From NCBI GenBank assembly GCA_018267475.1, contig JAFDYI010000004.1, positions 1 to 64,000 of the forward strand: a stretch of DNA of 64,000 nucleotides. The letters are read 5' to 3'. The notes under the pieces are model-generated. The model saw nothing but the letters and a program-made list of their open reading frames with translations, searched no databases and was not told the DNA's origin. The position numbers and the translations under genes are program-made. Positions 1-64,000 of the stretch are shown here, in pieces. Within the stretch, counting starts at the first letter, position 1, and every line of letters starts with the position of its first letter. The DNA is from Bacteroidota bacterium. Its GTDB lineage: Bacteria; Bacteroidota; Bacteroidia; B-17B0; Aurantibacillaceae.

Positions 1-452
1 GCGAAGCATGTCGGTGGTTTTCTATAAGAAAAATCGCCTTTGAAAACCTCGCTTCTTTGCATACTTTCTTCTAAAGAAAGTATAAAAAAAAAGGAATTTG
101 GCGCTCCGGCAAGCTCAGCGCCCGTTGTAAAGAAAAAATCTTTTTACTTTCTTTTTCCTTAGATGAAAAAGAAACAAAAAATCAAGGCAAATCAATCTGC
201 CACGCACAAAGCCTAACGGCTCCGTGATTTGCCCGGCTTGCGCGCTGTTTTTTTTGTATTTAAACAAACGTGAGTGTTGCTTCTTTGCATAATTCTTTTA
301 AAGAAAGTATAAAGAAAAAGAAACTGGGTGCTTTAGCTCCGTGATTTGCCTGGCTTACGCGCTGTTTTTTTGGCATTCAAACAAACATGGATGTTGCTTC
401 TTTGCATAATTCTTTTAAAGAAAGTATAAAGAAAAGAATTTGTTGAAAAAAA
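1..452. repeat. Non-coding region with 117-bp-period direct repeats
   Basis: No credible gene is seen downstream of the meaB stop. Two near-identical blocks of about 100 bp begin with CTCCGTGATTTGCC at 220 and 337 and run to about 320 and 437, a period of 117 bp. Each contains GCTTCTTTGCATA (279-291 and 396-408) followed by a small dyad of the form TTCTTTTAAAGAA and a purine-rich tail. A third, partial copy lies at 51-90 with the fuller dyad CTTTCTTCTAAAGAAAG. The element is a dispersed intergenic repeat by appearance; no ORF or transposase is associated with it. The differences between copies suggest age rather than recent duplication. Confidence 0.7.
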
Positions 453-1430
453 TCACATAGCTGCAAAAAGCATTTGTATAGCATGGGTTACCGACAGCTT
501 TTCGTTTTGGAGCTGTTCTTTTATTTGTTGGTATTTTTCCAAAAAAAGCATATTGCTAAAAAACGAAGTCTGTATTTTTTCCTGAACCAAACGTTCAAAC
601 CAAAAAACAGTTTGTTGCTTTCTTTTTTTTTCAAAAAAACCATTGCTTTTGGCATGACGCACATACTTTTCAATCATATCATACACCTCCGCAATGCCTG
701 TATTTTCAGTGCTAGAGCACACTTTTGCTTCGGGTATCCAACCGCTTTCAGCAGGCGGAAATAGATGTAGAGCGCGTGCGTATTCTGCGCGTGCATTTTT
801 TGCTTTTTGAGTATTTGCACCATCTGCCTTAGTAATAGCTAAGCCATCGGCCATTTCCATAATACCGCGCTTTATGCCTTGCAACTCATCGCCGGCGCCC
901 GCCAACATTAAAAGCAAAAAGAAATCGCTGAGTTGGTGCACCTCGGTTTCACTTTGGCCTACGCCCACTGTTTCTATAATAATGTAATCAAAGCCGGCGG
1001 CTTCACAAAGTAAAATAGTTTCGCGGGTTTTATGAGCTACCCCGCCTAAGTTGCCTCCGCTGGGCGAAGGTCGTATAAAAACGTGGGGGGCTGTAGTCAA
1101 TTTTTCCATACGGGTTTTATCGCCCAAAATACTGCCTTTGCTAAGGGTACTGCTGGGGTCTATTGCTAGCACCGCTATTTTATGATTTTTTTGCAAGGCA
1201 ATGTGCCCAAAACATTCTATAAAGGTGCTTTTACCTACACCCGGAACGCCCGTAATGCCTAAGCGAATAGAGGTGCTACTATACGGTAAAATTTGCTCCA
1301 ATATTTGTGCGGCTAATTGCTGATGGGCGGGCTTATTCGACTCTACTAAGGTGATGGCACGTGCCAAAACAGGAATGTCTTGATTTAAAACCCCTTGTGC
1401 GTAATAGTTGGCATCTAACAAGCGACTCAT
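453..1430 (-). CDS. meaB: Methylmalonyl-CoA mutase-associated GTPase MeaB (ArgK family)
   Basis: This is a cytoplasmic G3E-type P-loop GTPase that protects and reloads adenosylcobalamin-dependent methylmalonyl-CoA mutase. The 325-residue length is normal for the family. The Walker A motif GVPGVGKST is at residues 61-69. A switch segment ETVGVGQSETEV is near residue 155, and a base-recognition motif TKADGAN near 200 stands in place of NKxD. The ATG at 1430 lies 38 nt after a TACTTTTG promoter octamer. The mutase subunits are not beside it, so the substrate enzyme must lie elsewhere. The family assignment is firm; the partner is inferred from the family. Confidence 0.93.
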   Translation of the reverse strand: MSRLLDANYYAQGVLNQDIPVLARAITLVESNKPAHQQLAAQILEQILPYSSTSIRLGITGVPGVGKSTFIECFGHIALQKNHKIAVLAIDPSSTLSKGSILGDKTRMEKLTTAPHVFIRPSPSGGNLGGVAHKTRETILLCEAAGFDYIIIETVGVGQSETEVHQLSDFFLLLMLAGAGDELQGIKRGIMEMADGLAITKADGANTQKAKNARAEYARALHLFPPAESGWIPEAKVCSSTENTGIAEVYDMIEKYVRHAKSNGFFEKKRKQQTVFWFERLVQEKIQTSFFSNMLFLEKYQQIKEQLQNEKLSVTHAIQMLFAAM

Positions 1431-1468
1431 ACCTATATTTATTTTTTTAGTATTCTAGTAGTATAGCC

Positions 1469-1476
1469 CAAAAGTA
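1469..1476 (-). promoter_or_regulatory. Putative -7 promoter element of meaB
   Basis: The minus strand reads TACTTTTG, a perfect match to the Bacteroidota sigma-A -7 consensus TAnnTTTG, 38 nt upstream of the meaB ATG. No -33 element was confirmed. Confidence 0.55.
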
Positions 1477-1516
1477 GGGAATAAAACGAAGTGCGCGTGT
1501 GTAATAAAAAATAATC

Positions 1517-4048
1517 TTATTTTTCTGAAGCATTATGAAGTTCTCTTAACCTATCTTCAAGTATTACAATATCTTTTATCAGTACTTCGCGCGCCTTAGA
1601 GCCTTCAAAAGGGCCTACTATGCCGGCAGCTTCTAATTGGTCTATAATACGGCCGGCGCGGTTATAGCCTAATTTTAATTTTCGTTGCAATAAAGAAGCT
1701 GAACCTTGTTGGTGTTGCACCACTATACGCGCCGCGTCGTCAAACATTTTGTCGCGCTCGCTCAAGTCGATATCTTCTATTCCCTCGGCGTTTTCATCTA
1801 CATATTCGGGTAATAAAAAGGCATCGCTGTATCCTCTTTGCGAGCCAATAAATTCCGTAATTTTTTCTATTTCGGGGGTATCCACAAAAGCACATTGTAT
1901 GCGTATTAAATCGCTACCGGTACTTAGCAACATATCTCCTTTTCCTATCAATTGTTCGGCTCCTCCGGCATCTAATATCGTACGGCTATCTATTTTTGAT
2001 GTAACCCTAAAGGCTATGCGTGCGGGGAAATTGGCTTTAATAACGCCTGTAATGATATTTACACTGGGGCGTTGTGTTGCAATAATTAAATGAATTCCTA
2101 CAGCCCTTGCTAATTGGGCAATTCGAGCAATAGGCATTTCTACTTCTTTGCCGGCTGTCATAATTAAGTCGGCAAACTCATCTACTACCAATACTATATA
2201 AGGTAGGTATTTATGCCCATCGTTCGGGTTTAATTTTCGTGAAATAAATTTAGCATTATATTCTTTTAATGTTCGCACGCCTGCATCTTGCAAAAGAGCA
2301 TATCGGTTATCCATCTCTATACACAAGGAGTTGAGGGTGTGCACTACTTTGGTGTTGTCGGTAATGATAGGGTCTTCGGCGTTGGGCAATTTAGCCAAGA
2401 AGTGACGTTCTATTTTGTTGTATAAGGTAAGCTCTACCTTTTTAGGATCAACCAACACAAATTTTATTTGCGAGGGGTGCTTTTTGTACAGTAAAGAAAC
2501 TAATACCGCATTAAGCCCTACCGACTTCCCTTGCCCGGTAGCCCCCGCCATTAAAAGGTGAGGCATTTTAGATAGGTCGGCAATGAAGGTTTCGTTGCTG
2601 ATGGTTTTTCCTAGTGCAATGGGTAAATCAAACGAAGAGTTTTGAAATTTTTCGGAAGATAAAATGTTGCGCATGGGTACCATCTCGGGGTTTTGGTTAG
2701 GCACCTCAATACCGATAGTGCCTCTGCCCGGTATAGGAGCAATAATACGAATGCCTAATGCAGCTAAGCTTAGTGCAATATCATCTTCTAAATTTTTTAT
2801 TTTGGATATACGCACACCGGCCGCCGGAATAATTTCGTAAAGGGTAACCGTAGGGCCAATGGTCGCTTTTATTTTTTCTATTTCAATACCGTAGTTGCGA
2901 AGTGTTTCAATAATTTTATTTTTATTTCCGTTAAGTTCCTCTTGACTAATGGTTGTTTCTATACTGCCGTAATCGTTAAGCAAACCCACATGCGGCATTT
3001 GATAAGATGCCAAATCAAGTTTTGGATCGTACTCTCCAAATTGCTCTACAATTTTTTTAGATAAGGTATCGTTGTCGGGCTCTAACTCTACGTTAATGGG
3101 CGCCGTTTTTTTTTCCTCTACTTCTTCTTTTGTGTTGGATATTTCTAAAGGAAAATCATCTGTTTCGTTACTCTGAATATTTTCTTCTGTATTTTCTATG
3201 ACCTCTTCTTGCTCTTTCTCCGCCTCGCTTTCTGCGTGCATATTCTCAAACAAAAATTTATTTCCTGTTCCTTTTTCTTCTATTTTAGGCTCTTCTGCCG
3301 GGGTTGTTTTCTCCTCTGTATTTTCTACCGAAGGGGCGGGTTCTTTTTTAGTAATTTTAAATACAATAAAAATAAATCCCATTAAACTAAGCGTTAGTAA
3401 CGATAATACCCCTGCGTTTCCTATAACATCTTGCAAAGCAGTGCTGATGATATAACCAAAACCTCCTCCTAAAAAAAACAGGTTATCACTAAAGATAAAA
3501 CCTAATATTACCGAGGCCCATATTACAATAAAAATTGATTTTACCCATAAGTACGAAGTAATCGTAATGTTTTTTTGAAATGCTTTGGCTATGCCTCCAA
3601 TAAGAAATAAAGGCACAAATAAAAAAGAAGAAACGCCAAACCATTTAAACATAAATAAATGCGAGAGCAGCGCGCCCATTTTACCGAACCAATTTTGTAC
3701 GCGCACATCGGCTGAAAAAAGGTAAGACGATGGGGCCACTACTTTATCTTGGTCGGCCTGCCAGGTAAATAAATAAGAAGTACACGCTACCCCGATATAG
3801 ATGGCAATAAAAATATAAAACAAACCGATGATGCGCTGGGTTTGTTCGGCTTTAAAAAAAAGTACTATATTTTTTACGCGCTCGGAAAGAGGTATTTTGG
3901 TCGCTGTTTTGCTGTTTGTTTTTTTTTCGCTGCTTTTTTTAGGTGGTTTTAAATCCGACACGTCTTCCATTGCAGGAATTTCGTCGGCTTTATTATCCTG
4001 CGTTGTAGGGGGTATTCGTAATCTATTTCGTTTTATTTCTTCGGCCAT
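1517..4048 (-). CDS. ftsK: DNA translocase FtsK
   Basis: This is a septum-anchored ATPase that pumps chromosome termini across the closing division septum and activates XerCD at dif. The protein has 843 residues. A lysine-rich N-terminus is followed by four to five membrane segments (about 70-235), then an acidic Glu-rich linker (about 240-340). The translocase motor carries Walker A GATGQGKSV near residue 501 and Walker B VVDEFADLI near 625. A C-terminal winged-helix gamma domain (about 775-843) reads KOPS sites. The length and domain order are those of Bacteroidota FtsK/SpoIIIE. The ATG at 4048 is only 9 nt from a TACTTTTG element, so the leader is very short. Confidence 0.96.
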   Translation of the reverse strand: MAEEIKRNRLRIPPTTQDNKADEIPAMEDVSDLKPPKKSSEKKTNSKTATKIPLSERVKNIVLFFKAEQTQRIIGLFYIFIAIYIGVACTSYLFTWQADQDKVVAPSSYLFSADVRVQNWFGKMGALLSHLFMFKWFGVSSFLFVPLFLIGGIAKAFQKNITITSYLWVKSIFIVIWASVILGFIFSDNLFFLGGGFGYIISTALQDVIGNAGVLSLLTLSLMGFIFIVFKITKKEPAPSVENTEEKTTPAEEPKIEEKGTGNKFLFENMHAESEAEKEQEEVIENTEENIQSNETDDFPLEISNTKEEVEEKKTAPINVELEPDNDTLSKKIVEQFGEYDPKLDLASYQMPHVGLLNDYGSIETTISQEELNGNKNKIIETLRNYGIEIEKIKATIGPTVTLYEIIPAAGVRISKIKNLEDDIALSLAALGIRIIAPIPGRGTIGIEVPNQNPEMVPMRNILSSEKFQNSSFDLPIALGKTISNETFIADLSKMPHLLMAGATGQGKSVGLNAVLVSLLYKKHPSQIKFVLVDPKKVELTLYNKIERHFLAKLPNAEDPIITDNTKVVHTLNSLCIEMDNRYALLQDAGVRTLKEYNAKFISRKLNPNDGHKYLPYIVLVVDEFADLIMTAGKEVEMPIARIAQLARAVGIHLIIATQRPSVNIITGVIKANFPARIAFRVTSKIDSRTILDAGGAEQLIGKGDMLLSTGSDLIRIQCAFVDTPEIEKITEFIGSQRGYSDAFLLPEYVDENAEGIEDIDLSERDKMFDDAARIVVQHQQGSASLLQRKLKLGYNRAGRIIDQLEAAGIVGPFEGSKAREVLIKDIVILEDRLRELHNASEK

Positions 4049-4057
4049 AGCTTATAG

Positions 4058-4065
4058 CAAAAGTA
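4058..4065 (-). promoter_or_regulatory. Putative -7 promoter element of ftsK
   Basis: TACTTTTG on the minus strand matches TAnnTTTG and sits 9 nt before the ftsK ATG. The transcript would carry only about five leader nucleotides. Confidence 0.55.
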
Positions 4066-4196
4066 CGCTGTGTAAGAGGCACACAACAGGCTTGTTCTGT
4101 ATAGTTTTGCACGATGCGGTGTTTAAAAAAATGGGGAATCCTATGAGGTGTTTTATCCGCGAAAAACGCCTTTTTGTAAACAAAGAAGGTGTTTTT

Positions 4197-5009
4197 TTAC
4201 ATTTCTTCAATCAATGTTTTCATAATAAGAGTCATCTTAGGCTCTTGAGTGGCCGCTACTTTTTGTACATCTTCATGGGTGGTTTTTTGTATTTTTCCGG
4301 GTACGCCTAAATCGGTGCAAATGCTAATAGCAAAACAAGGGATGTTCATGTGTCGGGCCACAATTACTTCGGGTACGGTGCTCATACCCACGGCATCGCC
4401 GCCAATAGCGTGTATGTATTTATATTCGGCAGGTGTTTCAAGGGTGGGGCCTGTTAAGCCTACATACACTCCCTCCGATATCTTGATGCGATGACGCGCT
4501 GCTATTTCTTTTGCTTTTTTTATTAAAGCCGCATCGTAAGGCTCGCTCATATCCGGAAAGCGCGTACCCAATTCCTGTATATTTTTTCCTATGAGCGGGT
4601 TGGGAAATAAATTAACGTGGTCGTTAATAATCATAATTTCACCTATATCAAAATGGTGGTTTACCCCACCGCTTGCATTAGAAAGAAAGAGTGTTTTGAT
4701 GCCCAAAAACTTCATTACCCGCACCGGAAACGTTACTTGCTGCATGGTATAGCCTTCGTAATAATGAAAGCGCCCTTGCATGGCCACTATTTTTTTCCCG
4801 CCTAATGTGCCAAAAATTAATTTGCCGCTATGCCCCTCAACTGTGCTAATGGGAAAATTGGGAATGTTCTCATAAGGAAGACTGTATTCTATCTTTATTT
4901 CTTTCACCAATCCGCCCAATCCGGTACCGAGTATAATGCCTATTTCAGGGGTAAAATGATGCGTTTGTTTATGAATATCTTCGGTGGTAAATTTTATTTG
5001 CTCTAACAT
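4197..5009 (-). CDS. Purine nucleoside phosphorylase I (PNP family)
   Basis: This cytosolic trimeric PNP cleaves inosine and guanosine with phosphate to base plus ribose-1-phosphate for purine salvage. The phosphate-binding GTGLGG loop lies near residues 26-31. Further family segments are GRFHYYEGY, the NASGGVN base-site region and GMSTVPE. Starting at ATG 5009 (MLEQIKF) gives about 270 residues, the usual length. A longer in-frame extension to 5057 lies wholly inside lpxK and lacks similarity to family N-termini. The gene overlaps the end of lpxK by 41 bp, so it is probably translated from the same mRNA. The family is certain; the hexosyl-base preference is inferred. Confidence 0.93.
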   Translation of the reverse strand: MLEQIKFTTEDIHKQTHHFTPEIGIILGTGLGGLVKEIKIEYSLPYENIPNFPISTVEGHSGKLIFGTLGGKKIVAMQGRFHYYEGYTMQQVTFPVRVMKFLGIKTLFLSNASGGVNHHFDIGEIMIINDHVNLFPNPLIGKNIQELGTRFPDMSEPYDAALIKKAKEIAARHRIKISEGVYVGLTGPTLETPAEYKYIHAIGGDAVGMSTVPEVIVARHMNIPCFAISICTDLGVPGKIQKTTHEDVQKVAATQEPKMTLIMKTLIEEM

Positions 5010-6048
5010 ACTTTTGTATTTGTTCGTTAAACTCGGTTGTTTTATTTTTAAAATCAATTTCTATAGGGAGCGCAAAAATAGGAAAGTCTTTCCATTCGCT
5101 TTCAAAAGATTTGAGGCGCATGGCATCTTTTTCGGTAGTAATAATAATTTTATTCTCAACTTCTATTTGGATAAATTTTTCTTTTATGTTTTTTATATCT
5201 TCTTGGGTAAAATGGTGGTGATCCGAAAAACGCTGATGTATTACCCCACCTGCATATTCTTTTATGTAGGTATATAAGGGTTGCGGGTTGGCTATACCGG
5301 TTATTAGCAGTACGCCATATCGGTATAAGTGCATGGGGATATTAAAAATTTCGGTTTTATCAAAAATAGAATATAGGGTGCCGTACTTTATATAAGAAAA
5401 ATACAAACTCTGATACGGTCGTACGTTTATTTCTTTTATCACCCCTCGTATATCAACGGGCGTGGCGTGTTCGGGTGTTTTTGTTACTATAATAATGTCG
5501 GCACGTAAGTATCCTTTTTTCTGTTCGCGCAAGCGGCCGGCGGGCAACAACATATCGTTACAAAACAGATTAGAGTACTCGGTTAAAAGAATGTTGAGAC
5601 CGCATTTTAACTGGCGATGCTGAAAGGCATCGTCTAACAAAACAATATCTACATTTTTTTGTTCCAGTATTTTCTTTATTCCCTTTACCCGATTTTCATC
5701 AACTGCTACCATGGTGTTAGGAAATTTTTGTTTTATCTGCAAAGGCTCGTCGCCGCTTCTAGTAGGCAAGGTATCCACACTTACTTCTAAAAAGCCGGAG
5801 GTGTGGCGCTTATACCCTCTGCTTAACGCCGCTAAGCTGTACTCTTTTTCTAGCAAACGAATAAGGTATTCGGTGTGAGGTGTTTTCCCCGCCCCGCCTG
5901 CTATTAAGTTGCCAACGCAAATAGTCTTCACCTCGTCAAATGACGTTTGTTTTAATACTTTCGTATCAAACAACACGTTGCGCAGCCACGTTACCGAACC
6001 GTAAAGTATAGAAATAGGCCACAACAATATACGTACAAAACCATTCAC
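4969..6048 (-). CDS. lpxK: Tetraacyldisaccharide 4'-kinase LpxK
   Basis: This is an inner-membrane-associated kinase that phosphorylates the 4' position of lipid A disaccharide in the Raetz pathway. The N-terminal hydrophobic stretch (residues 1-25, starting MNGFVRILLWP) anchors it. A P-loop variant GNLIAGGAGKTPHTEYLI lies near residues 46-63, and DDAFQHR near 140 is the characteristic LpxK motif. The 359-residue length is typical. The start codon is GTG at 6048, chosen because the N-terminus matches the family and no ATG is nearby. A near-consensus TAGATTTT lies only 4 nt before it, suggesting an almost leaderless mRNA. It ends inside the start of the PNP gene. Confidence 0.94.
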   Translation of the reverse strand: MNGFVRILLWPISILYGSVTWLRNVLFDTKVLKQTSFDEVKTICVGNLIAGGAGKTPHTEYLIRLLEKEYSLAALSRGYKRHTSGFLEVSVDTLPTRSGDEPLQIKQKFPNTMVAVDENRVKGIKKILEQKNVDIVLLDDAFQHRQLKCGLNILLTEYSNLFCNDMLLPAGRLREQKKGYLRADIIIVTKTPEHATPVDIRGVIKEINVRPYQSLYFSYIKYGTLYSIFDKTEIFNIPMHLYRYGVLLITGIANPQPLYTYIKEYAGGVIHQRFSDHHHFTQEDIKNIKEKFIQIEVENKIIITTEKDAMRLKSFESEWKDFPIFALPIEIDFKNKTTEFNEQIQKYVRANKIYHRRYS

Positions 6049-6084
6049 AGTAAAAATCTATGCGGTAAATATAAAAATTTTTTT

Positions 6085-6092
6085 TACTTTTG
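6085..6092 (+). promoter_or_regulatory. Putative -7 promoter of the HEAT-like gene
   Basis: TACTTTTG on the plus strand is a perfect TAnnTTTG element 55 nt before the ATG at 6148. It lies in the divergent region shared with lpxK. Confidence 0.5.
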
Positions 6093-6147
6093 AAAGGTGT
6101 TTTCCCACACAAAACACGTTTTTACCTAAAATTAAAAAGTCAAACCG

Positions 6148-6645
6148 ATGAACGAAAACGAAGATAAGCTACCCAGCATAGAAGATATAGCCCAACAAAT
6201 AAAGGAAAGCGAGGTTGCGCCCGATACCGATAAGGCAGAAACCAGTACCCAACAACTGATAGCTTTGCTAAGCTCGCACGACCACAACCATAAAGATGCC
6301 GGCTTAGAGCTTTTGAAAAACGAAAAAAGCATTCCTTTTTTAATAGATGCTATTACCCAAACTGCCGAAAAAAAGCAAAAAGCCGTACTGATAGCGGCCT
6401 GCTGGGAAAGCGGCCTGGATTTTAAAGGGAACGAAGCCTTTTTTACCTCTTTAGCACTGGATATCGATATGTTTGTTTCTTTAGAAGCCATTACCGTGTT
6501 AGATACCATGGATATAGAACTTGCAACCGCAAAAAATATTACCGCGCAAATAAGCGATGCAGCCCTGTTAAAACATCCCAATAAAGATATGTTACTGGAT
6601 TTTAAAAACAACTTGCTCGAAAAAATACAAGAAGCCGGCACCTAA
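6148..6645 (+). CDS. HEAT-repeat-like hypothetical protein
   Basis: The function is not recognised. The 165-residue acidic protein has no signal peptide or membrane segment, so it is probably cytoplasmic. From about residue 35 it consists of short amphipathic helices in HEAT-like pairs (LIALLSSHDHNHKDAGLELL, then IPFLIDAITQT, then KAVLIAACWESG), suggesting a small alpha-solenoid that binds another protein. It has its own promoter and lies between lpxK (divergent) and clpB (same strand, 141 nt away). A long antisense reading frame covers it, but its composition is that of a shadow. A link to ClpB is possible from position only. Confidence 0.75.
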   Translation: MNENEDKLPSIEDIAQQIKESEVAPDTDKAETSTQQLIALLSSHDHNHKDAGLELLKNEKSIPFLIDAITQTAEKKQKAVLIAACWESGLDFKGNEAFFTSLALDIDMFVSLEAITVLDTMDIELATAKNITAQISDAALLKHPNKDMLLDFKNNLLEKIQEAGT

Positions 6646-6786
6646 ACAACTTGCGAAATACGGCAAAACGACTTTTTTTCATAAAAAAACAAGTCAATTA
6701 GTCGTGAAAAAATTTTTTTTACGACAAAATTTCTTCTATTTTGTATTGGGCTTTTTATTGCTATGTTTCTTGTAAAATAATATACG

Positions 6787-9423
6787 ATGAACTTCAATAA
6801 TTTCACCATAAAATCGCAAGAGGCCGTTCAACAGGCGGTAACTCTAGCCACCATCAACGGGCAACAAGCTATTGAAAACGGGCATTTGCTCAAAGCCATT
6901 TTAGAACTAGACAAAAGTGTAACTCCTTTTATTTTTAAAAAACTGGGTATTAACGAACAGGTGTTTTCAAAAACCATTGAAAGCATCGTGCACTCGTACC
7001 CAAAAGTAAGCGGGGGACAGCCTTATTTGTCCACCGCAGCCAACCAAACCGTGGCCAAAGCCACCGCTTATGCACAAGAATTTAAAGACGAATTTGTTTC
7101 TATAGAACACCTCCTGTTAGGCATTTTAGCAGGGAACGGCAGTGTTTCTAAAATGATGAAAGATATTGGATTTACCGAGAAAGACCTGAAAGCCGCCATA
7201 AAAGAATTGCGCAAAGGCGAACGAGTTACCAGCCAGAGTCAAGAAGAAACCTACAACTCTTTAAACAAATACGCCATACATCTTAATGAACAAGCGCGCA
7301 AAGGCAAGCTAGACCCCGTTATTGGACGCGATGAAGAAATACGCCGCGTATTGCAAATACTTTCACGACGCACAAAAAACAATCCTATTTTAGTAGGTGA
7401 ACCCGGGGTAGGTAAAACAGCCATTGCCGAAGGCTTGGCACATCGCATCAACGATGGCGACGTGCCCGAAAACTTAAAGAGCAAACAAATATTTTCACTA
7501 GATATGGGAGCCCTTATTGCGGGCGCTAAATACAAAGGCGAGTTTGAAGAGCGTTTAAAAGCTGTAGTAAAAGAAGTAACATCTTCTAATGGCGATATTA
7601 TTTTGTTTATCGATGAAATACATACTCTAATTGGAGCCGGCGCCAGCGGCGATGGCGCTATGGACGCAGCCAACATACTAAAACCGGCTTTAGCACGAGG
7701 CGAATTGCGCGCGATAGGAGCTACCACCCTAAACGAATATCAAAAATATATCGAAAAAGATAAAGCCCTTGAACGCCGTTTTCAAAAAGTGTTGGTAGAT
7801 GAGCCTTCGGCAGAAGATGCCATATCTATTCTTCGTGGAATTAAGGAGAAATACGAGGCGCATCACAAAGTACGTATAAAAGATGAGGCCATCATTGCCG
7901 CGGTGGAACTTTCGCAACGATATATATCCGACCGGTTTTTGCCCGACAAAGCCATTGATTTAGTAGATGAAGCAGCCTCTAAATTGCGTATGCAAATAAA
8001 TTCTAAACCTATAGAACTAGATGCAGCCGACAGAAAAATCATGCAACTAGAAATTGAACGAGAGGCTATGAAGCGCGAAGGCGAATCAAAAAAAGTAGAA
8101 GAACTAAACCGCGAATTGGCCGACTTGAACGACGAACGGAAAGTTCTTACAGCACGCTGGCAAGGAGAAAAAGAATTGATAGACCAGGTACAAAAACTAA
8201 AACTTTCTATAGAGCAATACAAACAAGAGGCCAACAGCGCCGAAAAAAATGGCGACTACGGAAAAGTAGCCGAAATACGCTATGGCAAAATAAAAGAAGC
8301 CGAAGTACAGTTGAATGAGTTTGAAAAAAAATTAACCGATACCAAAGCCAGTGGCAGTCAGTTAGTAAAAGAAGAAGTAGATAGCGAAGATATTGCCGAC
8401 GTTATCAGCGCATGGACAGGCGTTCCGGTAACGAAAATGCTGCAAAGCGATAAAGAAAAGTTGTTGCACTTAGAAGAAGAATTGCATAAACGAGTGGTAG
8501 GACAAAATGAAGCTATAGAGAGTATTGCCGATGCAGTACGTCGCAGCCGGGCGGGCTTGCAAGATGCTAAGCGCCCTATAGGATCTTTTATTTTTTTAGG
8601 AACTACCGGGGTAGGAAAAACCGAATTAGCAAAAGCCTTGGCTGAAATTTTATTTAACAATGAAAACGCCATGACACGTATTGATATGAGCGAGTATCAA
8701 GAACGGCACAGTGTAAGTCGCTTAATAGGAGCCCCTCCGGGCTATGTAGGTTATGAAGAGGGCGGGCAGCTAACCGAAGCGGTACGCCGAAAACCATATA
8801 GCGTAATTCTATTAGATGAAATAGAAAAAGCACACCCCGATACCTTCAATATTTTACTGCAAGTGCTTGACGATGGGCGTTTAACCGACAACAAAGGTCG
8901 CGTAGTAAATTTTAAAAACACCATTATCATCATGACCTCTAATATAGGTTCGCACATTATACAAGAAAATTTTGAGCATTTTGATGAAAAAAATAAAAAC
9001 AGCATACTTGCTAAAACAAAAGTAGAACTGTTTGAGTTGCTAAAAAAATCCATTCGCCCTGAATTTTTAAACCGTATAGACGAAGTTATTATGTTTGAGC
9101 CTTTATCCAGAGAATATATGAATGATATTGTGCGCATACAATTAGATAGCATCATTAAAAATTTACAAACACAAGACATAAAAATGACGGCCACCCACGA
9201 GGCTATAGATAGAATTGCCCAGTTGGGCTTTGACCCTCAGTTTGGCGCGCGCCCCGTAAAACGCGTAATACAAAGACAAGTACTTAACGAGTTATCTAAA
9301 CAAATTCTATCCGACAAAATAGTGAAAGATAAAGAGATTGTGTTGGATTGTTTTGATAATAATCTTGTATTTAGAAACAAGGCCGAAAAACCGGTTTCTA
9401 AAAAAGAAAAAAGCAATACTTAG
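6787..9423 (+). CDS. clpB: ATP-dependent chaperone ClpB
   Basis: This is a hexameric AAA+ disaggregase that, with DnaK, pulls polypeptides out of aggregates in the cytosol. The N-terminal Clp repeat domain covers residues 1-150. NBD1 has Walker [10 protein letters not shown] near 206. A coiled-coil middle domain (about 410-530) is the part that separates ClpB from ClpA and ClpC. NBD2 has Walker [10 protein letters not shown] near 604, followed by the C-terminal D2-small domain. The full length of 878 residues is normal. The upstream region contains TATGTTTC near 6764, a weak -7 match. No CIRCE-type inverted repeat was seen. Confidence 0.97.
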
Positions 9424-9449
9424 ATAACGCTTTTTGTAAAAGAGAAAAA

Positions 9450-10952
9450 TTACTTGGTTAGTTCTTTGAAGTAGTCAAATAGCAAGCGTATGCCCACCCC
9501 TGTTCCTCCTTTGCTTCGGTAGCCCTCTTTAGCCGCTATAAAGGCGGGGGCAGCGATATCAAAATGCACGTAGGGATAATTGGTATATTTTACTAAAAAA
9601 CGACCGGCTGTTATGGCGCCTGCAACAGGCCCTCCGATGTTTTTTCTGTCGGCAATGTCTGACTTTAAAAGGTCATCGTATTCTTCCCAAAAGGGAAACT
9701 CGGCCAAACGTTCGTACACATTATTACCGCTTTCTTTTAGTTTGTTTTTTACCTTATCTGAGGCGGTGCCCATGGTAACGATGCCAAAAGCACCAATAGC
9801 TGCAGCAGCGGCGCCAGTAAGTGTAGAAAACTCAAACACCGTTTCGGGTTTGTATTTTTTTGCATAGCTAAGCGCGTCGGCTAAAATCATACGGCCTTCG
9901 GCATCGCTGTTCAACATTTCTACCGTACTGCCATCGTGCATAGTAATAATATCTCCGGGGGCAAAGGCGTTAAAGCCCGGTCGGTTATCGGTAGCGGGCA
10001 CTAAAGCTATTGCATACACGGGCACTTTTGCTTTAGCTAATGCGTACATTAAGCAAGCTACTGCGGCGGCGCCGGCCATATCGCATTTCATGGTATCCAT
10101 GCCGGCAGTGGGTTTTATGCTAAGTCCGCCGGTATCGTACACCACGCCCTTGCCTACCAGCACATAAGGGTTTTTGTTTACCGCACCTTTTGGTTTGTAT
10201 TCCATAATGCTGAAAGTGGGAGCATCTACGCTGCCTGCATTTACAGCTAACAGTCCGCCCATTTTTAGCGAGGTTATTTTGGCTTTATTGAGTACTTCTA
10301 CGCTAAAGCCGGCTTCTTTACCCATTTTTACAAAGGCATGAGCCAAATCGGTTGCATTAAGATAATTAACGGGCTCATTTACTAAATCGCGGGCTTTGCA
10401 TACCGCCTCTGTTACAATACTTAATTCTTCCAGTTGTTTATCTGTAATATCTTCGGCGTGTACAAATAAGGTTTCTAAGGTGTTTTTATCTTTTGCAGTA
10501 TGTGTTTTGTGTTTTATAAATTGATAATTACCCAATATCATGCCTTCTATAAAAGCCAGGCTTTGTTTTTTATCCAACGATGAACTTACAATAGCCGACT
10601 TTTTTTTATGCTCATTCAATACCGTTGTAAGGCTGCTGCCTGCCTTGCGTAGCGTTTCTTTTTGTTGAGGGGCTTCTTTTTTTGTATCCAGTAATACCAC
10701 ACACACTATGCGTGTATATTGGTTAATGGTAATTATTTTTTTTTCGTTTGCAATTTGTTTTTCTATATACGAAACTTGTTCGTTTGTTAAATCGTATTCG
10801 TTTTTGTTTTTAAATGTTTTTGCAACGATGATTAGATTATCTTCTTTTAAAGCCGAAATTTTTTTTATAGAATTCATACCGATACTGTTTTTGTTATACG
10901 ACACCTTGCGCAGGCTATTGCTGCCTTTTTTAGATGCAACAAATAAATACAT
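9450..10952 (-). CDS. Leucyl aminopeptidase, M17 family (PepA-like)
   Basis: This is a cytosolic dizinc exopeptidase that releases N-terminal residues from peptides and takes part in peptide turnover. The protein has 500 residues, with a variable N-terminal domain (1-170) and a catalytic domain. The M17 signature NSDAEGRMILAD is present. Metal ligands are visible in VGKGVVYDTGGLSIKPT and the DTMKCDMAGAAAV segment. It converges on clpB with a 26-bp gap and lies 78 bp downstream of nusB. The gap after nusB contains an AT-rich hairpin and no good TAnnTTTG, so read-through from nusB is possible. Confidence 0.94.
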   Translation of the reverse strand: MYLFVASKKGSNSLRKVSYNKNSIGMNSIKKISALKEDNLIIVAKTFKNKNEYDLTNEQVSYIEKQIANEKKIITINQYTRIVCVVLLDTKKEAPQQKETLRKAGSSLTTVLNEHKKKSAIVSSSLDKKQSLAFIEGMILGNYQFIKHKTHTAKDKNTLETLFVHAEDITDKQLEELSIVTEAVCKARDLVNEPVNYLNATDLAHAFVKMGKEAGFSVEVLNKAKITSLKMGGLLAVNAGSVDAPTFSIMEYKPKGAVNKNPYVLVGKGVVYDTGGLSIKPTAGMDTMKCDMAGAAAVACLMYALAKAKVPVYAIALVPATDNRPGFNAFAPGDIITMHDGSTVEMLNSDAEGRMILADALSYAKKYKPETVFEFSTLTGAAAAAIGAFGIVTMGTASDKVKNKLKESGNNVYERLAEFPFWEEYDDLLKSDIADRKNIGGPVAGAITAGRFLVKYTNYPYVHFDIAAPAFIAAKEGYRSKGGTGVGIRLLFDYFKELTK

Positions 10953-10983
10953 TTTTTTTGTAAAACGGAATGATTTTTTTAGA

Positions 10984-11009
10984 AAAAAGATTTTTTTAAC
11001 AATCTTTTT
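10984..11009 (-). terminator. AT-rich hairpin between nusB and pepA
   Basis: A perfect 9-bp inverted repeat (AAAAAGATT with AATCTTTTT, 8-nt loop) lies just after nusB. It is poor in GC, so termination would be weak; it might only attenuate read-through into the aminopeptidase gene. Confidence 0.3.
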
Positions 11010-11030
11010 GAATGCGCCTTATATAAAAAG

Positions 11031-11972
11031 CTAGCCCTCTAACAAGCCGCGCCCTGTTTTTTGTATTTTGTTTTCTGCCTTTAATTGAATGACCAGGCGG
11101 TCTAACACTCCGTTGATAAAACCTCCGCTTTGGGGTGAACTGTATTCTTTTGCTATATCAATATACTCATTCATAGATACTTTTACGGGCACACTGCTTA
11201 TGTATAGCAGCTCGGTAAGTGTCATTTTCATGAGCAGTACGTCAAGGGAAGCTATTCGGTCTAACTCCCAATTTTTTGTGTTAGCATCAATAAGGGTATC
11301 GTACTCCGAAACGTTTCTAATGGTTTTTAAAAACAATTCGGATACAAACTTTTTATCTTCGGCTTCTTCTCTATACAATTTAGGTGTAGGCATTTTATTA
11401 TCGCTCACGCCATCTATCCACTTATTCAAAAATAAAAAGCCAAAATAATAGTCATCGCTCCAATAGATATTTTTTTCTTCAAACCAAAAATTAAACAACT
11501 CGTGTTCATACAAAAAATCAGCTAAAAATGATTGAATACATTTTTTATCTTCTTGAAAATTAGTTTCAGGGGTGCTCATGTATTTTTTGTACGACTCGGT
11601 GTTGCGCCACTCGGTAAATACTTTGCGAACCAAATCTTGGTCGTTTTGCCAACTTATTTTATGAGTGTTCCATAACGATTGAATGGCTTTATTTTCATTC
11701 AAAGCCTGTAAAAAAAGGTTGTTTATGAATTTTAAATTGGGGGTTAAATCTTCTTGAGTAGGAAGTCGTTTAGCGCGGGCTTCTTCGGCCGCAATACGGG
11801 CCACAAATTGCAAGTCATTTAAAAAACGAAGTAAATATAAAAACAACTCATACGATTTATCTATAGAGGTAAATACGTTTTTTTCGGCTACTCGTATATC
11901 TGCTTTTTCGTCTTTAAAAAAAGAGTAGAGCGCTTGCATTACTTTTATGCGCAAAAATCTGCGGTTGAACAT
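11031..11972 (-). CDS. nusB: Transcription antitermination factor NusB
   Basis: This is an RNA-binding antitermination protein that acts with NusE on boxA of rRNA operons. At 313 residues it is about twice the E. coli length, which is the usual long form in Bacteroidota. An N-terminal helical part begins MFNRRFLRIKVMQALYS, and the recognisable NusB helical core occupies roughly residues 190-305 (DRIASLDVLLMKMTLTELLY, then SVPVKVSMNEYIDIAKEYSS). The ATG at 11972 is preceded by a 37-bp gap after the leucine dehydrogenase gene. In many relatives yajC or coaE follow; here the aminopeptidase follows instead. Confidence 0.9.
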   Translation of the reverse strand: MFNRRFLRIKVMQALYSFFKDEKADIRVAEKNVFTSIDKSYELFLYLLRFLNDLQFVARIAAEEARAKRLPTQEDLTPNLKFINNLFLQALNENKAIQSLWNTHKISWQNDQDLVRKVFTEWRNTESYKKYMSTPETNFQEDKKCIQSFLADFLYEHELFNFWFEEKNIYWSDDYYFGFLFLNKWIDGVSDNKMPTPKLYREEAEDKKFVSELFLKTIRNVSEYDTLIDANTKNWELDRIASLDVLLMKMTLTELLYISSVPVKVSMNEYIDIAKEYSSPQSGGFINGVLDRLVIQLKAENKIQKTGRGLLEG

Positions 11973-12009
11973 GTTTATAAAGAACCTTTACGTTGTTTTT
12001 ACTGGGTGC

Positions 12010-13113
12010 TTAGTATCTAATTTTTATTTTTGAGATAGCCTCTATACGTTGCTCTGCCAATCGGTTAGCCGCTATATAGGTAGGTATTTTTTCTGTTTTA
12101 GCTGTTTGAATAACGTTCCACGTAGTATCATAAATTTTTTCGGCATGCGCCATAGCTCGCTCGCGCACGTAGCCATCTAGTTCGTAATATACATTAATAA
12201 TACCTCCGGCATTTACTACGAAATCGGGGGCGTATAAAATTCCTTTTTTAGTTACTAATTCGCCATGCGTTTTTTCGTTTGCCAATTGGTTGTTGGCGGC
12301 GCCGCAAATAATAGCGCACTTTAATTTTGAAAGCGTATCGTCGTTTACGGTAGCACCTAAAGCGCAAGGAGCGTACACATCTATAGCTAAAGAAAACATG
12401 TTATCCGGTGTTGTAGCGGTGGCGCCGTGTTTTTCAACGGCTATTTTGACGCGCTCTTCGCTAATGTCATATACATACAAAACGGCTTTTTCTTTGGCTA
12501 AATGTTCTACCAAGTGCATGCCCACATTGCCTAAGCCCTGTACTAGTATTTTTTTTCCGGTTAGGGAATCGGAACCAAACACTTCTTTGGCAGAAGCTTT
12601 CATAGACATATACACGCCATAAGCCGTAACGGGTGAGGGGTCGCCGCCACCGCCCATGCTTACGGGTAAGCCCGCTACGTATTGCGTTTCGTTATGTATC
12701 ATTTCCATATCACGGGTATTTACCCCTACATCTTCGGCGGTAATGTATTTGCCGCCCAAGGTGTTGATGAATTTACCAAAACGGCGCAACAGTGCTTCTG
12801 ATTTTACTTTTTTAGGGTCGCCTATGATTACGGCTTTGCCACCGCCTAAGTTAAGCCCGGCTACCGATGATTTGTAGGTCATGCCGCGCGAAAGACGTAG
12901 CACATCAATTAAAGCTTCGGCCTCGTTGTTATAGTTCCAAAAGCGAGTACCCCCCAAACTGGGGCCCAATACCGTATTATGAACGGCCACAATCGCTTTA
13001 AGGCCGCTATCATTATCGTTGCAAAAAACCAACTGTTCGTGATTGTATTCCAACATTTTACCTATAACGGCATGTTGGGCTAAGGCTGTTTGTGCTACAT
13101 CGGTTACTTCCAT
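12010..13113 (-). CDS. Leucine dehydrogenase-type Glu/Leu/Phe/Val dehydrogenase
   Basis: This NAD-dependent oxidative deaminase converts branched-chain amino acids to 2-oxo acids in the cytosol. The substrate-site and catalytic lysines lie in MTYKSSVAGLNLGGGKAVI, and the Rossmann motif is VQGLGNVG. The start was moved from an upstream TTG-type extension to ATG 13113 (MEVTDVAQ), because the promoter octamer at 13134-13141 lies inside that extension. This gives about 367 residues, the leucine dehydrogenase length. It faces away from recN across a shared promoter region. Valine or phenylalanine preference cannot be excluded. Confidence 0.92.
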   Translation of the reverse strand: MEVTDVAQTALAQHAVIGKMLEYNHEQLVFCNDNDSGLKAIVAVHNTVLGPSLGGTRFWNYNNEAEALIDVLRLSRGMTYKSSVAGLNLGGGKAVIIGDPKKVKSEALLRRFGKFINTLGGKYITAEDVGVNTRDMEMIHNETQYVAGLPVSMGGGGDPSPVTAYGVYMSMKASAKEVFGSDSLTGKKILVQGLGNVGMHLVEHLAKEKAVLYVYDISEERVKIAVEKHGATATTPDNMFSLAIDVYAPCALGATVNDDTLSKLKCAIICGAANNQLANEKTHGELVTKKGILYAPDFVVNAGGIINVYYELDGYVRERAMAHAEKIYDTTWNVIQTAKTEKIPTYIAANRLAEQRIEAISKIKIRY

Positions 13114-13133
13114 AAGTGCTTGTATTTGCGCAG

Positions 13134-13141
13134 CAAAAGTA
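13134..13141 (-). promoter_or_regulatory. Putative -7 promoter of leucine dehydrogenase
   Basis: TACTTTTG on the minus strand lies 20 nt before the ATG at 13113. It decides the start codon, because the longer reading frame would begin upstream of the transcript. Confidence 0.6.
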
Positions 13142-13196
13142 CATAAAATAGTAATATCAAGGCACAACCTTAAAACCAATATCAAATCGCTGCCAT

Positions 13197-13227
13197 TTTG
13201 AATTGTGAGTTGGGTCTAATATCTTTG
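13197..13227 (+). promoter_or_regulatory. recN promoter, -33 and -7 elements
   Basis: TTTG at 13197-13200, a 19-nt spacer and TATCTTTG at 13220-13227 form a complete Bacteroidota sigma-A promoter, the clearest in the window. The recN ATG follows 28 nt later. No SOS-box-like palindrome was recognised. Confidence 0.75.
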
Positions 13228-13255
13228 TGCTGCTAATAATAAGAGCACACTGCCT

Positions 13256-14914
13256 ATGTTACAAAAACTGCAAATAAAAAATTACGCTTTGTTAGAAGAA
13301 GTAACTATTTTGTTTGATGCCTCTCTTACGGTTATTACCGGTGAAACCGGTGCCGGAAAATCCATTATGCTGGGTGCGCTGGGGCTTGTACTGGGCGAAA
13401 GGGCCGATATGGCCGTGTTGCGCGATAAACAAAAAAAATGTGTTGTAGAGGCCGATTTTTTATTAAAAAATTACGACTTGCAGGCTTTTTTTACAGAGCA
13501 CGAGTTAGACTACAACGACCAAACTATTTTAAGAAGAGAAATTACCCCAGATGGTAAATCGCGGGCTTTTGTAAACGATACGCCTGTAACTTTAAACATA
13601 CTAAAACAACTGGCGCACTATTTAATAGATGTACATTCGCAACACGAAACCTTGTTGCTGAATCAAGCTGCTTTTAGGTACAATATAGTAGATGCTTTTG
13701 CCGGTTGCTTGGCAGAACAAAAACAGTATCGTTTTTTTTATACCCAGCTAAAAGAAAAAGAAAAAGAATTACAAGAGCTGCTTACCTTTGAGCAACAAGC
13801 AAAAAAAGAAACCGATTATTTTCAATTTCAATTTAACGAACTGGAGCAAGCGGTTTTAAAAGAGGGGATTCTGCATCAATTAGAACAAGAATACGACGCC
13901 CTAAACAATGCCGAACTCATTAAGCAAAGCCTAACACAGGCTTACTCTTCTCTTGACGAAGAAGGAGGAATTCTTTCGCAATTTTCTTCCTTAAAAAATA
14001 ATTTAAATTCGCTAACCCGCTACGGAAAAACGTATGAAGAGCTAGCCGCGCGCCTGCAATCGGCTCAAATAGAACTGAAAGATATAACAGCAGAAATAGA
14101 AAATGCTAACGAACGCATTGTGTTTGACGCAAAAAAACTAGAAACGATTACGGCTCAGCTTGACACCTTAAATCGCCTCCTTAAAAAACATGGAGTAAAA
14201 GAGGAGACGGCGCTTTTAGCTATAAAAACAGAAATAGAAAAAAAACTATCTCAGTTTTCTTCGGTGGAAGAGGAAGTGCAAAAACGGCAACAAGAATTAA
14301 AAACCTTAAGTGACCAAATTTGGAAAAAGGCGCACCTGCTTTTTGAAAAAAGAAAAAAAGCAATTCCTCTTATACAAAAATCCATCCAAGATATGTTAGC
14401 TGATTTAAGCATGCCTAATGCTCGGATAGAGATACGCTGTATGACCGCAGAAAACCTAAATTTATACGGTTGCAACGAGTTGCAATTTTTATTTTCAGCC
14501 AATAAAGGTTTGCCCTTAAGCGAGCTTCACAAGGTAGCTTCAGGAGGCGAGCTATCGCGCTTAATGCTGTGTTTAAAAGCCCACATAGCTGAAAAAACAG
14601 CCTTACCTACCATTATTTTTGATGAGATAGATACGGGTGTTTCGGGTGATGTAGCTCATAAAATAGGTACTATTCTTTTACGTATGGGTAAAGCCATGCA
14701 GGTAGTAGCTATTACGCATTTGCCTCAGTTAGCTTCTAAAGGCAAACAACATATATTTGTGTATAAACAAGAGCTAAACGACCAAACACAATCTTCGGTA
14801 AAAATACTAAGTGCAGCCGAACGCATTGTGGAAATTGCTAAAATGCTAAGTACGGGCACTCCTACCGAATCGGCTCTTTTAAACGCAAAAGAGTTGCTGA
14901 ACACAAAAAATTAA
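13256..14914 (+). CDS. recN: DNA repair protein RecN
   Basis: This SMC-like ATPase acts on double-strand breaks, holding DNA ends and sister duplexes together before RecA-dependent recombination. The N-terminal Walker A GETGAGKS is at residues 29-36. A long coiled coil spans about 150-370. The ABC signature ASGGELSRLML near 430 and Walker B IIFDEIDTGVSG near 460 complete the bipartite ATPase head. The 552-residue length is standard. It is transcribed alone from its own promoter and converges on nrdG. Confidence 0.96.
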   Translation: MLQKLQIKNYALLEEVTILFDASLTVITGETGAGKSIMLGALGLVLGERADMAVLRDKQKKCVVEADFLLKNYDLQAFFTEHELDYNDQTILRREITPDGKSRAFVNDTPVTLNILKQLAHYLIDVHSQHETLLLNQAAFRYNIVDAFAGCLAEQKQYRFFYTQLKEKEKELQELLTFEQQAKKETDYFQFQFNELEQAVLKEGILHQLEQEYDALNNAELIKQSLTQAYSSLDEEGGILSQFSSLKNNLNSLTRYGKTYEELAARLQSAQIELKDITAEIENANERIVFDAKKLETITAQLDTLNRLLKKHGVKEETALLAIKTEIEKKLSQFSSVEEEVQKRQQELKTLSDQIWKKAHLLFEKRKKAIPLIQKSIQDMLADLSMPNARIEIRCMTAENLNLYGCNELQFLFSANKGLPLSELHKVASGGELSRLMLCLKAHIAEKTALPTIIFDEIDTGVSGDVAHKIGTILLRMGKAMQVVAITHLPQLASKGKQHIFVYKQELNDQTQSSVKILSAAERIVEIAKMLSTGTPTESALLNAKELLNTKN

Positions 14915-15073
14915 AAATGTTAATGCGTATTTTAGCGTAGATACCTTCTTTTTTAATACCGCACTAGAGTCAAACTAAAAGCAAACTCAAAATAGCACAT
15001 CAAAAAAGAGAGGGTAAGGAGTGTTCCCTTTAAAAAACTTGAAACATTATTATAGAAAAAAGATACTACGAGT
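14915..15073. other. Intergenic gap between converging recN and nrdG
   Basis: No gene or RNA is seen. A weak hairpin (AGGG ... CCCT) near 15015-15042 flanked by A and T runs could serve either convergent gene as a terminator, but its stem is only four to five pairs. Confidence 0.3.
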
Positions 15074-15757
15074 TTAGTAAAGATTTCTAAAAACAATAGG
15101 TATTTTTGTCTGTATCTGCAAAAGGTCTATATATTTATTTTTAGAATTTCTCATATTGCCTAAGGTGTTTGAGTTGTTTCTATAATATTGTAGATAGTAC
15201 GTGCCTTTGTATTCATAACGTTGCAGTATATTAACCATTTCTTGAATGTCTTCTATCTGCAATAAATCGGCATGTATGGTGGTTCTTACCTCAAAGGGAA
15301 TAGCAGCGTGTATTAAAGAACATAAAGAGGTTTCAAATTCAGAAAACAGGTGCGACTTTGTGATGGTATGAAATTTATTTCGAGTAGCCTTAAAATCTAA
15401 AGACACATAATCAACCAGCTTGTTTTTAATACATTCATTTAATTTTTCAGGAAAACTACCGTTGGTATCTATTTTCACTAAAACCCCTTTGTTTTTTATT
15501 TCTTGTAAAAAATCGGATATCTTTTTATGGGCCATGCACTCGCCCCCACTTAAAACCACGGCATCTAAAAGACCTTGTCTTTTTTGCAAAAAATGCAGTC
15601 CAGCGTGTAACGAAATACGGCCTTTTCCTAATACAATGTCGGGATTATAGCAATATAAACAGCGCATATTACAGCCTGCAAACCAAAAAATGCAGGCTGT
15701 TTTATCGGGATAGTCTAATAGGGTAAAAGGAGTTATGTTGTAAATGGGCTTAACCAC
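15074..15757 (-). CDS. nrdG: Anaerobic ribonucleotide reductase-activating protein NrdG
   Basis: This radical SAM activase places the glycyl radical on NrdD using S-adenosylmethionine. The 4Fe-4S motif is CNMRCLYC in FAGCNMRCLYCYN, and further radical-SAM core segments are SGGEC and KIDTNGS. The GTG at 15757 is preferred: it gives an N-terminus like that of family members (VKPIYNITPFTLLDYPDK) and overlaps the restored nrdD stop by 8 nt, as expected for translational coupling. An upstream in-frame GTG at 15796 would add 13 polar residues and overlap the nrdD end further. It is the last gene of the Rrf2-nrdD-nrdG operon. Confidence 0.92.
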   Translation of the reverse strand: MVKPIYNITPFTLLDYPDKTACIFWFAGCNMRCLYCYNPDIVLGKGRISLHAGLHFLQKRQGLLDAVVLSGGECMAHKKISDFLQEIKNKGVLVKIDTNGSFPEKLNECIKNKLVDYVSLDFKATRNKFHTITKSHLFSEFETSLCSLIHAAIPFEVRTTIHADLLQIEDIQEMVNILQRYEYKGTYYLQYYRNNSNTLGNMRNSKNKYIDLLQIQTKIPIVFRNLY

Positions 15758-15935
15758 ATTTAAACTCCGTGAAATGTTTTCGTTGTTTGTGTTCACCTTT
15801 TTTACCGATATTAAAACTTTCTACTGGTCTGTGATATCCCATTACGCGGGTATATACTAGACATTTGGTGCGCTGTTGGTTATTTTGCAGCAGCGTTTGT
15901 TGGCTTTGTGTGTTCATACGTATTTGTTTTTTGGG
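15750..15935 (-). pseudogene. nrdD: Out-of-frame glycyl-radical C-terminus of NrdD
   Basis: In the +1 frame relative to nrdD, an open stretch from 15935 to a TAA at 15750 encodes the class III reductase tail. It includes RTKCLVYTRVMGYHRP with the glycyl-radical motif RVMGY (glycine codon at 15837-15839) and then VESFNIGKKGEH. The in-frame nrdD reading ends at 15880 without any such motif. Joining the two frames gives about 756 residues and a normal NrdD end overlapping nrdG. A single-base change anywhere between 15935 and 15881 would explain it; the A6 run near 15930 is a prime site. Confidence 0.85.
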
Positions 15936-18021
15936 TTAATTTTTCTATCAATAAATCATCGCATAAAGGGCAATACTCATGCTCTCCTGATAAGTAGCCG
16001 TGTGTAGGGCACACGCTAAATACAGGAGTAACCGTAATATATGGTAAACTGAAATTAGATATTACTTTTTTTACAAGATTCCTGCACGCTTCGGGCGAGC
16101 TTATTTTTTCGCGCATATACAGGTGCAAAACAGTGCCTCCGGTATATTTGCATTGCAATTCGTTTTGCAGCAAAAGCGCTTCAAAAGGATCGTCGGTGTG
16201 ATGCACGGGAATTTGCGAACTGTTTGTATAATAAATATGTTCCTCTATGCCGGCCTGAAGGATATTTTGGTATCTTTTTTTATCTTCTTTTGCAAAACGA
16301 TACGTGGTTCCTTCGGCAGGTGTAGCCTCCAGGTTGTACAGATTACCGGTTTCTTCTTGAAATGTTTGCATTTTAGCGCGGATATAATCTAAAATTTCCG
16401 AAGCAAAATCAATACCCCATTCAGATACAATAGTTTCTGTATCTTCAGAAAAATTACGAATCATTTCGTTCATACCATTTACTCCAATAGTAGAAAAATG
16501 GTTTTTGAAATGAGGTAAATACCTTTTAGTGTATGGATATAAACCCCTGTCATACATTTCTTGAATAAACACTCGTTTTTTTTCTAAAGTAGATTGCGCT
16601 ATAGCTAAAAGAAAATCCAAGCGTTCATATAAAGATTTTTTATTTCCTTTATATAAATACCCTAAACGAGCCATATTAATAGTTACAACCCCTATACTGC
16701 CGGTCATTTCAGCGCTTCCAAACAATCCATTACCTCGTTTTAAAAGCTCTCTTAAATCTAATTGTAACCGGCAGCACATACTTCTTACGGCATTGGGTTT
16801 ATATGCTTTTTCGTTTTCTACTTTGTTTCCGTATTCATCTATTTTATATTGGCTTCCGATAAAATTTTGAAAATAAGACGAGCCTATTTTTGCCGTATTT
16901 TCAAAAAGCAAATCTGTATTTTCTCCATACCAATCAAAATCTTCGGTGATGTTTACTGTAGGTATAGGAAAAGTAAAAGGCTGTCCGTTAGCATCTCCCT
17001 CGGTCATAACCGTATAATAGGCTTTGTTTATCATGTTCATTTCTTTTTGGAAATGCTCATACCTCAGGTCAATCAACGTATCTACGCCTCGCTCTTTAGC
17101 TATATTTAATAAAGAATCGTCTGCATTATTTTTAAATAAGTGATGATTGTTTCGGGTAGGTATTTGTTCTTTTAGGTCGGAAGGCACCACCCAGTCTAAT
17201 GTGATATTAGTAAACGGCGACTGCCCCCATCGGGCAGGCACATTAAGATTATATACAAAACTTTTAATTGCCTTTAGTACCTCGTTGTATGATAGCTTGT
17301 CTTTAAAAACATAAGGAGCTAAATAAGTATCAAAAGAGCTAAAGGCTTGTGCACCCGCCCACTCACTTTGTAATATGCCTAAGAAATTAGCCATTTGTCC
17401 CAGTGCTTCTCGAAAATGTGCGGGGGCTTTGCTTTCTACACGCCCGCGTATGCCATTAAAGCCATCGTTTAGCAAGGCGCGCAAGCTCCACCCGGCGCAA
17501 TAACCTGTTAAGCAATCTAAATCATGAATATGTATATCTCCATTTCTATGAGCATACCCCTCTTCTGGATTATACACCTTATCTAACCAATAATTAGCAA
17601 TTATTTTCCCGGCCACATTGTTTACTAAGCCTGCATTAGAGTATGAAGTGTTGGCATTGGCGTTGATGCGCCAATCGGTTTGGCCCACGTACTCTTCAAT
17701 AGTTTGCGTGCTGTTTACATAGGTTGTGTTGCTGTCAACCTGAACTGTTTTTTGCCGTTGTAATTTGCGTGTGTGGCGATACAGCATAAAAGAGCGCATC
17801 ACTTCAAAATAGTTTTTTAAATACAATTCATGCTCTATTATATCTTGTATTTCTTCTACACCCCATGTGTCTTTTTGTAATAATCGTTTTTTTACATTAG
17901 CAAAAATTACACCATCGTAATTTGCATTTTCACTGGCAAACCCTTTTTTGATAGCATCTTCTATTTTAAAAAGATCCAAAGGCTTGTATTCGCCATTTCG
18001 TTTAATAATATATTTTTCCAT
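15880..18021 (-). CDS. nrdD: Anaerobic ribonucleoside-triphosphate reductase NrdD, frameshifted at its 3' end
   Basis: This class III reductase makes dNTPs without oxygen, using a glycyl radical made by NrdG. Residues 1-90 form an ATP-cone (MEKYIIKRNGEYKPLDLFKI). The catalytic barrel follows, with family segments such as NTSYSNAGL and GSAEMTGSIGVVTINMARLGY. The C-terminal metal-site region reads VCPTHGYLSGEHEYCPLCD, with one expected cysteine of the CxxC pairs replaced by histidine. The reading frame stops at residue 713, before the glycyl-radical loop, which is present in the +1 frame just downstream. It begins 20 nt after the Rrf2 gene and is presumably cotranscribed with it. Confidence 0.93.
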   Translation of the reverse strand: MEKYIIKRNGEYKPLDLFKIEDAIKKGFASENANYDGVIFANVKKRLLQKDTWGVEEIQDIIEHELYLKNYFEVMRSFMLYRHTRKLQRQKTVQVDSNTTYVNSTQTIEEYVGQTDWRINANANTSYSNAGLVNNVAGKIIANYWLDKVYNPEEGYAHRNGDIHIHDLDCLTGYCAGWSLRALLNDGFNGIRGRVESKAPAHFREALGQMANFLGILQSEWAGAQAFSSFDTYLAPYVFKDKLSYNEVLKAIKSFVYNLNVPARWGQSPFTNITLDWVVPSDLKEQIPTRNNHHLFKNNADDSLLNIAKERGVDTLIDLRYEHFQKEMNMINKAYYTVMTEGDANGQPFTFPIPTVNITEDFDWYGENTDLLFENTAKIGSSYFQNFIGSQYKIDEYGNKVENEKAYKPNAVRSMCCRLQLDLRELLKRGNGLFGSAEMTGSIGVVTINMARLGYLYKGNKKSLYERLDFLLAIAQSTLEKKRVFIQEMYDRGLYPYTKRYLPHFKNHFSTIGVNGMNEMIRNFSEDTETIVSEWGIDFASEILDYIRAKMQTFQEETGNLYNLEATPAEGTTYRFAKEDKKRYQNILQAGIEEHIYYTNSSQIPVHHTDDPFEALLLQNELQCKYTGGTVLHLYMREKISSPEACRNLVKKVISNFSLPYITVTPVFSVCPTHGYLSGEHEYCPLCDDLLIEKLTQKTNTYEHTKPTNAAAK

Positions 18022-18041
18022 AGGTATTATTTATGTGGTTT

Positions 18042-18482
18042 TTATGCTATTTTCAAACAACTTAATCCGGCCTCTACGCTAGTTGACATAGCCAGCAAGT
18101 GGGTATTCTGCATCATACACAGCAAGTCCTTTTTTATGTGTTTAAATTGATTGTGTACAGGGCAGGGTTGATTTTCTGAACAATGTTTTAAACCCAGTAC
18201 GCATGTTTTATCATACAAGGTTCCGTCAATGGCAATAGCTATATCTATTAATTTTATTTTTCGTAAATTTTTTTGTGTTATTTCAAATCCTCCAAAAGCT
18301 CCTTTTACAGATTGAATAATTTGAGCATGCACAAGCGTTTGCAAAATTTTTGCAGTAAACGCTTCAGGCGAGTCAATCTCTTTTGAAATGTCTTTTATAT
18401 TGCAACGCTCTTTGCTTACCGATTTCTGAGCAATATATACCGATGCCCTTATTCCATATTCGCATGCTTTTGAAAAAATCAT
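18042..18482 (-). CDS. Rrf2-family transcriptional regulator
   Basis: This is an Fe-S-sensing winged-helix repressor. The 146 residues show the Rrf2 fold: an N-terminal MIFSKACEYGIRASVYIAQ, the recognition helix region (KDISKEIDSPEAFTAKILQTLV) and a wing (VKGAFGGFEI). Three cysteines in CVLGLKHCSENQPC (CX6CX5C) are positioned like the 2Fe-2S or 4Fe-4S ligands of IscR and NsrR. It heads an operon with nrdD and nrdG, so it probably senses oxygen, nitric oxide or Fe-S status and controls anaerobic dNTP synthesis. Its ATG follows a TACTTTTG promoter with an imperfect palindrome over the -33 region. Confidence 0.9.
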   Translation of the reverse strand: MIFSKACEYGIRASVYIAQKSVSKERCNIKDISKEIDSPEAFTAKILQTLVHAQIIQSVKGAFGGFEITQKNLRKIKLIDIAIAIDGTLYDKTCVLGLKHCSENQPCPVHNQFKHIKKDLLCMMQNTHLLAMSTSVEAGLSCLKIA

Positions 18483-18505
18483 ATTTTTTTAGTTGGTGTT
18501 GAGGT

Positions 18506-18545
18506 CAAAAGTATTCTATAAAATTTAATTCGGATAAAATTGTCC
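18506..18545 (-). promoter_or_regulatory. Promoter and candidate Rrf2 operator of the rrf2-nrdD-nrdG operon
   Basis: The minus strand carries TACTTTTG at 18513-18506. Upstream, the imperfect palindrome GGATAAAATTGTCC (18532-18545) overlaps the -33 position, with half sites GGAyAA and TTrTCC. A repressor bound there would block RNA polymerase, so autoregulation by the Rrf2 protein is plausible. This is an inference from position and symmetry. Confidence 0.5.
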
Positions 18546-18940
18546 TATTTAATTATAAACAAAATTTATTTCATATCTTTTTTGTGAAAATTTATTTTTT
18601 TATTGCTTTAATTTTTCGGTAATACGTTTGTAATCAATATATTATATTTAATAAAGAGATGAAAGTGGTTTTTTTATTTTTTTAAACTTATGATTACAAT
18701 CAGAAATATTGGGCGTCCCTTACTCTGCCGGTTACGGTGGCGCCATCCCGTTTTTATAAATTATAAAATCTGCTTTAGGCAAGCGTGTTTCTGTTTTCCT
18801 TTCCCAAAAATGATGGGGCTTACCCAAGACAGTAAAAGTAAGTTTAAAAAAATGTAATGGGCACCATATTGCTTGATGCGTATATAGAAAACGAGTTGTT
18901 TTTTTTGTTCAAAGTAAAAAAGGTATTTTTCGTTTGGTTT
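18546..18940. other. Long intergenic region upstream of the MBL gene
   Basis: About 400 bp without a credible gene. It contains a 9-bp perfect inverted repeat (TTGTAATCA at 18628-18636 and TGATTACAA at 18691-18699). Next to it is a GC-rich block at about 18710-18756 containing GGGCGTCCC, CCGGTTACGG and GGCGCC, resembling a REP-like or structured-RNA element within AT-rich DNA. No ORF with coding character was found; its role is unknown. Confidence 0.4.
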
Positions 18941-18943
18941 GCT

Positions 18944-18951
18944 TATTTTTG
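18944..18951 (+). promoter_or_regulatory. Putative -7 promoter of the MBL hydrolase
   Basis: TATTTTTG is a perfect TAnnTTTG element 19 nt before the ATG at 18971. It shows that the longer reading frame starting at 18857 is not the real start. Confidence 0.6.
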
Positions 18952-18970
18952 GAACCCTAATCAAAAGAAC

Positions 18971-19813
18971 ATGAAACTATACAGCGTAAACAGCGGTTAT
19001 TTTAAATTAGATGGAGGGGCCATGTTTGGTGTAGTACCAAAATCTATATGGAATAAAACCAACCCTGCCGATGAAAACAATATGTGTAGCTGGGCTATGC
19101 GCTGCCTGCTGGTAGAAATCAACAACCGACTGATATTAATAGATAACGGCATGGGCGATAAGCAAAATGAAAAATTTTTTTCGTTTTACTATTTGCACGG
19201 CACCGATACGCTTGAGAAATCATTAGCTAAGCATGGCTTTTGTTTTGATGATATTACCGATGTATTTCTTACTCATTTGCATTTTGACCATTGTGGGGGC
19301 AGCGTAAAGTACACGGATAGCAGCCGCAGCGCCCTAACGCCTACTTTTAAAAATGCACGGTATTGGAGCAACAAACAACATTGGGAGTGGGCTACCCACC
19401 CCAACCCGCGCGAAAAGGCCAGTTTTTTGAAAGAAAACATCATGCCTATATATGAAAGCGGGCAACTGCATTTTATAGAAAAAGAAGGGGAGTGGCTTCC
19501 GGGTTTTGAAACTCTTTTTGTAAACGGGCATACCGAAAGTATGATGCTGCCCTTGCTACACTACAAAAACAAAAAAGTACTTTTTTGTGCTGACCTACTC
19601 CCCTCGGTAGGGCACCTGCCCATTCCGTATGTGATGGGTTATGATGTACGCCCCCTGGAAACTTTAAAAGAAAAAGAACGCGTTTTGCAACAGGCCGCAA
19701 AAGAGGAATGGCTGCTGTTTTTTGAGCACGACGGCGTAAACGAAAGTGTTACCGTACAAAATACCGAAAAAGGCATTAGAGCAAATCACTTCTTGAAAAT
19801 AGCAGAGTTCTAG
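18971..19813 (+). CDS. MBL-fold metallo-hydrolase
   Basis: This soluble metallo-beta-lactamase-fold hydrolase of about 280 residues has the dizinc motif HLHFDHCGG and downstream metal-ligand segments (VNGHTESM, FCADLLP and FFEHDG). The start ATG 18971 (MKLYSVNSGYFKLDGG) matches family N-termini and follows the promoter octamer. The arrangement resembles lactonase/AttM-like or SoxH-like MBL proteins, but the substrate cannot be told. It converges on queG with a 35-bp gap and appears to be monocistronic. Confidence 0.88.
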   Translation: MKLYSVNSGYFKLDGGAMFGVVPKSIWNKTNPADENNMCSWAMRCLLVEINNRLILIDNGMGDKQNEKFFSFYYLHGTDTLEKSLAKHGFCFDDITDVFLTHLHFDHCGGSVKYTDSSRSALTPTFKNARYWSNKQHWEWATHPNPREKASFLKENIMPIYESGQLHFIEKEGEWLPGFETLFVNGHTESMMLPLLHYKNKKVLFCADLLPSVGHLPIPYVMGYDVRPLETLKEKERVLQQAAKEEWLLFFEHDGVNESVTVQNTEKGIRANHFLKIAEF

Positions 19814-19848
19814 TAAAAAATTAGAAGTCCCTCAAGAAATATTCCGCT

Positions 19849-20781
19849 TTACAATTTTTCAGACAAAAAATCTAAATTTCGCTTAATGCCTTTGTAGCCG
19901 GTCCGTTTTAGCGCCGATTGTTTAAATACTTTGTTAAAAACATCTTGCGTTATTTCTTGCCACTGAGCAGCATCCCAGCTTAGCATATCGTGTGCATCAT
20001 TAAACAAAGGTTCTGAATGTGGTTTGCTAAAGCGATTCCAAGGGCACACATCTTGACAAATATCGCAACCAAAAACCCAATCATTAAAAGTATTTTTATA
20101 CTCTGTAGGGATATTTTCTTTCAGCTCAATGGTAAAATACGAAATGCACTTACTGCCATCTACCAGGTAGGGCGCCGCAATAGCCTGCGTGGGGCAAGCA
20201 TCTATGCAACGGGTGCAAGAGCCGCAGTAATCTTTTATAGCGGTATCGTATTCTAGTTCTAAATCGATGATAAGCTCGGCAATAAAGAAAAAAGAGCCGT
20301 TGTTTTTTGTAATTAAATTATTGTTTTTTCCTATCCAGCCTAAGCCTGATTTTTTTGCCCAAGCTTTATCCATTACCGGTGCTGAATCTACAAAGCACCG
20401 CCCATTTATTTCACCTATTTTTTCTTGCAAAGCAGATAATAAGGTTTTGCATTTATCTTTAATAATAAAATGATAATCTATCCCGTAAGCATATTTACTT
20501 ATTTTGGGCGCCTTTGGGTTTTGTTTTTTTTCGGGATAGTAATTAAGTAATAAAGAAACGACCGATTTAGCTCCTTCTACCAATAAGCGTGGATCTAAAC
20601 GTTTATCAAAGTAGTTTTCCATATACTGCATGTTTCCATGTTTATTTTCGCGCAGCCACTTTTCTAAGCGAGGGGCTTCTTCTTCTAAAAAAACAGCTTT
20701 TGAAATACCGCAATAATCAAAACCCAATTGCTTTGCTTGCTGTTTTATGAGGGTGCTATATGTTTGTTTAAAGGAGTTCAT
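19849..20781 (-). CDS. queG: Epoxyqueuosine reductase QueG
   Basis: This cobalamin- and Fe-S-dependent enzyme performs the last step of tRNA queuosine synthesis, reducing epoxyqueuosine in the wobble position. Two ferredoxin-like 4Fe-4S clusters are visible: [16 protein letters not shown] and [13 protein letters not shown]. Family segments [14 protein letters not shown] and [14 protein letters not shown] are also present. The ATG at 20781 was chosen over a TTG one codon earlier, giving 310 residues. A strong hairpin terminator lies immediately upstream, so queG must use its own promoter or read-through. Confidence 0.94.
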
Positions 20782-20787
20782 CAATAA

Positions 20788-20814
20788 AAAAGCCGTTCAT
20801 TGCGAACGGCTTTT
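20788..20814 (-). terminator. Rho-independent terminator after the DksA-like gene
   Basis: An 11-bp perfect stem (AAAAGCCGTTC with GAACGGCTTTT, 5-nt loop) begins 19 nt after the stop of the DksA-like gene and ends in a T-rich run on the minus strand. The flanking runs on both sides would also let it work in the other direction. Confidence 0.85.
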
Positions 20815-20832
20815 GCTTTTCTATTTTATAAA

Positions 20833-21858
20833 TTAGTTGTCGTATTGGTTTATTTTGGCATCCATGCTTAAGGTGGCGTGCGGCACGCTGCGCAAACGTT
20901 CTTTAGGGATTAACTTACCGGTTACACGGCATATACCATACGTTTTGTTTTGAATACGAATAAGCGCGTTTTGTAAAGACATAATGTATTTTTCTTGACG
21001 CACTGCCAATTGCGCTACTTCTTCTTTAGATAGCATATCACTTCCGTCTTCTAACAATTTAAAAGTAGGAGAAGTATCGTCTGTACCGTGGTTATCGGTA
21101 TTGGTAAGTGTTTGTTTCAACAAATCATAATCTGTTTTAGCCTCGTTTAGTTTAGACAAAATAATGTTTTTAAACTCTAACAATTCTTTATCGCTGTAGC
21201 GAGAGCGGGTGTCTTTATTGTTGATAAAGGGTTTAGGCTCTTCTTTTTTTGGCTTTTTGATAAGGTTTTTGGTAAGGTCTATTTTTATTACCTGCTTGCG
21301 CACAAAATCTTCCGAATCATACTGCTTTTTGGGCATACCTATTTTGGGTGCTCTGCCTCTTCTTTTTTTGCTTTTTTCTTTTTTCTCTTCTATTTCTTCT
21401 ACCGGAGCGTCGTCATCATCGTCATCAACAGTAAGAACCTCTGAGTCCATTTCCAATAAAGCGGTATCATCTAAGGCTTCTGGGTCTAGCTCCACATCAT
21501 CTGTAGCGCCTTTTTTCTTGCCACTGTCTTTTTTATTTTTGCCTTTTTTAGAGGCTTTACTTAAAGCAAGGGTTGTCTCTTTTTTTAATTTCAATTCTTT
21601 TTCTTCTTTTTTAGAAAGGTTTTTCTTTAGTTCTTTCTTCACCATCTTTTTCGCTTCTACTTTTTTAGGTTTTGCCGCAGCAACTTTTGCTTTGGGTATT
21701 GTTTTTACTTTTTTTACAGGTTTGGCACTTTTTTTAGCCGTAGGCTTTACTGCTTTTTTTACAGCGGGTTTCGCTGCTTTTTTAGCGATTTTTTTTGCGG
21801 CAGGCTTACTGATTTTCTTGGTAGGTTTTGCTGCCTTTTTGTTCGTTTTTTTGCTCAT
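20833..21858 (-). CDS. DksA/TraR-like protein with lysine-alanine-rich tail
   Basis: The C-terminal 120 residues resemble the DksA/TraR fold: a coiled-coil region ending in SLQNALIRIQNKTYGICRVTGKLIPKERLR. The zinc-binding cysteines are missing except one, as is common in Bacteroidota members. Residues 1-110 are Lys/Ala/Pro repeats of the histone-H1 type (such as KKAAKPAVKKAVKPTAKK), followed by an acidic linker (about 120-170) and a basic KKRRGRAPK patch. It may contact RNA polymerase through the DksA part and DNA or RNA through the tail. It follows ileS by 10 bp and ends at a terminator. Confidence 0.85.
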   Translation of the reverse strand: MSKKTNKKAAKPTKKISKPAAKKIAKKAAKPAVKKAVKPTAKKSAKPVKKVKTIPKAKVAAAKPKKVEAKKMVKKELKKNLSKKEEKELKLKKETTLALSKASKKGKNKKDSGKKKGATDDVELDPEALDDTALLEMDSEVLTVDDDDDDAPVEEIEEKKEKSKKRRGRAPKIGMPKKQYDSEDFVRKQVIKIDLTKNLIKKPKKEEPKPFINNKDTRSRYSDKELLEFKNIILSKLNEAKTDYDLLKQTLTNTDNHGTDDTSPTFKLLEDGSDMLSKEEVAQLAVRQEKYIMSLQNALIRIQNKTYGICRVTGKLIPKERLRSVPHATLSMDAKINQYDN

Positions 21859-21868
21859 ACGTGTACTT

Positions 21869-24800
21869 TTAATTTAATTTTTCAACACTAACGTGTGTAC
21901 GTACGCCCTCATTCAATTCAACCAACATGCTTTTTTGAGCGTCTAAGACATCCACCATTTGCAGGTTTCCCGTTAGGGTTTCCGAGCAAATATACACTAA
22001 ATTATTTTTTATAGCGTTATCTAAAGCGTTATTTTTTTCAATTTGTATAAAAATTTTATCGGTAACATCAAATCCTTGATCTTTTCTGATGTTTTGTATC
22101 CTGTTTACCAATTCTCTGGCCAAGCCTTCTTGTTTTAACGAATCGCTAAGTGTAACGTCTAAAGCTACTGTTATCGCACCGTTGTTAGCTACTTTCCAGC
22201 CCGGTATATCTACCGGAATAATTTCTACATCTTCGGTTTCTAATAGTATTTCTTCGTTTTCTATAACAATAGGGTAATGGTTGTTTTTCTCTATCCCTAA
22301 AATAATTTCTTGTGGGTGTTGAGCTGCAAAGGTTTGTACGGCTTTCATGTGCTTACCGCATTTTTTTCCTAATGTTTTAAAATTTAATTTTAGGTTTTTT
22401 ACTATTTGCGTTTTGCTTTCGTCCACAAACTCTATTTCTTTTACATTTACTTCGGCCAATATAAGTTCTTGCACCGCTTCTATTTGTTTTTTAAAATGAT
22501 TGCTTAGTATTGGGATTTGTATTTTTTGTAAGGGCTGCCTTACTCTAATATTTTCTTTTTTGCGAATGGATAAAAGCATCGATGAGATTTTTTGAGCCAG
22601 CTCCATGCGTTCTTCTAGCGAAACATTTATGTACTCTTCATTTGCTTTAGGGAAATCGCTAAGATGAACCGATTCGGCACTTTGCTTTTGGGTAATACGG
22701 TTTAAATCTAAAAACAATTTATCGCTAAAGAAAGGGGCTATAGGGGCTGTTAATTGCGCCAAAATATCCATGCAGTGGTACAAGGTTTGGTAGGCGGCTA
22801 TTTTATCGTTGCTGTATTCTCCTTTCCAAAAGCGACGACGACACAGGCGCACGTACCAGTTGCTTAAATGTTCATCTACAAAGGTTTCTATAAAACGCCC
22901 TGCCCGATGAGGCTCGTAGTTCTCATAAGCTTCCGAAACATTTTTTATTAAGGTGTTGAGTTCTGAAATGATCCATCGGTCAATTTCGGGGCGCTCTTGC
23001 ACCGGAATGTCTTTTTCAGCATAGGTAAAGCCATCTACATTGGCATAAAGGGCAAAAAAGGAATAGGTATTATATAGGGTGCCAAAAAATTTGCGCTGTA
23101 CTTCTTCAATACCTTCGGTATCAAATTTTAAGTTATCCCAGGGGGCCGCGTTGGTAATCATATACCAGCGGGTGGCATCGGGGCCGTATTTCTCAAGGGT
23201 ATCAAAAGGGTTTACGGCATTGCCTAAGCGCTTACTCATTTTGTTGCCGTTTTTATCTAACACCAAGCCGTTGCTTACTACGTTTTTGTAGGCCACGCTA
23301 TCAAAGCACATAGCGGCTATGGCGTGTAGTGTAAAGAACCAACCGCGGGTTTGGTCCACCCCTTCTGCAATAAAATCAGCCGGGTAGTATTTTTTTTCAT
23401 CAATCAGTTCTTTGTTTTCAAAGGGGTAATGAAGTTGGGCGTAGGGCATGGCACCGCTATCAAACCATACGTCAATTAAATCGCTTTCGCGAAACATTTT
23501 TTTTCCATTTCGTTCTAAAACGATGTTATCTACATAGGGTTTGTGTAAATCAAAAGAAGCATAATTTTCTTTTGAAAAAGTATTTGGAATAAATTTTTGT
23601 AACGGATTATGACTCATTACTTTTTTGTTGATGGCATGTTCTATTTCTTTTTGCAATTCTTCAACGCTCCCAATAATTAAATGCTCTGTTTTATCTTCGC
23701 TAACCCAAATAGGAAGTGGGATGCCCCAAAAGCGCGAGCGAGAAAGATTCCAGTCGTTTAGATTTTCTAGCCAATTACCAAAGCGCCCGCTACCGGTGGC
23801 TTCGGGTTTCCATTGTATGGTTTGGTTTAGCGCTATCATGCGCTCTTTCATGGCAGTGGTTTTTACAAACCAACTATCTAATGGGTAGTATAATACGGGT
23901 TTATCGGTACGCCAGCAATGCGGGTAACTATGCTCATAGGTTTCTTTTTTAAAGAGTTTGCCTTCTTCTTGTAGTTTTAGTACAATGCGTTCATCAACGC
24001 TAAGATATACTTTTAGGTCTTTTATTTTTCCGCTACTTTCTAAAATTTGTTTTTGTTTTTCAAACTCAGTTTTTTTTTCTTCTTCGCTTAGGTAGGCTTC
24101 TTTTACATATTCTTCTCCATAAAGAAAGACATCATCTTTTACTTCGGGTACAAATTTACCGCGTTTATCAACCAAAGTTAATGAACCGATGCCGTTTTGT
24201 TTGGCCACTCGAAAATCGTCGGCACCAAAAGAAGGAGCGATATGCACAATGCCGGTACCATCAGAGGTGGTAACAAAATCACCCACTATAACTTTAAACG
24301 CATCGCCTTCGGGTTTTACAAAAGGAAGCAATTGCTGGTAAGAAATACCGGCTAATTCAGCGCCTTTAATTACAGTTAATAAAACATCACTACTATGCTC
24401 TATTTTTCCCTGCTCAGCTAATATCGTCAGAGGATTGACAGGAATTGCCACAGACTGATTATTAGATTCGGCCGTATGATTAAAACCTAAAGGATGTTTG
24501 GTTGATTTAGGGAAATAGGAAAGGTATCTTTCCTTTGCTATAATTATATTTATTCTTTTGTTTGGAATAAATGGGTGATCAACATTGGCTAATACATAAT
24601 CAATATCTTTCCCTACTGCCAAAGCGGTGTTAGAAGGAAGCGTCCATGGCGTGGTGGTCCATGCTAAGAAGTAAACATCTCCTTTTAGATTTTTATTTTT
24701 AAATTGCGAATGATCCACCGCTTTAAACATAACGGTGGCGGTTCGGTCTTTTACATTGCGATAGCAGCCGGGCTGGTTTAATTCGTGCGATGATAAGCCG

Positions 24801-25381
24801 GTGCCCGCTGCGGGTGAGTAAGGTTGTATGGTATAGCCTTTGTATAATAAGTTTTTTTGGTGTAGGTTTTTTAGCAGCCACCACACGCTTTCTATGTAGG
24901 TGTTATCGTAGGTGATATAAGGGCTCTCCATATCTACCCAATAGCCCATTTTTTGGGTAAGGTCTTGCCATTTGTCGGTGTATTTCATCACCTCTTTGCG
25001 GCAGGCCTGGTTGTAATCTTCTACCGAAATATATTTAGTGCTGTTTTTATTTCCAATATCTTCTTTGGTAATACCCAATGATTTTTCTACGCCCAGCTCT
25101 ACAGGCAGCCCGTGCGTATCCCAGCCTGCTTTGCGTTTTACCTGAAAGCCTTGCATGGTTTTATACCGGCAAAAAATATCTTTGATGCTACGCGCCATCA
25201 CATGGTGTATGCCGGGTAAGCCGTTGGCACTAGGGGGGCCTTCGTAAAACACAAAAGGCGTTTTTCCTTGGCGTAGGCTTACCGATTTTTTAAAGGTGTG
25301 GTTTTGCTCCCAATCCCTTAAAACATCTTTTGCAATTTGCGAAAGGTTAAGCTGTTTGTATTCGTTATATTTTTTACTCAT
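21869..25381 (-). CDS. ileS: Isoleucyl-tRNA synthetase
   Basis: This class Ia aminoacyl-tRNA synthetase charges tRNA-Ile in the cytosol and edits valine. The protein has 1170 residues. The HIGH-equivalent motif is in PPSANGLPGIHHV and the second signature is KMSKR in NGNKMSKRLGN, the form found in the long eukaryote-like type of IleRS. An inserted editing domain follows the first half of the catalytic core. The anticodon-binding region carries YVRLCRRRFWKGE. The ATG at 25381 is 25 nt from a TATCTTTA near-consensus octamer. It forms an operon with the DksA-like gene. Confidence 0.97.
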   Translation of the reverse strand: MSKKYNEYKQLNLSQIAKDVLRDWEQNHTFKKSVSLRQGKTPFVFYEGPPSANGLPGIHHVMARSIKDIFCRYKTMQGFQVKRKAGWDTHGLPVELGVEKSLGITKEDIGNKNSTKYISVEDYNQACRKEVMKYTDKWQDLTQKMGYWVDMESPYITYDNTYIESVWWLLKNLHQKNLLYKGYTIQPYSPAAGTGLSSHELNQPGCYRNVKDRTATVMFKAVDHSQFKNKNLKGDVYFLAWTTTPWTLPSNTALAVGKDIDYVLANVDHPFIPNKRINIIIAKERYLSYFPKSTKHPLGFNHTAESNNQSVAIPVNPLTILAEQGKIEHSSDVLLTVIKGAELAGISYQQLLPFVKPEGDAFKVIVGDFVTTSDGTGIVHIAPSFGADDFRVAKQNGIGSLTLVDKRGKFVPEVKDDVFLYGEEYVKEAYLSEEEKKTEFEKQKQILESSGKIKDLKVYLSVDERIVLKLQEEGKLFKKETYEHSYPHCWRTDKPVLYYPLDSWFVKTTAMKERMIALNQTIQWKPEATGSGRFGNWLENLNDWNLSRSRFWGIPLPIWVSEDKTEHLIIGSVEELQKEIEHAINKKVMSHNPLQKFIPNTFSKENYASFDLHKPYVDNIVLERNGKKMFRESDLIDVWFDSGAMPYAQLHYPFENKELIDEKKYYPADFIAEGVDQTRGWFFTLHAIAAMCFDSVAYKNVVSNGLVLDKNGNKMSKRLGNAVNPFDTLEKYGPDATRWYMITNAAPWDNLKFDTEGIEEVQRKFFGTLYNTYSFFALYANVDGFTYAEKDIPVQERPEIDRWIISELNTLIKNVSEAYENYEPHRAGRFIETFVDEHLSNWYVRLCRRRFWKGEYSNDKIAAYQTLYHCMDILAQLTAPIAPFFSDKLFLDLNRITQKQSAESVHLSDFPKANEEYINVSLEERMELAQKISSMLLSIRKKENIRVRQPLQKIQIPILSNHFKKQIEAVQELILAEVNVKEIEFVDESKTQIVKNLKLNFKTLGKKCGKHMKAVQTFAAQHPQEIILGIEKNNHYPIVIENEEILLETEDVEIIPVDIPGWKVANNGAITVALDVTLSDSLKQEGLARELVNRIQNIRKDQGFDVTDKIFIQIEKNNALDNAIKNNLVYICSETLTGNLQMVDVLDAQKSMLVELNEGVRTHVSVEKLN

Positions 25382-25406
25382 AACAGAGGCTTCAAAATTA
25401 AGCCCA

Positions 25407-25432
25407 TAAAGATACGGTTTTTTTTACTTTTG
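25407..25432. promoter_or_regulatory. Divergent promoters of ileS and the CarboxypepD-like gene
   Basis: Minus-strand TATCTTTA (25407-25414, one mismatch) serves ileS. Plus-strand TACTTTTG (25425-25432, perfect) serves the gene at 25484. The two elements are 10 bp apart. Confidence 0.5.
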
Positions 25433-25483
25433 TGGCATATAAACGTATAAACCCATTAAATAACCCTATTTTAGCCGCTTGTT

Positions 25484-26302
25484 TTGGTAAAAAAAATCAC
25501 CATATTTTTTATGCTTTGTGCTTCTTTGGCTTTTGCCCAAAAGGGCGAGCGTAAGTTTATTATAAATGGAATTATTTATCAAAACGATAGCAGCACGGTA
25601 ATGCCTTATGTGTATTTAATAGATACCAAAACGGGCAATGGTACTATGAGCGATTTTAACGGAAAATTTACCATTATAGCCCAAAACAGCGATACCCTGG
25701 TGTTTCAATATGTGGGCTATGGCAGGCGCCGCTACCCCGTATCGTTCATTAAAAATATAAACGACAGCACCAAACAAGCATTAAAAATAGTGATGAAACC
25801 CATTATGGTGAACATGCAGCCCGTTACTGTAATGGCCACTAAAATAAAACCCAACGAAATTGATTACATGAAGCGCTACATCACACAGCACGCAAAACCC
25901 AGCGTTATTAGCGCCTTTCAAAGCCCTATTACGGCTTTGTACAACCAGTTTAGCCATAAAGGGCGCGCTGAGCGCAAGCTGCAAGAGATTTTTCAAAACA
26001 TCTTGATACAAGAAGAGGTAAATAAAAAATTTAACCCCGAAATTTTACGTCAATTAACTGAAGACGAAAACATTGATTTTGATGCTTTTAGAAGGTATGC
26101 TTGGCGTATTGATAATAATTTCATTATGGCGCACGAAGGCTACGATTTGTATGCTCCTATTATGTATTATTACCGCCAATACAAAAAGAGTGGGCAGCAG
26201 CAGCTTCCACCCGAACAACAACAGCCTTATGGGCAGCAACAGCCCCTCTATCAGCCACATAAAAAAACACAACCAAGCCCTATATTTTACGGAGATGAGT
26301 AA
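25484..26302 (+). CDS. Secreted CarboxypepD_reg-like domain protein
   Basis: This exported protein of 272 residues has a signal peptide (MVKKITIFFMLCASLAFAQ). An N-terminal beta-sandwich of the carboxypeptidase-regulatory type (about 25-110) includes PYVYLIDTKTGNGTMSDFNGKF, the module often found in front of TonB receptors. A middle part of unknown fold follows, then a Gln/Pro-rich tail (about 230-265). The start is TTG at 25484, since an in-frame TAG lies 10 nt upstream and the lysine pair of the signal peptide would be lost with the later ATG at 25511. It overlaps rlmD by 8 nt. The function is unknown. Confidence 0.82.
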   Translation: MVKKITIFFMLCASLAFAQKGERKFIINGIIYQNDSSTVMPYVYLIDTKTGNGTMSDFNGKFTIIAQNSDTLVFQYVGYGRRRYPVSFIKNINDSTKQALKIVMKPIMVNMQPVTVMATKIKPNEIDYMKRYITQHAKPSVISAFQSPITALYNQFSHKGRAERKLQEIFQNILIQEEVNKKFNPEILRQLTEDENIDFDAFRRYAWRIDNNFIMAHEGYDLYAPIMYYYRQYKKSGQQQLPPEQQQPYGQQQPLYQPHKKTQPSPIFYGDE

Positions 26303-27710
26303 AAAAAAATTTAGCCCCCAATTATTTCACGATGTTGAAATAGTAGATTTATCGTCGGAGGGGGCAGGTGTAGCCAAAATAAACGATTGGGTAGTATTTG
26401 TAGAGCAAGCTATACCGCAAGATATTTGCCATATACAGGTGTATAAAAAAAAGCACTCGTTTGGTTTTGCTAAAATTACCCAGTTGGTAAAGCCTTCGCC
26501 CTTGCGGGTACAAGCACCTTGCTCGCATTTTGGAGTATGTGGTGGTTGCAAGTTGCAAAACGTAGCGTACTCGGCGCAATTGCAACACAAACAGAATATC
26601 GTAAGTAATGCGCTGAAGCGTTTAGCAAAAGTGGAGGTAATGGAGATGCTGCCCATATTGGGTTGTGAGGATATCTATTACTACCGAAATAAATTAGATT
26701 TTGGGTTTTCAAATAAAAAATGGTTGAGCGAAGAAGAGATAAAAAACAGCGGTGTAATTGAAAACAGGAACGGCTGTGGATTTCATGTATCGGGGGCTTT
26801 CGATAAAGTGTTGGATATAGAACGGTGTCATTTGCAAGCCTCGCCATCAAATGAAATACGGAACGAAGTAAAGCAATTTGCTTTACAGCAAGGTTTTTCT
26901 TTTTTTAATATCCGCGAGCGCTCCGGCTTTATTCGCTCCTTAGTTATTCGCACCTCTTCTATAGGAGAGTTGATGTGCGTGTTTTCTTTTTACGATAATG
27001 ATGTAGAAAAAATAACTTGTTTATTGAAACATATTCAAGAAAAATTCCCACAAATAACCGCCTTGTTGTATGTAATAAACCAAAAAGGAAACGATACTAT
27101 ATTTGATTTGCCCATTCATATTTTTAGTGGCCGCGATTTTATTTATGAAGAGATGGAAGGCTTGCGTTTTAAGGTGGGGCCTAAATCTTTTTACCAAACC
27201 AATTCCAAACAGGCGCATCATTTATACAAAATAACGCGTCGGTTTGCCGCTTTGTCGGGCCACGAAAATGTGTATGATTTATATACCGGCACCGGTACTA
27301 TTGCACAATTTGTAGCCAAGCAAGCAAAAAAAGTAGTGGGCGTTGAGTATGTACCCGAAGCCATTGCAGATGCCAAACAAAACGCAGCACTTAACAAGGT
27401 AAACAACGCCTCTTTTTTTGCCGGAGATATGAAAGAGGTGCTTACAGATACCTTTATCTCTACACACGGTAAGCCCGATGTTATTATTACCGATCCTCCG
27501 CGCGCCGGAATGCACCCCGATGTGGTGGCTAAGCTGCTGGAGTTAGCCCCACAAAAAATAGTGTATGTAAGTTGCAACCCCTCTACCCAAGCACGCGACG
27601 TAGCCGCCTTGTCGCAAAAATATATTCTTAGTAAAGTGCAGGCGGTGGATATGTTTCCGCAAACGCTACACGTAGAGTGTGTTATTTTATTAGAATTAAA
27701 AGCAGAGTAA
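26295..27710 (+). CDS. rlmD: 23S rRNA (uracil-C5)-methyltransferase, RlmD/RumA type
   Basis: This SAM-dependent enzyme makes 5-methyluridine in 23S rRNA. A TRAM domain covers about residues 1-65 (DLSSEGAGVAKINDWVVFVEQAIPQD region). The Fe-S cluster cysteines lie in CSHFGVCGGCKLQ. The Rossmann core has DLYTGTGTIAQF, and the catalytic motif is SCNPSTQARD with PPRAG upstream. The ATG at 26295 (MSKKKFSPQ) gives 471 residues; an open frame extends further upstream but would overlap the preceding gene by more than 200 bp. The 8-nt overlap suggests coupling. RlmC and RlmD are hard to separate here. Confidence 0.9.
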   Translation: MSKKKFSPQLFHDVEIVDLSSEGAGVAKINDWVVFVEQAIPQDICHIQVYKKKHSFGFAKITQLVKPSPLRVQAPCSHFGVCGGCKLQNVAYSAQLQHKQNIVSNALKRLAKVEVMEMLPILGCEDIYYYRNKLDFGFSNKKWLSEEEIKNSGVIENRNGCGFHVSGAFDKVLDIERCHLQASPSNEIRNEVKQFALQQGFSFFNIRERSGFIRSLVIRTSSIGELMCVFSFYDNDVEKITCLLKHIQEKFPQITALLYVINQKGNDTIFDLPIHIFSGRDFIYEEMEGLRFKVGPKSFYQTNSKQAHHLYKITRRFAALSGHENVYDLYTGTGTIAQFVAKQAKKVVGVEYVPEAIADAKQNAALNKVNNASFFAGDMKEVLTDTFISTHGKPDVIITDPPRAGMHPDVVAKLLELAPQKIVYVSCNPSTQARDVAALSQKYILSKVQAVDMFPQTLHVECVILLELKAE

Positions 27711-27744
27711 AAACAACGCATTTTTAATACTGCCTATAATTGCT

Positions 27745-27752
27745 TATCTTTG
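27745..27752 (+). promoter_or_regulatory. Putative -7 promoter of mnmE
   Basis: TATCTTTG is a perfect TAnnTTTG element 21 nt before the mnmE ATG. Confidence 0.55.
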
Positions 27753-27773
27753 TTTTAAGATTGTACTGCAAAC

Positions 27774-29168
27774 ATGCTTTTTAATCAAAACGATACCATT
27801 ATTGCTTTAGCTACCCCGCACGGTACCGGCGCTATTGCGGTTATTCGTCTTTCCGGAAAAAATTGTTTTACGATTGTAGAAAAAGTTTTTTTTACAAAAA
27901 ATAAAAAAGCGGTAAACCTGCAAAGCAAAAAATCGCACACGCTGCATTTTGGATTGATATGTGTAGAAGAAATTATTATAGACGAGGTACTGCTTTCGGT
28001 GTTTAAAAACCCACATTCGTTTACAGGGGAAGATAGTGTTGAAATTTCGTGCCATGGAAGCACGTTTATTCAGCAACAAATTTTGCAAGTACTTACCGCC
28101 AAGGGCGCTCGCATGGCACAGCCGGGCGAGTTTACACTGCGTGGTTTTTTAAACGGTAAGTTTGATTTAAGTCAGGCCGAAGCTGTGGCTGATTTGGTAC
28201 ACTCCAATTCGGCGGTTTCGCACCAGGTAGCTATGCAGCAGATGCGTGGCGGCTTTTCAAGCAAAATAAATATATTGCGAGAAAAGTTAATTGACTTTGC
28301 AGCCCTTATTGAATTAGAATTGGATTTTAGCGAAGAAGATGTAGCCTTTGCTGACCGGTCGGCCTTAAAAAATTTAATTCATTCTATTCAATCCATTTTA
28401 GAAAAACTCATTCAGTCGTACGAGTTGGGCAATGTTATTAAAAATGGGATTCCGGTGGCTATCGTGGGCAAGCCTAACGCAGGAAAATCTACTCTGTTAA
28501 ACATTTTGTTGCAAGAAGAGCGCGCTATTGTAAGCGATATACCCGGCACCACCCGCGATATTATTGAAGATGAAATAACCATTGGCGGCGTTTTGTTTCG
28601 CTTTATTGATACAGCCGGCATACGCGATACCACCGATGTGATAGAGCAAATAGGAGTAAACAAAGCTTTAGATGCCATGCAAAAATCAGCTATTGTTATT
28701 TACTTGTTTGATGCGCACGAACTAAGCAAGCAAGACCTGATTGTAGAAACCGAAAAAATAAAAACGCATATTGGCAACTCGCAATTACTTATGGTGTGCA
28801 ATAAAATTGATACCGAAAATTTAGCGGAGCTTCAAAGTGAATTTTCAGACATGCATCCCATCTTGTACATATCGGCTAAAAACCACTTATATATTGACGA
28901 TTTAAAAAATAAATTAGTGGCTCTTTTTGATAACCGTGCCGTACATGTAACGGAAACCGTAGTTACCAATGCCCGACACGCCGATGCCTTACGAAAAGCC
29001 AACAGCAGCTTATACAGGGTAGTAGAAGGTTTAAACCAGCAAGTGCAAACCGATTTGTTGGCGCAAGACATTCGTTATGCGCTGGAAGCATTAGGTGAGA
29101 TAACCGGTAGCGTAACCAACAACGACCTGCTGGCACACATCTTTAGCAAGTTTTGTATCGGAAAGTAA
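27774..29168 (+). CDS. mnmE: tRNA modification GTPase MnmE
   Basis: With MnmG this enzyme installs the 5-carboxymethylaminomethyl group on wobble uridine of several tRNAs. The folate-binding N-terminal domain spans residues 1-120 (QNDTIIALATPHGTGAIAVI). A helical domain surrounds the inserted G domain, which has P-loop GKPNAGKSTLLN near 235, DTAG in FIDTAGIRDTTD, and NKID. The invariant C-terminal FCIGK supplies the catalytic cysteine. The 464-residue length is standard. Confidence 0.97.
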   Translation: MLFNQNDTIIALATPHGTGAIAVIRLSGKNCFTIVEKVFFTKNKKAVNLQSKKSHTLHFGLICVEEIIIDEVLLSVFKNPHSFTGEDSVEISCHGSTFIQQQILQVLTAKGARMAQPGEFTLRGFLNGKFDLSQAEAVADLVHSNSAVSHQVAMQQMRGGFSSKINILREKLIDFAALIELELDFSEEDVAFADRSALKNLIHSIQSILEKLIQSYELGNVIKNGIPVAIVGKPNAGKSTLLNILLQEERAIVSDIPGTTRDIIEDEITIGGVLFRFIDTAGIRDTTDVIEQIGVNKALDAMQKSAIVIYLFDAHELSKQDLIVETEKIKTHIGNSQLLMVCNKIDTENLAELQSEFSDMHPILYISAKNHLYIDDLKNKLVALFDNRAVHVTETVVTNARHADALRKANSSLYRVVEGLNQQVQTDLLAQDIRYALEALGEITGSVTNNDLLAHIFSKFCIGK

Positions 29169-29397
29169 GCAAGCTAAAAGCGAGGTTCGCGGACACAAAA
29201 AAAAGAAAACAAAAAAACGCCCGCACGTACTGATAAACAGCCAAAGGCTAAGGATGAGGGCAAAGAATTGTTGTGATTTGCTTTAGCTTACGTTTTTTTC
29301 TACTTCTTTGTGCGCGCTGATTTCTGCTGCGTTCTAAATCAAATGGTATCTTTTGTAACCGAACAAGATAGTCGCATTTTTTGCAACAAAGAAACGG
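29169..29397. repeat. Intergenic region with a decayed copy of the left-end repeat
   Basis: No gene is seen. At 29272-29300 the sequence GTGATTTGCTTTAGCTTACG followed by a T-run is a diverged version of the GTGATTTGCCTGGCTTACG block at 341-360, also followed by a T-run. Surrounding purine-rich tracts resemble the flanks of that repeat. This suggests a dispersed intergenic repeat family in the genome. Confidence 0.5.
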
Positions 29398-29964
29398 TTA
29401 TTTAGTATTGTAGGTGTTCATAGTAAGCGGCAGTCCGGCAAACGAAAAACTTTTTACAGCATCGGCAGCAAGTTGTATGCGAGCATCTAGGGTTTTTCGT
29501 TCTTCATCGGTCCATTTACCCAACACATAATCTACCTGTTTCCCTTTAGAAAAAGCATTGCTTATACCAAAACGCAGGCGCGCATACTGTTGGGTATTCA
29601 GGGTGGCCTGTATGTCTTTTAGCCCGTTGTGGCCACCGTCGCTGCCTTTTGGGTGTATTTTTATCTGCCCAAAAGGAAAAGCCAATTCATCTACTAATAC
29701 TAATAAATTTTCTATGGTTATTTTTTCCGTCTGTAGCCAGTAGTTGATAGCCTTACCGCTTAAATTCATATAAGTGGTGGGCTTTATGAGTATGAGCTGT
29801 CTGCCCTTGTATTTTATTTCGGCTACAGAGGCTAAGCGGTCGTTTCTAAACAAAGTGCCAGCCTGCAAAGCCAATTCGTCAACTATTTTAAAGCCAATAT
29901 TGTGGCGTGTTTCGGCATATTCATCACCTATGTTGCCTAAGCCGGCTATTAAAAATTTACTCAT
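29398..29964 (-). CDS. pth: Peptidyl-tRNA hydrolase
   Basis: This cytosolic esterase recycles tRNA from peptidyl-tRNAs that fall off the ribosome. The 188 residues start MSKFLIAGLGNIGDEYAETRHNIGF, containing the family Asn, His and GLGN signatures. Downstream are KPTTYMNLSG and the helix with GSDGGHNGLKDI. It lies 53 bp after accB and is probably the last gene of the plsX-fabH-accB-pth unit. Confidence 0.95.
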   Translation of the reverse strand: MSKFLIAGLGNIGDEYAETRHNIGFKIVDELALQAGTLFRNDRLASVAEIKYKGRQLILIKPTTYMNLSGKAINYWLQTEKITIENLLVLVDELAFPFGQIKIHPKGSDGGHNGLKDIQATLNTQQYARLRFGISNAFSKGKQVDYVLGKWTDEERKTLDARIQLAADAVKSFSFAGLPLTMNTYNTK

Positions 29965-30017
29965 GCTGCAGGTTCCATAGCTTTGGGTTATGGTTTTTTT
30001 ATGAGTAGGGTATAAAA

Positions 30018-30518
30018 TTAATGAGGCTCTACTAAAAACAAAGGTTGGTCGTACTCTACCGGAGTAGCGTCGTTTACCAATACTTTTACTATTTTCCCTT
30101 TTACACCGCTTTCTATCTCGTTAAATAGCTTCATTGCTTCGATGATGCAGACTGTTTTTTCGGGGGTAACCTCATCGCCTACGTTTACAAATAGTGCTTT
30201 GTCGGGGCCCGGCGAGCGGTAAAAAGTACCTATCATGGGTGATTTGATGGTTATTAATTTGCTGTCATCACTAGTGGGTGTTGCGGCAGGGGCTGAGCTT
30301 GCAGCGGGGGCGGCTGTTGGTGCCGGCGCCACTAGTTGTTGGGGCACAGCGGCAATGGCTTGAGGGGCAGGGGCTGCTTGCACAAATACAGGGGCTTCCG
30401 GTTTTTTTCCGGCAGGGGTTTTTATCACTATTTTTACCTCTTTGGTTTCAAGCTCTACCTCGCTAACGCCCGATTTAGCAACAAATTTTATTAAATCTTG
30501 TATTTCGTTTAGTTTCAT
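30018..30518 (-). CDS. accB: Biotin carboxyl carrier protein of acetyl-CoA carboxylase
   Basis: This protein carries biotin between the carboxylase and carboxyltransferase subunits that make malonyl-CoA. The N-terminal helical part (1-40) is followed by an Ala/Pro-rich flexible linker (about 40-85) and the biotinyl domain (about 88-166) with the biotinylated lysine in EAMKLFNE. The length of 166 is typical. The usual partner accC does not follow; pth does. It lies 48 bp after fabH in a fatty-acid operon. Confidence 0.95.
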   Translation of the reverse strand: MKLNEIQDLIKFVAKSGVSEVELETKEVKIVIKTPAGKKPEAPVFVQAAPAPQAIAAVPQQLVAPAPTAAPAASSAPAATPTSDDSKLITIKSPMIGTFYRSPGPDKALFVNVGDEVTPEKTVCIIEAMKLFNEIESGVKGKIVKVLVNDATPVEYDQPLFLVEPH

Positions 30519-30566
30519 TTTTTTCTGTTTTTTTTTGATTAGTTGATTATGGTTTTGCTATGTATT

Positions 30567-31559
30567 TTATTTTGAGTTATAGGCCCATTTTAGCCACACG
30601 GAGCCCCATGTAAAGCCGCCTCCAAAGGCCGAAAGTACTAAATTATCTCCTTTTTTAAATAGTTTTTCGTAATCCCACATCAGTAGGGGGAGGGTTCCTC
30701 CGGTGGTGTTTCCATAGCGCTCTATGTTCATGAGTACTTTTTCGGGGCCAAGGCCCATACGGGTTGCGGTAGCTTCTATAATGCGTTTGTTGGCTTGGTG
30801 CGAAACTAAGTAGGCAATATCTTCTGCCTTTAGGTTGTTGCGGCGCATAATATCAGCTGATACTTCGGCCATATTATATACGGCGTGTTTAAAAACGGCT
30901 TGTCCTTCTTGATATACGTAGTGTAGGCGTTTGTCAATAGTTTCGTGGCTGGGGGGCATTAAAGAGCCTCCGGCTTTCATGTGTAGGTGTTGCATGCCGG
31001 CTCCATCGCTTCGTAAAATAAAATCTTTTATGCCTACTTCTTCTTCGGTGGGTTCTAATAACACGGCGCCTGCTCCATCGCCAAAAATAACGCAAGTGCT
31101 GCGGTCTTGGTAATCCAATATGGCGCTCATTTTGTCGGCTCCTACTACTACTACTTTTTGATAGCTTCCTGTTTTTATAAATTGAGCTCCGGTTACTAAG
31201 CTGTATATAAAACCACTGCAGGCGGCTCCTATGTCGTAGCTCCAAGCTTTTTTAGCCCCTATTTTATCACAAATGATGTTGGCGGTAGCCGGAAAAACCA
31301 AATCGCCGGTAACAGTAGCGCAAATAAGCAGGTCTATTTCAGATGGGTTGATGCCTCTTTTTTCGCATAGCTGCAATACGGCCGCTGCAGCCATATCAGA
31401 GGTTGCTTTTCCGGGTTCACGTAAAATGCGTCTTTCTTTAATGCCGGTGCGAGAAATAATCCACTCATCGGTAGTATCAACCATTTTTTCAAGCTCTTGG
31501 TTGGTAAGAACGTAGTTGGGTACGTTTCCTCCTACGGCTGTTATGGCGGCTTGTTTCAT
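30567..31559 (-). CDS. fabH: 3-oxoacyl-ACP synthase III (FabH)
   Basis: This enzyme starts type II fatty acid synthesis by condensing acyl-CoA with malonyl-ACP. The active-site cysteine lies in DIGAACSGFIYSL, the histidine in VSHQANKRIIEA and the asparagine in ERYGNTTGGTLPL. The early TGIKERR segment is typical of the family. Its 330 residues match the family. It starts 1 nt after plsX, so the two are translationally coupled. Confidence 0.96.
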   Translation of the reverse strand: MKQAAITAVGGNVPNYVLTNQELEKMVDTTDEWIISRTGIKERRILREPGKATSDMAAAAVLQLCEKRGINPSEIDLLICATVTGDLVFPATANIICDKIGAKKAWSYDIGAACSGFIYSLVTGAQFIKTGSYQKVVVVGADKMSAILDYQDRSTCVIFGDGAGAVLLEPTEEEVGIKDFILRSDGAGMQHLHMKAGGSLMPPSHETIDKRLHYVYQEGQAVFKHAVYNMAEVSADIMRRNNLKAEDIAYLVSHQANKRIIEATATRMGLGPEKVLMNIERYGNTTGGTLPLLMWDYEKLFKKGDNLVLSAFGGGFTWGSVWLKWAYNSK

Positions 31560-31560
31560 T

Positions 31561-32499
31561 TTAGTTAAAAGCGGTTTTTATTTTTTCGGGTAAATTGGCT
31601 TCGTGTATTTCTTTAGCTAGCAAAATGCTGTTTTTTATAGCTAAGGGTGATGAGATGCCGTGGCATATAATAACCGTAGAGTTAATTCCTAAGATGGGGG
31701 TACCTCCGTATATCTCGTAATTAAAACGGTCAAAAAAATCGTCTTGTATTTTTTTGTGTTTTATCATGGTGTAAAAGGCTTCGCAATTTTTTAGTACTAC
31801 ATTACCTGTAAAACCCTCACACACAACCACATCGGCTTTATCATCAAACAAATCGCGTCCTTCTACGTTTCCTACAAAGTTAAAGTCTTTGCTATCTTTC
31901 ATCATATTATAGGCAGCCAAACTTACTAAATTTCCTTTTTCGGGCTCTTCCCCAATGTTTAGTAACGCTACTTTTGGTTTATTTATTTTATACACATGCT
32001 CTACAAACAAAGAACCTAAAGTGCCAAATTGATAAAGCACATCGGGTTTGCAATCGGCATTGGTGCCCACATCTAATAAAAAGCCTACCGAGCCATTTTG
32101 TTTGGGTAGCAGAGTGCCTATGCTGGGGCGTATAACGCCGGACACTACTTTTACTGAAAACATGGCCCCTACCATCATAGCTCCGGTGTTTCCGCCGCTT
32201 ATAAATGCCTGTATGTTGTTGTCTTTCAAATGTTTAAAACCTAAAGGAATGCTGGCGTTGGGTTTTTGAGAGATGGCTTTGGTAGGGTGTTCGCCCATTT
32301 GTATGACCTCGGTGGTGTGTACATAATCAAACAAACTGGGGTTTATGTTTTTTTCGGTAAGGTATTTCTGGGCAGCATGGCTATCGCCAAAAAGCACTAT
32401 TTTACAGCTATCAGGTAGGCTGGATACTGCCTGTACTGCGGCTTCTAATTCGTGATTAGGGGCAAAATCGCCACCCATTATGTCCAGTCCTATTTTCAC
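31561..32499 (-). CDS. plsX: Phosphate acyltransferase PlsX
   Basis: This peripheral membrane enzyme converts acyl-ACP to acyl-phosphate for phosphatidic acid synthesis. The N-terminus KIGLDIMGGDFAPNHELE and the FISGGNTGAMM segment are family hallmarks. The 312-residue length is normal. The start codon is GTG at 32499. The usual upstream rpmF is not visible in the 236-bp gap. It leads the plsX-fabH-accB-pth cluster linking phospholipid and fatty acid synthesis. Confidence 0.95.
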   Translation of the reverse strand: MKIGLDIMGGDFAPNHELEAAVQAVSSLPDSCKIVLFGDSHAAQKYLTEKNINPSLFDYVHTTEVIQMGEHPTKAISQKPNASIPLGFKHLKDNNIQAFISGGNTGAMMVGAMFSVKVVSGVIRPSIGTLLPKQNGSVGFLLDVGTNADCKPDVLYQFGTLGSLFVEHVYKINKPKVALLNIGEEPEKGNLVSLAAYNMMKDSKDFNFVGNVEGRDLFDDKADVVVCEGFTGNVVLKNCEAFYTMIKHKKIQDDFFDRFNYEIYGGTPILGINSTVIICHGISSPLAIKNSILLAKEIHEANLPEKIKTAFN

Positions 32500-32648
32500 A
32501 AAAAAAACTTTTTCGTTTTGAAAACGGCGGCTAATAACGTAATTTTTTGTGTATTAGCAATCAAAAAGTGTCATTTTTCGTATATTTTTTAATGATTTTT
32601 TGATAATTTTTTAATAAAAAATTTATTTGGTACATACTAAAAATGTAT

Positions 32649-32656
32649 TATTTTTG
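32649..32656 (+). promoter_or_regulatory. Putative -7 promoter of the TonB receptor operon
   Basis: TATTTTTG is a perfect TAnnTTTG element 79 nt before the receptor ATG, leaving a leader long enough for regulation. The surrounding 32500-32735 region is very AT-rich and holds no gene. Confidence 0.5.
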
Positions 32657-32735
32657 TGTGCTTTTTAAAAGTGAACATCCTAAAAGAACCTTGATTAAGT
32701 ACTGTTATCAATCGTTCTAAACCACTTTTAAGGTT

Positions 32736-35453
32736 ATGAACTTTAAAATGGGTATGCAAAAAAACGTTAAATACGGAGTATTTATTTTATGCTTTTTGTT
32801 TTGTGTGATAAATACACAAGCACAAACCGATAGCACCACCTCGCCGGCTTCTATAAATGATGATGAGGTAGATTCTTTAGATATTCGCTCCAACACCCTT
32901 CCGGTATTTAATGCCACCGGAGGCGATGTAAGCGGCAACGTAGCGGCGCAAGTACAAGGCGTAAACTCGCTATTAGGCGCCTCGCGCGATTTATTCATAC
33001 AGTCCAACATCATGCACTTTATTACAGCGCGTTTTCGTTATAGAGGCTATAATACCAATAATATGTTGGTGATGATGAACGGGGTGCGCATCAATAGTTT
33101 GGAAACCGGAGTGGCCAGCTTCAGTGCTTTTGGCGGCATGAACGACGTTATTAGATATATGGACCAAAAAACCGGGCTAGGCGCTTCGCGCTTTGGCTTT
33201 GGCGATATTGCCGGATATTTTAATTTAAACATTTTTGCTTCTACCTTTAGGAAAGGACTGCGCATTACGTATTCGCAGGGCAACCGTATTTTTAAAGAGC
33301 GACTAACGCTTACCTACTCCACCGGATTAACTAAAAAAGGCTGGGCTTTTTCTGTTTCGGCTAGCGGGCGCTATGCCGAGCGTGGCTATGTGCCGGGCAC
33401 TGCCTTTCAAGGCTTAGGCTTGTTTGTAGGCGCCGATAAAAAATTTAGTGAAAAAAACACCCTTTCTTTAGTAGGTTTTTGGGCCCCTATTATTCAACAA
33501 CGCCAAAGTATGGAAACCGACGAGGCGTATGGCTTAATGAATAATTTTACTCCCAAATATTCTGTAGGGCAGCAATTAAGCAACACCCTTTTTGGAAGCA
33601 ACGTATCAGCTAATAATCACTACAACTCCTACTGGGGTTACCAAAATGGACAAATACGCAGCGCGCGCACCAGCAAAATAAGCACCCCTACCGTTATTTT
33701 AACCGACCTGTGGAAAATAACACCCAAATCAAACCTTACGGCTAGCATTTATGGCTCGCAAGGACGAAACACGCTTACCTACCTCAACTATTACGGGGTA
33801 CCCAACCCCGCCCCCGATTACTATAAGTACATGCCCAGCTACTACGGCCCCACTAGCGATAACGCCAACCCTTATCTATACAACGCCCTTACACAAGCTT
33901 GGCAAACAGGCGGCATAAACCCGCTAACCGGCTTGCAGGTAGGGCAGATAGATTGGGACGGCATGTATCGAATTAACCAAAATAATGTGCAAACCGTTGC
34001 TAACGTAGATGGCATACCCGGAAAAACCTACACCGGAAAACGAGCTGCTTATATTGTAGAGGAACGCCGCCAAGATATTACCACCGGAGGTTTTAATGCT
34101 ATATATAATACAGAACTAAAAAACGAAATACACCTTACCGGAGGAATAAATGCGGCCATCAGCAATACCCGATACTATAAAGTAGTAAACGACCTGCTAG
34201 GCGGCGATTATTGGTTAGACCTGAATCAACTTGCCAACTCGGTATCAACGGGCTCTAATACCATACAAAACAATATAAACAATCCAAACAAAATTATTCG
34301 TCAAGGCGATGTGTTTGGCTATGATTACAACATTAACGTAAACCGCGAAGAGCTTTGGGGGCAAGTTGAAAAATCATTTAAACGTTTTGATGTGTATGCA
34401 AGCGCCACCTTTAATCATACCTCTTTTTATCGAAAAGGCAATATGGAAAACGGGTTGTTTCCGTACTCCTCCAGCGATTATGGGCTACCCGCAGGGCAAT
34501 CCACTTCTTTAGGAAAAAGCACTACCCTTAACTTTTGGAATTATGGTGTAAAAGCCGGCATTACGTATAAAATAAACGGACACAATTATATAACCCTAAA
34601 CGGAGCCTGCATCAGCAAACCTCCTTTGCCTACCAATGCCTTTATCTCCCCATCTTCGCGCAACGATGTGATACCGGGCATGAACAACGAGCAAATTTTT
34701 ACCGGCGATATTACTTACAACGTACGCTTATCCTGGTTAAAAGGACGCATTACCTACTACATTACGCAAATAAATAATCAAACGTGGTTGCGCAGTTATT
34801 TCGACGACGACTACAAAACCAATATCAATTATTTTATGACCGATATGAATCAACTAAACCAAGGGGTAGAGTTGGGCTTAGAGGGGGTTATCAATCCTAA
34901 AATATCCATACTGGGCGCTTTGGCCTATGGGCAATATCTTTATACCAACCGACCTACTGCCACCATATCAGCCGATAATACCGCGCAACTATTAGAAAGC
35001 GGGCGCACCGTATATTTAAAAAACTATCACGTAGGAGGTACCCCGGAGTTAGCAAGCTCTTTGGGTGTACGATACAACGCAACTAAAAAATGGTATATAG
35101 GGGCTTACTTTAACTACTTTGCTAATAATTACGTAACCATAAACCCCGACCGCCGCACCGCCGAAGCCGTAGCAAAATACATCAGTACCGACCCTCAAGT
35201 AAACCAAATTTTAAATCAAGAAAAACTACCGAATGCTTATACGATAGATTTACTAATGGGAAAATCGTTTCAACTAAAAAATAAATACTATCTTAGCTTT
35301 AATCTAATGATCAATAATATCACCAACAATATCTTTAAAAACTTTGGAGAAGAGCAATTGCGCCATAACATCAATATCATTAACGAGTTTCCCAATAAAT
35401 ACTCATACACTATGGGCTTAACGTATCAATTAACCACCTCTTTTTCTTTTTAA
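32736..35453 (+). CDS. TonB-dependent outer membrane receptor
   Basis: This outer membrane gated transporter has 905 residues. It has a signal peptide (to about VINTQAQ, residue 30) and a short acidic N-terminal stretch instead of a carboxypeptidase-regulatory domain. A plug domain (about 45-165) contains FRYRGYNTNNMLVMMNGVRIN and GASRFGFGDIAGYFN. The beta-barrel runs to the C-terminal aromatic YTMGLTYQLTTSFSF. The next two genes encode lipoproteins, 3 and 7 bp away, so it works as part of an operon. It is SusC-like in context but shorter, and no SusD is present. The substrate is unknown. Confidence 0.88.
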   Translation: MNFKMGMQKNVKYGVFILCFLFCVINTQAQTDSTTSPASINDDEVDSLDIRSNTLPVFNATGGDVSGNVAAQVQGVNSLLGASRDLFIQSNIMHFITARFRYRGYNTNNMLVMMNGVRINSLETGVASFSAFGGMNDVIRYMDQKTGLGASRFGFGDIAGYFNLNIFASTFRKGLRITYSQGNRIFKERLTLTYSTGLTKKGWAFSVSASGRYAERGYVPGTAFQGLGLFVGADKKFSEKNTLSLVGFWAPIIQQRQSMETDEAYGLMNNFTPKYSVGQQLSNTLFGSNVSANNHYNSYWGYQNGQIRSARTSKISTPTVILTDLWKITPKSNLTASIYGSQGRNTLTYLNYYGVPNPAPDYYKYMPSYYGPTSDNANPYLYNALTQAWQTGGINPLTGLQVGQIDWDGMYRINQNNVQTVANVDGIPGKTYTGKRAAYIVEERRQDITTGGFNAIYNTELKNEIHLTGGINAAISNTRYYKVVNDLLGGDYWLDLNQLANSVSTGSNTIQNNINNPNKIIRQGDVFGYDYNINVNREELWGQVEKSFKRFDVYASATFNHTSFYRKGNMENGLFPYSSSDYGLPAGQSTSLGKSTTLNFWNYGVKAGITYKINGHNYITLNGACISKPPLPTNAFISPSSRNDVIPGMNNEQIFTGDITYNVRLSWLKGRITYYITQINNQTWLRSYFDDDYKTNINYFMTDMNQLNQGVELGLEGVINPKISILGALAYGQYLYTNRPTATISADNTAQLLESGRTVYLKNYHVGGTPELASSLGVRYNATKKWYIGAYFNYFANNYVTINPDRRTAEAVAKYISTDPQVNQILNQEKLPNAYTIDLLMGKSFQLKNKYYLSFNLMINNITNNIFKNFGEEQLRHNINIINEFPNKYSYTMGLTYQLTTSFSF

Positions 35454-35456
35454 AAA

Positions 35457-36857
35457 ATGAAAAAAACAACCCATTTATTTTTAGGGATGGTGCTCATAGC
35501 AAGCATGGTGTTTTTTTCGTGTAAAAAAACACATGATATGCCGCCCGTTATACCCAGTACCGGCACTCTTACCATTGCGCAAGTGCGGGCCTTGTATAAT
35601 GGAAGCAATATAAAATTTACACAAGATATTTCGTTGTATGCTACCGTAACCATGACCGACGGCTACAAAACCCTATACCTGCGCGATAACACCGGCGCTA
35701 TTATGCTTAGGCAATTAAATGCGCATGGTATTTACGAAGGCGACTCGTTGCGAGTAAATCTAAATGGTTCTACTTTAGATATGTCGGGGGCGCAAAGCTC
35801 GTTACAAATAGACTCGGTAGATGTAAGTTCCACCTCGTCCAATAAAATTATAAAATTAGCTTTAGGCGCCAGCCATCCTCCTATACAACTCACCATAGCC
35901 CAAGCCAACGCTTCGGTTACTAATACGGTGTATGCCAACGGTACCACCTTGCCTCTTTCTGCTTACGATGGGCAATTGGTGCAACTAAATGGGGTACAAT
36001 TTGCGCCTACCGCTACGGGTTTATACATTCCGCTTAACACTACAGCTACCTATATTACCACGCTAAAAATATACGATTGTGGAGCTGTAAACAGCATGCC
36101 TTTTTCGTTGTACTCAGGTACTAGCGATTTTTTATATAAATACATTCCTATCAATAATAGTGGTTCGATTATAGGAGCACTAACTTTCTATAACGGAGCT
36201 ATTCAAATCACACCGCGCTCGTATCAAGATATGATGTTAAACCAACCGCGCTGCGGTGTAGATACGCTTACACAATCGTTTGCGGCAGCTACTTCCGCCG
36301 TTACGGGTAGTAATTTTTCTGCCACTTTTCCGGGCTGGGGCAGTTGGACTACATACGGCTCTGTAGTGTGGGCTGGCTCTGCTAGTGTGGGTAGCCCGCC
36401 GGGGTATTTATCAGCTACTAATTATAATTTTGGCAGCCCACAAGCCCGAAATGAAATGTGGCTCGTAACACCACCTATACAAAACAACAATCCTAATAAG
36501 AAAATATCGTTTGACATGTCTATGGCTTTTCAAACAGCAGCCCATAATCAGCAACTCAGTGTATTGCTTTCTACTAATTATCAAATAGACTCTATGAGTA
36601 AAAACCCCAATTTAGGTTTGCCCAATTATACCACTTCGTTGCCTAATGCCAACTGGGTAGATATTACGTCTTCTTTTTCATTAAACCCAAGTGGAAGCTT
36701 TGTTAATGCAGGAGTGATTTCTGTATCAAGCACGGCAGCACAAACAGCGCTAAGCGGATACAATGGTACCTATTACATTGCTTTCAGATATCGAGCCAGT
36801 AGCATAGCCGATTCGTCGCAAACAGTAAATATCAGAAATGTGTCCATAAAAAATTAA
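35457..36857 (+). CDS. DUF5689 and choice-of-anchor-J lipoprotein (first copy)
   Basis: This envelope lipoprotein of 466 residues has a lipobox cysteine at residue 22 (VFFSCKK). Residues about 40-260 form a DUF5689-like OB-fold region, including LYLRDNTGAIML and LRVNLNGSTLDMSG. The second half (about 275-466) is a choice-of-anchor-J, MAM-like jelly roll (WLVTPPIQ and YYIAFRYRAS). It begins 3 bp after the receptor gene and is paralogous to the next gene. It probably acts on the cell surface as the ligand-capturing partner of the receptor; that role is inferred. Confidence 0.82.
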   Translation: MKKTTHLFLGMVLIASMVFFSCKKTHDMPPVIPSTGTLTIAQVRALYNGSNIKFTQDISLYATVTMTDGYKTLYLRDNTGAIMLRQLNAHGIYEGDSLRVNLNGSTLDMSGAQSSLQIDSVDVSSTSSNKIIKLALGASHPPIQLTIAQANASVTNTVYANGTTLPLSAYDGQLVQLNGVQFAPTATGLYIPLNTTATYITTLKIYDCGAVNSMPFSLYSGTSDFLYKYIPINNSGSIIGALTFYNGAIQITPRSYQDMMLNQPRCGVDTLTQSFAAATSAVTGSNFSATFPGWGSWTTYGSVVWAGSASVGSPPGYLSATNYNFGSPQARNEMWLVTPPIQNNNPNKKISFDMSMAFQTAAHNQQLSVLLSTNYQIDSMSKNPNLGLPNYTTSLPNANWVDITSSFSLNPSGSFVNAGVISVSSTAAQTALSGYNGTYYIAFRYRASSIADSSQTVNIRNVSIKN

Positions 36858-36864
36858 CTACATT

Positions 36865-38334
36865 ATGATAAAAAAAACGACATATCATTTTGTTTTGGTA
36901 CTAACATTAAACCTTATGTTAGGAGGAATTTTTTTAATGTCTTCTTGCAAAAAATATACAGAACCCAGCCCGGTGCCCCCTCCTGTTGGGCCTACCGTTA
37001 CCATACAACAGTTGCGTGCCATGTATATGGGTATGAACATTTCTTTTAATACCAATACTATTTTAAACGCGGTAGTTACTTGTGATGAGTCGTCGGGTAA
37101 TTTATATAAGCAAGTATATATACGCGATAATTCCGGGGCATACAGCGCTACGCATAATTATGGCGCCATTTCGGTTAAGTTTTTGCAATCTACCCAGGGG
37201 TTTTTAATAACAGGAGATTCTATTGCTATTAACCTAAACGGCTGCACTCTTGATAAATCGGGCGGGGGGTCTTTGCAGATAGATTCGGTAGTAGCTACCA
37301 AACAAGGGCAGATTACCCATTTGGGTTTGGCAAAGGTGGTACCACAACCTATTGTAGCGAGTATTGCACAAATAGATACGTTCGTAAATCAAGCAGGAGG
37401 CGGATTTATTTATGATGGCCAATTAGTACAACTTAATAATGTAGAGTTTATACCCAGCAACGTAGGCACCACGTACGCAGTACCACAAGCCCCACCGGCA
37501 CCGCCACAAAGCATCAATAAGTACATTAATGATTTTGCAGGAAATACATTGGTGGCGTACAACAGCGGTTATGCTAATTTTGCGGGACAAACCATTCCTG
37601 CAGCCAGCGGTACCCTTACCGGAGTAGCGAACCTTTATACCACCATGCAGTTTCTTATTCGTTCGTATGCCGATGTGCAGTTAAGTAACCCGTATCAGTC
37701 TATTATGTATGATGTTATTGGCCCGGCCGCAGCTCCTACCATATTCCCCCCTTTTATGTATCAGCCTCTAGCAAAAAACCAATCGGCAGTTATGGCCGGG
37801 TGGACCAACCTAGCCTACCAAGGTTCTATATTATGGCAAGGTGCCCAAACCGGGAGCCCCAATACTTCTAACGGAAACCCTCCCTATTGGATATACCACC
37901 CATCAAGTTCCAACTACCAAACCAGCGATCAAGTAAACGATATGTGGCTTATATCCCCTCCTATAAAAGATTACGGCGCTACCCCTACTAAATATATTGA
38001 TTTTTCTACCGCTGTACTCTATGGCACACCCAAGTGTTTATTAAGTGTATGGGTTTCTCGCAGTTTTGATGGAGTGCATCTTATTCCCTCTCAATGGACC
38101 AATATCTCTGCATTTTTTCCCGGCATTAGCACCACCAGTAGTTCAGGTGCAACCCCCTCTTTTAAATATGCGCATAGCGCCATAAGTCAGGTATATACTC
38201 CGGTTCCTATACCTATTACTATTAGCGGAAGCAGCCCTACTTTTTATCTTGCTTTTAGATACAGGAGCAACGTTAATTATAGCGACTCTACCGGAAGCAC
38301 CTATTTATTAGGCGCCTTAACCCTTCATAATTAA
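36865..38334 (+). CDS. DUF5689 and choice-of-anchor-J lipoprotein (second copy)
   Basis: This 489-residue lipoprotein has its lipobox cysteine at residue 28 (LMSSCKK). It shares the same layout as the preceding gene: a DUF5689-like domain (VYIRDNSGAYS and IAINLNGCTLDKSGGGSLQIDS), then a choice-of-anchor-J domain (MWLISPPIKDYG and FYLAFRYRSN). The two diverge widely in the anchor-J part, so the duplication is old and the ligands may differ. It lies 7 bp after its paralogue. Confidence 0.82.
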   Translation: MIKKTTYHFVLVLTLNLMLGGIFLMSSCKKYTEPSPVPPPVGPTVTIQQLRAMYMGMNISFNTNTILNAVVTCDESSGNLYKQVYIRDNSGAYSATHNYGAISVKFLQSTQGFLITGDSIAINLNGCTLDKSGGGSLQIDSVVATKQGQITHLGLAKVVPQPIVASIAQIDTFVNQAGGGFIYDGQLVQLNNVEFIPSNVGTTYAVPQAPPAPPQSINKYINDFAGNTLVAYNSGYANFAGQTIPAASGTLTGVANLYTTMQFLIRSYADVQLSNPYQSIMYDVIGPAAAPTIFPPFMYQPLAKNQSAVMAGWTNLAYQGSILWQGAQTGSPNTSNGNPPYWIYHPSSSNYQTSDQVNDMWLISPPIKDYGATPTKYIDFSTAVLYGTPKCLLSVWVSRSFDGVHLIPSQWTNISAFFPGISTTSSSGATPSFKYAHSAISQVYTPVPIPITISGSSPTFYLAFRYRSNVNYSDSTGSTYLLGALTLHN

Positions 38335-38377
38335 AAAACAGCAACACAATAAATAAAAACCAAAAAATCAATTCAAC

Positions 38378-39910
38378 ATGAAAACAAAACTCTTACAAGC
38401 AAGCATGATAGCATTTGTAGCCATGACTATAAATGTATCGGCACAAGCCCCTTTAGGGCCGGCCATTATTACCGATGGCTTTGAAAACTGGACAGGCAGT
38501 AACCCTAACAATTGGATGGCAGCCCCTGCCAACACTATTGCAACCACCTCGGTAAGCAGTGTGGCGCAAGTTGCCAGCAGCTCAACTAACACACCTCAAT
38601 CGGGGAGCTATTCATGCAAACTCATTAACAGCTCTTCTTCGTATTCAACCGGTATTATGGCTTATGCCCCTACTACGGTTACGGCTTCTCCGGTAGCGTA
38701 TCAAATATCGTATTTTGCTCGCGGAAAAGGCACCATTGCTTGTGAAGTAACCGATGGAAGCGCCGCTACTTCTTCTACACATTACGCTGCCGCTAATGGG
38801 CAAGCGGTAAACGGTAAAGGATGGCATCATTATTTTCAAACCGTTATTGCACCTACGGCTACTAACAACGCCCAGTTTTGCCTAAAAGTAAAAAGCACCG
38901 GCACCTATACCTCTTCAGGAGGGGTAAGCATACAGGGTATAGATGTAGATAGTTTTGTAGTACGCCCTTATGTACCCATTAACGCATCGTTATATCAAAT
39001 ACAATATACCACCGCCAGCAATGGCAATTCTCCTTTTTTTGGACAATATGTGGGCAAAACAGGTGGTATTGTTACGGCAAAAGTATTGAGCAGCAGCAGC
39101 ACCTCTTCAGCACCGGCTTATAGCGGCTATTACATTCAAACAACAGGTGCCAGCGACTGGGCAGCTCTTTTGGTATTTGATCAAACAAACTCGCCAAACG
39201 TAGGCGATAGCGTTACTATGATGGGCGCCGTAGATGAGTATTTTGGTATGACGGAATTGGTACAGGTAAGCAACTTTACTGCTATGGCTAGCGGACACAC
39301 TATTTCCCCTACTTTAGTTACTTCGCAAACGGTGGCACAAGAATCGTATGAGAGCTTTTTAGTAGGCATTCAAGCAGCTACGGTAAATACCTATAGCGCC
39401 AACTATGGACAAGCCACTATGACAGATGCATCGGCTGTGCCTTGTATGTTGGATTTAAAAAATAATTTCTACCCGCCTAATGGCACGGCTACCAGTGGTT
39501 CTTCAGGCAACCCGGGGTATAACGTGTCTTCGTACGTAGGTACCAGCACCGATTTTTGTGTATCGGGCAATGTAAACTATGAGTTTAATGCCTATAATAT
39601 CGTACCGCGCGACTCGGCCGACATCGTAAAAAATTGCACCACGCTTACCGGTATTGCAAGTCATAGTAATACGCTGCAAGCTTCTATGTACCCCAACCCG
39701 GTGGCTAATCAGTTGATGATTAACCTTCCTTTTGAGGCGCACCAGGTGTCGGTATCGTTTACAGATATGTTAGGAAAAGAAGTATTATCCGTAGTAGGCC
39801 TTTCAGGTCATAACGTGAGCATAAACAACATGAACATTCCTGCCGGCGTATATGTAATAAAAATTACGGCTGATAACCAAACACAAATAGCTAAAATAGT
39901 AAAACAATAA
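38378..39910 (+). CDS. T9SS-exported protein with OB-fold-like middle domain
   Basis: This secreted protein of 510 residues has a signal peptide (to about NVSAQA) and a C-terminal T9SS type A sorting domain (about 435-510, SMYPNPVANQLMINL ending IAKIVKQ). The N-terminal part resembles a carbohydrate-binding or anchor-type jelly roll (ITDGFENWTG and GSYSCKLINSSSS). The middle (about 205-420) resembles the DUF5689/OB-fold arrangement (VGDSVTMMGAVDEYFGMTEL). It follows the two DUF5689 lipoproteins and ends at a strong terminator, so it probably belongs to the same system as its outermost component. Confidence 0.82.
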   Translation: MKTKLLQASMIAFVAMTINVSAQAPLGPAIITDGFENWTGSNPNNWMAAPANTIATTSVSSVAQVASSSTNTPQSGSYSCKLINSSSSYSTGIMAYAPTTVTASPVAYQISYFARGKGTIACEVTDGSAATSSTHYAAANGQAVNGKGWHHYFQTVIAPTATNNAQFCLKVKSTGTYTSSGGVSIQGIDVDSFVVRPYVPINASLYQIQYTTASNGNSPFFGQYVGKTGGIVTAKVLSSSSTSSAPAYSGYYIQTTGASDWAALLVFDQTNSPNVGDSVTMMGAVDEYFGMTELVQVSNFTAMASGHTISPTLVTSQTVAQESYESFLVGIQAATVNTYSANYGQATMTDASAVPCMLDLKNNFYPPNGTATSGSSGNPGYNVSSYVGTSTDFCVSGNVNYEFNAYNIVPRDSADIVKNCTTLTGIASHSNTLQASMYPNPVANQLMINLPFEAHQVSVSFTDMLGKEVLSVVGLSGHNVSINNMNIPAGVYVIKITADNQTQIAKIVKQ

Positions 39911-39933
39911 GCGCGCATGCATTATTAAAGGAA

Positions 39934-39968
39934 AAGAGGCTGTCTTTGAAAAGGCGGCCTCTTTTTTT
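39934..39968. terminator. Bidirectional Rho-independent terminator
   Basis: A 14-bp stem with two G-U pairs (arms 39934-39947 and 39950-39963) is followed by seven T on the plus strand; the minus strand also has a T-rich tail. It separates the convergent TonB operon and redox operon. Confidence 0.85.
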
Positions 39969-39992
39969 ATGAGGAAAATTAAAATGGGAATG

Positions 39993-40967
39993 TTACCAAT
40001 TTGATTGGCTTTTTCGCCCAATAGCAAACACACGGGTAATGTTGAAACCAATGCGCACCCCCGATGCTTTCCAACTGGTGCTGGTAGTCATTAGGTAGCT
40101 GTTTTCCATAATGCCAAAGGAGTTAGTGGCAAACAACTGAAATACATGCCCTCCCGTTTCTATTTCCCATCCAATACCCATAGAATTGTAGTATTGGCTT
40201 CCTGCCGAAGCATAATTCGTATTTAAACGATAAGCGTACTCAAAAATAATGGCTTGTCGTCTATTAAACTTAGCCCGCACCACACCTGTTAGCGCCCAAC
40301 AATCGTTTTTGGCTAAATGATACATATATTTCGAGTCGTAATTAGGAGTATTGCCATCTACCAAATTGTAATGTACCCAAGCGGGCGCCACTTGTAGAGA
40401 CAGCCAAGGGGTAACCTTGCAGGCAATAATAATTTCGTTTACGTACGAAAGCCGGTCGGCTACCTTGCGGTAATACTCTACCGGAACCCCTGCGTTTTGC
40501 ATGGTAAAAGTATGGTACACCCCCCCGAAGTAGGTAACGGTAAAAGGAAAGCCGTGTTTTACTTGTCTAAATAGTTTTATCTTCACAAAAGCTTCCGCCG
40601 TTTTATTTTCTATGCAACGAGATATGCCCACCATCCAGCGCCCTGTGTGGCTGTATTCCAAACTGAGCATTAAGTTAGCCGGCCCGTCAATACCCCAAGC
40701 GTTGTTAGCCCCTGAATTTAAGCGGTCAAAACGATGCGAGATGCGAAAATCCAAACAACGTTTACCTAATACTTCGGCGGTGTGAAAATTAATGTTTCGG
40801 GTGGACTTAAACGTGCCGGTTACAAACTCTTTTTCCTTTTTAGCGGGAGGTGTTTCTACTAAGCTAAGCAAATCAGGGGTTTTGCTTGTGTCTTGTGTTT
40901 TTTGTGCTTGTGCAAAATAGTTACCAGTTAAAAATAAAAAACAAAAAACGTATTTTTTAGTACTCAT
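39993..40967 (-). CDS. DUF5777-type beta-barrel outer membrane protein
   Basis: This 324-residue exported protein has a signal peptide (to FAQAQ). Alternating strands are typical of an outer-membrane barrel (FRISHRFDRLNSGANNAWGIDGPANLMLSLEY, given here as a span rather than a motif, at about 70-105), and the C-terminus is positively charged. The match to the DUF5777 family is by pattern. It lies 21 bp after a cytochrome-like lipoprotein and is probably in the same operon, which suggests a porin-like role for electron or small-molecule transfer across the outer membrane. That role is an inference. Confidence 0.78.
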   Translation of the reverse strand: MSTKKYVFCFLFLTGNYFAQAQKTQDTSKTPDLLSLVETPPAKKEKEFVTGTFKSTRNINFHTAEVLGKRCLDFRISHRFDRLNSGANNAWGIDGPANLMLSLEYSHTGRWMVGISRCIENKTAEAFVKIKLFRQVKHGFPFTVTYFGGVYHTFTMQNAGVPVEYYRKVADRLSYVNEIIIACKVTPWLSLQVAPAWVHYNLVDGNTPNYDSKYMYHLAKNDCWALTGVVRAKFNRRQAIIFEYAYRLNTNYASAGSQYYNSMGIGWEIETGGHVFQLFATNSFGIMENSYLMTTSTSWKASGVRIGFNITRVFAIGRKSQSNW

Positions 40968-40988
40968 GTGATTTTCTTGTTAGGGTGC

Positions 40989-41396
40989 TTAGTTGTTTTT
41001 TGAACCTTGATCCATCCATCGTATTATTTTGTTGATGGTGCATGGGTCCATTTTTGAGGCGCCCTTAGGCATTGTGTGCAATGCGTTGGGTGCCCAGGTA
41101 ATATCTAAATATACGTTATTGGTGCTATCGGCGCTGGTGTTGCCCGCAAAATGCTGATAAGAAGAAAAATTACTACCCAAGCCGCCGCTACCATGGCAAC
41201 TGGCGGCCTGTGTGCCCGATATGCCGCAGTTGGTGGTGAGTATGGGTACAATATCGCGCGAGTACGATACCGAATCGGGGAGTATGCAGGGGGGAGGAGT
41301 AGCAGCTACGGGGTTCATGGTTTCCCAGTTGTGGTAATAACAAGAACCCAAAATCAAGCATAAAACGATTGTTAATACAAAAGAGGTTTTTTTCAT
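40989..41396 (-). CDS. Cytochrome c-like lipoprotein with CX9CH site
   Basis: This 135-residue lipoprotein has its lipobox cysteine at residue 19 (LILGSC). It has the fold pattern of small Bacteroidota cytochrome c lipoproteins: DIVPILTTNC at 48-57, SCHG at 66-69, a methionine in HTMPKG as possible distal ligand, and WMDQGSKNN at the end. The spacing C57 to C67-H68 is CX9CH rather than CXXCH. Haem attachment is therefore uncertain; the extra residues may form a loop or the heme may be lost. It lies in an operon with the DUF5777 barrel. Confidence 0.75.
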   Translation of the reverse strand: MKKTSFVLTIVLCLILGSCYYHNWETMNPVAATPPPCILPDSVSYSRDIVPILTTNCGISGTQAASCHGSGGLGSNFSSYQHFAGNTSADSTNNVYLDITWAPNALHTMPKGASKMDPCTINKIIRWMDQGSKNN

Positions 41397-41430
41397 CGAC
41401 TATACGAAAGTAGGTGCGAAGGTACAAAAT

Positions 41431-42267
41431 TTAAAACACGATTAATTTTTCGGTGCTTACCTGTTGGTTTACAAACAAGCGCACAAAGTAAGCGCCTTTA
41501 GCTAAAGAGGCAGGCAGGCTTACATTCATGCTTTGCTTGCCAGCGTTTTGTGTTTGGTTTAATAATTCGGTAATTAATTCTCCATTCAAATTATATAGCT
41601 TTACCGACACCTCGGCTTTTTCTATTAAATGGTAGCTAACCGTAAAGTTGCCGGCGCTGGGGTTAGGAAATACAGAAAGCTGGGTTGTGTTGGCTTGCTG
41701 GTAGTTTTCTATACCCGCAGAAGAGGTGGGTGTAAGTGTATAAGCCAAATCTACTACTTGGTCGCCATTATCGGTGCCATCGCCATTAGCGCCTAACACC
41801 GCAGCGTATAAATAGGCGGTGCCACTGGCAGGTGCTACCCAGGTATATTGAGCGCTAGCACTAGATGCTATAGGCGCCCTATGCATGATATTAGTGGGCG
41901 TACTCCCACTTTTACAATTAGAAGAAAGCGCGGCCATAGTACCCGCATTACCTGCTGAGGTAGCGCTGGTAGAGTTAAGCGTTTCTACATCTAAACCAAA
42001 ATAGGGATAACCGCTTTGAGTAACCGTAATGGTATAAGTGGTGCCCGGCACATAGGTTAAATTAGTGCCGCTGCCGCCAAAGGCAGGGCTAGCAACTAAA
42101 TTAGCATTAGGGATACTGGCTCCACCCCCGTGGCAATTAGAGCAATCGCTTCCGTCGTAAGGAGATCCGGTTTCAAAGGCGATGCCTGTTGGGTGCAACA
42201 TAGTAAATCCGGTAGCTAAAGCTACAACGCCTGCTCCGAGGGCAAAAATTAGAAGATTTTTTTTCAT
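41431..42267 (-). CDS. Choice-of-anchor-V (Reeler-like) cytochrome with T9SS tail
   Basis: This exported protein of 278 residues has an N-terminal signal or membrane segment (about 1-25). A CXXCH haem-binding site CSNCH lies at residues 42-46. A Reeler-like choice-of-anchor-V beta-sandwich spans about 50-185. The T9SS type A sorting domain spans about 198-278 (VFPNPSAGNF ending STEKLIVF). It is therefore probably a surface-exposed c-type cytochrome. It heads the minus-strand arm, 34 bp before the lipoprotein gene, and faces the Rieske gene across a 201-bp regulatory region. Confidence 0.82.
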   Translation of the reverse strand: MKKNLLIFALGAGVVALATGFTMLHPTGIAFETGSPYDGSDCSNCHGGGASIPNANLVASPAFGGSGTNLTYVPGTTYTITVTQSGYPYFGLDVETLNSTSATSAGNAGTMAALSSNCKSGSTPTNIMHRAPIASSASAQYTWVAPASGTAYLYAAVLGANGDGTDNGDQVVDLAYTLTPTSSAGIENYQQANTTQLSVFPNPSAGNFTVSYHLIEKAEVSVKLYNLNGELITELLNQTQNAGKQSMNVSLPASLAKGAYFVRLFVNQQVSTEKLIVF

Positions 42268-42317
42268 AGTTTCATTTTTTTAATAAAACAACCTTAGCTT
42301 GTTTATTACCTACCAAC

Positions 42318-42325
42318 CAAAGTTA
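42318..42325 (-). promoter_or_regulatory. Putative -7 promoter of the cytochrome arm
   Basis: TAACTTTG on the minus strand matches TAnnTTTG, 50 nt before the ATG at 42267. Confidence 0.5.
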
Positions 42326-42368
42326 TTTTGCGGTTAATTATTAAATTAGGGCGACAAAATTAAGAATA

Positions 42369-42436
42369 CATCCTGAAAACATTCTGAAGTTTTGCATAAA
42401 AAAAATAAGTATTTTCTTCAGAATGTCTTCAGAATT
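42369..42436. promoter_or_regulatory. Symmetric four-site operator-like array
   Basis: Two direct repeats with an 11-bp step (CATCCTGAAA at 42369, CATTCTGAAG at 42380) are mirrored by two inverted copies with the same step (CTTCAGAATG at 42416, CTTCAGAATT at 42427). The inner pair forms an 11-bp perfect inverted repeat (ACATTCTGAAG with CTTCAGAATGT). The 11-bp phasing places all half sites on one helix face, as for OmpR/PhoB-type regulators. It lies between the two divergent promoters. Confidence 0.65.
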
Positions 42437-42443
42437 GAAATGG

Positions 42444-42451
42444 TATCTTTG
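42444..42451 (+). promoter_or_regulatory. Putative -7 promoter of the Rieske gene
   Basis: TATCTTTG is a perfect TAnnTTTG element 17 nt before the ATG at 42469, beginning 7 bp after the rightmost operator-like repeat. Confidence 0.6.
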
Positions 42452-42468
42452 CAGAAAATAGTTTAAAA

Positions 42469-42891
42469 ATGGAAATAAAAACCATAAGCAGAGAAGAGTT
42501 TTTGCGGCAGGTAGGGGTGGGAGCCGCTTTTTTGCTAATAGCTTCTTGTGCAGGCTCTTGCGTAAAAACATCGAATTCATCTTCTTCAAGCTCTTCCGTT
42601 GATATGATTATTAATGTATCATCAGGGCCATTATCGCAAAATGGAGGCTCACTTATTCAGAGTGGGGTTATTATAGCGCGTACCAATTCAGGAACCTTTA
42701 TAGCGGTAGCGGCTACTTGTACCCACCAGGGCGGCACACTGGGCTACCAGGCAAATACTAATGAGTTTGTGTGCCCTGTACACGGCGCCATTTTTAACGC
42801 AAGCGGCAGCGTGGTGCAAGGCCCCGCTAACACGGCTTTACAAAAATACAATACATCTCTTTCGGGCACTTCGCTTCGGGTATATTCATAA
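42469..42891 (+). CDS. Rieske 2Fe-2S lipoprotein
   Basis: This small periplasmic electron-transfer lipoprotein has 140 residues. The lipobox is LLIASC (cysteine 27). The Rieske ligands are C83 and H85 in CTHQGG and C101 and H104 in CPVHG. The disulfide cysteines of the bc1-type Rieske proteins (CTHLGC) are absent, which usually lowers the redox potential. There is no cytochrome b beside it, so it is not part of a bc1 complex here. It is followed by a YceI gene 35 bp later in the same orientation. Confidence 0.9.
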   Translation: MEIKTISREEFLRQVGVGAAFLLIASCAGSCVKTSNSSSSSSSVDMIINVSSGPLSQNGGSLIQSGVIIARTNSGTFIAVAATCTHQGGTLGYQANTNEFVCPVHGAIFNASGSVVQGPANTALQKYNTSLSGTSLRVYS

Positions 42892-42926
42892 AAAAACATC
42901 TTTATATAAAAACAAACATTATCTAT

Positions 42927-43472
42927 ATGAAAAATCGGTTCTTTATTGTGATTTCATTATTGATGCTAAACAGCATGTCGGCACAGATTTATGTAGGTAA
43001 AACCTGCTTAGTACATTTTTTTTCTAAAACAGATATGAAAGATATAGAAGCCGGCAATACGATAGCAAAACCCGTGTTTGATGCCGCTTCAGGAAACTTT
43101 CAGGTGCGCATACAAAATACAGCCTTTAAGTTTGAGTCTTCTTTTATGCAAGAGCATTTTAATGAAAACTACATGGAGTCGGATAAGTATCCGTTCGCCA
43201 CTTTTAAAGGAAAAATAAATGAAAAAATAGATTACACCAAAAATGGCGAAAGTAAAGTAAGTTGCACCGGCACCATGGATATGCACGGCGTTACACAAAC
43301 CATTACTACGGAAGGTACGCTTACCGTAAAAGACGGAACGATTATAATGGTTTCTAAATTTAAAATAAAGCCGGCCGACTACAAAATAAAAGTACCCTCG
43401 CTATACGTAAAAGAAATTGCTGAGGTAATAGATGTGGATATAAGCGCCACCTTAGAGCCTTACAAAAAATAA
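42927..43472 (+). CDS. YceI-family periplasmic protein
   Basis: This exported lipocalin-like protein of 181 residues has a signal peptide (to NSMSAQ). It has YceI features such as MESDKYPFATFKG and GTMDMHGVTQTIT. Family members bind polyisoprenoid compounds and are thought to act near quinone metabolism. Coexpression with the Rieske lipoprotein suggests a role in handling a quinone-like or hydrophobic cofactor in the envelope. The start ATG at 42927 fits the signal peptide. Confidence 0.9.
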   Translation: MKNRFFIVISLLMLNSMSAQIYVGKTCLVHFFSKTDMKDIEAGNTIAKPVFDAASGNFQVRIQNTAFKFESSFMQEHFNENYMESDKYPFATFKGKINEKIDYTKNGESKVSCTGTMDMHGVTQTITTEGTLTVKDGTIIMVSKFKIKPADYKIKVPSLYVKEIAEVIDVDISATLEPYKK

Positions 43473-43492
43473 AAGTACTATTATAATTTTTG

Positions 43493-43500
43493 TACTTTTG
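43493..43500 (+). promoter_or_regulatory. Putative -7 promoter of lpd
   Basis: TACTTTTG, a perfect TAnnTTTG element, is 37 nt before the lpd ATG. Confidence 0.55.
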
Positions 43501-43537
43501 TACGCCTTAATTACATAAGGTATTTAATATAAAAAGT

Positions 43538-44944
43538 ATGGAAAAATTTGATGTTACTGTAATTGGCTCCGGCCCCGGAGGATACGTAGCCGCTATTCGT
43601 TGTGCCCAATTGGGTATGAAAACCGCTTTGATAGAAAAATACGCGTCGCTGGGCGGCACCTGCCTTAACGTAGGCTGCATTCCTTCTAAAGCTTTGTTAG
43701 ATACGACCGAACATTATCACAAAGCCCTGCATGATTTTGAAGAACACGGCATAGAGCTGAAAAGTCTAAAAGCCAATTTACCTAAAATGATTGAACGCAA
43801 GCGTGGAGTGGTAAAACAAACGGTAGCAGGTATCGACTATTTAATGAAAAAAAATAAAATTACCGTCTATACAGGCACCGGCTCTTTTTCCGATAAAACA
43901 CATATTGATATTGTTAAAGCCGACGGCAGTAAAGAACAAATAGAAAGCGTTAAAACCATTATTGCCACTGGTTCCAAACCGTCTTCCTTACCCGGCATAG
44001 AAATAGATAAAAAGCGGGTTATCACTTCTACCGAAGCTTTAGAACTGCAAGAAATACCTAAACACCTCATCATAATTGGAGGCGGTGTAATAGGGCTTGA
44101 ACTAGGTTCGGTATATGCCCGTTTGGGCGCTAAGGTAAGCGTGGTAGAATTTATGGATAGCATTATTGCTACTATGGATAGGGGCTTAGGGAAAGAGTTG
44201 CAACGCGTGCTAAAAAAAGAATTAGGGTTTGAATTTTATTTAAAACATAAAGTTACCGGAGTTTCAGCCAAAGCAAAAGAAGTAACGGTGGCTGCTGATA
44301 ATGCCAACGGAGAAAAAATAGAACTAAAAGGCGATTACTGCCTAGTATCTGTGGGGCGCAAACCCTACACCGAAAACCTGAGCTTAGATAAGGCCGGCGT
44401 AAAAGTAGATAGCCGTGGGCGCATAGAAACCGACGAGCACTTACGAACTAACGTAGAAAATATTTATGCCATTGGCGATGTAATAAAAGGCGCCATGCTA
44501 GCACATAAAGCCGAAGAAGAAGCGGTATTTGTAGCCGAAAGCCTTGCTGGACAAAAACCCCACATCAATTATAATTTAATACCGGGTGTAGTTTATACTT
44601 GGCCTGAAGTAGCCAGCGTGGGTTATACCGAAGAGCAATTAAAAGAGCAAGGTAAAAAATACAAAGTAGGCTCTTTTCCTTTTAAAGCCAGTGGGCGAGC
44701 CCGTGCCAGTATGGATACCGACGGCTTTGTGAAAATTTTGGCCGACGAAGCTACCGATGAAATTTTAGGCGTACACATGATTGGCCCACGCGCTGCCGAC
44801 ATGATTGCTGAAGGGGTAGTAGCTATGGAGTACCGTGCCAGTGCCGAAGATATTGCACGCATGAGCCATGCCCATCCTACCTTTACAGAAAATATGAAAG
44901 AGGCCGCGCTAGATGCTACTGCAAAACGCCCCATTCATCTGTAA
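43538..44944 (+). CDS. lpd: Dihydrolipoyl dehydrogenase
   Basis: This flavoprotein is the E3 subunit of 2-oxoacid dehydrogenase complexes, reoxidising dihydrolipoamide with NAD. The FAD motif is GSGPGGYVAA (10-19), the redox-active pair is C42 and C47 in GGTCLNVGC, the NAD motif is GGGVIGLELGSVYARLG, and the catalytic His-Glu pair is in HAHPTFTE near the C-terminus. The 468-residue length is normal. It sits apart from E1 and E2 genes. A small TPR gene follows 9 bp later. Confidence 0.96.
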   Translation: MEKFDVTVIGSGPGGYVAAIRCAQLGMKTALIEKYASLGGTCLNVGCIPSKALLDTTEHYHKALHDFEEHGIELKSLKANLPKMIERKRGVVKQTVAGIDYLMKKNKITVYTGTGSFSDKTHIDIVKADGSKEQIESVKTIIATGSKPSSLPGIEIDKKRVITSTEALELQEIPKHLIIIGGGVIGLELGSVYARLGAKVSVVEFMDSIIATMDRGLGKELQRVLKKELGFEFYLKHKVTGVSAKAKEVTVAADNANGEKIELKGDYCLVSVGRKPYTENLSLDKAGVKVDSRGRIETDEHLRTNVENIYAIGDVIKGAMLAHKAEEEAVFVAESLAGQKPHINYNLIPGVVYTWPEVASVGYTEEQLKEQGKKYKVGSFPFKASGRARASMDTDGFVKILADEATDEILGVHMIGPRAADMIAEGVVAMEYRASAEDIARMSHAHPTFTENMKEAALDATAKRPIHL

Positions 44945-44953
44945 AAACACTTG

Positions 44954-45271
44954 ATGAACACTTTGCGTTTAGAACAGCTAAAGCAATTGCTGATACAAGA
45001 ACCTGATGACGTATTTTTGCAATATGCCATAGCTATGGAATATGTAGCCGCTAATGAAATAAAACAGGCCTTACAGCATCTGCAACAACTTTTACAAAAT
45101 CATAAAGAATACGTGCCTGCTTATTATCAAATGGGTAAATGCTACGAAGCTACGCAACACATTGAAGAAGCAAAAAAAGCGTATCAACAGGGTTTGGAGT
45201 GGGCTAGTAAGCAAGAAAAAATAAAAATCATCAACGAGTTTAAAGAAGCCTTGTTTTTATTAGAGGAATAA
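44954..45271 (+). CDS. Small TPR protein
   Basis: This cytoplasmic protein of about 105 residues contains two to three tetratricopeptide-like helical pairs (VFLQYAIAMEYVAANEIKQA, then VPAYYQMGKCYEATQHIEEA). TPR repeats mediate protein contacts; no catalytic motif is visible. The ATG at 44954 was chosen over a TTG directly before it. It lies 9 bp after lpd and is probably cotranscribed with it. Confidence 0.82.
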   Translation: MNTLRLEQLKQLLIQEPDDVFLQYAIAMEYVAANEIKQALQHLQQLLQNHKEYVPAYYQMGKCYEATQHIEEAKKAYQQGLEWASKQEKIKIINEFKEALFLLEE

Positions 45272-45293
45272 AAACAAGACTGTTTCTTTTTTT
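45272..45293 (+). terminator. Possible weak terminator after lpd operon
   Basis: A short AAACA-AGAC-TGTTT hairpin followed by C and eight T lies directly after the TPR stop. The stem is only five AT-rich pairs. Confidence 0.35.
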
Positions 45294-45305
45294 TGCATTC
45301 CTTTT

Positions 45306-48300
45306 TTAAGCATCTAAATTACCATATTCTAATTTTTTGCCTTGTATGCGCAGCACCAATCGTAAAATTAAAATTAAAAAAGGAACGTAAATAACGGCGT
45401 GCGGCAAATCAAAATGTTTCGCAATAATTTCTGATTTACGTTTTAATCGTTCGGCTATTAAATACATAGCAGGCACAATAAGCAAGGTAAGCACGGTAGC
45501 AAAGGACAAGCCAAATATCATAGTCCATGATAGAGGGCCCCAAAACACAACACTATCTCCTCCAAAGAAAATGTGTGGGTTTAATTCTGAAAACAATTTC
45601 TCAAAATCAATATTTAGGCCTACTGCCAAAGGAATAAGTCCCAATATAGCAGCTATAGCGGTGAGCAATACGGGCGTCATACGGGTGCGGCCGGCCTCTA
45701 CGGTTGCTTCATACAAGCTCATGCCTCCGGCTCGTGCAAATTCAGCAAATTCGATTAGCAAAATACCGTTGCGCACTACGACACCTCCTAAGGCAATAAT
45801 TCCTACACCGGTCATTACAATACTCATATCCATCTTAAACAGGGCTGTGCCAATAAGCACCCCAATAATACTCAACACGATTTCGGATAAAATAATAAGC
45901 GGCTTGCCTAAAGAGTTAAATAAAGAAACGAGTACCAATAGCATTAGTCCTATAGCAATAAGCATAGCTTTGCCTAAAAAACTCGCTGTTTCGGCCTGGT
46001 CTTCTTGCTGTCCGGTAAATTTTATAGTTACATCGCCATGAGGTTTGTAGTTAGCCGCCACGCGTGTTAGTTTAGCTACTACTTCATTTGCATTAAAACC
46101 TTCTTTAACATCAGATGAAAGAGTAATCACACGTTTGTTGTTTTTTCGTTTAATGCCGGCAAAAGTGTAATCGTATCTAATATTGCAAACAGAAGAGAGA
46201 GGTACCGAGCGCACCTGCCCTCCCATATTCATGTCGCGGTAGGTAATTTTTAAATTTCGTAAAGCTTCAATATCAATACGCTGATCAAATTTGTAGCGCA
46301 ACTGAATGGGGTATTCATCGTCCACATCTCTAAACTTAGATGCTTCTATTCCATACACGGCACCCCGGATTTCCATAGCTAAGGCATAGGTAGAAATACC
46401 CTCTCTGTTGGCACGCTCCCGATCTATATCAAAAACAATTTCAGGTTTATTACTTTCAAAATCTGATTTTAAACTTTGAACACCCCCCACTTTCATAGAG
46501 TCTAAGTATTTTTTTAAACCGGCGGCGTTGCTCACTAAATCATTAAAGTCATCGCCCGTTACTTCTATATTGATAGGCTTAGCAGTGGGTGGGCCGCTTT
46601 GCTCTTTATTGACTACAATATCCACGCCGGGTAAATCCCATTTCATGGCTTGTAGTTTTAATAAATAATCTTTGGTGGCAATGCCATGTCGTTTTTCAAA
46701 TTCTACAAAATTGATAGCAATTTTACCGCGGTTAGGATATTTGTTTTGGTCGCCGTCGCGCGGATCGGTAGTGCCAATTGTTACGTTGGTAATAACCGAC
46801 TCTACAATGTTGTTGGTGTCGCCAATAACGCTATATACTTTTTTCTCTACCTTGCGCATCAACGCATTGGTAACAGCGGGATCTGTGCCCACGGGCAGTT
46901 TGGCATATACATAGATGTTGTTGGGGTCGCCCTGCGGAAAGAATACCACTTTTGGACTACGTGCTCCAAAGAACATAATTGAAGCAACAAACAAGCACAA
47001 TACGATAACCAATGACAACCACGGGCGAGCCAATGATTTTTTTAGCATACGGGTATAAAAATTTTGAAAAGCCGGCCATGCTTTAAACTGCCAATATTCA
47101 ATGGCTTTGTACAACCATAAACGATTTACTACTAAAAATAAAGCTAAAAATAAAACCAAATTACCTAAGAAGAAATTTTTTGCCGCATACGAAGCCAAAA
47201 TGACAATGCCGTATATAATAAGTTGCAGGCGCGCTTTTTTGGTGATTTTTCCATGTTCTTTTGCTTCATCATCATGCGATTTCATAAAATCAACCGCAAA
47301 TACAGGGTTGATAATGTAAGCCACAAACAACGATGCCAGAAGAGAAATAATCAGCGTAACCGGTAAAAAATACATAAACTTACCGATGATGCCGGGCCAA
47401 AAAGCTAAGGGAATAAAAGGAGCCAGTGTGGTAATAGTTCCTGAAAGAACCGGCATAAACACTTCGCCTGCGGCCAACTTAGCAGCTGATTTAATATCGC
47501 GTTTTCCATTATCAAACAGACGGTGCGTGTTTTCTATTACCACAATAGCATCGTCCACCACAATACCTAAGGCTAATAAAAAAGCAAACAGTACAATCAT
47601 ATTAAAGGTAAAGCCAATGCTAGGCATTACCAAGAAAGCAATAAACATCGAAAGCGGAACGGATAAGGCTACAAATAAAGCATTGGTAACCCCCATAAAA
47701 AACATGAGTACTATGGTTACTAAAATAAACCCGATGATGATGGTGTTTATCAAATCGTGTAGGGTAACTTTTGTTTTTGAGCTTTGATCGCCACTTACCG
47801 TTACTTCCAATCCTTTTGGAAAGGAGTGAGCTTTCATATCTTCAATTACTTTGTAAATTTTATCGGAAGCATCGATTAAATTTTCTCCTGAGCGTTTAAT
47901 CACGTTTAATGTAATTACATTTTTGCCATGCGTGCTGGAGTAGCTTTCTTGTTCTAAAAAATCGTCTTTTACTTCGGCAAAATCTTTTATAAATAATTTA
48001 GCACCTGATGCAGAGGTAACTACAATGTTTTCAATTTCTTTCGGGTCTTTAAACTCAGATTTAATACTAAGGGTAGGCTTCATTCCATTAAGAGGCACGT
48101 TACCACCGGTAAGCGATAAGTTTTCGGCAGCAATAGCCCTTGAAACATCGGTAAGGGTAAGTTGTGCGGCTTGCAGCTTATACATATCTATGTTTATTTG
48201 AATCTCTCTATCCAGGGCGCCAACTAATTTTACTTCGTTAATTTCTTTCAGCCCTTCTATTCGGTCTTGTAAATCTTCGGCGTGTTTTTTCAACTCTTTC

Positions 48301-48770
48301 AAATCATAGTTTCCGGCTACATTGATATACATGATAGGGATTTCTGAAAAAGAAATTTCTTTTATCATGGGCTCTTGTGTAAGCTCTTGCGGCATGTCTG
48401 AGCGTGCATCGTCCACCGCATCTTTTACTTTTACTTTAGCCTCTTCTACCTTTACATTGGTATTAAACTCTACCACAATTACAGATACATCTTGCAAAGA
48501 GGTGCTGGTAAATTTTTTAATTCCAGACACTGCTTTTAATTTTTTTTCGATGGGTTTTGTAATGGTGTTTTCAATATTTGTAGGCGAGTTGCCTCCGTTT
48601 ACGGTGTTTATGTATATGGTGGGCACGGTAATATCCGGAAAGTTTTCCTTTGGCAAGGAGTTATACGTCATGATACCTACAATGGCTATAAATATCGTGA
48701 TGAGGTAAATAGTTACCTTATTATCTATGGCCCAGCTAGAGGGTTTAAATTCTTTTATTTTATCTAACAT
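45306..48770 (-). CDS. RND efflux transporter permease (AcrB/HAE-1 type)
   Basis: This inner-membrane proton-driven pump has 1154 residues. TM1 lies near residues 20-40, the large periplasmic porter loop follows, and TM4 carries the proton-relay acidic pair in LALGIVVDDAIVVIENTHRL. The second half mirrors the first. Between TM6 and TM7 (about residues 495-570) there is an extra segment with two hydrophobic stretches not present in E. coli AcrB, explaining the extra length. It lies 10 bp after the adaptor gene, the last gene of the TetR-TolC-adaptor-permease operon. The substrates are unknown. Confidence 0.94.
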   Translation of the reverse strand: MLDKIKEFKPSSWAIDNKVTIYLITIFIAIVGIMTYNSLPKENFPDITVPTIYINTVNGGNSPTNIENTITKPIEKKLKAVSGIKKFTSTSLQDVSVIVVEFNTNVKVEEAKVKVKDAVDDARSDMPQELTQEPMIKEISFSEIPIMYINVAGNYDLKELKKHAEDLQDRIEGLKEINEVKLVGALDREIQINIDMYKLQAAQLTLTDVSRAIAAENLSLTGGNVPLNGMKPTLSIKSEFKDPKEIENIVVTSASGAKLFIKDFAEVKDDFLEQESYSSTHGKNVITLNVIKRSGENLIDASDKIYKVIEDMKAHSFPKGLEVTVSGDQSSKTKVTLHDLINTIIIGFILVTIVLMFFMGVTNALFVALSVPLSMFIAFLVMPSIGFTFNMIVLFAFLLALGIVVDDAIVVIENTHRLFDNGKRDIKSAAKLAAGEVFMPVLSGTITTLAPFIPLAFWPGIIGKFMYFLPVTLIISLLASLFVAYIINPVFAVDFMKSHDDEAKEHGKITKKARLQLIIYGIVILASYAAKNFFLGNLVLFLALFLVVNRLWLYKAIEYWQFKAWPAFQNFYTRMLKKSLARPWLSLVIVLCLFVASIMFFGARSPKVVFFPQGDPNNIYVYAKLPVGTDPAVTNALMRKVEKKVYSVIGDTNNIVESVITNVTIGTTDPRDGDQNKYPNRGKIAINFVEFEKRHGIATKDYLLKLQAMKWDLPGVDIVVNKEQSGPPTAKPINIEVTGDDFNDLVSNAAGLKKYLDSMKVGGVQSLKSDFESNKPEIVFDIDRERANREGISTYALAMEIRGAVYGIEASKFRDVDDEYPIQLRYKFDQRIDIEALRNLKITYRDMNMGGQVRSVPLSSVCNIRYDYTFAGIKRKNNKRVITLSSDVKEGFNANEVVAKLTRVAANYKPHGDVTIKFTGQQEDQAETASFLGKAMLIAIGLMLLVLVSLFNSLGKPLIILSEIVLSIIGVLIGTALFKMDMSIVMTGVGIIALGGVVVRNGILLIEFAEFARAGGMSLYEATVEAGRTRMTPVLLTAIAAILGLIPLAVGLNIDFEKLFSELNPHIFFGGDSVVFWGPLSWTMIFGLSFATVLTLLIVPAMYLIAERLKRKSEIIAKHFDLPHAVIYVPFLILILRLVLRIQGKKLEYGNLDA

Positions 48771-48780
48771 AATGTTTATT

Positions 48781-49893
48781 TTATTTTTTTACAACAATAG
48801 CATCGCCGTTGTTTAGCGCGTCGTATCCGGCTGTAATGAGCATATCGCCTGCATTTAATCCGCTGCTTACTTCCACTAATCCGTTATATTCTCTGTTGGT
48901 TTTTAAAACTCTTTTCTCAGCTTTCCCATTTTCAGCTACCAATACATAACTTTCGGCAGTGCCGCGCTGAATGTATTTTATAGGAATAACAATTTCGGGA
49001 GTTGGTGATTGAAAATCGTTGATGCGCAACTTAGCCACCATGTTGGGGTGGTACTCTTTAGTTCCATCTAACAACACTTCAACTGCAAAAGTGCGTGTAA
49101 GCGGGCTGATAGCACGCGCTGCATACGATAGGGTAGCATTTATAGAATCGTGCATATCCGGAAAAAGTATTTGAACTTCGTTACCTGTTTTTATTCGGTT
49201 GGCATAACTTTCGGCCACATCGGCTTTTACTTTTAAGTTAGAGAAGTTGATAACGGTAATAGCATTAAGCCCGGGCATGATAGACTGACCTACTTTTATA
49301 TTTACAGCATCAACGGTTCCGTCAATAGGCGAAATAATTTTGCTCATGCGTATTTGCTCTTGCAAGGCCGCCATTTTATTTTCTAAACTTTCTTTAGTGG
49401 TTTTAGCTTGAAGGTATTGTATTTCGGTTCCAATTTTTTGTTCCCACAAATTTTTTTGTTTATCATATACTTGTTTGGCTAAGTCTAAATTGGTTTGTAG
49501 GTCTTGTATTTGTCTTTGCGTAGCTCGCGAGTCGGTCTCGGCCAGCACGTCGCCTTTGCTTACATGATTACCTACTTTTACATTTATTTTGGAAACAGTT
49601 CCGGGTATTTCTGATGAAAGAGCTACGTTTTCATCAGCATCAATGCGCCCTTGTACTTCTATATATGTTTTGAAAATGCTAGGCACAATGGCTTGAACTA
49701 GTATTTCGGTGGCTTTTTCTTTATGTGCGGCAGTATCGTTTTTTTCTAAATATTCTTCAATAGAAGTTATTTTTGCTTCTATATCTGATTTTTGTTTTTT
49801 TAATTTTTCAAGCTCTGCTTTTTTATCAGGGCTGCCGCAGGCTGCTACTAAGGCGGCCATTGAAAGGTATATTATTTTGTTTTTCATATTCAT
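48781..49893 (-). CDS. RND efflux periplasmic adaptor (membrane fusion protein)
   Basis: This lipoprotein links the permease to the TolC channel. The lipobox is LVAAC (cysteine about 19). A coiled coil precedes a lipoyl domain (GTVSKINVKVGNHVSKGDVLAE). A hairpin of helices follows (about 125-185), then the second lipoyl half (SPIDGTVDAVNIKVGQSIMPG) and beta-barrel and MP domains. The 370-residue length is typical. It has two possible ATG starts two codons apart. It is in operon with the TolC and permease genes. Confidence 0.94.
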   Translation of the reverse strand: MNMKNKIIYLSMAALVAACGSPDKKAELEKLKKQKSDIEAKITSIEEYLEKNDTAAHKEKATEILVQAIVPSIFKTYIEVQGRIDADENVALSSEIPGTVSKINVKVGNHVSKGDVLAETDSRATQRQIQDLQTNLDLAKQVYDKQKNLWEQKIGTEIQYLQAKTTKESLENKMAALQEQIRMSKIISPIDGTVDAVNIKVGQSIMPGLNAITVINFSNLKVKADVAESYANRIKTGNEVQILFPDMHDSINATLSYAARAISPLTRTFAVEVLLDGTKEYHPNMVAKLRINDFQSPTPEIVIPIKYIQRGTAESYVLVAENGKAEKRVLKTNREYNGLVEVSSGLNAGDMLITAGYDALNNGDAIVVKK

Positions 49894-49930
49894 AGGGATA
49901 AGTCTTGTTTTTATTTTTTTTAAATTATTT

Positions 49931-51286
49931 TTATTTCACTAAAGTTCCGGTTGCTTTTAGGTAATCTGTTTTTGCAATAATTACATCGTACAGCGAATTG
50001 TAATAGTTGGTTTGTGCGGTGTATAGGTCGTTTTCAGCGGTATTCAGTTCCAAGCTAGAGCCCACGCCCTGCTCGTATTTTTTCTTGGTAACATCAAAGA
50101 TATTTTGAGCTAATTCTATATTTTTCTTTTGGGTTTGTAATGATTGAACGGCATTTTTATAAACAGTAGCGCTATTAGCTACTTCCAGATTTATAGATTG
50201 TTGTAGCTGAGTGAAAGTAGATTTTGTTTTCATCAAATTGATTTCTGCTTCTTTAATACGGTTGTATCGTTGAAACCCTGTAAAAAGGGGTAGCTGCAGG
50301 TTTAAAGAAATAGCACTTAAAGGAAACCAACTGGTTTTTTTATCTAACTCCAGTTCTTTGCGTTGAAACATTTGGTTGTAGTATCCGTTAGCTGTAATAA
50401 TGGGTAAAAAAGCCAAACGAAATCTTTTTAAATCTAATTCATTCAGTTTTTGTTGAGCTTGCATCACCAAGTATTCAGGGCGTTTGGTAATATCCGGGCT
50501 TTCTATCAGTTGAACGTTTTGATCGTTTTCAAATTCTTTTAGTTTATCTAAGTTATCGCTTAATTCTATAGGTTTGTTTACATCGTATCCTATTTGAAAT
50601 TTTAGCATCGCATAACTTAATTCTACCAAACGAAGTGTCTTTTCTTTTTCTGTCATCATGTTATTGTAGCTTACTTCTAAGCGTTGCACATCTATTTTTT
50701 CTACAAAACCGTTTTCATGCAAAGCAGTGGTATTGTCTTTCAATAATTTTATGCGAGCTATAGAAAGCTCTAGTAACTGCACGCGGGCTTTGTTTACTAA
50801 TGCGCCATAATAGGCTTTGGTAACGTTTTGTACAATTTCTGTTTTAGAACGGTCGGCGTTTTTTTGCGATAACTCCATCAAACCTTTTGCTGCCTGCAGA
50901 CCAACAAAATAATCGCTGCTAAAAAGGAGCTGGCTGGCTGACAGGGAGCCCACGGCATTCCACTGCACCCCAAACTTTACTGGAATGTATTGCCCTGCAT
51001 AAGCCGGCCCCATAATAATACCGGGTAATAGCGAGGTGGGCAGTATCGCATTATCGGTAAGGCTGGCGCTTCCGTTTATTTGCGGAAGCCCTGTGCCTAT
51101 CAGTTCGTTTTTTTTGTATCGGTTGTACTCGGCATCGCGCTGGGTATTCAAATATGTAGCGTTGTTTTTTAAAGCAAAGTCTATTGCCTCTTGTAAACCA
51201 AAAGGTTTAACAGTAGTTTCGTTTTGGCTAAAACCCAAAAATGGAAGCACTGTGAGCGTACAGATTATATTTTTTAGTTTATTCAT
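49931..51286 (-). CDS. TolC-family outer membrane efflux protein
   Basis: This trimeric outer membrane channel has 451 residues. It has a signal peptide (to LGFSQ) and two TolC-type helical repeats beginning near FGLQEAIDFALKNNATYLN and again in the second half. The C-terminal YEQGVGSSLELNTAENDLY region is characteristic. It lies 1 nt after the TetR gene and 37 bp before the adaptor. Confidence 0.93.
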   Translation of the reverse strand: MNKLKNIICTLTVLPFLGFSQNETTVKPFGLQEAIDFALKNNATYLNTQRDAEYNRYKKNELIGTGLPQINGSASLTDNAILPTSLLPGIIMGPAYAGQYIPVKFGVQWNAVGSLSASQLLFSSDYFVGLQAAKGLMELSQKNADRSKTEIVQNVTKAYYGALVNKARVQLLELSIARIKLLKDNTTALHENGFVEKIDVQRLEVSYNNMMTEKEKTLRLVELSYAMLKFQIGYDVNKPIELSDNLDKLKEFENDQNVQLIESPDITKRPEYLVMQAQQKLNELDLKRFRLAFLPIITANGYYNQMFQRKELELDKKTSWFPLSAISLNLQLPLFTGFQRYNRIKEAEINLMKTKSTFTQLQQSINLEVANSATVYKNAVQSLQTQKKNIELAQNIFDVTKKKYEQGVGSSLELNTAENDLYTAQTNYYNSLYDVIIAKTDYLKATGTLVK

Positions 51287-51287
51287 A

Positions 51288-51899
51288 TTATTCTTCTTCG
51301 TTTTTATTTTTGTATTTATTGATGAGTTTATGCCCTTTTAAGGTAGAGATGCCGTGCATAAAAAGTTCCATGATGTGATGACTGGCTTTGTTAAGTTGTA
51401 TATTCTCAAAATGAATATCACGTGTGGTTAAAAAATCTATTTGCAGCAAACGGTACTGTGCTACAAAATTGACATCAAGCTCTGCGCGGTACAACCCTTG
51501 TTTAATGCCTGTTTCTATATTTTTTTTAATATGAGCTAGCACGCATTCTTTTTTAAAAGCCATAAATTTTTCAGTAGCAACTCCGTATATTTTATGTAAG
51601 TCGTGAAAAAAGATAGGGTTTATTTCAGCGTATCTTTTTTGCATGTGCTGCGACACTAAAATAAGTTCGTGTATAGGGTCTTTTGCCTGCTTGCTAAACT
51701 GTATAATAGCTTCTTTGTTTCGAGCCAATTCTATATCCATCAAAGCGTTTACAATATCATCTTTTTCTGTAAAAAAACGGTAAATGGTTTTTTTTGATAT
51801 GCTCATTTCTTTAGCAATATCGTCCATGGTTATAGACTTAATACCGTATTTAAAAAACAAACGCAGGGCAGCTTCTAATATATTGTCTTTTACTTCCAT
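51288..51899 (-). CDS. TetR/AcrR-family transcriptional repressor
   Basis: This one-domain-DNA-binding repressor has about 203 residues. The HTH lies in the first 45 residues (ILEAALRLFFKYGIKSITMDDIAKEMSISKKTIYRFF region), and a ligand-binding helical domain follows. The ATG at 51899 (MEVKDN) is the start: an upstream GTG at 51917 would lie within the promoter -7 octamer. It heads the efflux operon and has a palindrome inside its own promoter, so it almost certainly represses its own operon until an efflux substrate binds. Confidence 0.93.
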   Translation of the reverse strand: MEVKDNILEAALRLFFKYGIKSITMDDIAKEMSISKKTIYRFFTEKDDIVNALMDIELARNKEAIIQFSKQAKDPIHELILVSQHMQKRYAEINPIFFHDLHKIYGVATEKFMAFKKECVLAHIKKNIETGIKQGLYRAELDVNFVAQYRLLQIDFLTTRDIHFENIQLNKASHHIMELFMHGISTLKGHKLINKYKNKNEEE

Positions 51900-51916
51900 T
51901 TGTTTGAAATTGGGCA

Positions 51917-51953
51917 CAAAACTACGGAAACTTTTTTTGTTTTACAAGTTTCC
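51917..51953 (-). promoter_or_regulatory. Efflux operon promoter with embedded TetR operator
   Basis: The minus strand has CTTG (51948-51945), a 20-nt spacer and TAGTTTTG (51924-51917), a good -33/-7 promoter. The perfect 8-bp inverted repeat GGAAACTT ... AAGTTTCC (51926-51933 and 51946-51953, 12-bp gap) fills the space between and overlaps the -33. A TetR dimer bound there would occlude polymerase. Confidence 0.75.
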
Positions 51954-51974
51954 TTAAAAAAAAATATCTTTTTT

Positions 51975-53612
51975 CTACCAACTGATGTTTTTAGAAGACA
52001 AAAATTGTTGGGCTTGCGGCAAACCTTTTTGTGCGGCCTTTTGATAATACGATAGGGCGACTTGAATTTGCCCTAGGCGGCCATAGGTAATGGCTATGTT
52101 GTAATATAAGTCTGCGCTTTCGGGGCTTAATTTCTGGGCAAAGAGTAAACTTTTTAAGCCTGCGTGTAAAAACCCTTTTATGCCCAACACCACCCCTAGG
52201 TTGTTCCATGTTTTAAAGTATAAGGGTGCTTCATCAAGCGATTGGAATAATATAGGCAAGGCGGCCTCTGTTTGTCCGTTTATAGCCAAAGCCCAGGCGT
52301 AGTTAGTTAATATCAAAGCGCTTTTGGGGTTTAAAGAGGCTGCTTGCTGTAAGTTGTTTAAGGCAGGTTGTGCTTGGTTATTTTTTAAATAATACATGCC
52401 CAAGTTGGTGTAAGCAGTATGCGAATACGGGTTTTTTGATAGCACATCAGAAAAAAGAGTTTGGTCGTTTGTCCATATTTTACAACGTTGATAACACAAT
52501 AAGCTAAAAAAAAGGAAAGCAAGTGCAGAAAGGACTGTTTTACTTTTTTGTGAAGAGATGTTTTTTTCAATGGCTAAGACCAATAGTATAAACACCACAC
52601 TGCTGCTTACATAAGCGTATCTATCGGCCACTACGGCGTTAGCGTTGGGTACAAATTGCAAAACAGGTAACAGTATTACAACAAAACAAAGCCAGGCCGC
52701 TTGTAAAACTTTATTTTTTTGTATCCATACATACAGTGTAAGAGCTAAAAACAGCAAGGCATATCCATAAGAGAATACATTTTTAGAAAAATCGGGCACG
52801 GCATATACGGCGCATAACGGTATAGGAAGAAGCGCCTTCACTATATAAAAGCCCATCTGATAGAAAGGAAGTACGCACATGTCCCACAGGCCGTATTGCG
52901 CCGAGATGTTTTCTGATGGCATTAAAGGCATAAAGTATAAAGCTATAAGAGAAAAAAGCAGAGCGATAGCAATAAAAGGCAACTTATTTATATGCGATTG
53001 TATCGCTTTTTTTTGATGTAAGAAGTACTCGATTGCTATTAAAAAGAAAGGGAAACTTACCGCCATTGGCTTGGCTAGGCAAGCCAATACAAACAAGATA
53101 AAAGAAACCACATAATATCTTTTTATGCGGGTGCGAGTGTATTTTAGATATTGCATTAAAGCCCCTATATAAAAAAAAGTATAAAGCACATCTTTTCGTT
53201 CGGATAGCCAAGCTACGCTTTCTACATGTTGGGGGTGTACTAAAAAAAGGAGCGCTACAAAAAAAGCAGATGTTTTCTTAAAAGAAAGCATCTCGCAGCA
53301 CCTAAATATCAAAAAAGCATTTATTGCGTGCAGCAATAGATTGGTAGCGTGCATTCCGGTATAAGAAAATTTTAAGATATTTATTTCTATCCAATAGCTA
53401 AGCCAAGTAAGTGGAATGTATAAATCATATACTTTTTGAGTAAATAAATTGAAAAAACCTTCTAAAGAGAAACGACGCAAAAAGGTATTTTCTACAATAT
53501 ATTGAGGGTCGTCGTAGCCTAAAAAAGGGGCTTTTAGGCAAGCTTGATAAAGCAAAGCGGTAAGTACTAAAAACAAAGGAAGAATAAGGGCGGTATAGGG
53601 CTGTTTTTTCAT
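51975..53612 (-). CDS. TMTC-like membrane glycosyltransferase with TPR repeats
   Basis: This polytopic membrane protein of 545 residues resembles the GT-C family (TMTC/PMT group). It has about ten transmembrane segments (residues 5-375). The first loop has DDPQYI, and a later loop has HPQHVESVAWLSERKDVL, a hallmark of the TMTC type. The C-terminal 150 residues form TPR repeats (SHTAYTNLGMYYLKNNQAQPA and onward). It probably transfers a sugar from a polyprenyl-phosphate donor to a protein or glycan on the outside of the membrane. It lies 44 bp after the nucleotide-sugar dehydrogenase gene. Confidence 0.82.
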   Translation of the reverse strand: MKKQPYTALILPLFLVLTALLYQACLKAPFLGYDDPQYIVENTFLRRFSLEGFFNLFTQKVYDLYIPLTWLSYWIEINILKFSYTGMHATNLLLHAINAFLIFRCCEMLSFKKTSAFFVALLFLVHPQHVESVAWLSERKDVLYTFFYIGALMQYLKYTRTRIKRYYVVSFILFVLACLAKPMAVSFPFFLIAIEYFLHQKKAIQSHINKLPFIAIALLFSLIALYFMPLMPSENISAQYGLWDMCVLPFYQMGFYIVKALLPIPLCAVYAVPDFSKNVFSYGYALLFLALTLYVWIQKNKVLQAAWLCFVVILLPVLQFVPNANAVVADRYAYVSSSVVFILLVLAIEKNISSQKSKTVLSALAFLFFSLLCYQRCKIWTNDQTLFSDVLSKNPYSHTAYTNLGMYYLKNNQAQPALNNLQQAASLNPKSALILTNYAWALAINGQTEAALPILFQSLDEAPLYFKTWNNLGVVLGIKGFLHAGLKSLLFAQKLSPESADLYYNIAITYGRLGQIQVALSYYQKAAQKGLPQAQQFLSSKNISW

Positions 53613-53656
53613 CAGCTAGCTAACGTGTAAAAAGCGATTTTTTAAGCAAGAAAAAA

Positions 53657-54952
53657 TTACAGGCTCCAATAACCTATATTTTTCATTTTTCCTCTGTACA
53701 TACCCTTTACATCTACCAGCGTGCCTTTTGGGGCCAAAATAGATTTGAAAAATTTTTCGTCAAGGGTTTTGTATTCTTTATGATTTACAGCTACAATAAC
53801 GCCATCGTAGCCTTTGCCAATTTTATTAAGTCCAAAGCCATACTCGTGTTTTAGTTCTTCGTTATCGGCGTGAGGATCTACCACATCTACCTTTACGCTG
53901 TATGATTTTAATTCTTTTACAATATCGGCTACTTTGCTGTTGCGTATATCGCTTACATCTTCTTTAAAGGTAGCGCCCATTACTAACACTTTACTTTTAG
54001 AGATGTTTTTGCCTGAGGCGCTCATGCGTTTCACTAAGTTTTTAGCTACATAAAACCCCATACTATCGTTTACGTACCGCCCGCTGTTGATAACGCGCGC
54101 ATGATAACCCAAAGCTTCGGCTTTGTGAGTAAGGTAGTAAGGATCAACGCCTATGCAATGACCGCCCACCAATCCCGGAAAAAATTTTAAAAAGTTCCAT
54201 TTGGTGCCGGCGGCTTCCAGCACATCAAAGGTATTGATGCCCATGCGAGAAAAAATGATAGACAGCTCGTTCATTAAAGCGATATTCACGTCGCGTTGGG
54301 TATTTTCTATAATTTTAGCTGCTTCGGCTACTTTTATAGAGGCCGCTTTGTGGGTGCCGGGCTCTACAATAATTTCATATATTTTCGAAATGTTTTCTAA
54401 GCTATCGGCATCGCAGCCCGATACTACTTTTAAAATTTTGGTTATGGTATGTTCTTTATCGCCGGGGTTGATGCGCTCTGGAGAATAACCCACTTTAAAA
54501 TCTTTTTTGAACGACAAACCCGATGTTTTTTCTAATACCGGTATGCAGTCTTCTTCTGTGCAACCCGGATACACGGTAGATTCATACACTACATAATCGC
54601 CTTTTTTTAGGGCTTTGCCTACGGTGGTGGAGGCGCCTATCAGTGGTTTTAAATCAGGGAGATTGTGTTCGTCAATAGGAGTGGGCACTGCTACAATAAA
54701 AAAAGTAGCTTTTTTTAAGTCTTCTATCTTGTGTGTAAAGGTGATATCCGAATTTTTAAAAGCTTCTTTACCCAGTTCGTTGCTGGGGTCTATGCCTTTT
54801 TTCATCATGTTTACGCGGGCTTCGTTAATATCAAAACCAATTACTTTTACTTTTTTTGCAAAAGCCAATGCAATAGGTAATCCTACGTATCCCAAGCCTA
54901 TAACGGCAATAGAGGACTCTTTTTTTATGATTTTATTATAGATGCTGCTCAT
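53657..54952 (-). CDS. Nucleotide-sugar dehydrogenase (UDP-HexNAc 6-dehydrogenase type)
   Basis: This cytosolic NAD-dependent enzyme oxidises a UDP-N-acetylhexosamine to its uronic acid, for surface polysaccharide. The N-terminal Rossmann motif is VIGLGYVGLP. The catalytic cysteine is in GGHCIGVDPYYLTHKAE, the form seen in WbpO/TviB-type enzymes. The C-terminal UDP-binding domain includes GATFKEDVSDIRNSKV. The ATG at 54952 (MSSIYNK) gives 431 residues; a longer frame would begin 16 codons earlier without support. It has a near-consensus -7 element (TATCTTCG) upstream. Confidence 0.92.
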   Translation of the reverse strand: MSSIYNKIIKKESSIAVIGLGYVGLPIALAFAKKVKVIGFDINEARVNMMKKGIDPSNELGKEAFKNSDITFTHKIEDLKKATFFIVAVPTPIDEHNLPDLKPLIGASTTVGKALKKGDYVVYESTVYPGCTEEDCIPVLEKTSGLSFKKDFKVGYSPERINPGDKEHTITKILKVVSGCDADSLENISKIYEIIVEPGTHKAASIKVAEAAKIIENTQRDVNIALMNELSIIFSRMGINTFDVLEAAGTKWNFLKFFPGLVGGHCIGVDPYYLTHKAEALGYHARVINSGRYVNDSMGFYVAKNLVKRMSASGKNISKSKVLVMGATFKEDVSDIRNSKVADIVKELKSYSVKVDVVDPHADNEELKHEYGFGLNKIGKGYDGVIVAVNHKEYKTLDEKFFKSILAPKGTLVDVKGMYRGKMKNIGYWSL

Positions 54953-54971
54953 ACGGTTTTTTTTAGAAGGG

Positions 54972-54979
54972 CGAAGATA
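54972..54979 (-). promoter_or_regulatory. Putative -7 promoter of the dehydrogenase
   Basis: TATCTTCG on the minus strand is one base from TAnnTTTG and 19 nt before the ATG at 54952. Confidence 0.4.
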
Positions 54980-55046
54980 CATTTTTTCCGTAAAACGCAA
55001 CAGTATTTGTAGGTAAAAACAGGGTAAAAATCGGAGAAGTTGTTGG

Positions 55047-55919
55047 CTACTCTTTTATCAGTTTTTTAGTGTATGTTCCTTCTTTTGAGGTGATACGAAG
55101 GTAGTACACGCCTTTTTCTAATAAAGAAATATCTAAAATTATGTTTTGACCACTAATTTCGGGGTTTGTAGGCAGTGCGTTCCCTAAGGCATCAAACAAT
55201 TCTGTTTTTAAAATAGTTTCGGTTTGCCCAGCAGCAACACGCACCATGTTTTGCGATGGGTTGGGAAATACGCTAATTTCTTGGTTAGAGAATAAGGTGT
55301 TGAGGCCCGTAGTGGCTACTATGTTTATGTTGTAGTCTTCTGTTTCGCCCCAATTTAGGTTGGTGCCTCCGTTGGCATCTACAAAGTTGGTGCAAGGTGT
55401 GGCGTTGGTGTTGTTGTTGGTAAAGGTGTAGTAGTCGTCTTCAAAAACCATAGCCCTCATGCGGGTTTGTCCGGGTGTAGCTGTGCTTGGAATGGTAAGG
55501 GTAACAGTAGCGGGGTTGGGTATAGAGCTGGGGTCGTTTATGGTAAACTGCATCACACGTTCTCCGGCGTCAGCAAAGCTGTGATTTCCATTAAAATCAA
55601 TATATACGGCTACAAAATGGATAGATGTACTGCCATCGTGTGTAAGCGAAAGGGTGTAGGTGTTTCCTTTCATTAAATTAGGCGCTGCTAAGTTGTTGTA
55701 ATACACATAATGCCCTCCCGGATACTGGGTAGCGCCCGAATTGTTTACTAAAGTGCCGAAGCTAAGGTTGGATATGTAATGAGGTACGCCAAGGCCAGCA
55801 CCATCTTCTATATCATCGTCGTATTTACCGTCGCAATAAGGCGCGGGGTTGGTAGTTTGCCCTTGCAGGCTTGTGTATGAAAGACCAAGCATAGCGAAAA
55901 AGAAAAAGGTTTGTTTCAT
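55047..55919 (-). CDS. Secreted GEVED-domain protein with T9SS tail
   Basis: This exported 290-residue protein has a signal peptide (to SLQGQ). A GEVED-type beta domain spans about 60-200 (VAVYIDFNGNHSFADAGERV, RMRAMVFEDD and NWGETEDYNINIV). A T9SS type A sorting domain spans about 215-290 (VFPNPSQNMVRVA ending TYTKKLIKE). It is probably surface-attached or released; the binding target is unknown. It has its own promoter (TATCTTTG, 47 nt upstream) and no obvious operon partner. Confidence 0.85.
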   Translation of the reverse strand: MKQTFFFFAMLGLSYTSLQGQTTNPAPYCDGKYDDDIEDGAGLGVPHYISNLSFGTLVNNSGATQYPGGHYVYYNNLAAPNLMKGNTYTLSLTHDGSTSIHFVAVYIDFNGNHSFADAGERVMQFTINDPSSIPNPATVTLTIPSTATPGQTRMRAMVFEDDYYTFTNNNTNATPCTNFVDANGGTNLNWGETEDYNINIVATTGLNTLFSNQEISVFPNPSQNMVRVAAGQTETILKTELFDALGNALPTNPEISGQNIILDISLLEKGVYYLRITSKEGTYTKKLIKE

Positions 55920-55966
55920 GATGTTTTTTTTAGATATTTTTGTCTTAAAAAATGTTAATTACAGCA

Positions 55967-55974
55967 CAAAGATA
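55967..55974 (-). promoter_or_regulatory. Putative -7 promoter of the GEVED gene
   Basis: TATCTTTG on the minus strand is a perfect TAnnTTTG element upstream of the ATG at 55919. The remaining DNA to 56150 holds nothing recognisable. Confidence 0.5.
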
Positions 55975-56153
55975 TTGCCTTTTCATGCTTCCACTGCGCT
56001 TAATTAGACCTAACAAAAAAAATGCCCGACGAAATAAGAAAAACGAAGGTTGGTGATAGAGGAGCTGGCCTTTTTAAAGATAAAAGTAGGTGCCGTATAA
56101 AAAGAAAGCGTATTTTTATGATTCAAAACATATTTTAGTGAATTTATCTAAAA

Positions 56154-56161
56154 TACCTTTG
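56154..56161 (+). promoter_or_regulatory. Putative -7 promoter of the crp-hemN operon
   Basis: TACCTTTG is a perfect TAnnTTTG element 43 nt before the ATG at 56205. Confidence 0.55.
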
Positions 56162-56204
56162 TGGTCGCTAAGAGCGAATAAAGTACCGGTTTAATAGCTT
56201 GTAT

Positions 56205-56798
56205 ATGCTTGTTGAGAATGATATTTTGATTACTTGGGGAGCGGTTGCAAAAAAATACCCGAAAGGAGAATTTGTTTTTCGTGAAGGGGAGCATGCGCAT
56301 TTTTTTTATCAGATTATAAGCGGTAGGGTAAAGGTGTTTAATACCAATTACGACGGAAAAGAGTTTACTCAAGCCGAGTTTGTAAACGGCGAGAGTTTCG
56401 GGGAGCCCCCTCTTTTTATTAACGAAACATATCCAACCACGGCTATGACTGTTGAGGATACTGTTATTTTGAAAATAAAAAAAGAAAAATTTATTGAACT
56501 TTTAGATGAGTACCCCTCTTTGCAAAAGAAAACAATTGCGTTGTTTGCAAAAAGAATATACAACAAATCGGTTACGGCTCGAGAAGTAATAAACAGTACC
56601 CCCGAAGCTCGTATTTTGGCTTTTTTGCACGCATATAAAAAGAAACACGCTAACGAGAATCAAGAAGTAAAAATATCCTATACCCGGCAAGAGATTGCTA
56701 ATTTTACCGGTTTGCGAGTGGAAACGGTTATTCGTACTTTAAACAAAATGAAGCAGAAAAATAAAATAAAGATAGTAGATAGAAAGGTTATTTTTTAA
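56205..56798 (+). CDS. Crp/Fnr-family transcriptional regulator
   Basis: This 197-residue regulator has a cyclic-nucleotide-binding-type beta-barrel (about 15-110) and a C-terminal winged helix (about 150-197) with recognition segment SYTRQEIANFTGLRVETVIRTL. It contains no cysteine at all, so it cannot bind the 4Fe-4S cluster of true Fnr; it may sense haem, NO or a nucleotide instead. The ATG at 56205 is preferred to a TTG two codons earlier. It heads a group with a histidine-rich membrane protein and hemN, which it may control. Confidence 0.9.
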   Translation: MLVENDILITWGAVAKKYPKGEFVFREGEHAHFFYQIISGRVKVFNTNYDGKEFTQAEFVNGESFGEPPLFINETYPTTAMTVEDTVILKIKKEKFIELLDEYPSLQKKTIALFAKRIYNKSVTAREVINSTPEARILAFLHAYKKKHANENQEVKISYTRQEIANFTGLRVETVIRTLNKMKQKNKIKIVDRKVIF

Positions 56799-56828
56799 AA
56801 AAACGTGAGGCTGAAAAAATAAATAAGT

Positions 56829-58079
56829 ATGAAATTTAATGCTTCTTATTGGATACGATTTTCTTTAGTGAATTTATTAGTGGTAGCCCTTTTGGGAGGC
56901 TTGATGCGCTATAAAATAGGCTTTGATTTTCCGTATTTAATGCAAAAAAATATACAACATGCCCACTCTCATTTTGCTTTTTCGGGCTGGATTGCGCATA
57001 CTATATATGTATTGCTTATTACCTTTATTACAGAAAAAATACCCTACCACAACAACCTGTCCGCATATACAAAGCTTTTAATATGCAATTTAATATGCTC
57101 GTATGGCATGCTTATTTCCTTTTTTGTAAGTGGCTATAGCTTTGTATCCATTGCTTTTTCTTTGGCCCTTATTACTAACAATGTTTTTATGATGTATTAT
57201 GTGCTTCGCGATTTTAAAAAAATAGAGTCCTATCATCCCAGTGTGGTTTGGTTTAAAACAGCTATGTGGTTTAACTTAATTTCCTCTATAGGCACTTTTT
57301 ATTTGGCTTATATGATGGCGAGCAAAAATTTTAATGAGCATTTATATCTGGCAGCTATTTACTTTTATTTGCATTTTCAATACAATGGATTTTTTATTTT
57401 TTCGTGTATGGGTTTGGTAATAAATAAACTACCCAAATATTTTCCTGCTTATACGTATAACAAAAAGATATTTATTTTATTTTTTGCGTCTTGTATTCCG
57501 GCCTATTTTTTGTCTGTTTTGTGGGCGAAACTTCCTGTATGGTTGTATGCAATCACCGTAGCTTCGGCTTTTGTCCAAGTAGGGGCGTGGCTTTTGTTTT
57601 TAAAAGAGGTAAGACATGCGTTTAAGCAACCTAATACATTTCCTAAGTATGCACAATTTATGTTTGTGTTTGTAGGCATTGCTTTTAGTATAAAACTATT
57701 GTTGCAGTTAGGCTCTACCATTCCTGAGGTGAGCAAATTGGCTTTTGGCTTTAGGCCGGTTGTAATTGCTTACTTACATTTAGTGTTGTTAGCCGTAATT
57801 TCTGTTTTTTTGCTGGCATACCTTTTTGCGGCACACATTATACAAGTGCGTAAAGAAACGACTATTGCATTCACTATCTTTTTAATAGGTGTATTTTTAA
57901 ATGAGTTGGCCTTAGCTATACAGGGCGTGGCCTCTTTTGCCTATCTGCCTATACCATACATCAACGAAGCATTGTTTGTAATAGCTCTTAATTTAGTTGT
58001 GGGTGCTGCGCTTATTTTATTTTCTCAAAAGAAAAAAAAGTACACCTTGCGAGGCAGGCTACGGTACGTATTGCTGTAA
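56829..58079 (+). CDS. Histidine-rich 12-TM membrane protein, haem-copper oxidase subunit I-like
   Basis: This 416-residue integral membrane protein has about twelve hydrophobic segments. Histidines sit within the membrane spans: QHAHSHFAFSGW (H44, H46, H48) in TM2, with H57 just after; YLHFQYNGFF mid-protein; and YLHLVLL in TM9. This recalls the haem ligands of CcoN and NorB, but the HH copper-site pair is not evident. It may therefore bind haem without being an oxidase. It lies 30 bp after the Crp/Fnr gene and 32 bp before hemN, which supports a haem link. The function is not established. Confidence 0.72.
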   Translation: MKFNASYWIRFSLVNLLVVALLGGLMRYKIGFDFPYLMQKNIQHAHSHFAFSGWIAHTIYVLLITFITEKIPYHNNLSAYTKLLICNLICSYGMLISFFVSGYSFVSIAFSLALITNNVFMMYYVLRDFKKIESYHPSVVWFKTAMWFNLISSIGTFYLAYMMASKNFNEHLYLAAIYFYLHFQYNGFFIFSCMGLVINKLPKYFPAYTYNKKIFILFFASCIPAYFLSVLWAKLPVWLYAITVASAFVQVGAWLLFLKEVRHAFKQPNTFPKYAQFMFVFVGIAFSIKLLLQLGSTIPEVSKLAFGFRPVVIAYLHLVLLAVISVFLLAYLFAAHIIQVRKETTIAFTIFLIGVFLNELALAIQGVASFAYLPIPYINEALFVIALNLVVGAALILFSQKKKKYTLRGRLRYVLL

Positions 58080-58111
58080 AAAATGTAGTACATAAATTAA
58101 GCCGTCATTAG

Positions 58112-59443
58112 ATGGATTTGATTTCTAAATATAATATTCCGGCACCTCGGTACACCAGTTACCCAACAGTACCCTATTGGGACGCAAACTTAAGCGAGGA
58201 GCAATGGATGCTACATCTAAAAAAAGCCATTTTTAAATATAACAAAGAAGGCATTAGCTTATACATTCACCTTCCTTTTTGCGAAAGCCTGTGTACGTAT
58301 TGCGCTTGCAACACTCGTATTACGGTAAATCATAAAGTAGAGAAACCATACATAGAAACTGTTTTAAAAGAATGGGATTTATACTTAGCACAATTTCAAG
58401 AAAAACCCTTAGTAAAAGAAATTCATTTAGGAGGAGGAACCCCTACTTTTTTCTCACCCGAAAATTTACAACTTCTTATAGCATCTATTTTGCAAACTGT
58501 TCATGTAGCACCGGGGCACGATTTTAGTTTTGAGGGGCATCCGGCTAATACCAATAAAGAGCATTTGCAGGTTTTATACAATCTTGGATTTAGGCGTGTT
58601 AGTTTTGGTGTGCAAGATTTTGATGAAAAAGTACAAGACACCATAAATAGATATCAAACGTTTGAAGAGGTAAAACAAGCTATGGATAACGCTAGAAACA
58701 TAGGCTATACTTCTATTAATGTTGATTTGGTATATGGCTTGCCCTACCAAACTATAAACTCGGTACAAGATACTATTTCAAAAATAATTGCATTAAAACC
58801 AGAGCGTATTGCCTTTTATAGTTATGCGCATGTACCTTGGTTAAAACCCGGGCAGAGAAAATATACAGAAAAAGATTTGCCAACAGATAGCCATAAAAGA
58901 GCGCTGTATGAAACAGGTAAAAAACTATTTCTAAAAGCTTCGTATCAAGATGTAGGCATGGACCACTTTGCTTTGCCAAGCGATGCCCTATTTAGTGCTT
59001 ACGAAAATAAAACGCTGCACCGCAATTTTATGGGATACACCACTAATACCACTAAATTATTAATTGGTTTAGGCTGCTCTTCTATAAGCGATAGCTGGGA
59101 GGCCTTTTCTCAAAATGTAAAAACAGTAGAGGCATATCAAAAAAAGATAAACGAAGGGAGATTCCCTATTTCTAAAGGACACTCTTTGTCTGCCGAAGAT
59201 TTAGAAATAAGGCAACACATTCTAAATATTATGTGCAAACACGAAACGAGAATAGACATAACGGATATTGAACTAAAAGACAGGCTCCATGAATTTATAT
59301 TAGATAACCTTATAGAGATAAAAGAAAATAAATTATTGGTTACAGAACAAGGAAGATCGTTTTTGCGAAACATCTGCATGGCTTTTGATAAACGTTATTG
59401 GAAAAAAAGACCTACCGAAAATACCTTTAGTACTACCGCTTAA
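58112..59443 (+). CDS. hemN: Oxygen-independent coproporphyrinogen III dehydrogenase
   Basis: This radical SAM enzyme forms protoporphyrinogen IX in haem synthesis without oxygen. The N-terminus YNIPAPRYTSYPTVPYW and the cluster motif CESLCTYCAC are typical of true HemN rather than HemW. Further family segments are LGGGTPTFFS, SFEGHPANT and RVSFGVQDFD. The length of 443 is normal. It is the third gene downstream of the Crp/Fnr regulator, consistent with low-oxygen induction. Confidence 0.95.
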   Translation: MDLISKYNIPAPRYTSYPTVPYWDANLSEEQWMLHLKKAIFKYNKEGISLYIHLPFCESLCTYCACNTRITVNHKVEKPYIETVLKEWDLYLAQFQEKPLVKEIHLGGGTPTFFSPENLQLLIASILQTVHVAPGHDFSFEGHPANTNKEHLQVLYNLGFRRVSFGVQDFDEKVQDTINRYQTFEEVKQAMDNARNIGYTSINVDLVYGLPYQTINSVQDTISKIIALKPERIAFYSYAHVPWLKPGQRKYTEKDLPTDSHKRALYETGKKLFLKASYQDVGMDHFALPSDALFSAYENKTLHRNFMGYTTNTTKLLIGLGCSSISDSWEAFSQNVKTVEAYQKKINEGRFPISKGHSLSAEDLEIRQHILNIMCKHETRIDITDIELKDRLHEFILDNLIEIKENKLLVTEQGRSFLRNICMAFDKRYWKKRPTENTFSTTA

Positions 59444-59473
59444 TTTTTATTTTTACAAATAACATTCAATACG

Positions 59474-59481
59474 TACCTTTG
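59474..59481 (+). promoter_or_regulatory. Putative -7 promoter of the lipid A acyltransferase
   Basis: TACCTTTG is perfect for TAnnTTTG and ends 5 nt before the GTG start at 59487. The transcript would be leaderless or nearly so. Confidence 0.6.
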
Positions 59482-59486
59482 TAAGT

Positions 59487-60368
59487 GTGAAGCCTTTTGT
59501 ATATTATATCACGTTACCATTTTTATATTTCATTTCTTTAATGCCCTTTTGGCTGCTTTATCGGCTATCTGATGTTTTCTTTTTTTTTATGTATTACGTG
59601 CTGGGTTATCGAAAAAAAGTGGTGATACAAAACTTACGCAATTCCTTTCCCGAAAAAAACGAGCAAGAATTAAAAAATATCCAAAAACAATTTTATCAAT
59701 TTTTATGCGATGTGTTTTTAGAAACTTTTAAGTTGCTTACTATCTCAAAAAAAGAGTTACAAAAACATTGCCAGATGACGGGACAAGCGCAACGCATTTT
59801 TGACACCTACTATCATCAAAAAAAAAGCATCGTTACGGTTATGGGGCATTTGGGCAACTGGGAGTGGGCCGGCCATGTGTTTGACAGCACAAAACATCAA
59901 TTGTATGGTTTGTACCACCCGCTAAGCAATACTTATTTTAACAGATTGACGGTAAAAATGCGTACCCGTTTTGGAATGAAACTAATTGATATGAAGCATA
60001 CTTTTAGAGAGATGGTAGCGCATAAAGCCGAGCTTACCAACACCACTTTTATATCCGACCAAACGCCTCAACCTAATAATGCGTACTGGACTACCTTTTT
60101 AAATCAGGATACTCCTATATTTACCGGCATAGAAAAAATAGCAAAAAAATTTAATTATCCCGTTTTATATGTGTACTTAAAAAGAGAAAAACGAGGGTAT
60201 TATAAAATTTATGCCCAAACCCTTTTTGATAATCCGATCGAAACAAAAGAAAATGAAATATCGGAAGCGCATGCGCGTATTCTAGAACAGCATATTTTAC
60301 AACAACCCGAAGTTTGGCTCTGGAGCCACCGCAGATGGAAACACAAGCGTCCGGAATTAAAAAAATAA
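59487..60368 (+). CDS. Lipid A biosynthesis acyltransferase (LpxL/HtrB family)
   Basis: This inner-membrane enzyme adds a late acyl chain to lipid A. The N-terminal hydrophobic helix (1-35) anchors it. The catalytic HX4E motif is in GHLGNWEW near residue 125, and a DQTPQPNNAYW loop matches the family. The 293-residue length is typical. The start is GTG at 59487 because the frame has no better codon and the N-terminus KPFVYYITLPFLYF matches a membrane anchor. The end overlaps the converging ppx gene by 12 bp. Confidence 0.92.
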   Translation: MKPFVYYITLPFLYFISLMPFWLLYRLSDVFFFFMYYVLGYRKKVVIQNLRNSFPEKNEQELKNIQKQFYQFLCDVFLETFKLLTISKKELQKHCQMTGQAQRIFDTYYHQKKSIVTVMGHLGNWEWAGHVFDSTKHQLYGLYHPLSNTYFNRLTVKMRTRFGMKLIDMKHTFREMVAHKAELTNTTFISDQTPQPNNAYWTTFLNQDTPIFTGIEKIAKKFNYPVLYVYLKREKRGYYKIYAQTLFDNPIETKENEISEAHARILEQHILQQPEVWLWSHRRWKHKRPELKK

Positions 60369-61262
60369 AGTTAAAGCCCCTTCTTTTAGTGAGTGAGTAG
60401 AAACGCTGATTTTCTTTACGCCGCAAGCATCTAAAACAAAGTCTATTAAAAGGTAAGACAATACGATCATGTCGCGGCGCATGGGTATTAAGCCTTGCAT
60501 TTGCTCGCGCTCAGCCATGGTAGAGTGTATGGTTTTGTTGCTTATATAACGATATTTTGGAATAGAAATTTCGTACCAGTTTTTTGTATCAGAAATGGTT
60601 TCTTGCCCTAGCATATCTACCACGCTTTCAAAACCACCGGCCGATCCTACCAAATGAAAAGTTTGATGTTTTTTTACTTCATCAAAAAGAGGTTGTAGTT
60701 CTTTTTTTAGAAAATCACGAATGCGCTGCAGCGTACTTTCTTCTATAGGGTTTTCCGGATTAAATAGGGCTAATAGGCGCGCTACACCCAGTTTAAAACT
60801 TTGTTTCCAAAATAAGGTACTGCTATTGGCAATAATAAATTCTGTGCTTCCGCCGCCTATATCCATAATAAGGTATGTTTCTTTTTCCGACGGAAATGTC
60901 ATTTTATTGCCGTAGTATATAAACTGCGCTTCTTGTTCGCCGCTAATAATTTCTATATCTATTCCGGCTTGCCTTTTTGCTTCTAAAATAAATGCGTTTT
61001 TATTTGTGGCCTCTCTGATAGCTGACGTAGCAAACGCCTTAATAATAGATACTTGATGCGCAGAAATAATGTTGCTTAATTTTTTTAGGGCGGCAATACC
61101 TCTTTCAAAAGCTTTTTCTGATATAAGATTATTGCTTATAGTGTCTTCACCTAATTTTACTACTTCTCTGGAGCGTATTATGGGAGTGTACTGCTTGTTT
61201 TGTACTTCGGCTATAAGTAGGTGAAAGGTGTTGGTTCCTAAATCTAAAACAGCAACGCGCAT
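60357..61262 (-). CDS. Ppx/GppA-family exopolyphosphatase
   Basis: This actin-like-fold phosphatase hydrolyses polyphosphate or pppGpp. The N-terminal AVLDLGTNTFHLLIAEV and the second phosphate loop YLIMDIGGGSTEFII are diagnostic. At 301 residues it is the short form without the C-terminal HD domain of E. coli enzymes. It begins 3 bp after the OmpA-family gene and so is probably cotranscribed with it. Its end overlaps the lipid A acyltransferase gene tail to tail. Confidence 0.92.
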   Translation of the reverse strand: MRVAVLDLGTNTFHLLIAEVQNKQYTPIIRSREVVKLGEDTISNNLISEKAFERGIAALKKLSNIISAHQVSIIKAFATSAIREATNKNAFILEAKRQAGIDIEIISGEQEAQFIYYGNKMTFPSEKETYLIMDIGGGSTEFIIANSSTLFWKQSFKLGVARLLALFNPENPIEESTLQRIRDFLKKELQPLFDEVKKHQTFHLVGSAGGFESVVDMLGQETISDTKNWYEISIPKYRYISNKTIHSTMAEREQMQGLIPMRRDMIVLSYLLIDFVLDACGVKKISVSTHSLKEGALTLFF

Positions 61263-61265
61263 ACC

Positions 61266-62435
61266 TTATTTTGTAAACTTAAATTCGGTACGTCGGTTTA
61301 ACTCGTGTTCTTTTTCAGAACAGGATACGCCATTGGTGCAGCGATTGAGTATGTGCTTTTCACCCATGCCAATAGCAGTAAGTCGGCTTTTATCTACTCC
61401 GTTAGCAATTAAATAATCCATTACCGCTTTGGCGCGTTGGTTAGATAGGTTTAAATTAAAGGCATCATCTCCTTGTGAATCAGTATGAGAGGTGATTTCT
61501 AATTTTAAGGTAGGATTTTTTGTCATGCCATCTACCATCACATCTAGTTGGTCAGCGGCGTCAGGCGTAATGGTGTAGCCGTTTACCGGGTAATAGATAT
61601 TTTGGGCCACGATGATTTCTTTATCTGCCGATTTAGAAAAAGCGTTGATTTTTATTTCAGCATCAGACGACATGTCTTCGTCGTTTATAGGGGCTAGTTT
61701 CATTTGTTCAGAGGGCAGCATACGATAGGTAAAGCTGGTACCGCTTCTTTTTATTACATATACAATGGTGCCGTTTTGTTGTGCTACATATAATTCTTTT
61801 TCATTTTTTATTTCCAGTGTATTTTCTACTTTTATTTGTAAGTCTTGTTTGCCTTTTACCCGCTTAAATTCAAAATCGCCGAAGCTCCCGGTAACGGTAT
61901 TTCTAATGGTGTCGCCTTTGTTGTTTACTAAAAATATCTTATGTTTTTTTAATGGTTTGTTTTTGTTTGGCCCGTACAAAATTTTAGCTTCAATATCAAT
62001 TAAGGTATCTGCCTGAGGTAAGATACTGTGCTTTGTGTATATCTCTTTTTTCCATGAAGCATCTATTTTGCAGAGGTACGCGGTGTCGTTAGCACTGAAT
62101 TTAGCTATTTTTTTATTCCCGTTGTTATTCATTAAAAAAAGCTCATCGTCTTTTGTTTTTCCCAATTTTTTTATATACAATGTGTAATTGTTGGAAAGGC
62201 GTACGCTGTCTAAAATAAAAAAGGCTTTATTGCCTCCATGTGTCATTTCAGTTGTTTTGATAAGTTCGTTGTTGGAGTTAATTAAATAAATTTGATAATC
62301 GCTATAAAAGCCAGCTTTTTTAGGAAACAGCACATGCCCGCTGATATAATAAGAGCCTACTCTATTTTGCGCCAAAGCAAGAAGAGGTGTGATACAAATA
62401 AAAAGAATGCTTTTTTTTAGGATTCGTAAGTTCAT
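61266..62435 (-). CDS. OmpA-family outer membrane protein
   Basis: This exported 389-residue protein has a signal peptide (to LLALAQ). Two N-terminal beta-sandwich repeats lie at about residues 28-120 and 145-225; each starts with a similar VxLFPKK or KILYGPNKNK phrase, and they may be CarboxypepD-like modules. A C-terminal OmpA peptidoglycan-binding domain (about 275-389) contains ITSHTDSQGDDAFNLNLSNQ and GEKHILNRC. It probably holds the outer membrane to the cell wall. Its ATG is only 5 nt after a perfect -7 element, so the mRNA seems leaderless. Confidence 0.88.
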   Translation of the reverse strand: MNLRILKKSILFICITPLLALAQNRVGSYYISGHVLFPKKAGFYSDYQIYLINSNNELIKTTEMTHGGNKAFFILDSVRLSNNYTLYIKKLGKTKDDELFLMNNNGNKKIAKFSANDTAYLCKIDASWKKEIYTKHSILPQADTLIDIEAKILYGPNKNKPLKKHKIFLVNNKGDTIRNTVTGSFGDFEFKRVKGKQDLQIKVENTLEIKNEKELYVAQQNGTIVYVIKRSGTSFTYRMLPSEQMKLAPINDEDMSSDAEIKINAFSKSADKEIIVAQNIYYPVNGYTITPDAADQLDVMVDGMTKNPTLKLEITSHTDSQGDDAFNLNLSNQRAKAVMDYLIANGVDKSRLTAIGMGEKHILNRCTNGVSCSEKEHELNRRTEFKFTK

Positions 62436-62440
62436 ATTAG

Positions 62441-62492
62441 CAAAGATAAAAGTAATTCTTTAATGTGTACATACTATTTTTTTGTACTTTTA
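62441..62492. promoter_or_regulatory. Divergent promoters with near-zero leaders
   Basis: Minus-strand TATCTTTG (62448-62441) ends 5 nt before the OmpA-family ATG. Plus-strand TACTTTTA (62485-62492, one mismatch) ends 4 nt before the GTG of the radical SAM gene. Both predict transcription starting at or next to the start codon. Confidence 0.55.
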
Positions 62493-62496
62493 AAGT

Positions 62497-63570
62497 GTGA
62501 TAAACCAACAGGATTCTTATTTAAAAGGCAGAGGTGCTCAAATAAATACACACAATCGCTTTGAGAAGCATGAGAACGGTATTTTTCATATAGAAGGCAT
62601 TGATGAAGAGGCTGGTTTTGTTTCTAAAACACAATACATACCCACACATCCTAAAACGTTTATCAATAAGGTAGATAGTCCGGATGTTGGTTTGGCTTAC
62701 TCTATGAATCCGTATCAGGGATGCGAACACGGCTGTTTGTACTGTTATGCCCGAAACAGTCATGAATATTGGGGCTACAGCGCCGGGCTTGATTTTGAAC
62801 AAAAAATTTTAGTAAAGCAGGGCATCGTAGCGGCTATGGAAAAGCAATTAAATCAAAAAAAATGGGAGGTATTACCCATCATGCTTTCGGGAAACACCGA
62901 CTGCTACCAGCCTATTGAAAAAAAGATGCAGCTTACAAGAGGAATTTTGCAAACCGTTTTAAAATACAAACACCCGGTAAGCTTAATTACAAAAAATAGT
63001 TTAATTCTTAGAGATATTGATTTACTGCAAGAGTTAGCTAAAGATAATTTAGTACACGTAATGGTTACCGTTACTTGCACCGATGAGCGTGTGCGCTTGC
63101 AGTTAGAGCCGCGCACCACCACATACAAGCAGCGATTTAAAATCATAGAAGAGTTAAATAAAAAAAACATTCCGGTTGGCGTTATGGTGGCGCCTATTAT
63201 ACCCGGTATTACCTCGCACGATGTACCTAATGTAATAAAAACAGCCGCCCAAAATGGAGCTAAAAGAGCAGGATATACCCTTGTGCGATTAAACGGCGCT
63301 ATTGCAACTGTTTTTAAAGACTGGTTAGAAAAAACATATCCTGACAGGGCGCAAAAAGTTTGGAATCAAATAGCGGCTTGCCATGGTGGGCAAGTAAACG
63401 ACAGCAGGGCGGGCACGCGTATGCAAGGCGAAGGGAATATAGCAGAAATTATACGGAATCTTTTTCGGGTTTCAGTAAAAAAATATATAGGAGAAAATCA
63501 ATCTTTTCGCTTCAATACCCAAGCCTTCTTTAACAGGCATAGCGCACAAATTAAGCTTTTTGATGAGTGA
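62497..63570 (+). CDS. PA0069-family radical SAM protein
   Basis: This 357-residue radical SAM protein belongs to the group sometimes compared with spore photoproduct lyase. The cluster motif is CEHGCLYCYARN, with the typical YSMNPYQG just before it and EYWGYSAGLDFE after. Further SAM-core segments are MLSGNTDCYQP, SLITKNSLILRD and MVAPIIPG. The substrate is unknown. The start is GTG at 62497, supported by the close promoter. It stands alone, divergent from the OmpA-family gene. Confidence 0.88.
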   Translation: MINQQDSYLKGRGAQINTHNRFEKHENGIFHIEGIDEEAGFVSKTQYIPTHPKTFINKVDSPDVGLAYSMNPYQGCEHGCLYCYARNSHEYWGYSAGLDFEQKILVKQGIVAAMEKQLNQKKWEVLPIMLSGNTDCYQPIEKKMQLTRGILQTVLKYKHPVSLITKNSLILRDIDLLQELAKDNLVHVMVTVTCTDERVRLQLEPRTTTYKQRFKIIEELNKKNIPVGVMVAPIIPGITSHDVPNVIKTAAQNGAKRAGYTLVRLNGAIATVFKDWLEKTYPDRAQKVWNQIAACHGGQVNDSRAGTRMQGEGNIAEIIRNLFRVSVKKYIGENQSFRFNTQAFFNRHSAQIKLFDE

Positions 63571-63602
63571 ATGTCGTAAAAAACAAGGTTATATGTGTAT
63601 AT

Positions 63603-63610
63603 TATTTTTG
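63603..63610 (+). promoter_or_regulatory. Putative -7 promoter of the terminal glycosyltransferase
   Basis: TATTTTTG is a perfect TAnnTTTG element 24 nt before the GTG at 63635. A second TATTTTTG (63628-63635) overlaps the start codon and is less likely to be used. Confidence 0.45.
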
Positions 63611-63634
63611 TACTTTAGCGCATAAATTATTTTT

Positions 63635-64000
63635 GTGCGTATAGCGTTACTTACTGATGGCATTTTTCCCTACCGTATTGGCGGTATGCAAAAACATTCG
63701 TACTATTTAGTAAAATATTTTGCTAAGCAAGGCGTGCATGTTGATTTATATCATTTGAATAATAGTGAGTACGATATTGATAAAATGGATTTTTTTACCG
63801 AGGAAGAAAAAAAAAATATAACTTCTTTTGTTATTCCATTCCCAAATAAAGGCAGGTGGCCTTGGCACTATCTGCGCGAATCATACATACATTCAAAAAT
63901 GATGTATCAGGTGTTTGAAAAACAAGCTCCGGTAGATTTTATATACAGCAAAGGCTACACGGGTTGGTATTTTATAAAGAAAAAAAAGCAAGGTGCAAAA
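63635..64000 (+). CDS. Glycosyltransferase family 4-like protein, N-terminal part
   Basis: An open frame from GTG 63635 runs 122 codons to the window end without a stop. It begins RIALLTDGIFPYRIGGMQKH, the first strand and glycine-rich loop of GT-B-fold glycosyltransferases of the GT4 type, followed by a helix YYLVKYFAKQGVHVDLYHL. The gene is cut by the window edge; the sugar and acceptor cannot be told. It may open a surface polysaccharide locus. Partial 3' end. Confidence 0.8.
   Translation, partial: MRIALLTDGIFPYRIGGMQKHSYYLVKYFAKQGVHVDLYHLNNSEYDIDKMDFFTEEEKKNITSFVIPFPNKGRWPWHYLRESYIHSKMMYQVFEKQAPVDFIYSKGYTGWYFIKKKKQGAK

What the first reader, a model, noticed from the sequence alone, without database searches (positions are those of the whole stretch)
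39993..43472. Candidate envelope redox module: T9SS cytochrome, CX9CH lipoprotein, beta-barrel, Rieske lipoprotein and YceI protein
Seen: five exported proteins, two with clear redox sites (CSNCH; Rieske C-H/C-H) and one with a cytochrome-like fold, plus an outer membrane barrel, arranged on two arms around one regulatory region. Known: YceI proteins bind isoprenoids; porin-cytochrome pairs move electrons across outer membranes. Inference: a pathway carrying electrons from periplasm to surface (or reverse), with the T9SS tail placing the terminal cytochrome outside. I know of no described system with this exact make-up.
Basis: inference. Interest (0 to 1): 0.7.

Follow-up and report, generated by a model that had tools for sequence, protein, structure and literature searches.

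The report
Conserved outer-membrane redox gene module
Across many Bacteroidota, a small outer-membrane barrel protein of unknown function (DUF5777) is encoded beside a one-haem cytochrome and a lipid-binding YceI protein, and in one lineage the cytochrome is fused to the barrel, so it is probably part of an undescribed electron-transfer device at the outer membrane.

Summary
The five genes are present as described. Three of them (monohaem-type cytochrome lipoprotein C, YceI protein Y, DUF5777 barrel B) form a real module conserved across Bacteroidota. In 117 DUF5777 loci drawn without regard to neighbourhood, C lies within three genes of the barrel in 92, Y in 95, Rieske in 11 and a cupredoxin in 6; 12 show no obvious redox protein, 3 of them cut by contig ends. 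C and Y are about 20 times commoner there than further away in the same loci. A cytochrome-DUF5777 fusion occurs in seven genomes of one order. C belongs by profile to class I cytochromes c, with invariant Cys, Cys-His and Met; the window's CX9CH spacing is unique among relatives seen. The linked YceI is a distinct subfamily. The T9SS CSNCH protein and the Rieske protein are occasional extras; the exact five-gene set was seen only here. Best reading: an undescribed outer-membrane redox module in which interchangeable one-electron carriers dock on the periplasmic side of the DUF5777 barrel. Direction and substrate are unknown.

The parts
39993..40967 (-). DUF5777 outer-membrane beta-barrel (B), 324 aa, predicted 12 strands with signal peptide
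   Evidence: Pfam PF19089 E 2.5e-72; AlphaFold2 pLDDT 87.6, 12 strands; invariant ETGGHVFQ motif in 77 relatives
40989..41396 (-). class I cytochrome c-like lipoprotein (C), 135 aa, CX9CH, distal Met (residue 109), lipobox LGSC
   Evidence: C57, C67, H68, M109 invariant in 74 sequences; profile matches bc1 cytochrome c subunit, FoxE, cytochrome c6 at E 2e-8 to 3e-7; linker lengths 2-6 in relatives, 9 only here
41431..42267 (-). choice-of-anchor V domain protein with CSNCH haem-c-type motif and T9SS type A sorting domain (V), 278 aa
   Evidence: NF041895 60.6 bits (cut-off 42), TIGR04183 51.3 bits (cut-off 23); relatives beside the module only in L069, L154, L160
42268..42468 (.). shared divergent intergenic region with TAnnTTTG (-7 type) motifs: 42318-42325(-), 42355-42362(-), 42444-42451(+)
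   Evidence: 3 in 201 bp against about 0.3 expected from window density; promoter function inferred
42469..42891 (+). Rieske [2Fe-2S] lipoprotein (R), 140 aa, CTH...CPVH
   Evidence: PF00355 E 3.4e-13; homologues beside DUF5777 in 11 of 117 systematic loci
42927..43472 (+). YceI-family exported protein (Y), 181 aa, of the DUF5777-linked subfamily
   Evidence: PF04264 E 1.6e-12; 183.9 bits to the linked-YceI profile against 22-123 bits for the genome's five other YceI proteins

Best explanation
The genes belong to a conserved, previously undescribed outer-membrane redox module built on the DUF5777 barrel. Shown: the barrel is encoded with a class I cytochrome c-type lipoprotein and a dedicated YceI subfamily in most Bacteroidota that have it; a Rieske protein or cupredoxin sometimes stands in for or accompanies the cytochrome; and one lineage fuses the cytochrome to the N-terminus of the barrel. 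Inferred: the one-electron carrier docks at the periplasmic mouth of the 12-strand barrel, because the N-terminus of such a barrel is periplasmic and the barrel's most conserved motif, ETGGHVFQ, lies at a predicted periplasmic turn. It passes electrons between the periplasm and either a small diffusible or ionic redox partner that uses the barrel, or a surface-exposed carrier such as the T9SS-exported CSNCH protein. YceI would handle an isoprenoid or quinone cofactor. Direction and substrate are not established.
For: Neighbourhood conservation in a sample drawn only on the barrel: C 92/117, Y 95/117, R 11/117, cupredoxin 6/117; C and Y about 20-fold enriched near the barrel; median gap 10 bp among 392 adjacent same-strand core pairs. 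Fusion of a CX4CH/MP cytochrome domain with DUF5777 in seven genomes, the six others full length at 52-57% identity to the L102 query. C invariants Cys, Cys-His, Met and a profile match to class I cytochromes c. Dedicated YceI subfamily. Some C-B pairs lie in operons with an EB_dh haem lipoprotein, 4Fe-4S protein, NrfD and further cytochromes c. Cytochrome c maturation genes CcmE and a CcmF/CcsA-type protein are in the genome. All 98 DUF5777-bearing genomes have a haem-copper oxidase, while the 11 of 247 without one lack DUF5777.
Against: No haem, electron transfer, localisation or expression data. About 10% of loci show no recognisable redox protein beside the barrel, and the Y or C gene is sometimes absent. 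The CX9CH spacing in the window is unique, so haem attachment to this particular copy is uncertain. The barrel has no solved relative by sequence, and its fold is generic, so a transporter role unrelated to electron transfer is not excluded.
Confidence: 0.6

Rival explanations
1. Substrate channel: DUF5777 is a small-molecule outer-membrane channel, and the carriers supply electrons to an enzyme that acts on the imported or exported substrate, so the barrel itself is not redox machinery.
For: Closest folds are small-molecule or polypeptide channels with 12 strands or similar: FapF, KdgM, NanC, COG4313, FadL. The lumen carries conserved charges (R79, K129, K184, R231, E243, E270).
Against: No constant enzyme partner accompanies the C-Y-B core in the surveyed loci. 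The direct cytochrome-barrel fusion favours electron transfer at the barrel. Fold matches of barrels are not specific to function.
Confidence: 0.25
2. Porin-cytochrome (Mtr/Pcc-like) conduit: the cytochrome sits inside the barrel and makes a continuous haem wire across the outer membrane to the T9SS protein.
For: Barrel, cytochrome and a surface-targeted CXXCH protein are adjacent; a cytochrome-barrel fusion exists.
Against: The 12-strand prediction is too narrow for a cytochrome domain; monohaem proteins only; the surface protein is found in 4 of about 198 loci.
Confidence: 0.05
3. Envelope redox or stress sensor: the cytochrome and YceI report the redox or lipid state of the envelope, and the barrel is the outer-membrane sensing part.
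For: ECF sigma factor genes and FecR-like genes lie upstream in some loci, many of them in one genus.
Against: Regulatory neighbours differ between lineages and are absent from most loci, including the window, while the redox carriers are constant.
Confidence: 0.1

Closest known systems
Porin-cytochrome conduits (MtrCAB, Pcc, Omc)
   Same: An outer-membrane barrel encoded with cytochromes; possible electron transfer at the outer membrane.
   Different: 12-strand barrel instead of a large porin, monohaem class I cytochromes instead of multihaem ones, YceI partner; no sequence relation was tested or seen.
FoxE and cytochrome c6 / bc1 cytochrome c subunit (class I cytochromes c)
   Same: C family profile matches them (E 2e-8 to 3e-7); invariant Cys, Cys-His and Met; FoxE was the only structural match retained for the C model, Z 7.3, rmsd 2.5 over 85 residues.
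   Different: C is a lipoprotein with Cys-Cys linkers of 2-9 residues, linked to DUF5777. Z under 8 does not by itself show kinship to FoxE.
YceI polyisoprenoid-binding proteins
   Same: Pfam YceI domain; weak match to solved polyisoprenoid-binding proteins, E 0.003.
   Different: A distinct subfamily linked to DUF5777; ligand unknown.
FapF / KdgM / NanC / COG4313 barrels
   Same: Barrel fold, Z 17-18.
   Different: No detectable sequence relation; different conserved residues and gene partners.

Membership tests
DUF5777 (PF19089) | Match over the Pfam gathering score | tested here: met
   243.5 bits against 23.1
Class I cytochrome c | Cys-Xn-Cys-His motif and distal Met conserved in the family | tested here: met
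   C57, C67, H68, M109 invariant in 74 sequences
Class I cytochrome c | Sequence-profile relation to known class I cytochromes | tested here: met
   bc1 cytochrome c subunit 2.2e-8, FoxE 7.9e-8, cytochrome c6 3e-7
Class I cytochrome c | Canonical CXXCH spacing in the window's own protein | tested here: not met
   CX9CH; relatives CX2CH 137, CX4CH 103, few others. Hence called cytochrome-c-like until haem is shown
Class I cytochrome c | Covalent haem | not testable with these tools
   Needs haem stain or spectrum; maturation genes CcmE and CcmF/CcsA-type are present, ResB not found
Porin-cytochrome conduit (Mtr/Pcc) | Large porin that can enclose a cytochrome | tested here: not met
   12 strands predicted
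Porin-cytochrome conduit (Mtr/Pcc) | Multihaem periplasmic and surface cytochromes | tested here: not met
   At most one CXnCH motif per protein in the window module
T9SS cargo | C-terminal type A sorting domain | tested here: met
   V protein TIGR04183 51.3 bits, cut-off 23
choice-of-anchor V | NF041895 over cut-off | tested here: met
   60.6 bits against 42
Rieske | CxH...CxxH and PF00355 | tested here: met
   CTH...CPVH, E 3.4e-13
YceI | PF04264 over cut-off | tested here: met
   48.5 bits against 23.7
YceI | Isoprenoid or quinone binding | not testable with these tools
   Inferred from family only

The most novel reading that the evidence does not exclude
DUF5777 barrels are the outer-membrane part of a new, phylum-wide electron-exchange system: single-electron carriers of three unrelated folds plug into one small barrel from the periplasm, and T9SS-exported cytochromes or cupredoxins take or give the electrons on the cell surface.
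Probability: 0.2. Interest if true: 0.85.

Novelty: new variant of a known kind. Interest (0 to 1): 0.58.

Why it matters
DUF5777 occurs in 98 of 247 sampled Bacteroidota genomes and has no assigned function. Its constant pairing with redox carriers, and the fusion with a cytochrome, give a concrete functional lead and make it testable in a tractable Flavobacterium. If it moves electrons at the outer membrane, it would be a route unlike the multihaem conduits known so far, in a phylum not usually associated with extracellular electron transfer.

Tried and rejected
Mtr-like conduit: rejected on the 12-strand prediction. Surface export of C through a Bacteroidota lipoprotein export signal: acidic residues after the lipid Cys are not enriched in C (70/157 with two or more) compared with other lipoproteins in the loci (59/148), so undecided. 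Solved relatives of DUF5777 by sequence: none convincing (best E 0.22). A first distant alignment was too diverse for the search for related loci; a closer subset worked. VIA-align of the C model compared only three chains, so it says little. The TAnnTTTG count over the whole window is not enriched (85 against 98 expected); only the local cluster is suggestive. Literature searches for DUF5777, YceI with Rieske, T9SS cytochromes and CX4CH found nothing describing the module; subscription papers and preprints were not searchable, so absence of a description is not proven. No model coordinates were available, so inward and outward faces were assigned from strand alternation only.

Full report
OBSERVATION. 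On the minus arm, from the shared intergenic region outwards: 41431-42267, a choice-of-anchor V protein with CSNCH and a T9SS sorting domain (V); 40989-41396, a 135-aa lipoprotein with CX9CH (C); 39993-40967, a DUF5777 barrel (B). On the plus arm: 42469-42891, a Rieske lipoprotein (R); 42927-43472, a YceI protein (Y). Family assignments are from Pfam and NCBIfam. The 201-bp region between the arms holds three TAnnTTTG motifs, two pointing to the minus arm and one to the plus arm; that they are promoters is inference.

NEIGHBOURHOOD TEST. DUF5777 is in 98 of 247 Bacteroidota genomes drawn evenly from the phylum and in 0 of 14 control genomes, and the window genome has one copy. I fetched the DNA around these copies and scanned it with profiles grown from the window's own proteins. 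In 117 loci, C lies within three genes of the barrel in 92, Y in 95, R in 11 and a plastocyanin-type cupredoxin in 6; 12 show no recognised redox protein, 3 of them cut by contig ends. Per gene, C and Y are found at 0.159 and 0.146 within three genes and at 0.0076 beyond, and R and the cupredoxin only near the barrel. Adjacent core genes on one strand are typically 10 bp apart. Eighty named relatives from genome contigs repeat the picture: C 68, Y 66, R 4; these were chosen by similarity to the window's barrel, so they are not an independent sample. The core is therefore C-Y-B. The V gene sits beside it only in the window, L069, L154 and L160, and the exact five-gene divergent set was found only in the window.

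THE CYTOCHROME. By itself the window's C protein scores below Pfam's cut-off for a cytochrome. Its family settles the matter: in 74 sequences the first Cys, the Cys-His and a Met are invariant, and the family profile matches the bc1 cytochrome c subunit, FoxE and cytochrome c6 at E 2e-8 to 3e-7. The Cys-to-Cys linker is 2 residues in 137 cases, 4 in 103, rarely 3, 5 or 6, and 9 only in the window. Whether CX9CH still receives haem is unknown. The genome has CcmE and a CcmF/CcsA-type protein, with no ResB match.

THE FUSION. In L102 a single gene encodes a signal peptide, a cytochrome domain with CX4CH and a methionine in the MP position, and a DUF5777 barrel. A search of 60 genomes of that order found the fusion in seven genomes, the six beyond the query's own being full length at 52-57% identity with the haem-type motif kept. 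Since the N-terminus of an even-stranded outer-membrane barrel is periplasmic, the fused cytochrome should lie at the periplasmic mouth; that orientation is general knowledge of such barrels, not shown here.

THE BARREL. AlphaFold2 with 77 sequences gives mean pLDDT 87.6 and 12 strands. Nearest solved folds are FapF, KdgM, NanC, the COG4313 channel, autotransporter barrels and, lower, FadL (Z 12-18), a generic set that does not fix function; no solved relative is detectable by sequence. A 12-strand barrel is too narrow for a cytochrome domain (general geometry, not computed with a tool), so a haem wire through the barrel is unlikely. Twenty-four positions are invariant in the 77 sequences, among them ETGGHVFQ (270-277) at a predicted periplasmic turn; the loci were fetched with that motif as the pattern, but H274, F276 and the near-invariance of T271 also hold in 53 more diverse sequences that were not. 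By strand alternation H78, H274 and R312 point outward on the strands that close the barrel, which is unusual and may mark a binding surface (inference).

THE YCEI PARTNER AND OTHER CONTEXT. The window's YceI scores 183.9 bits with the profile of barrel-linked YceI proteins (median 182.8), the genome's five other YceI proteins 22-123, so this is a dedicated subfamily; the profile was seeded with the window's protein, which favours it somewhat. About a quarter to a third of loci also have an OB-fold protein (PF12869) nearby. Some C-B pairs without YceI lie with an EB_dh haem lipoprotein, a 4Fe-4S protein, NrfD and further cytochromes c, which points to respiration. T9SS-tailed cupredoxins occur at L118, L127, L195 and L221 and a T9SS-tailed CSNCH protein at L087, so surface-targeted carriers recur but are uncommon. 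All 98 DUF5777-bearing genomes have a haem-copper oxidase; the 11 of 247 without one lack DUF5777; that difference is modest since most genomes have an oxidase.

INTERPRETATION. Most likely these genes encode an undescribed outer-membrane redox module in which interchangeable one-electron carriers work at the periplasmic face of the DUF5777 barrel, with YceI handling a lipid cofactor. The pairing, the carrier families and the fusion are shown; docking, direction, substrate and the role of the T9SS protein are inferred. The chief rival is a substrate channel with electron supply to an enzyme. I found no paper on DUF5777 in the library and none linking YceI with Rieske in this way, though only open-licence papers were searched.

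Noticed in passing
L067, L080, L109, L142, L143, L145 (around the barrel): C-B pairs without YceI lie in operons with an EB_dh haem lipoprotein, 4Fe-4S protein, NrfD and several cytochromes c, some with a NorC-like protein: possibly an outer-membrane respiratory complex.
   Followed up: partly
About 60 loci, e.g. L208:1491-1901: An OB-fold protein of family PF12869 (tRNA_anti-like) with an N-terminal membrane segment recurs in the operon.
   Followed up: partly
window 40989-41396; L132, L151, L154, L156-L158, L166, L167: Cytochrome family with Cys-Cys linkers of 2, 3, 4, 5, 6 and 9 residues: a natural series for testing what cytochrome c maturation tolerates.
   Followed up: partly
L118, L127, L195, L221; L087:8797-10428: Cupredoxins and a Temptin-like CSNCH protein with T9SS sorting tails beside DUF5777 modules.
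   Followed up: partly
L112, L117, L104, L128, L131 and others: Longer versions of C with two CXnCH motifs (dihaem type), sometimes alongside single-motif copies.
   Followed up: no
window 35457-39910: Two DUF5689 lipoproteins and a T9SS-tailed protein with a weak ExeM/NucH nuclease match lie next to the module.
   Followed up: no
window 42469-42560: The Rieske signal reads SREEFL where relatives have SRKDFL or SRRKFL; the twin-arginine feature may be lost in the window's copy.
   Followed up: no
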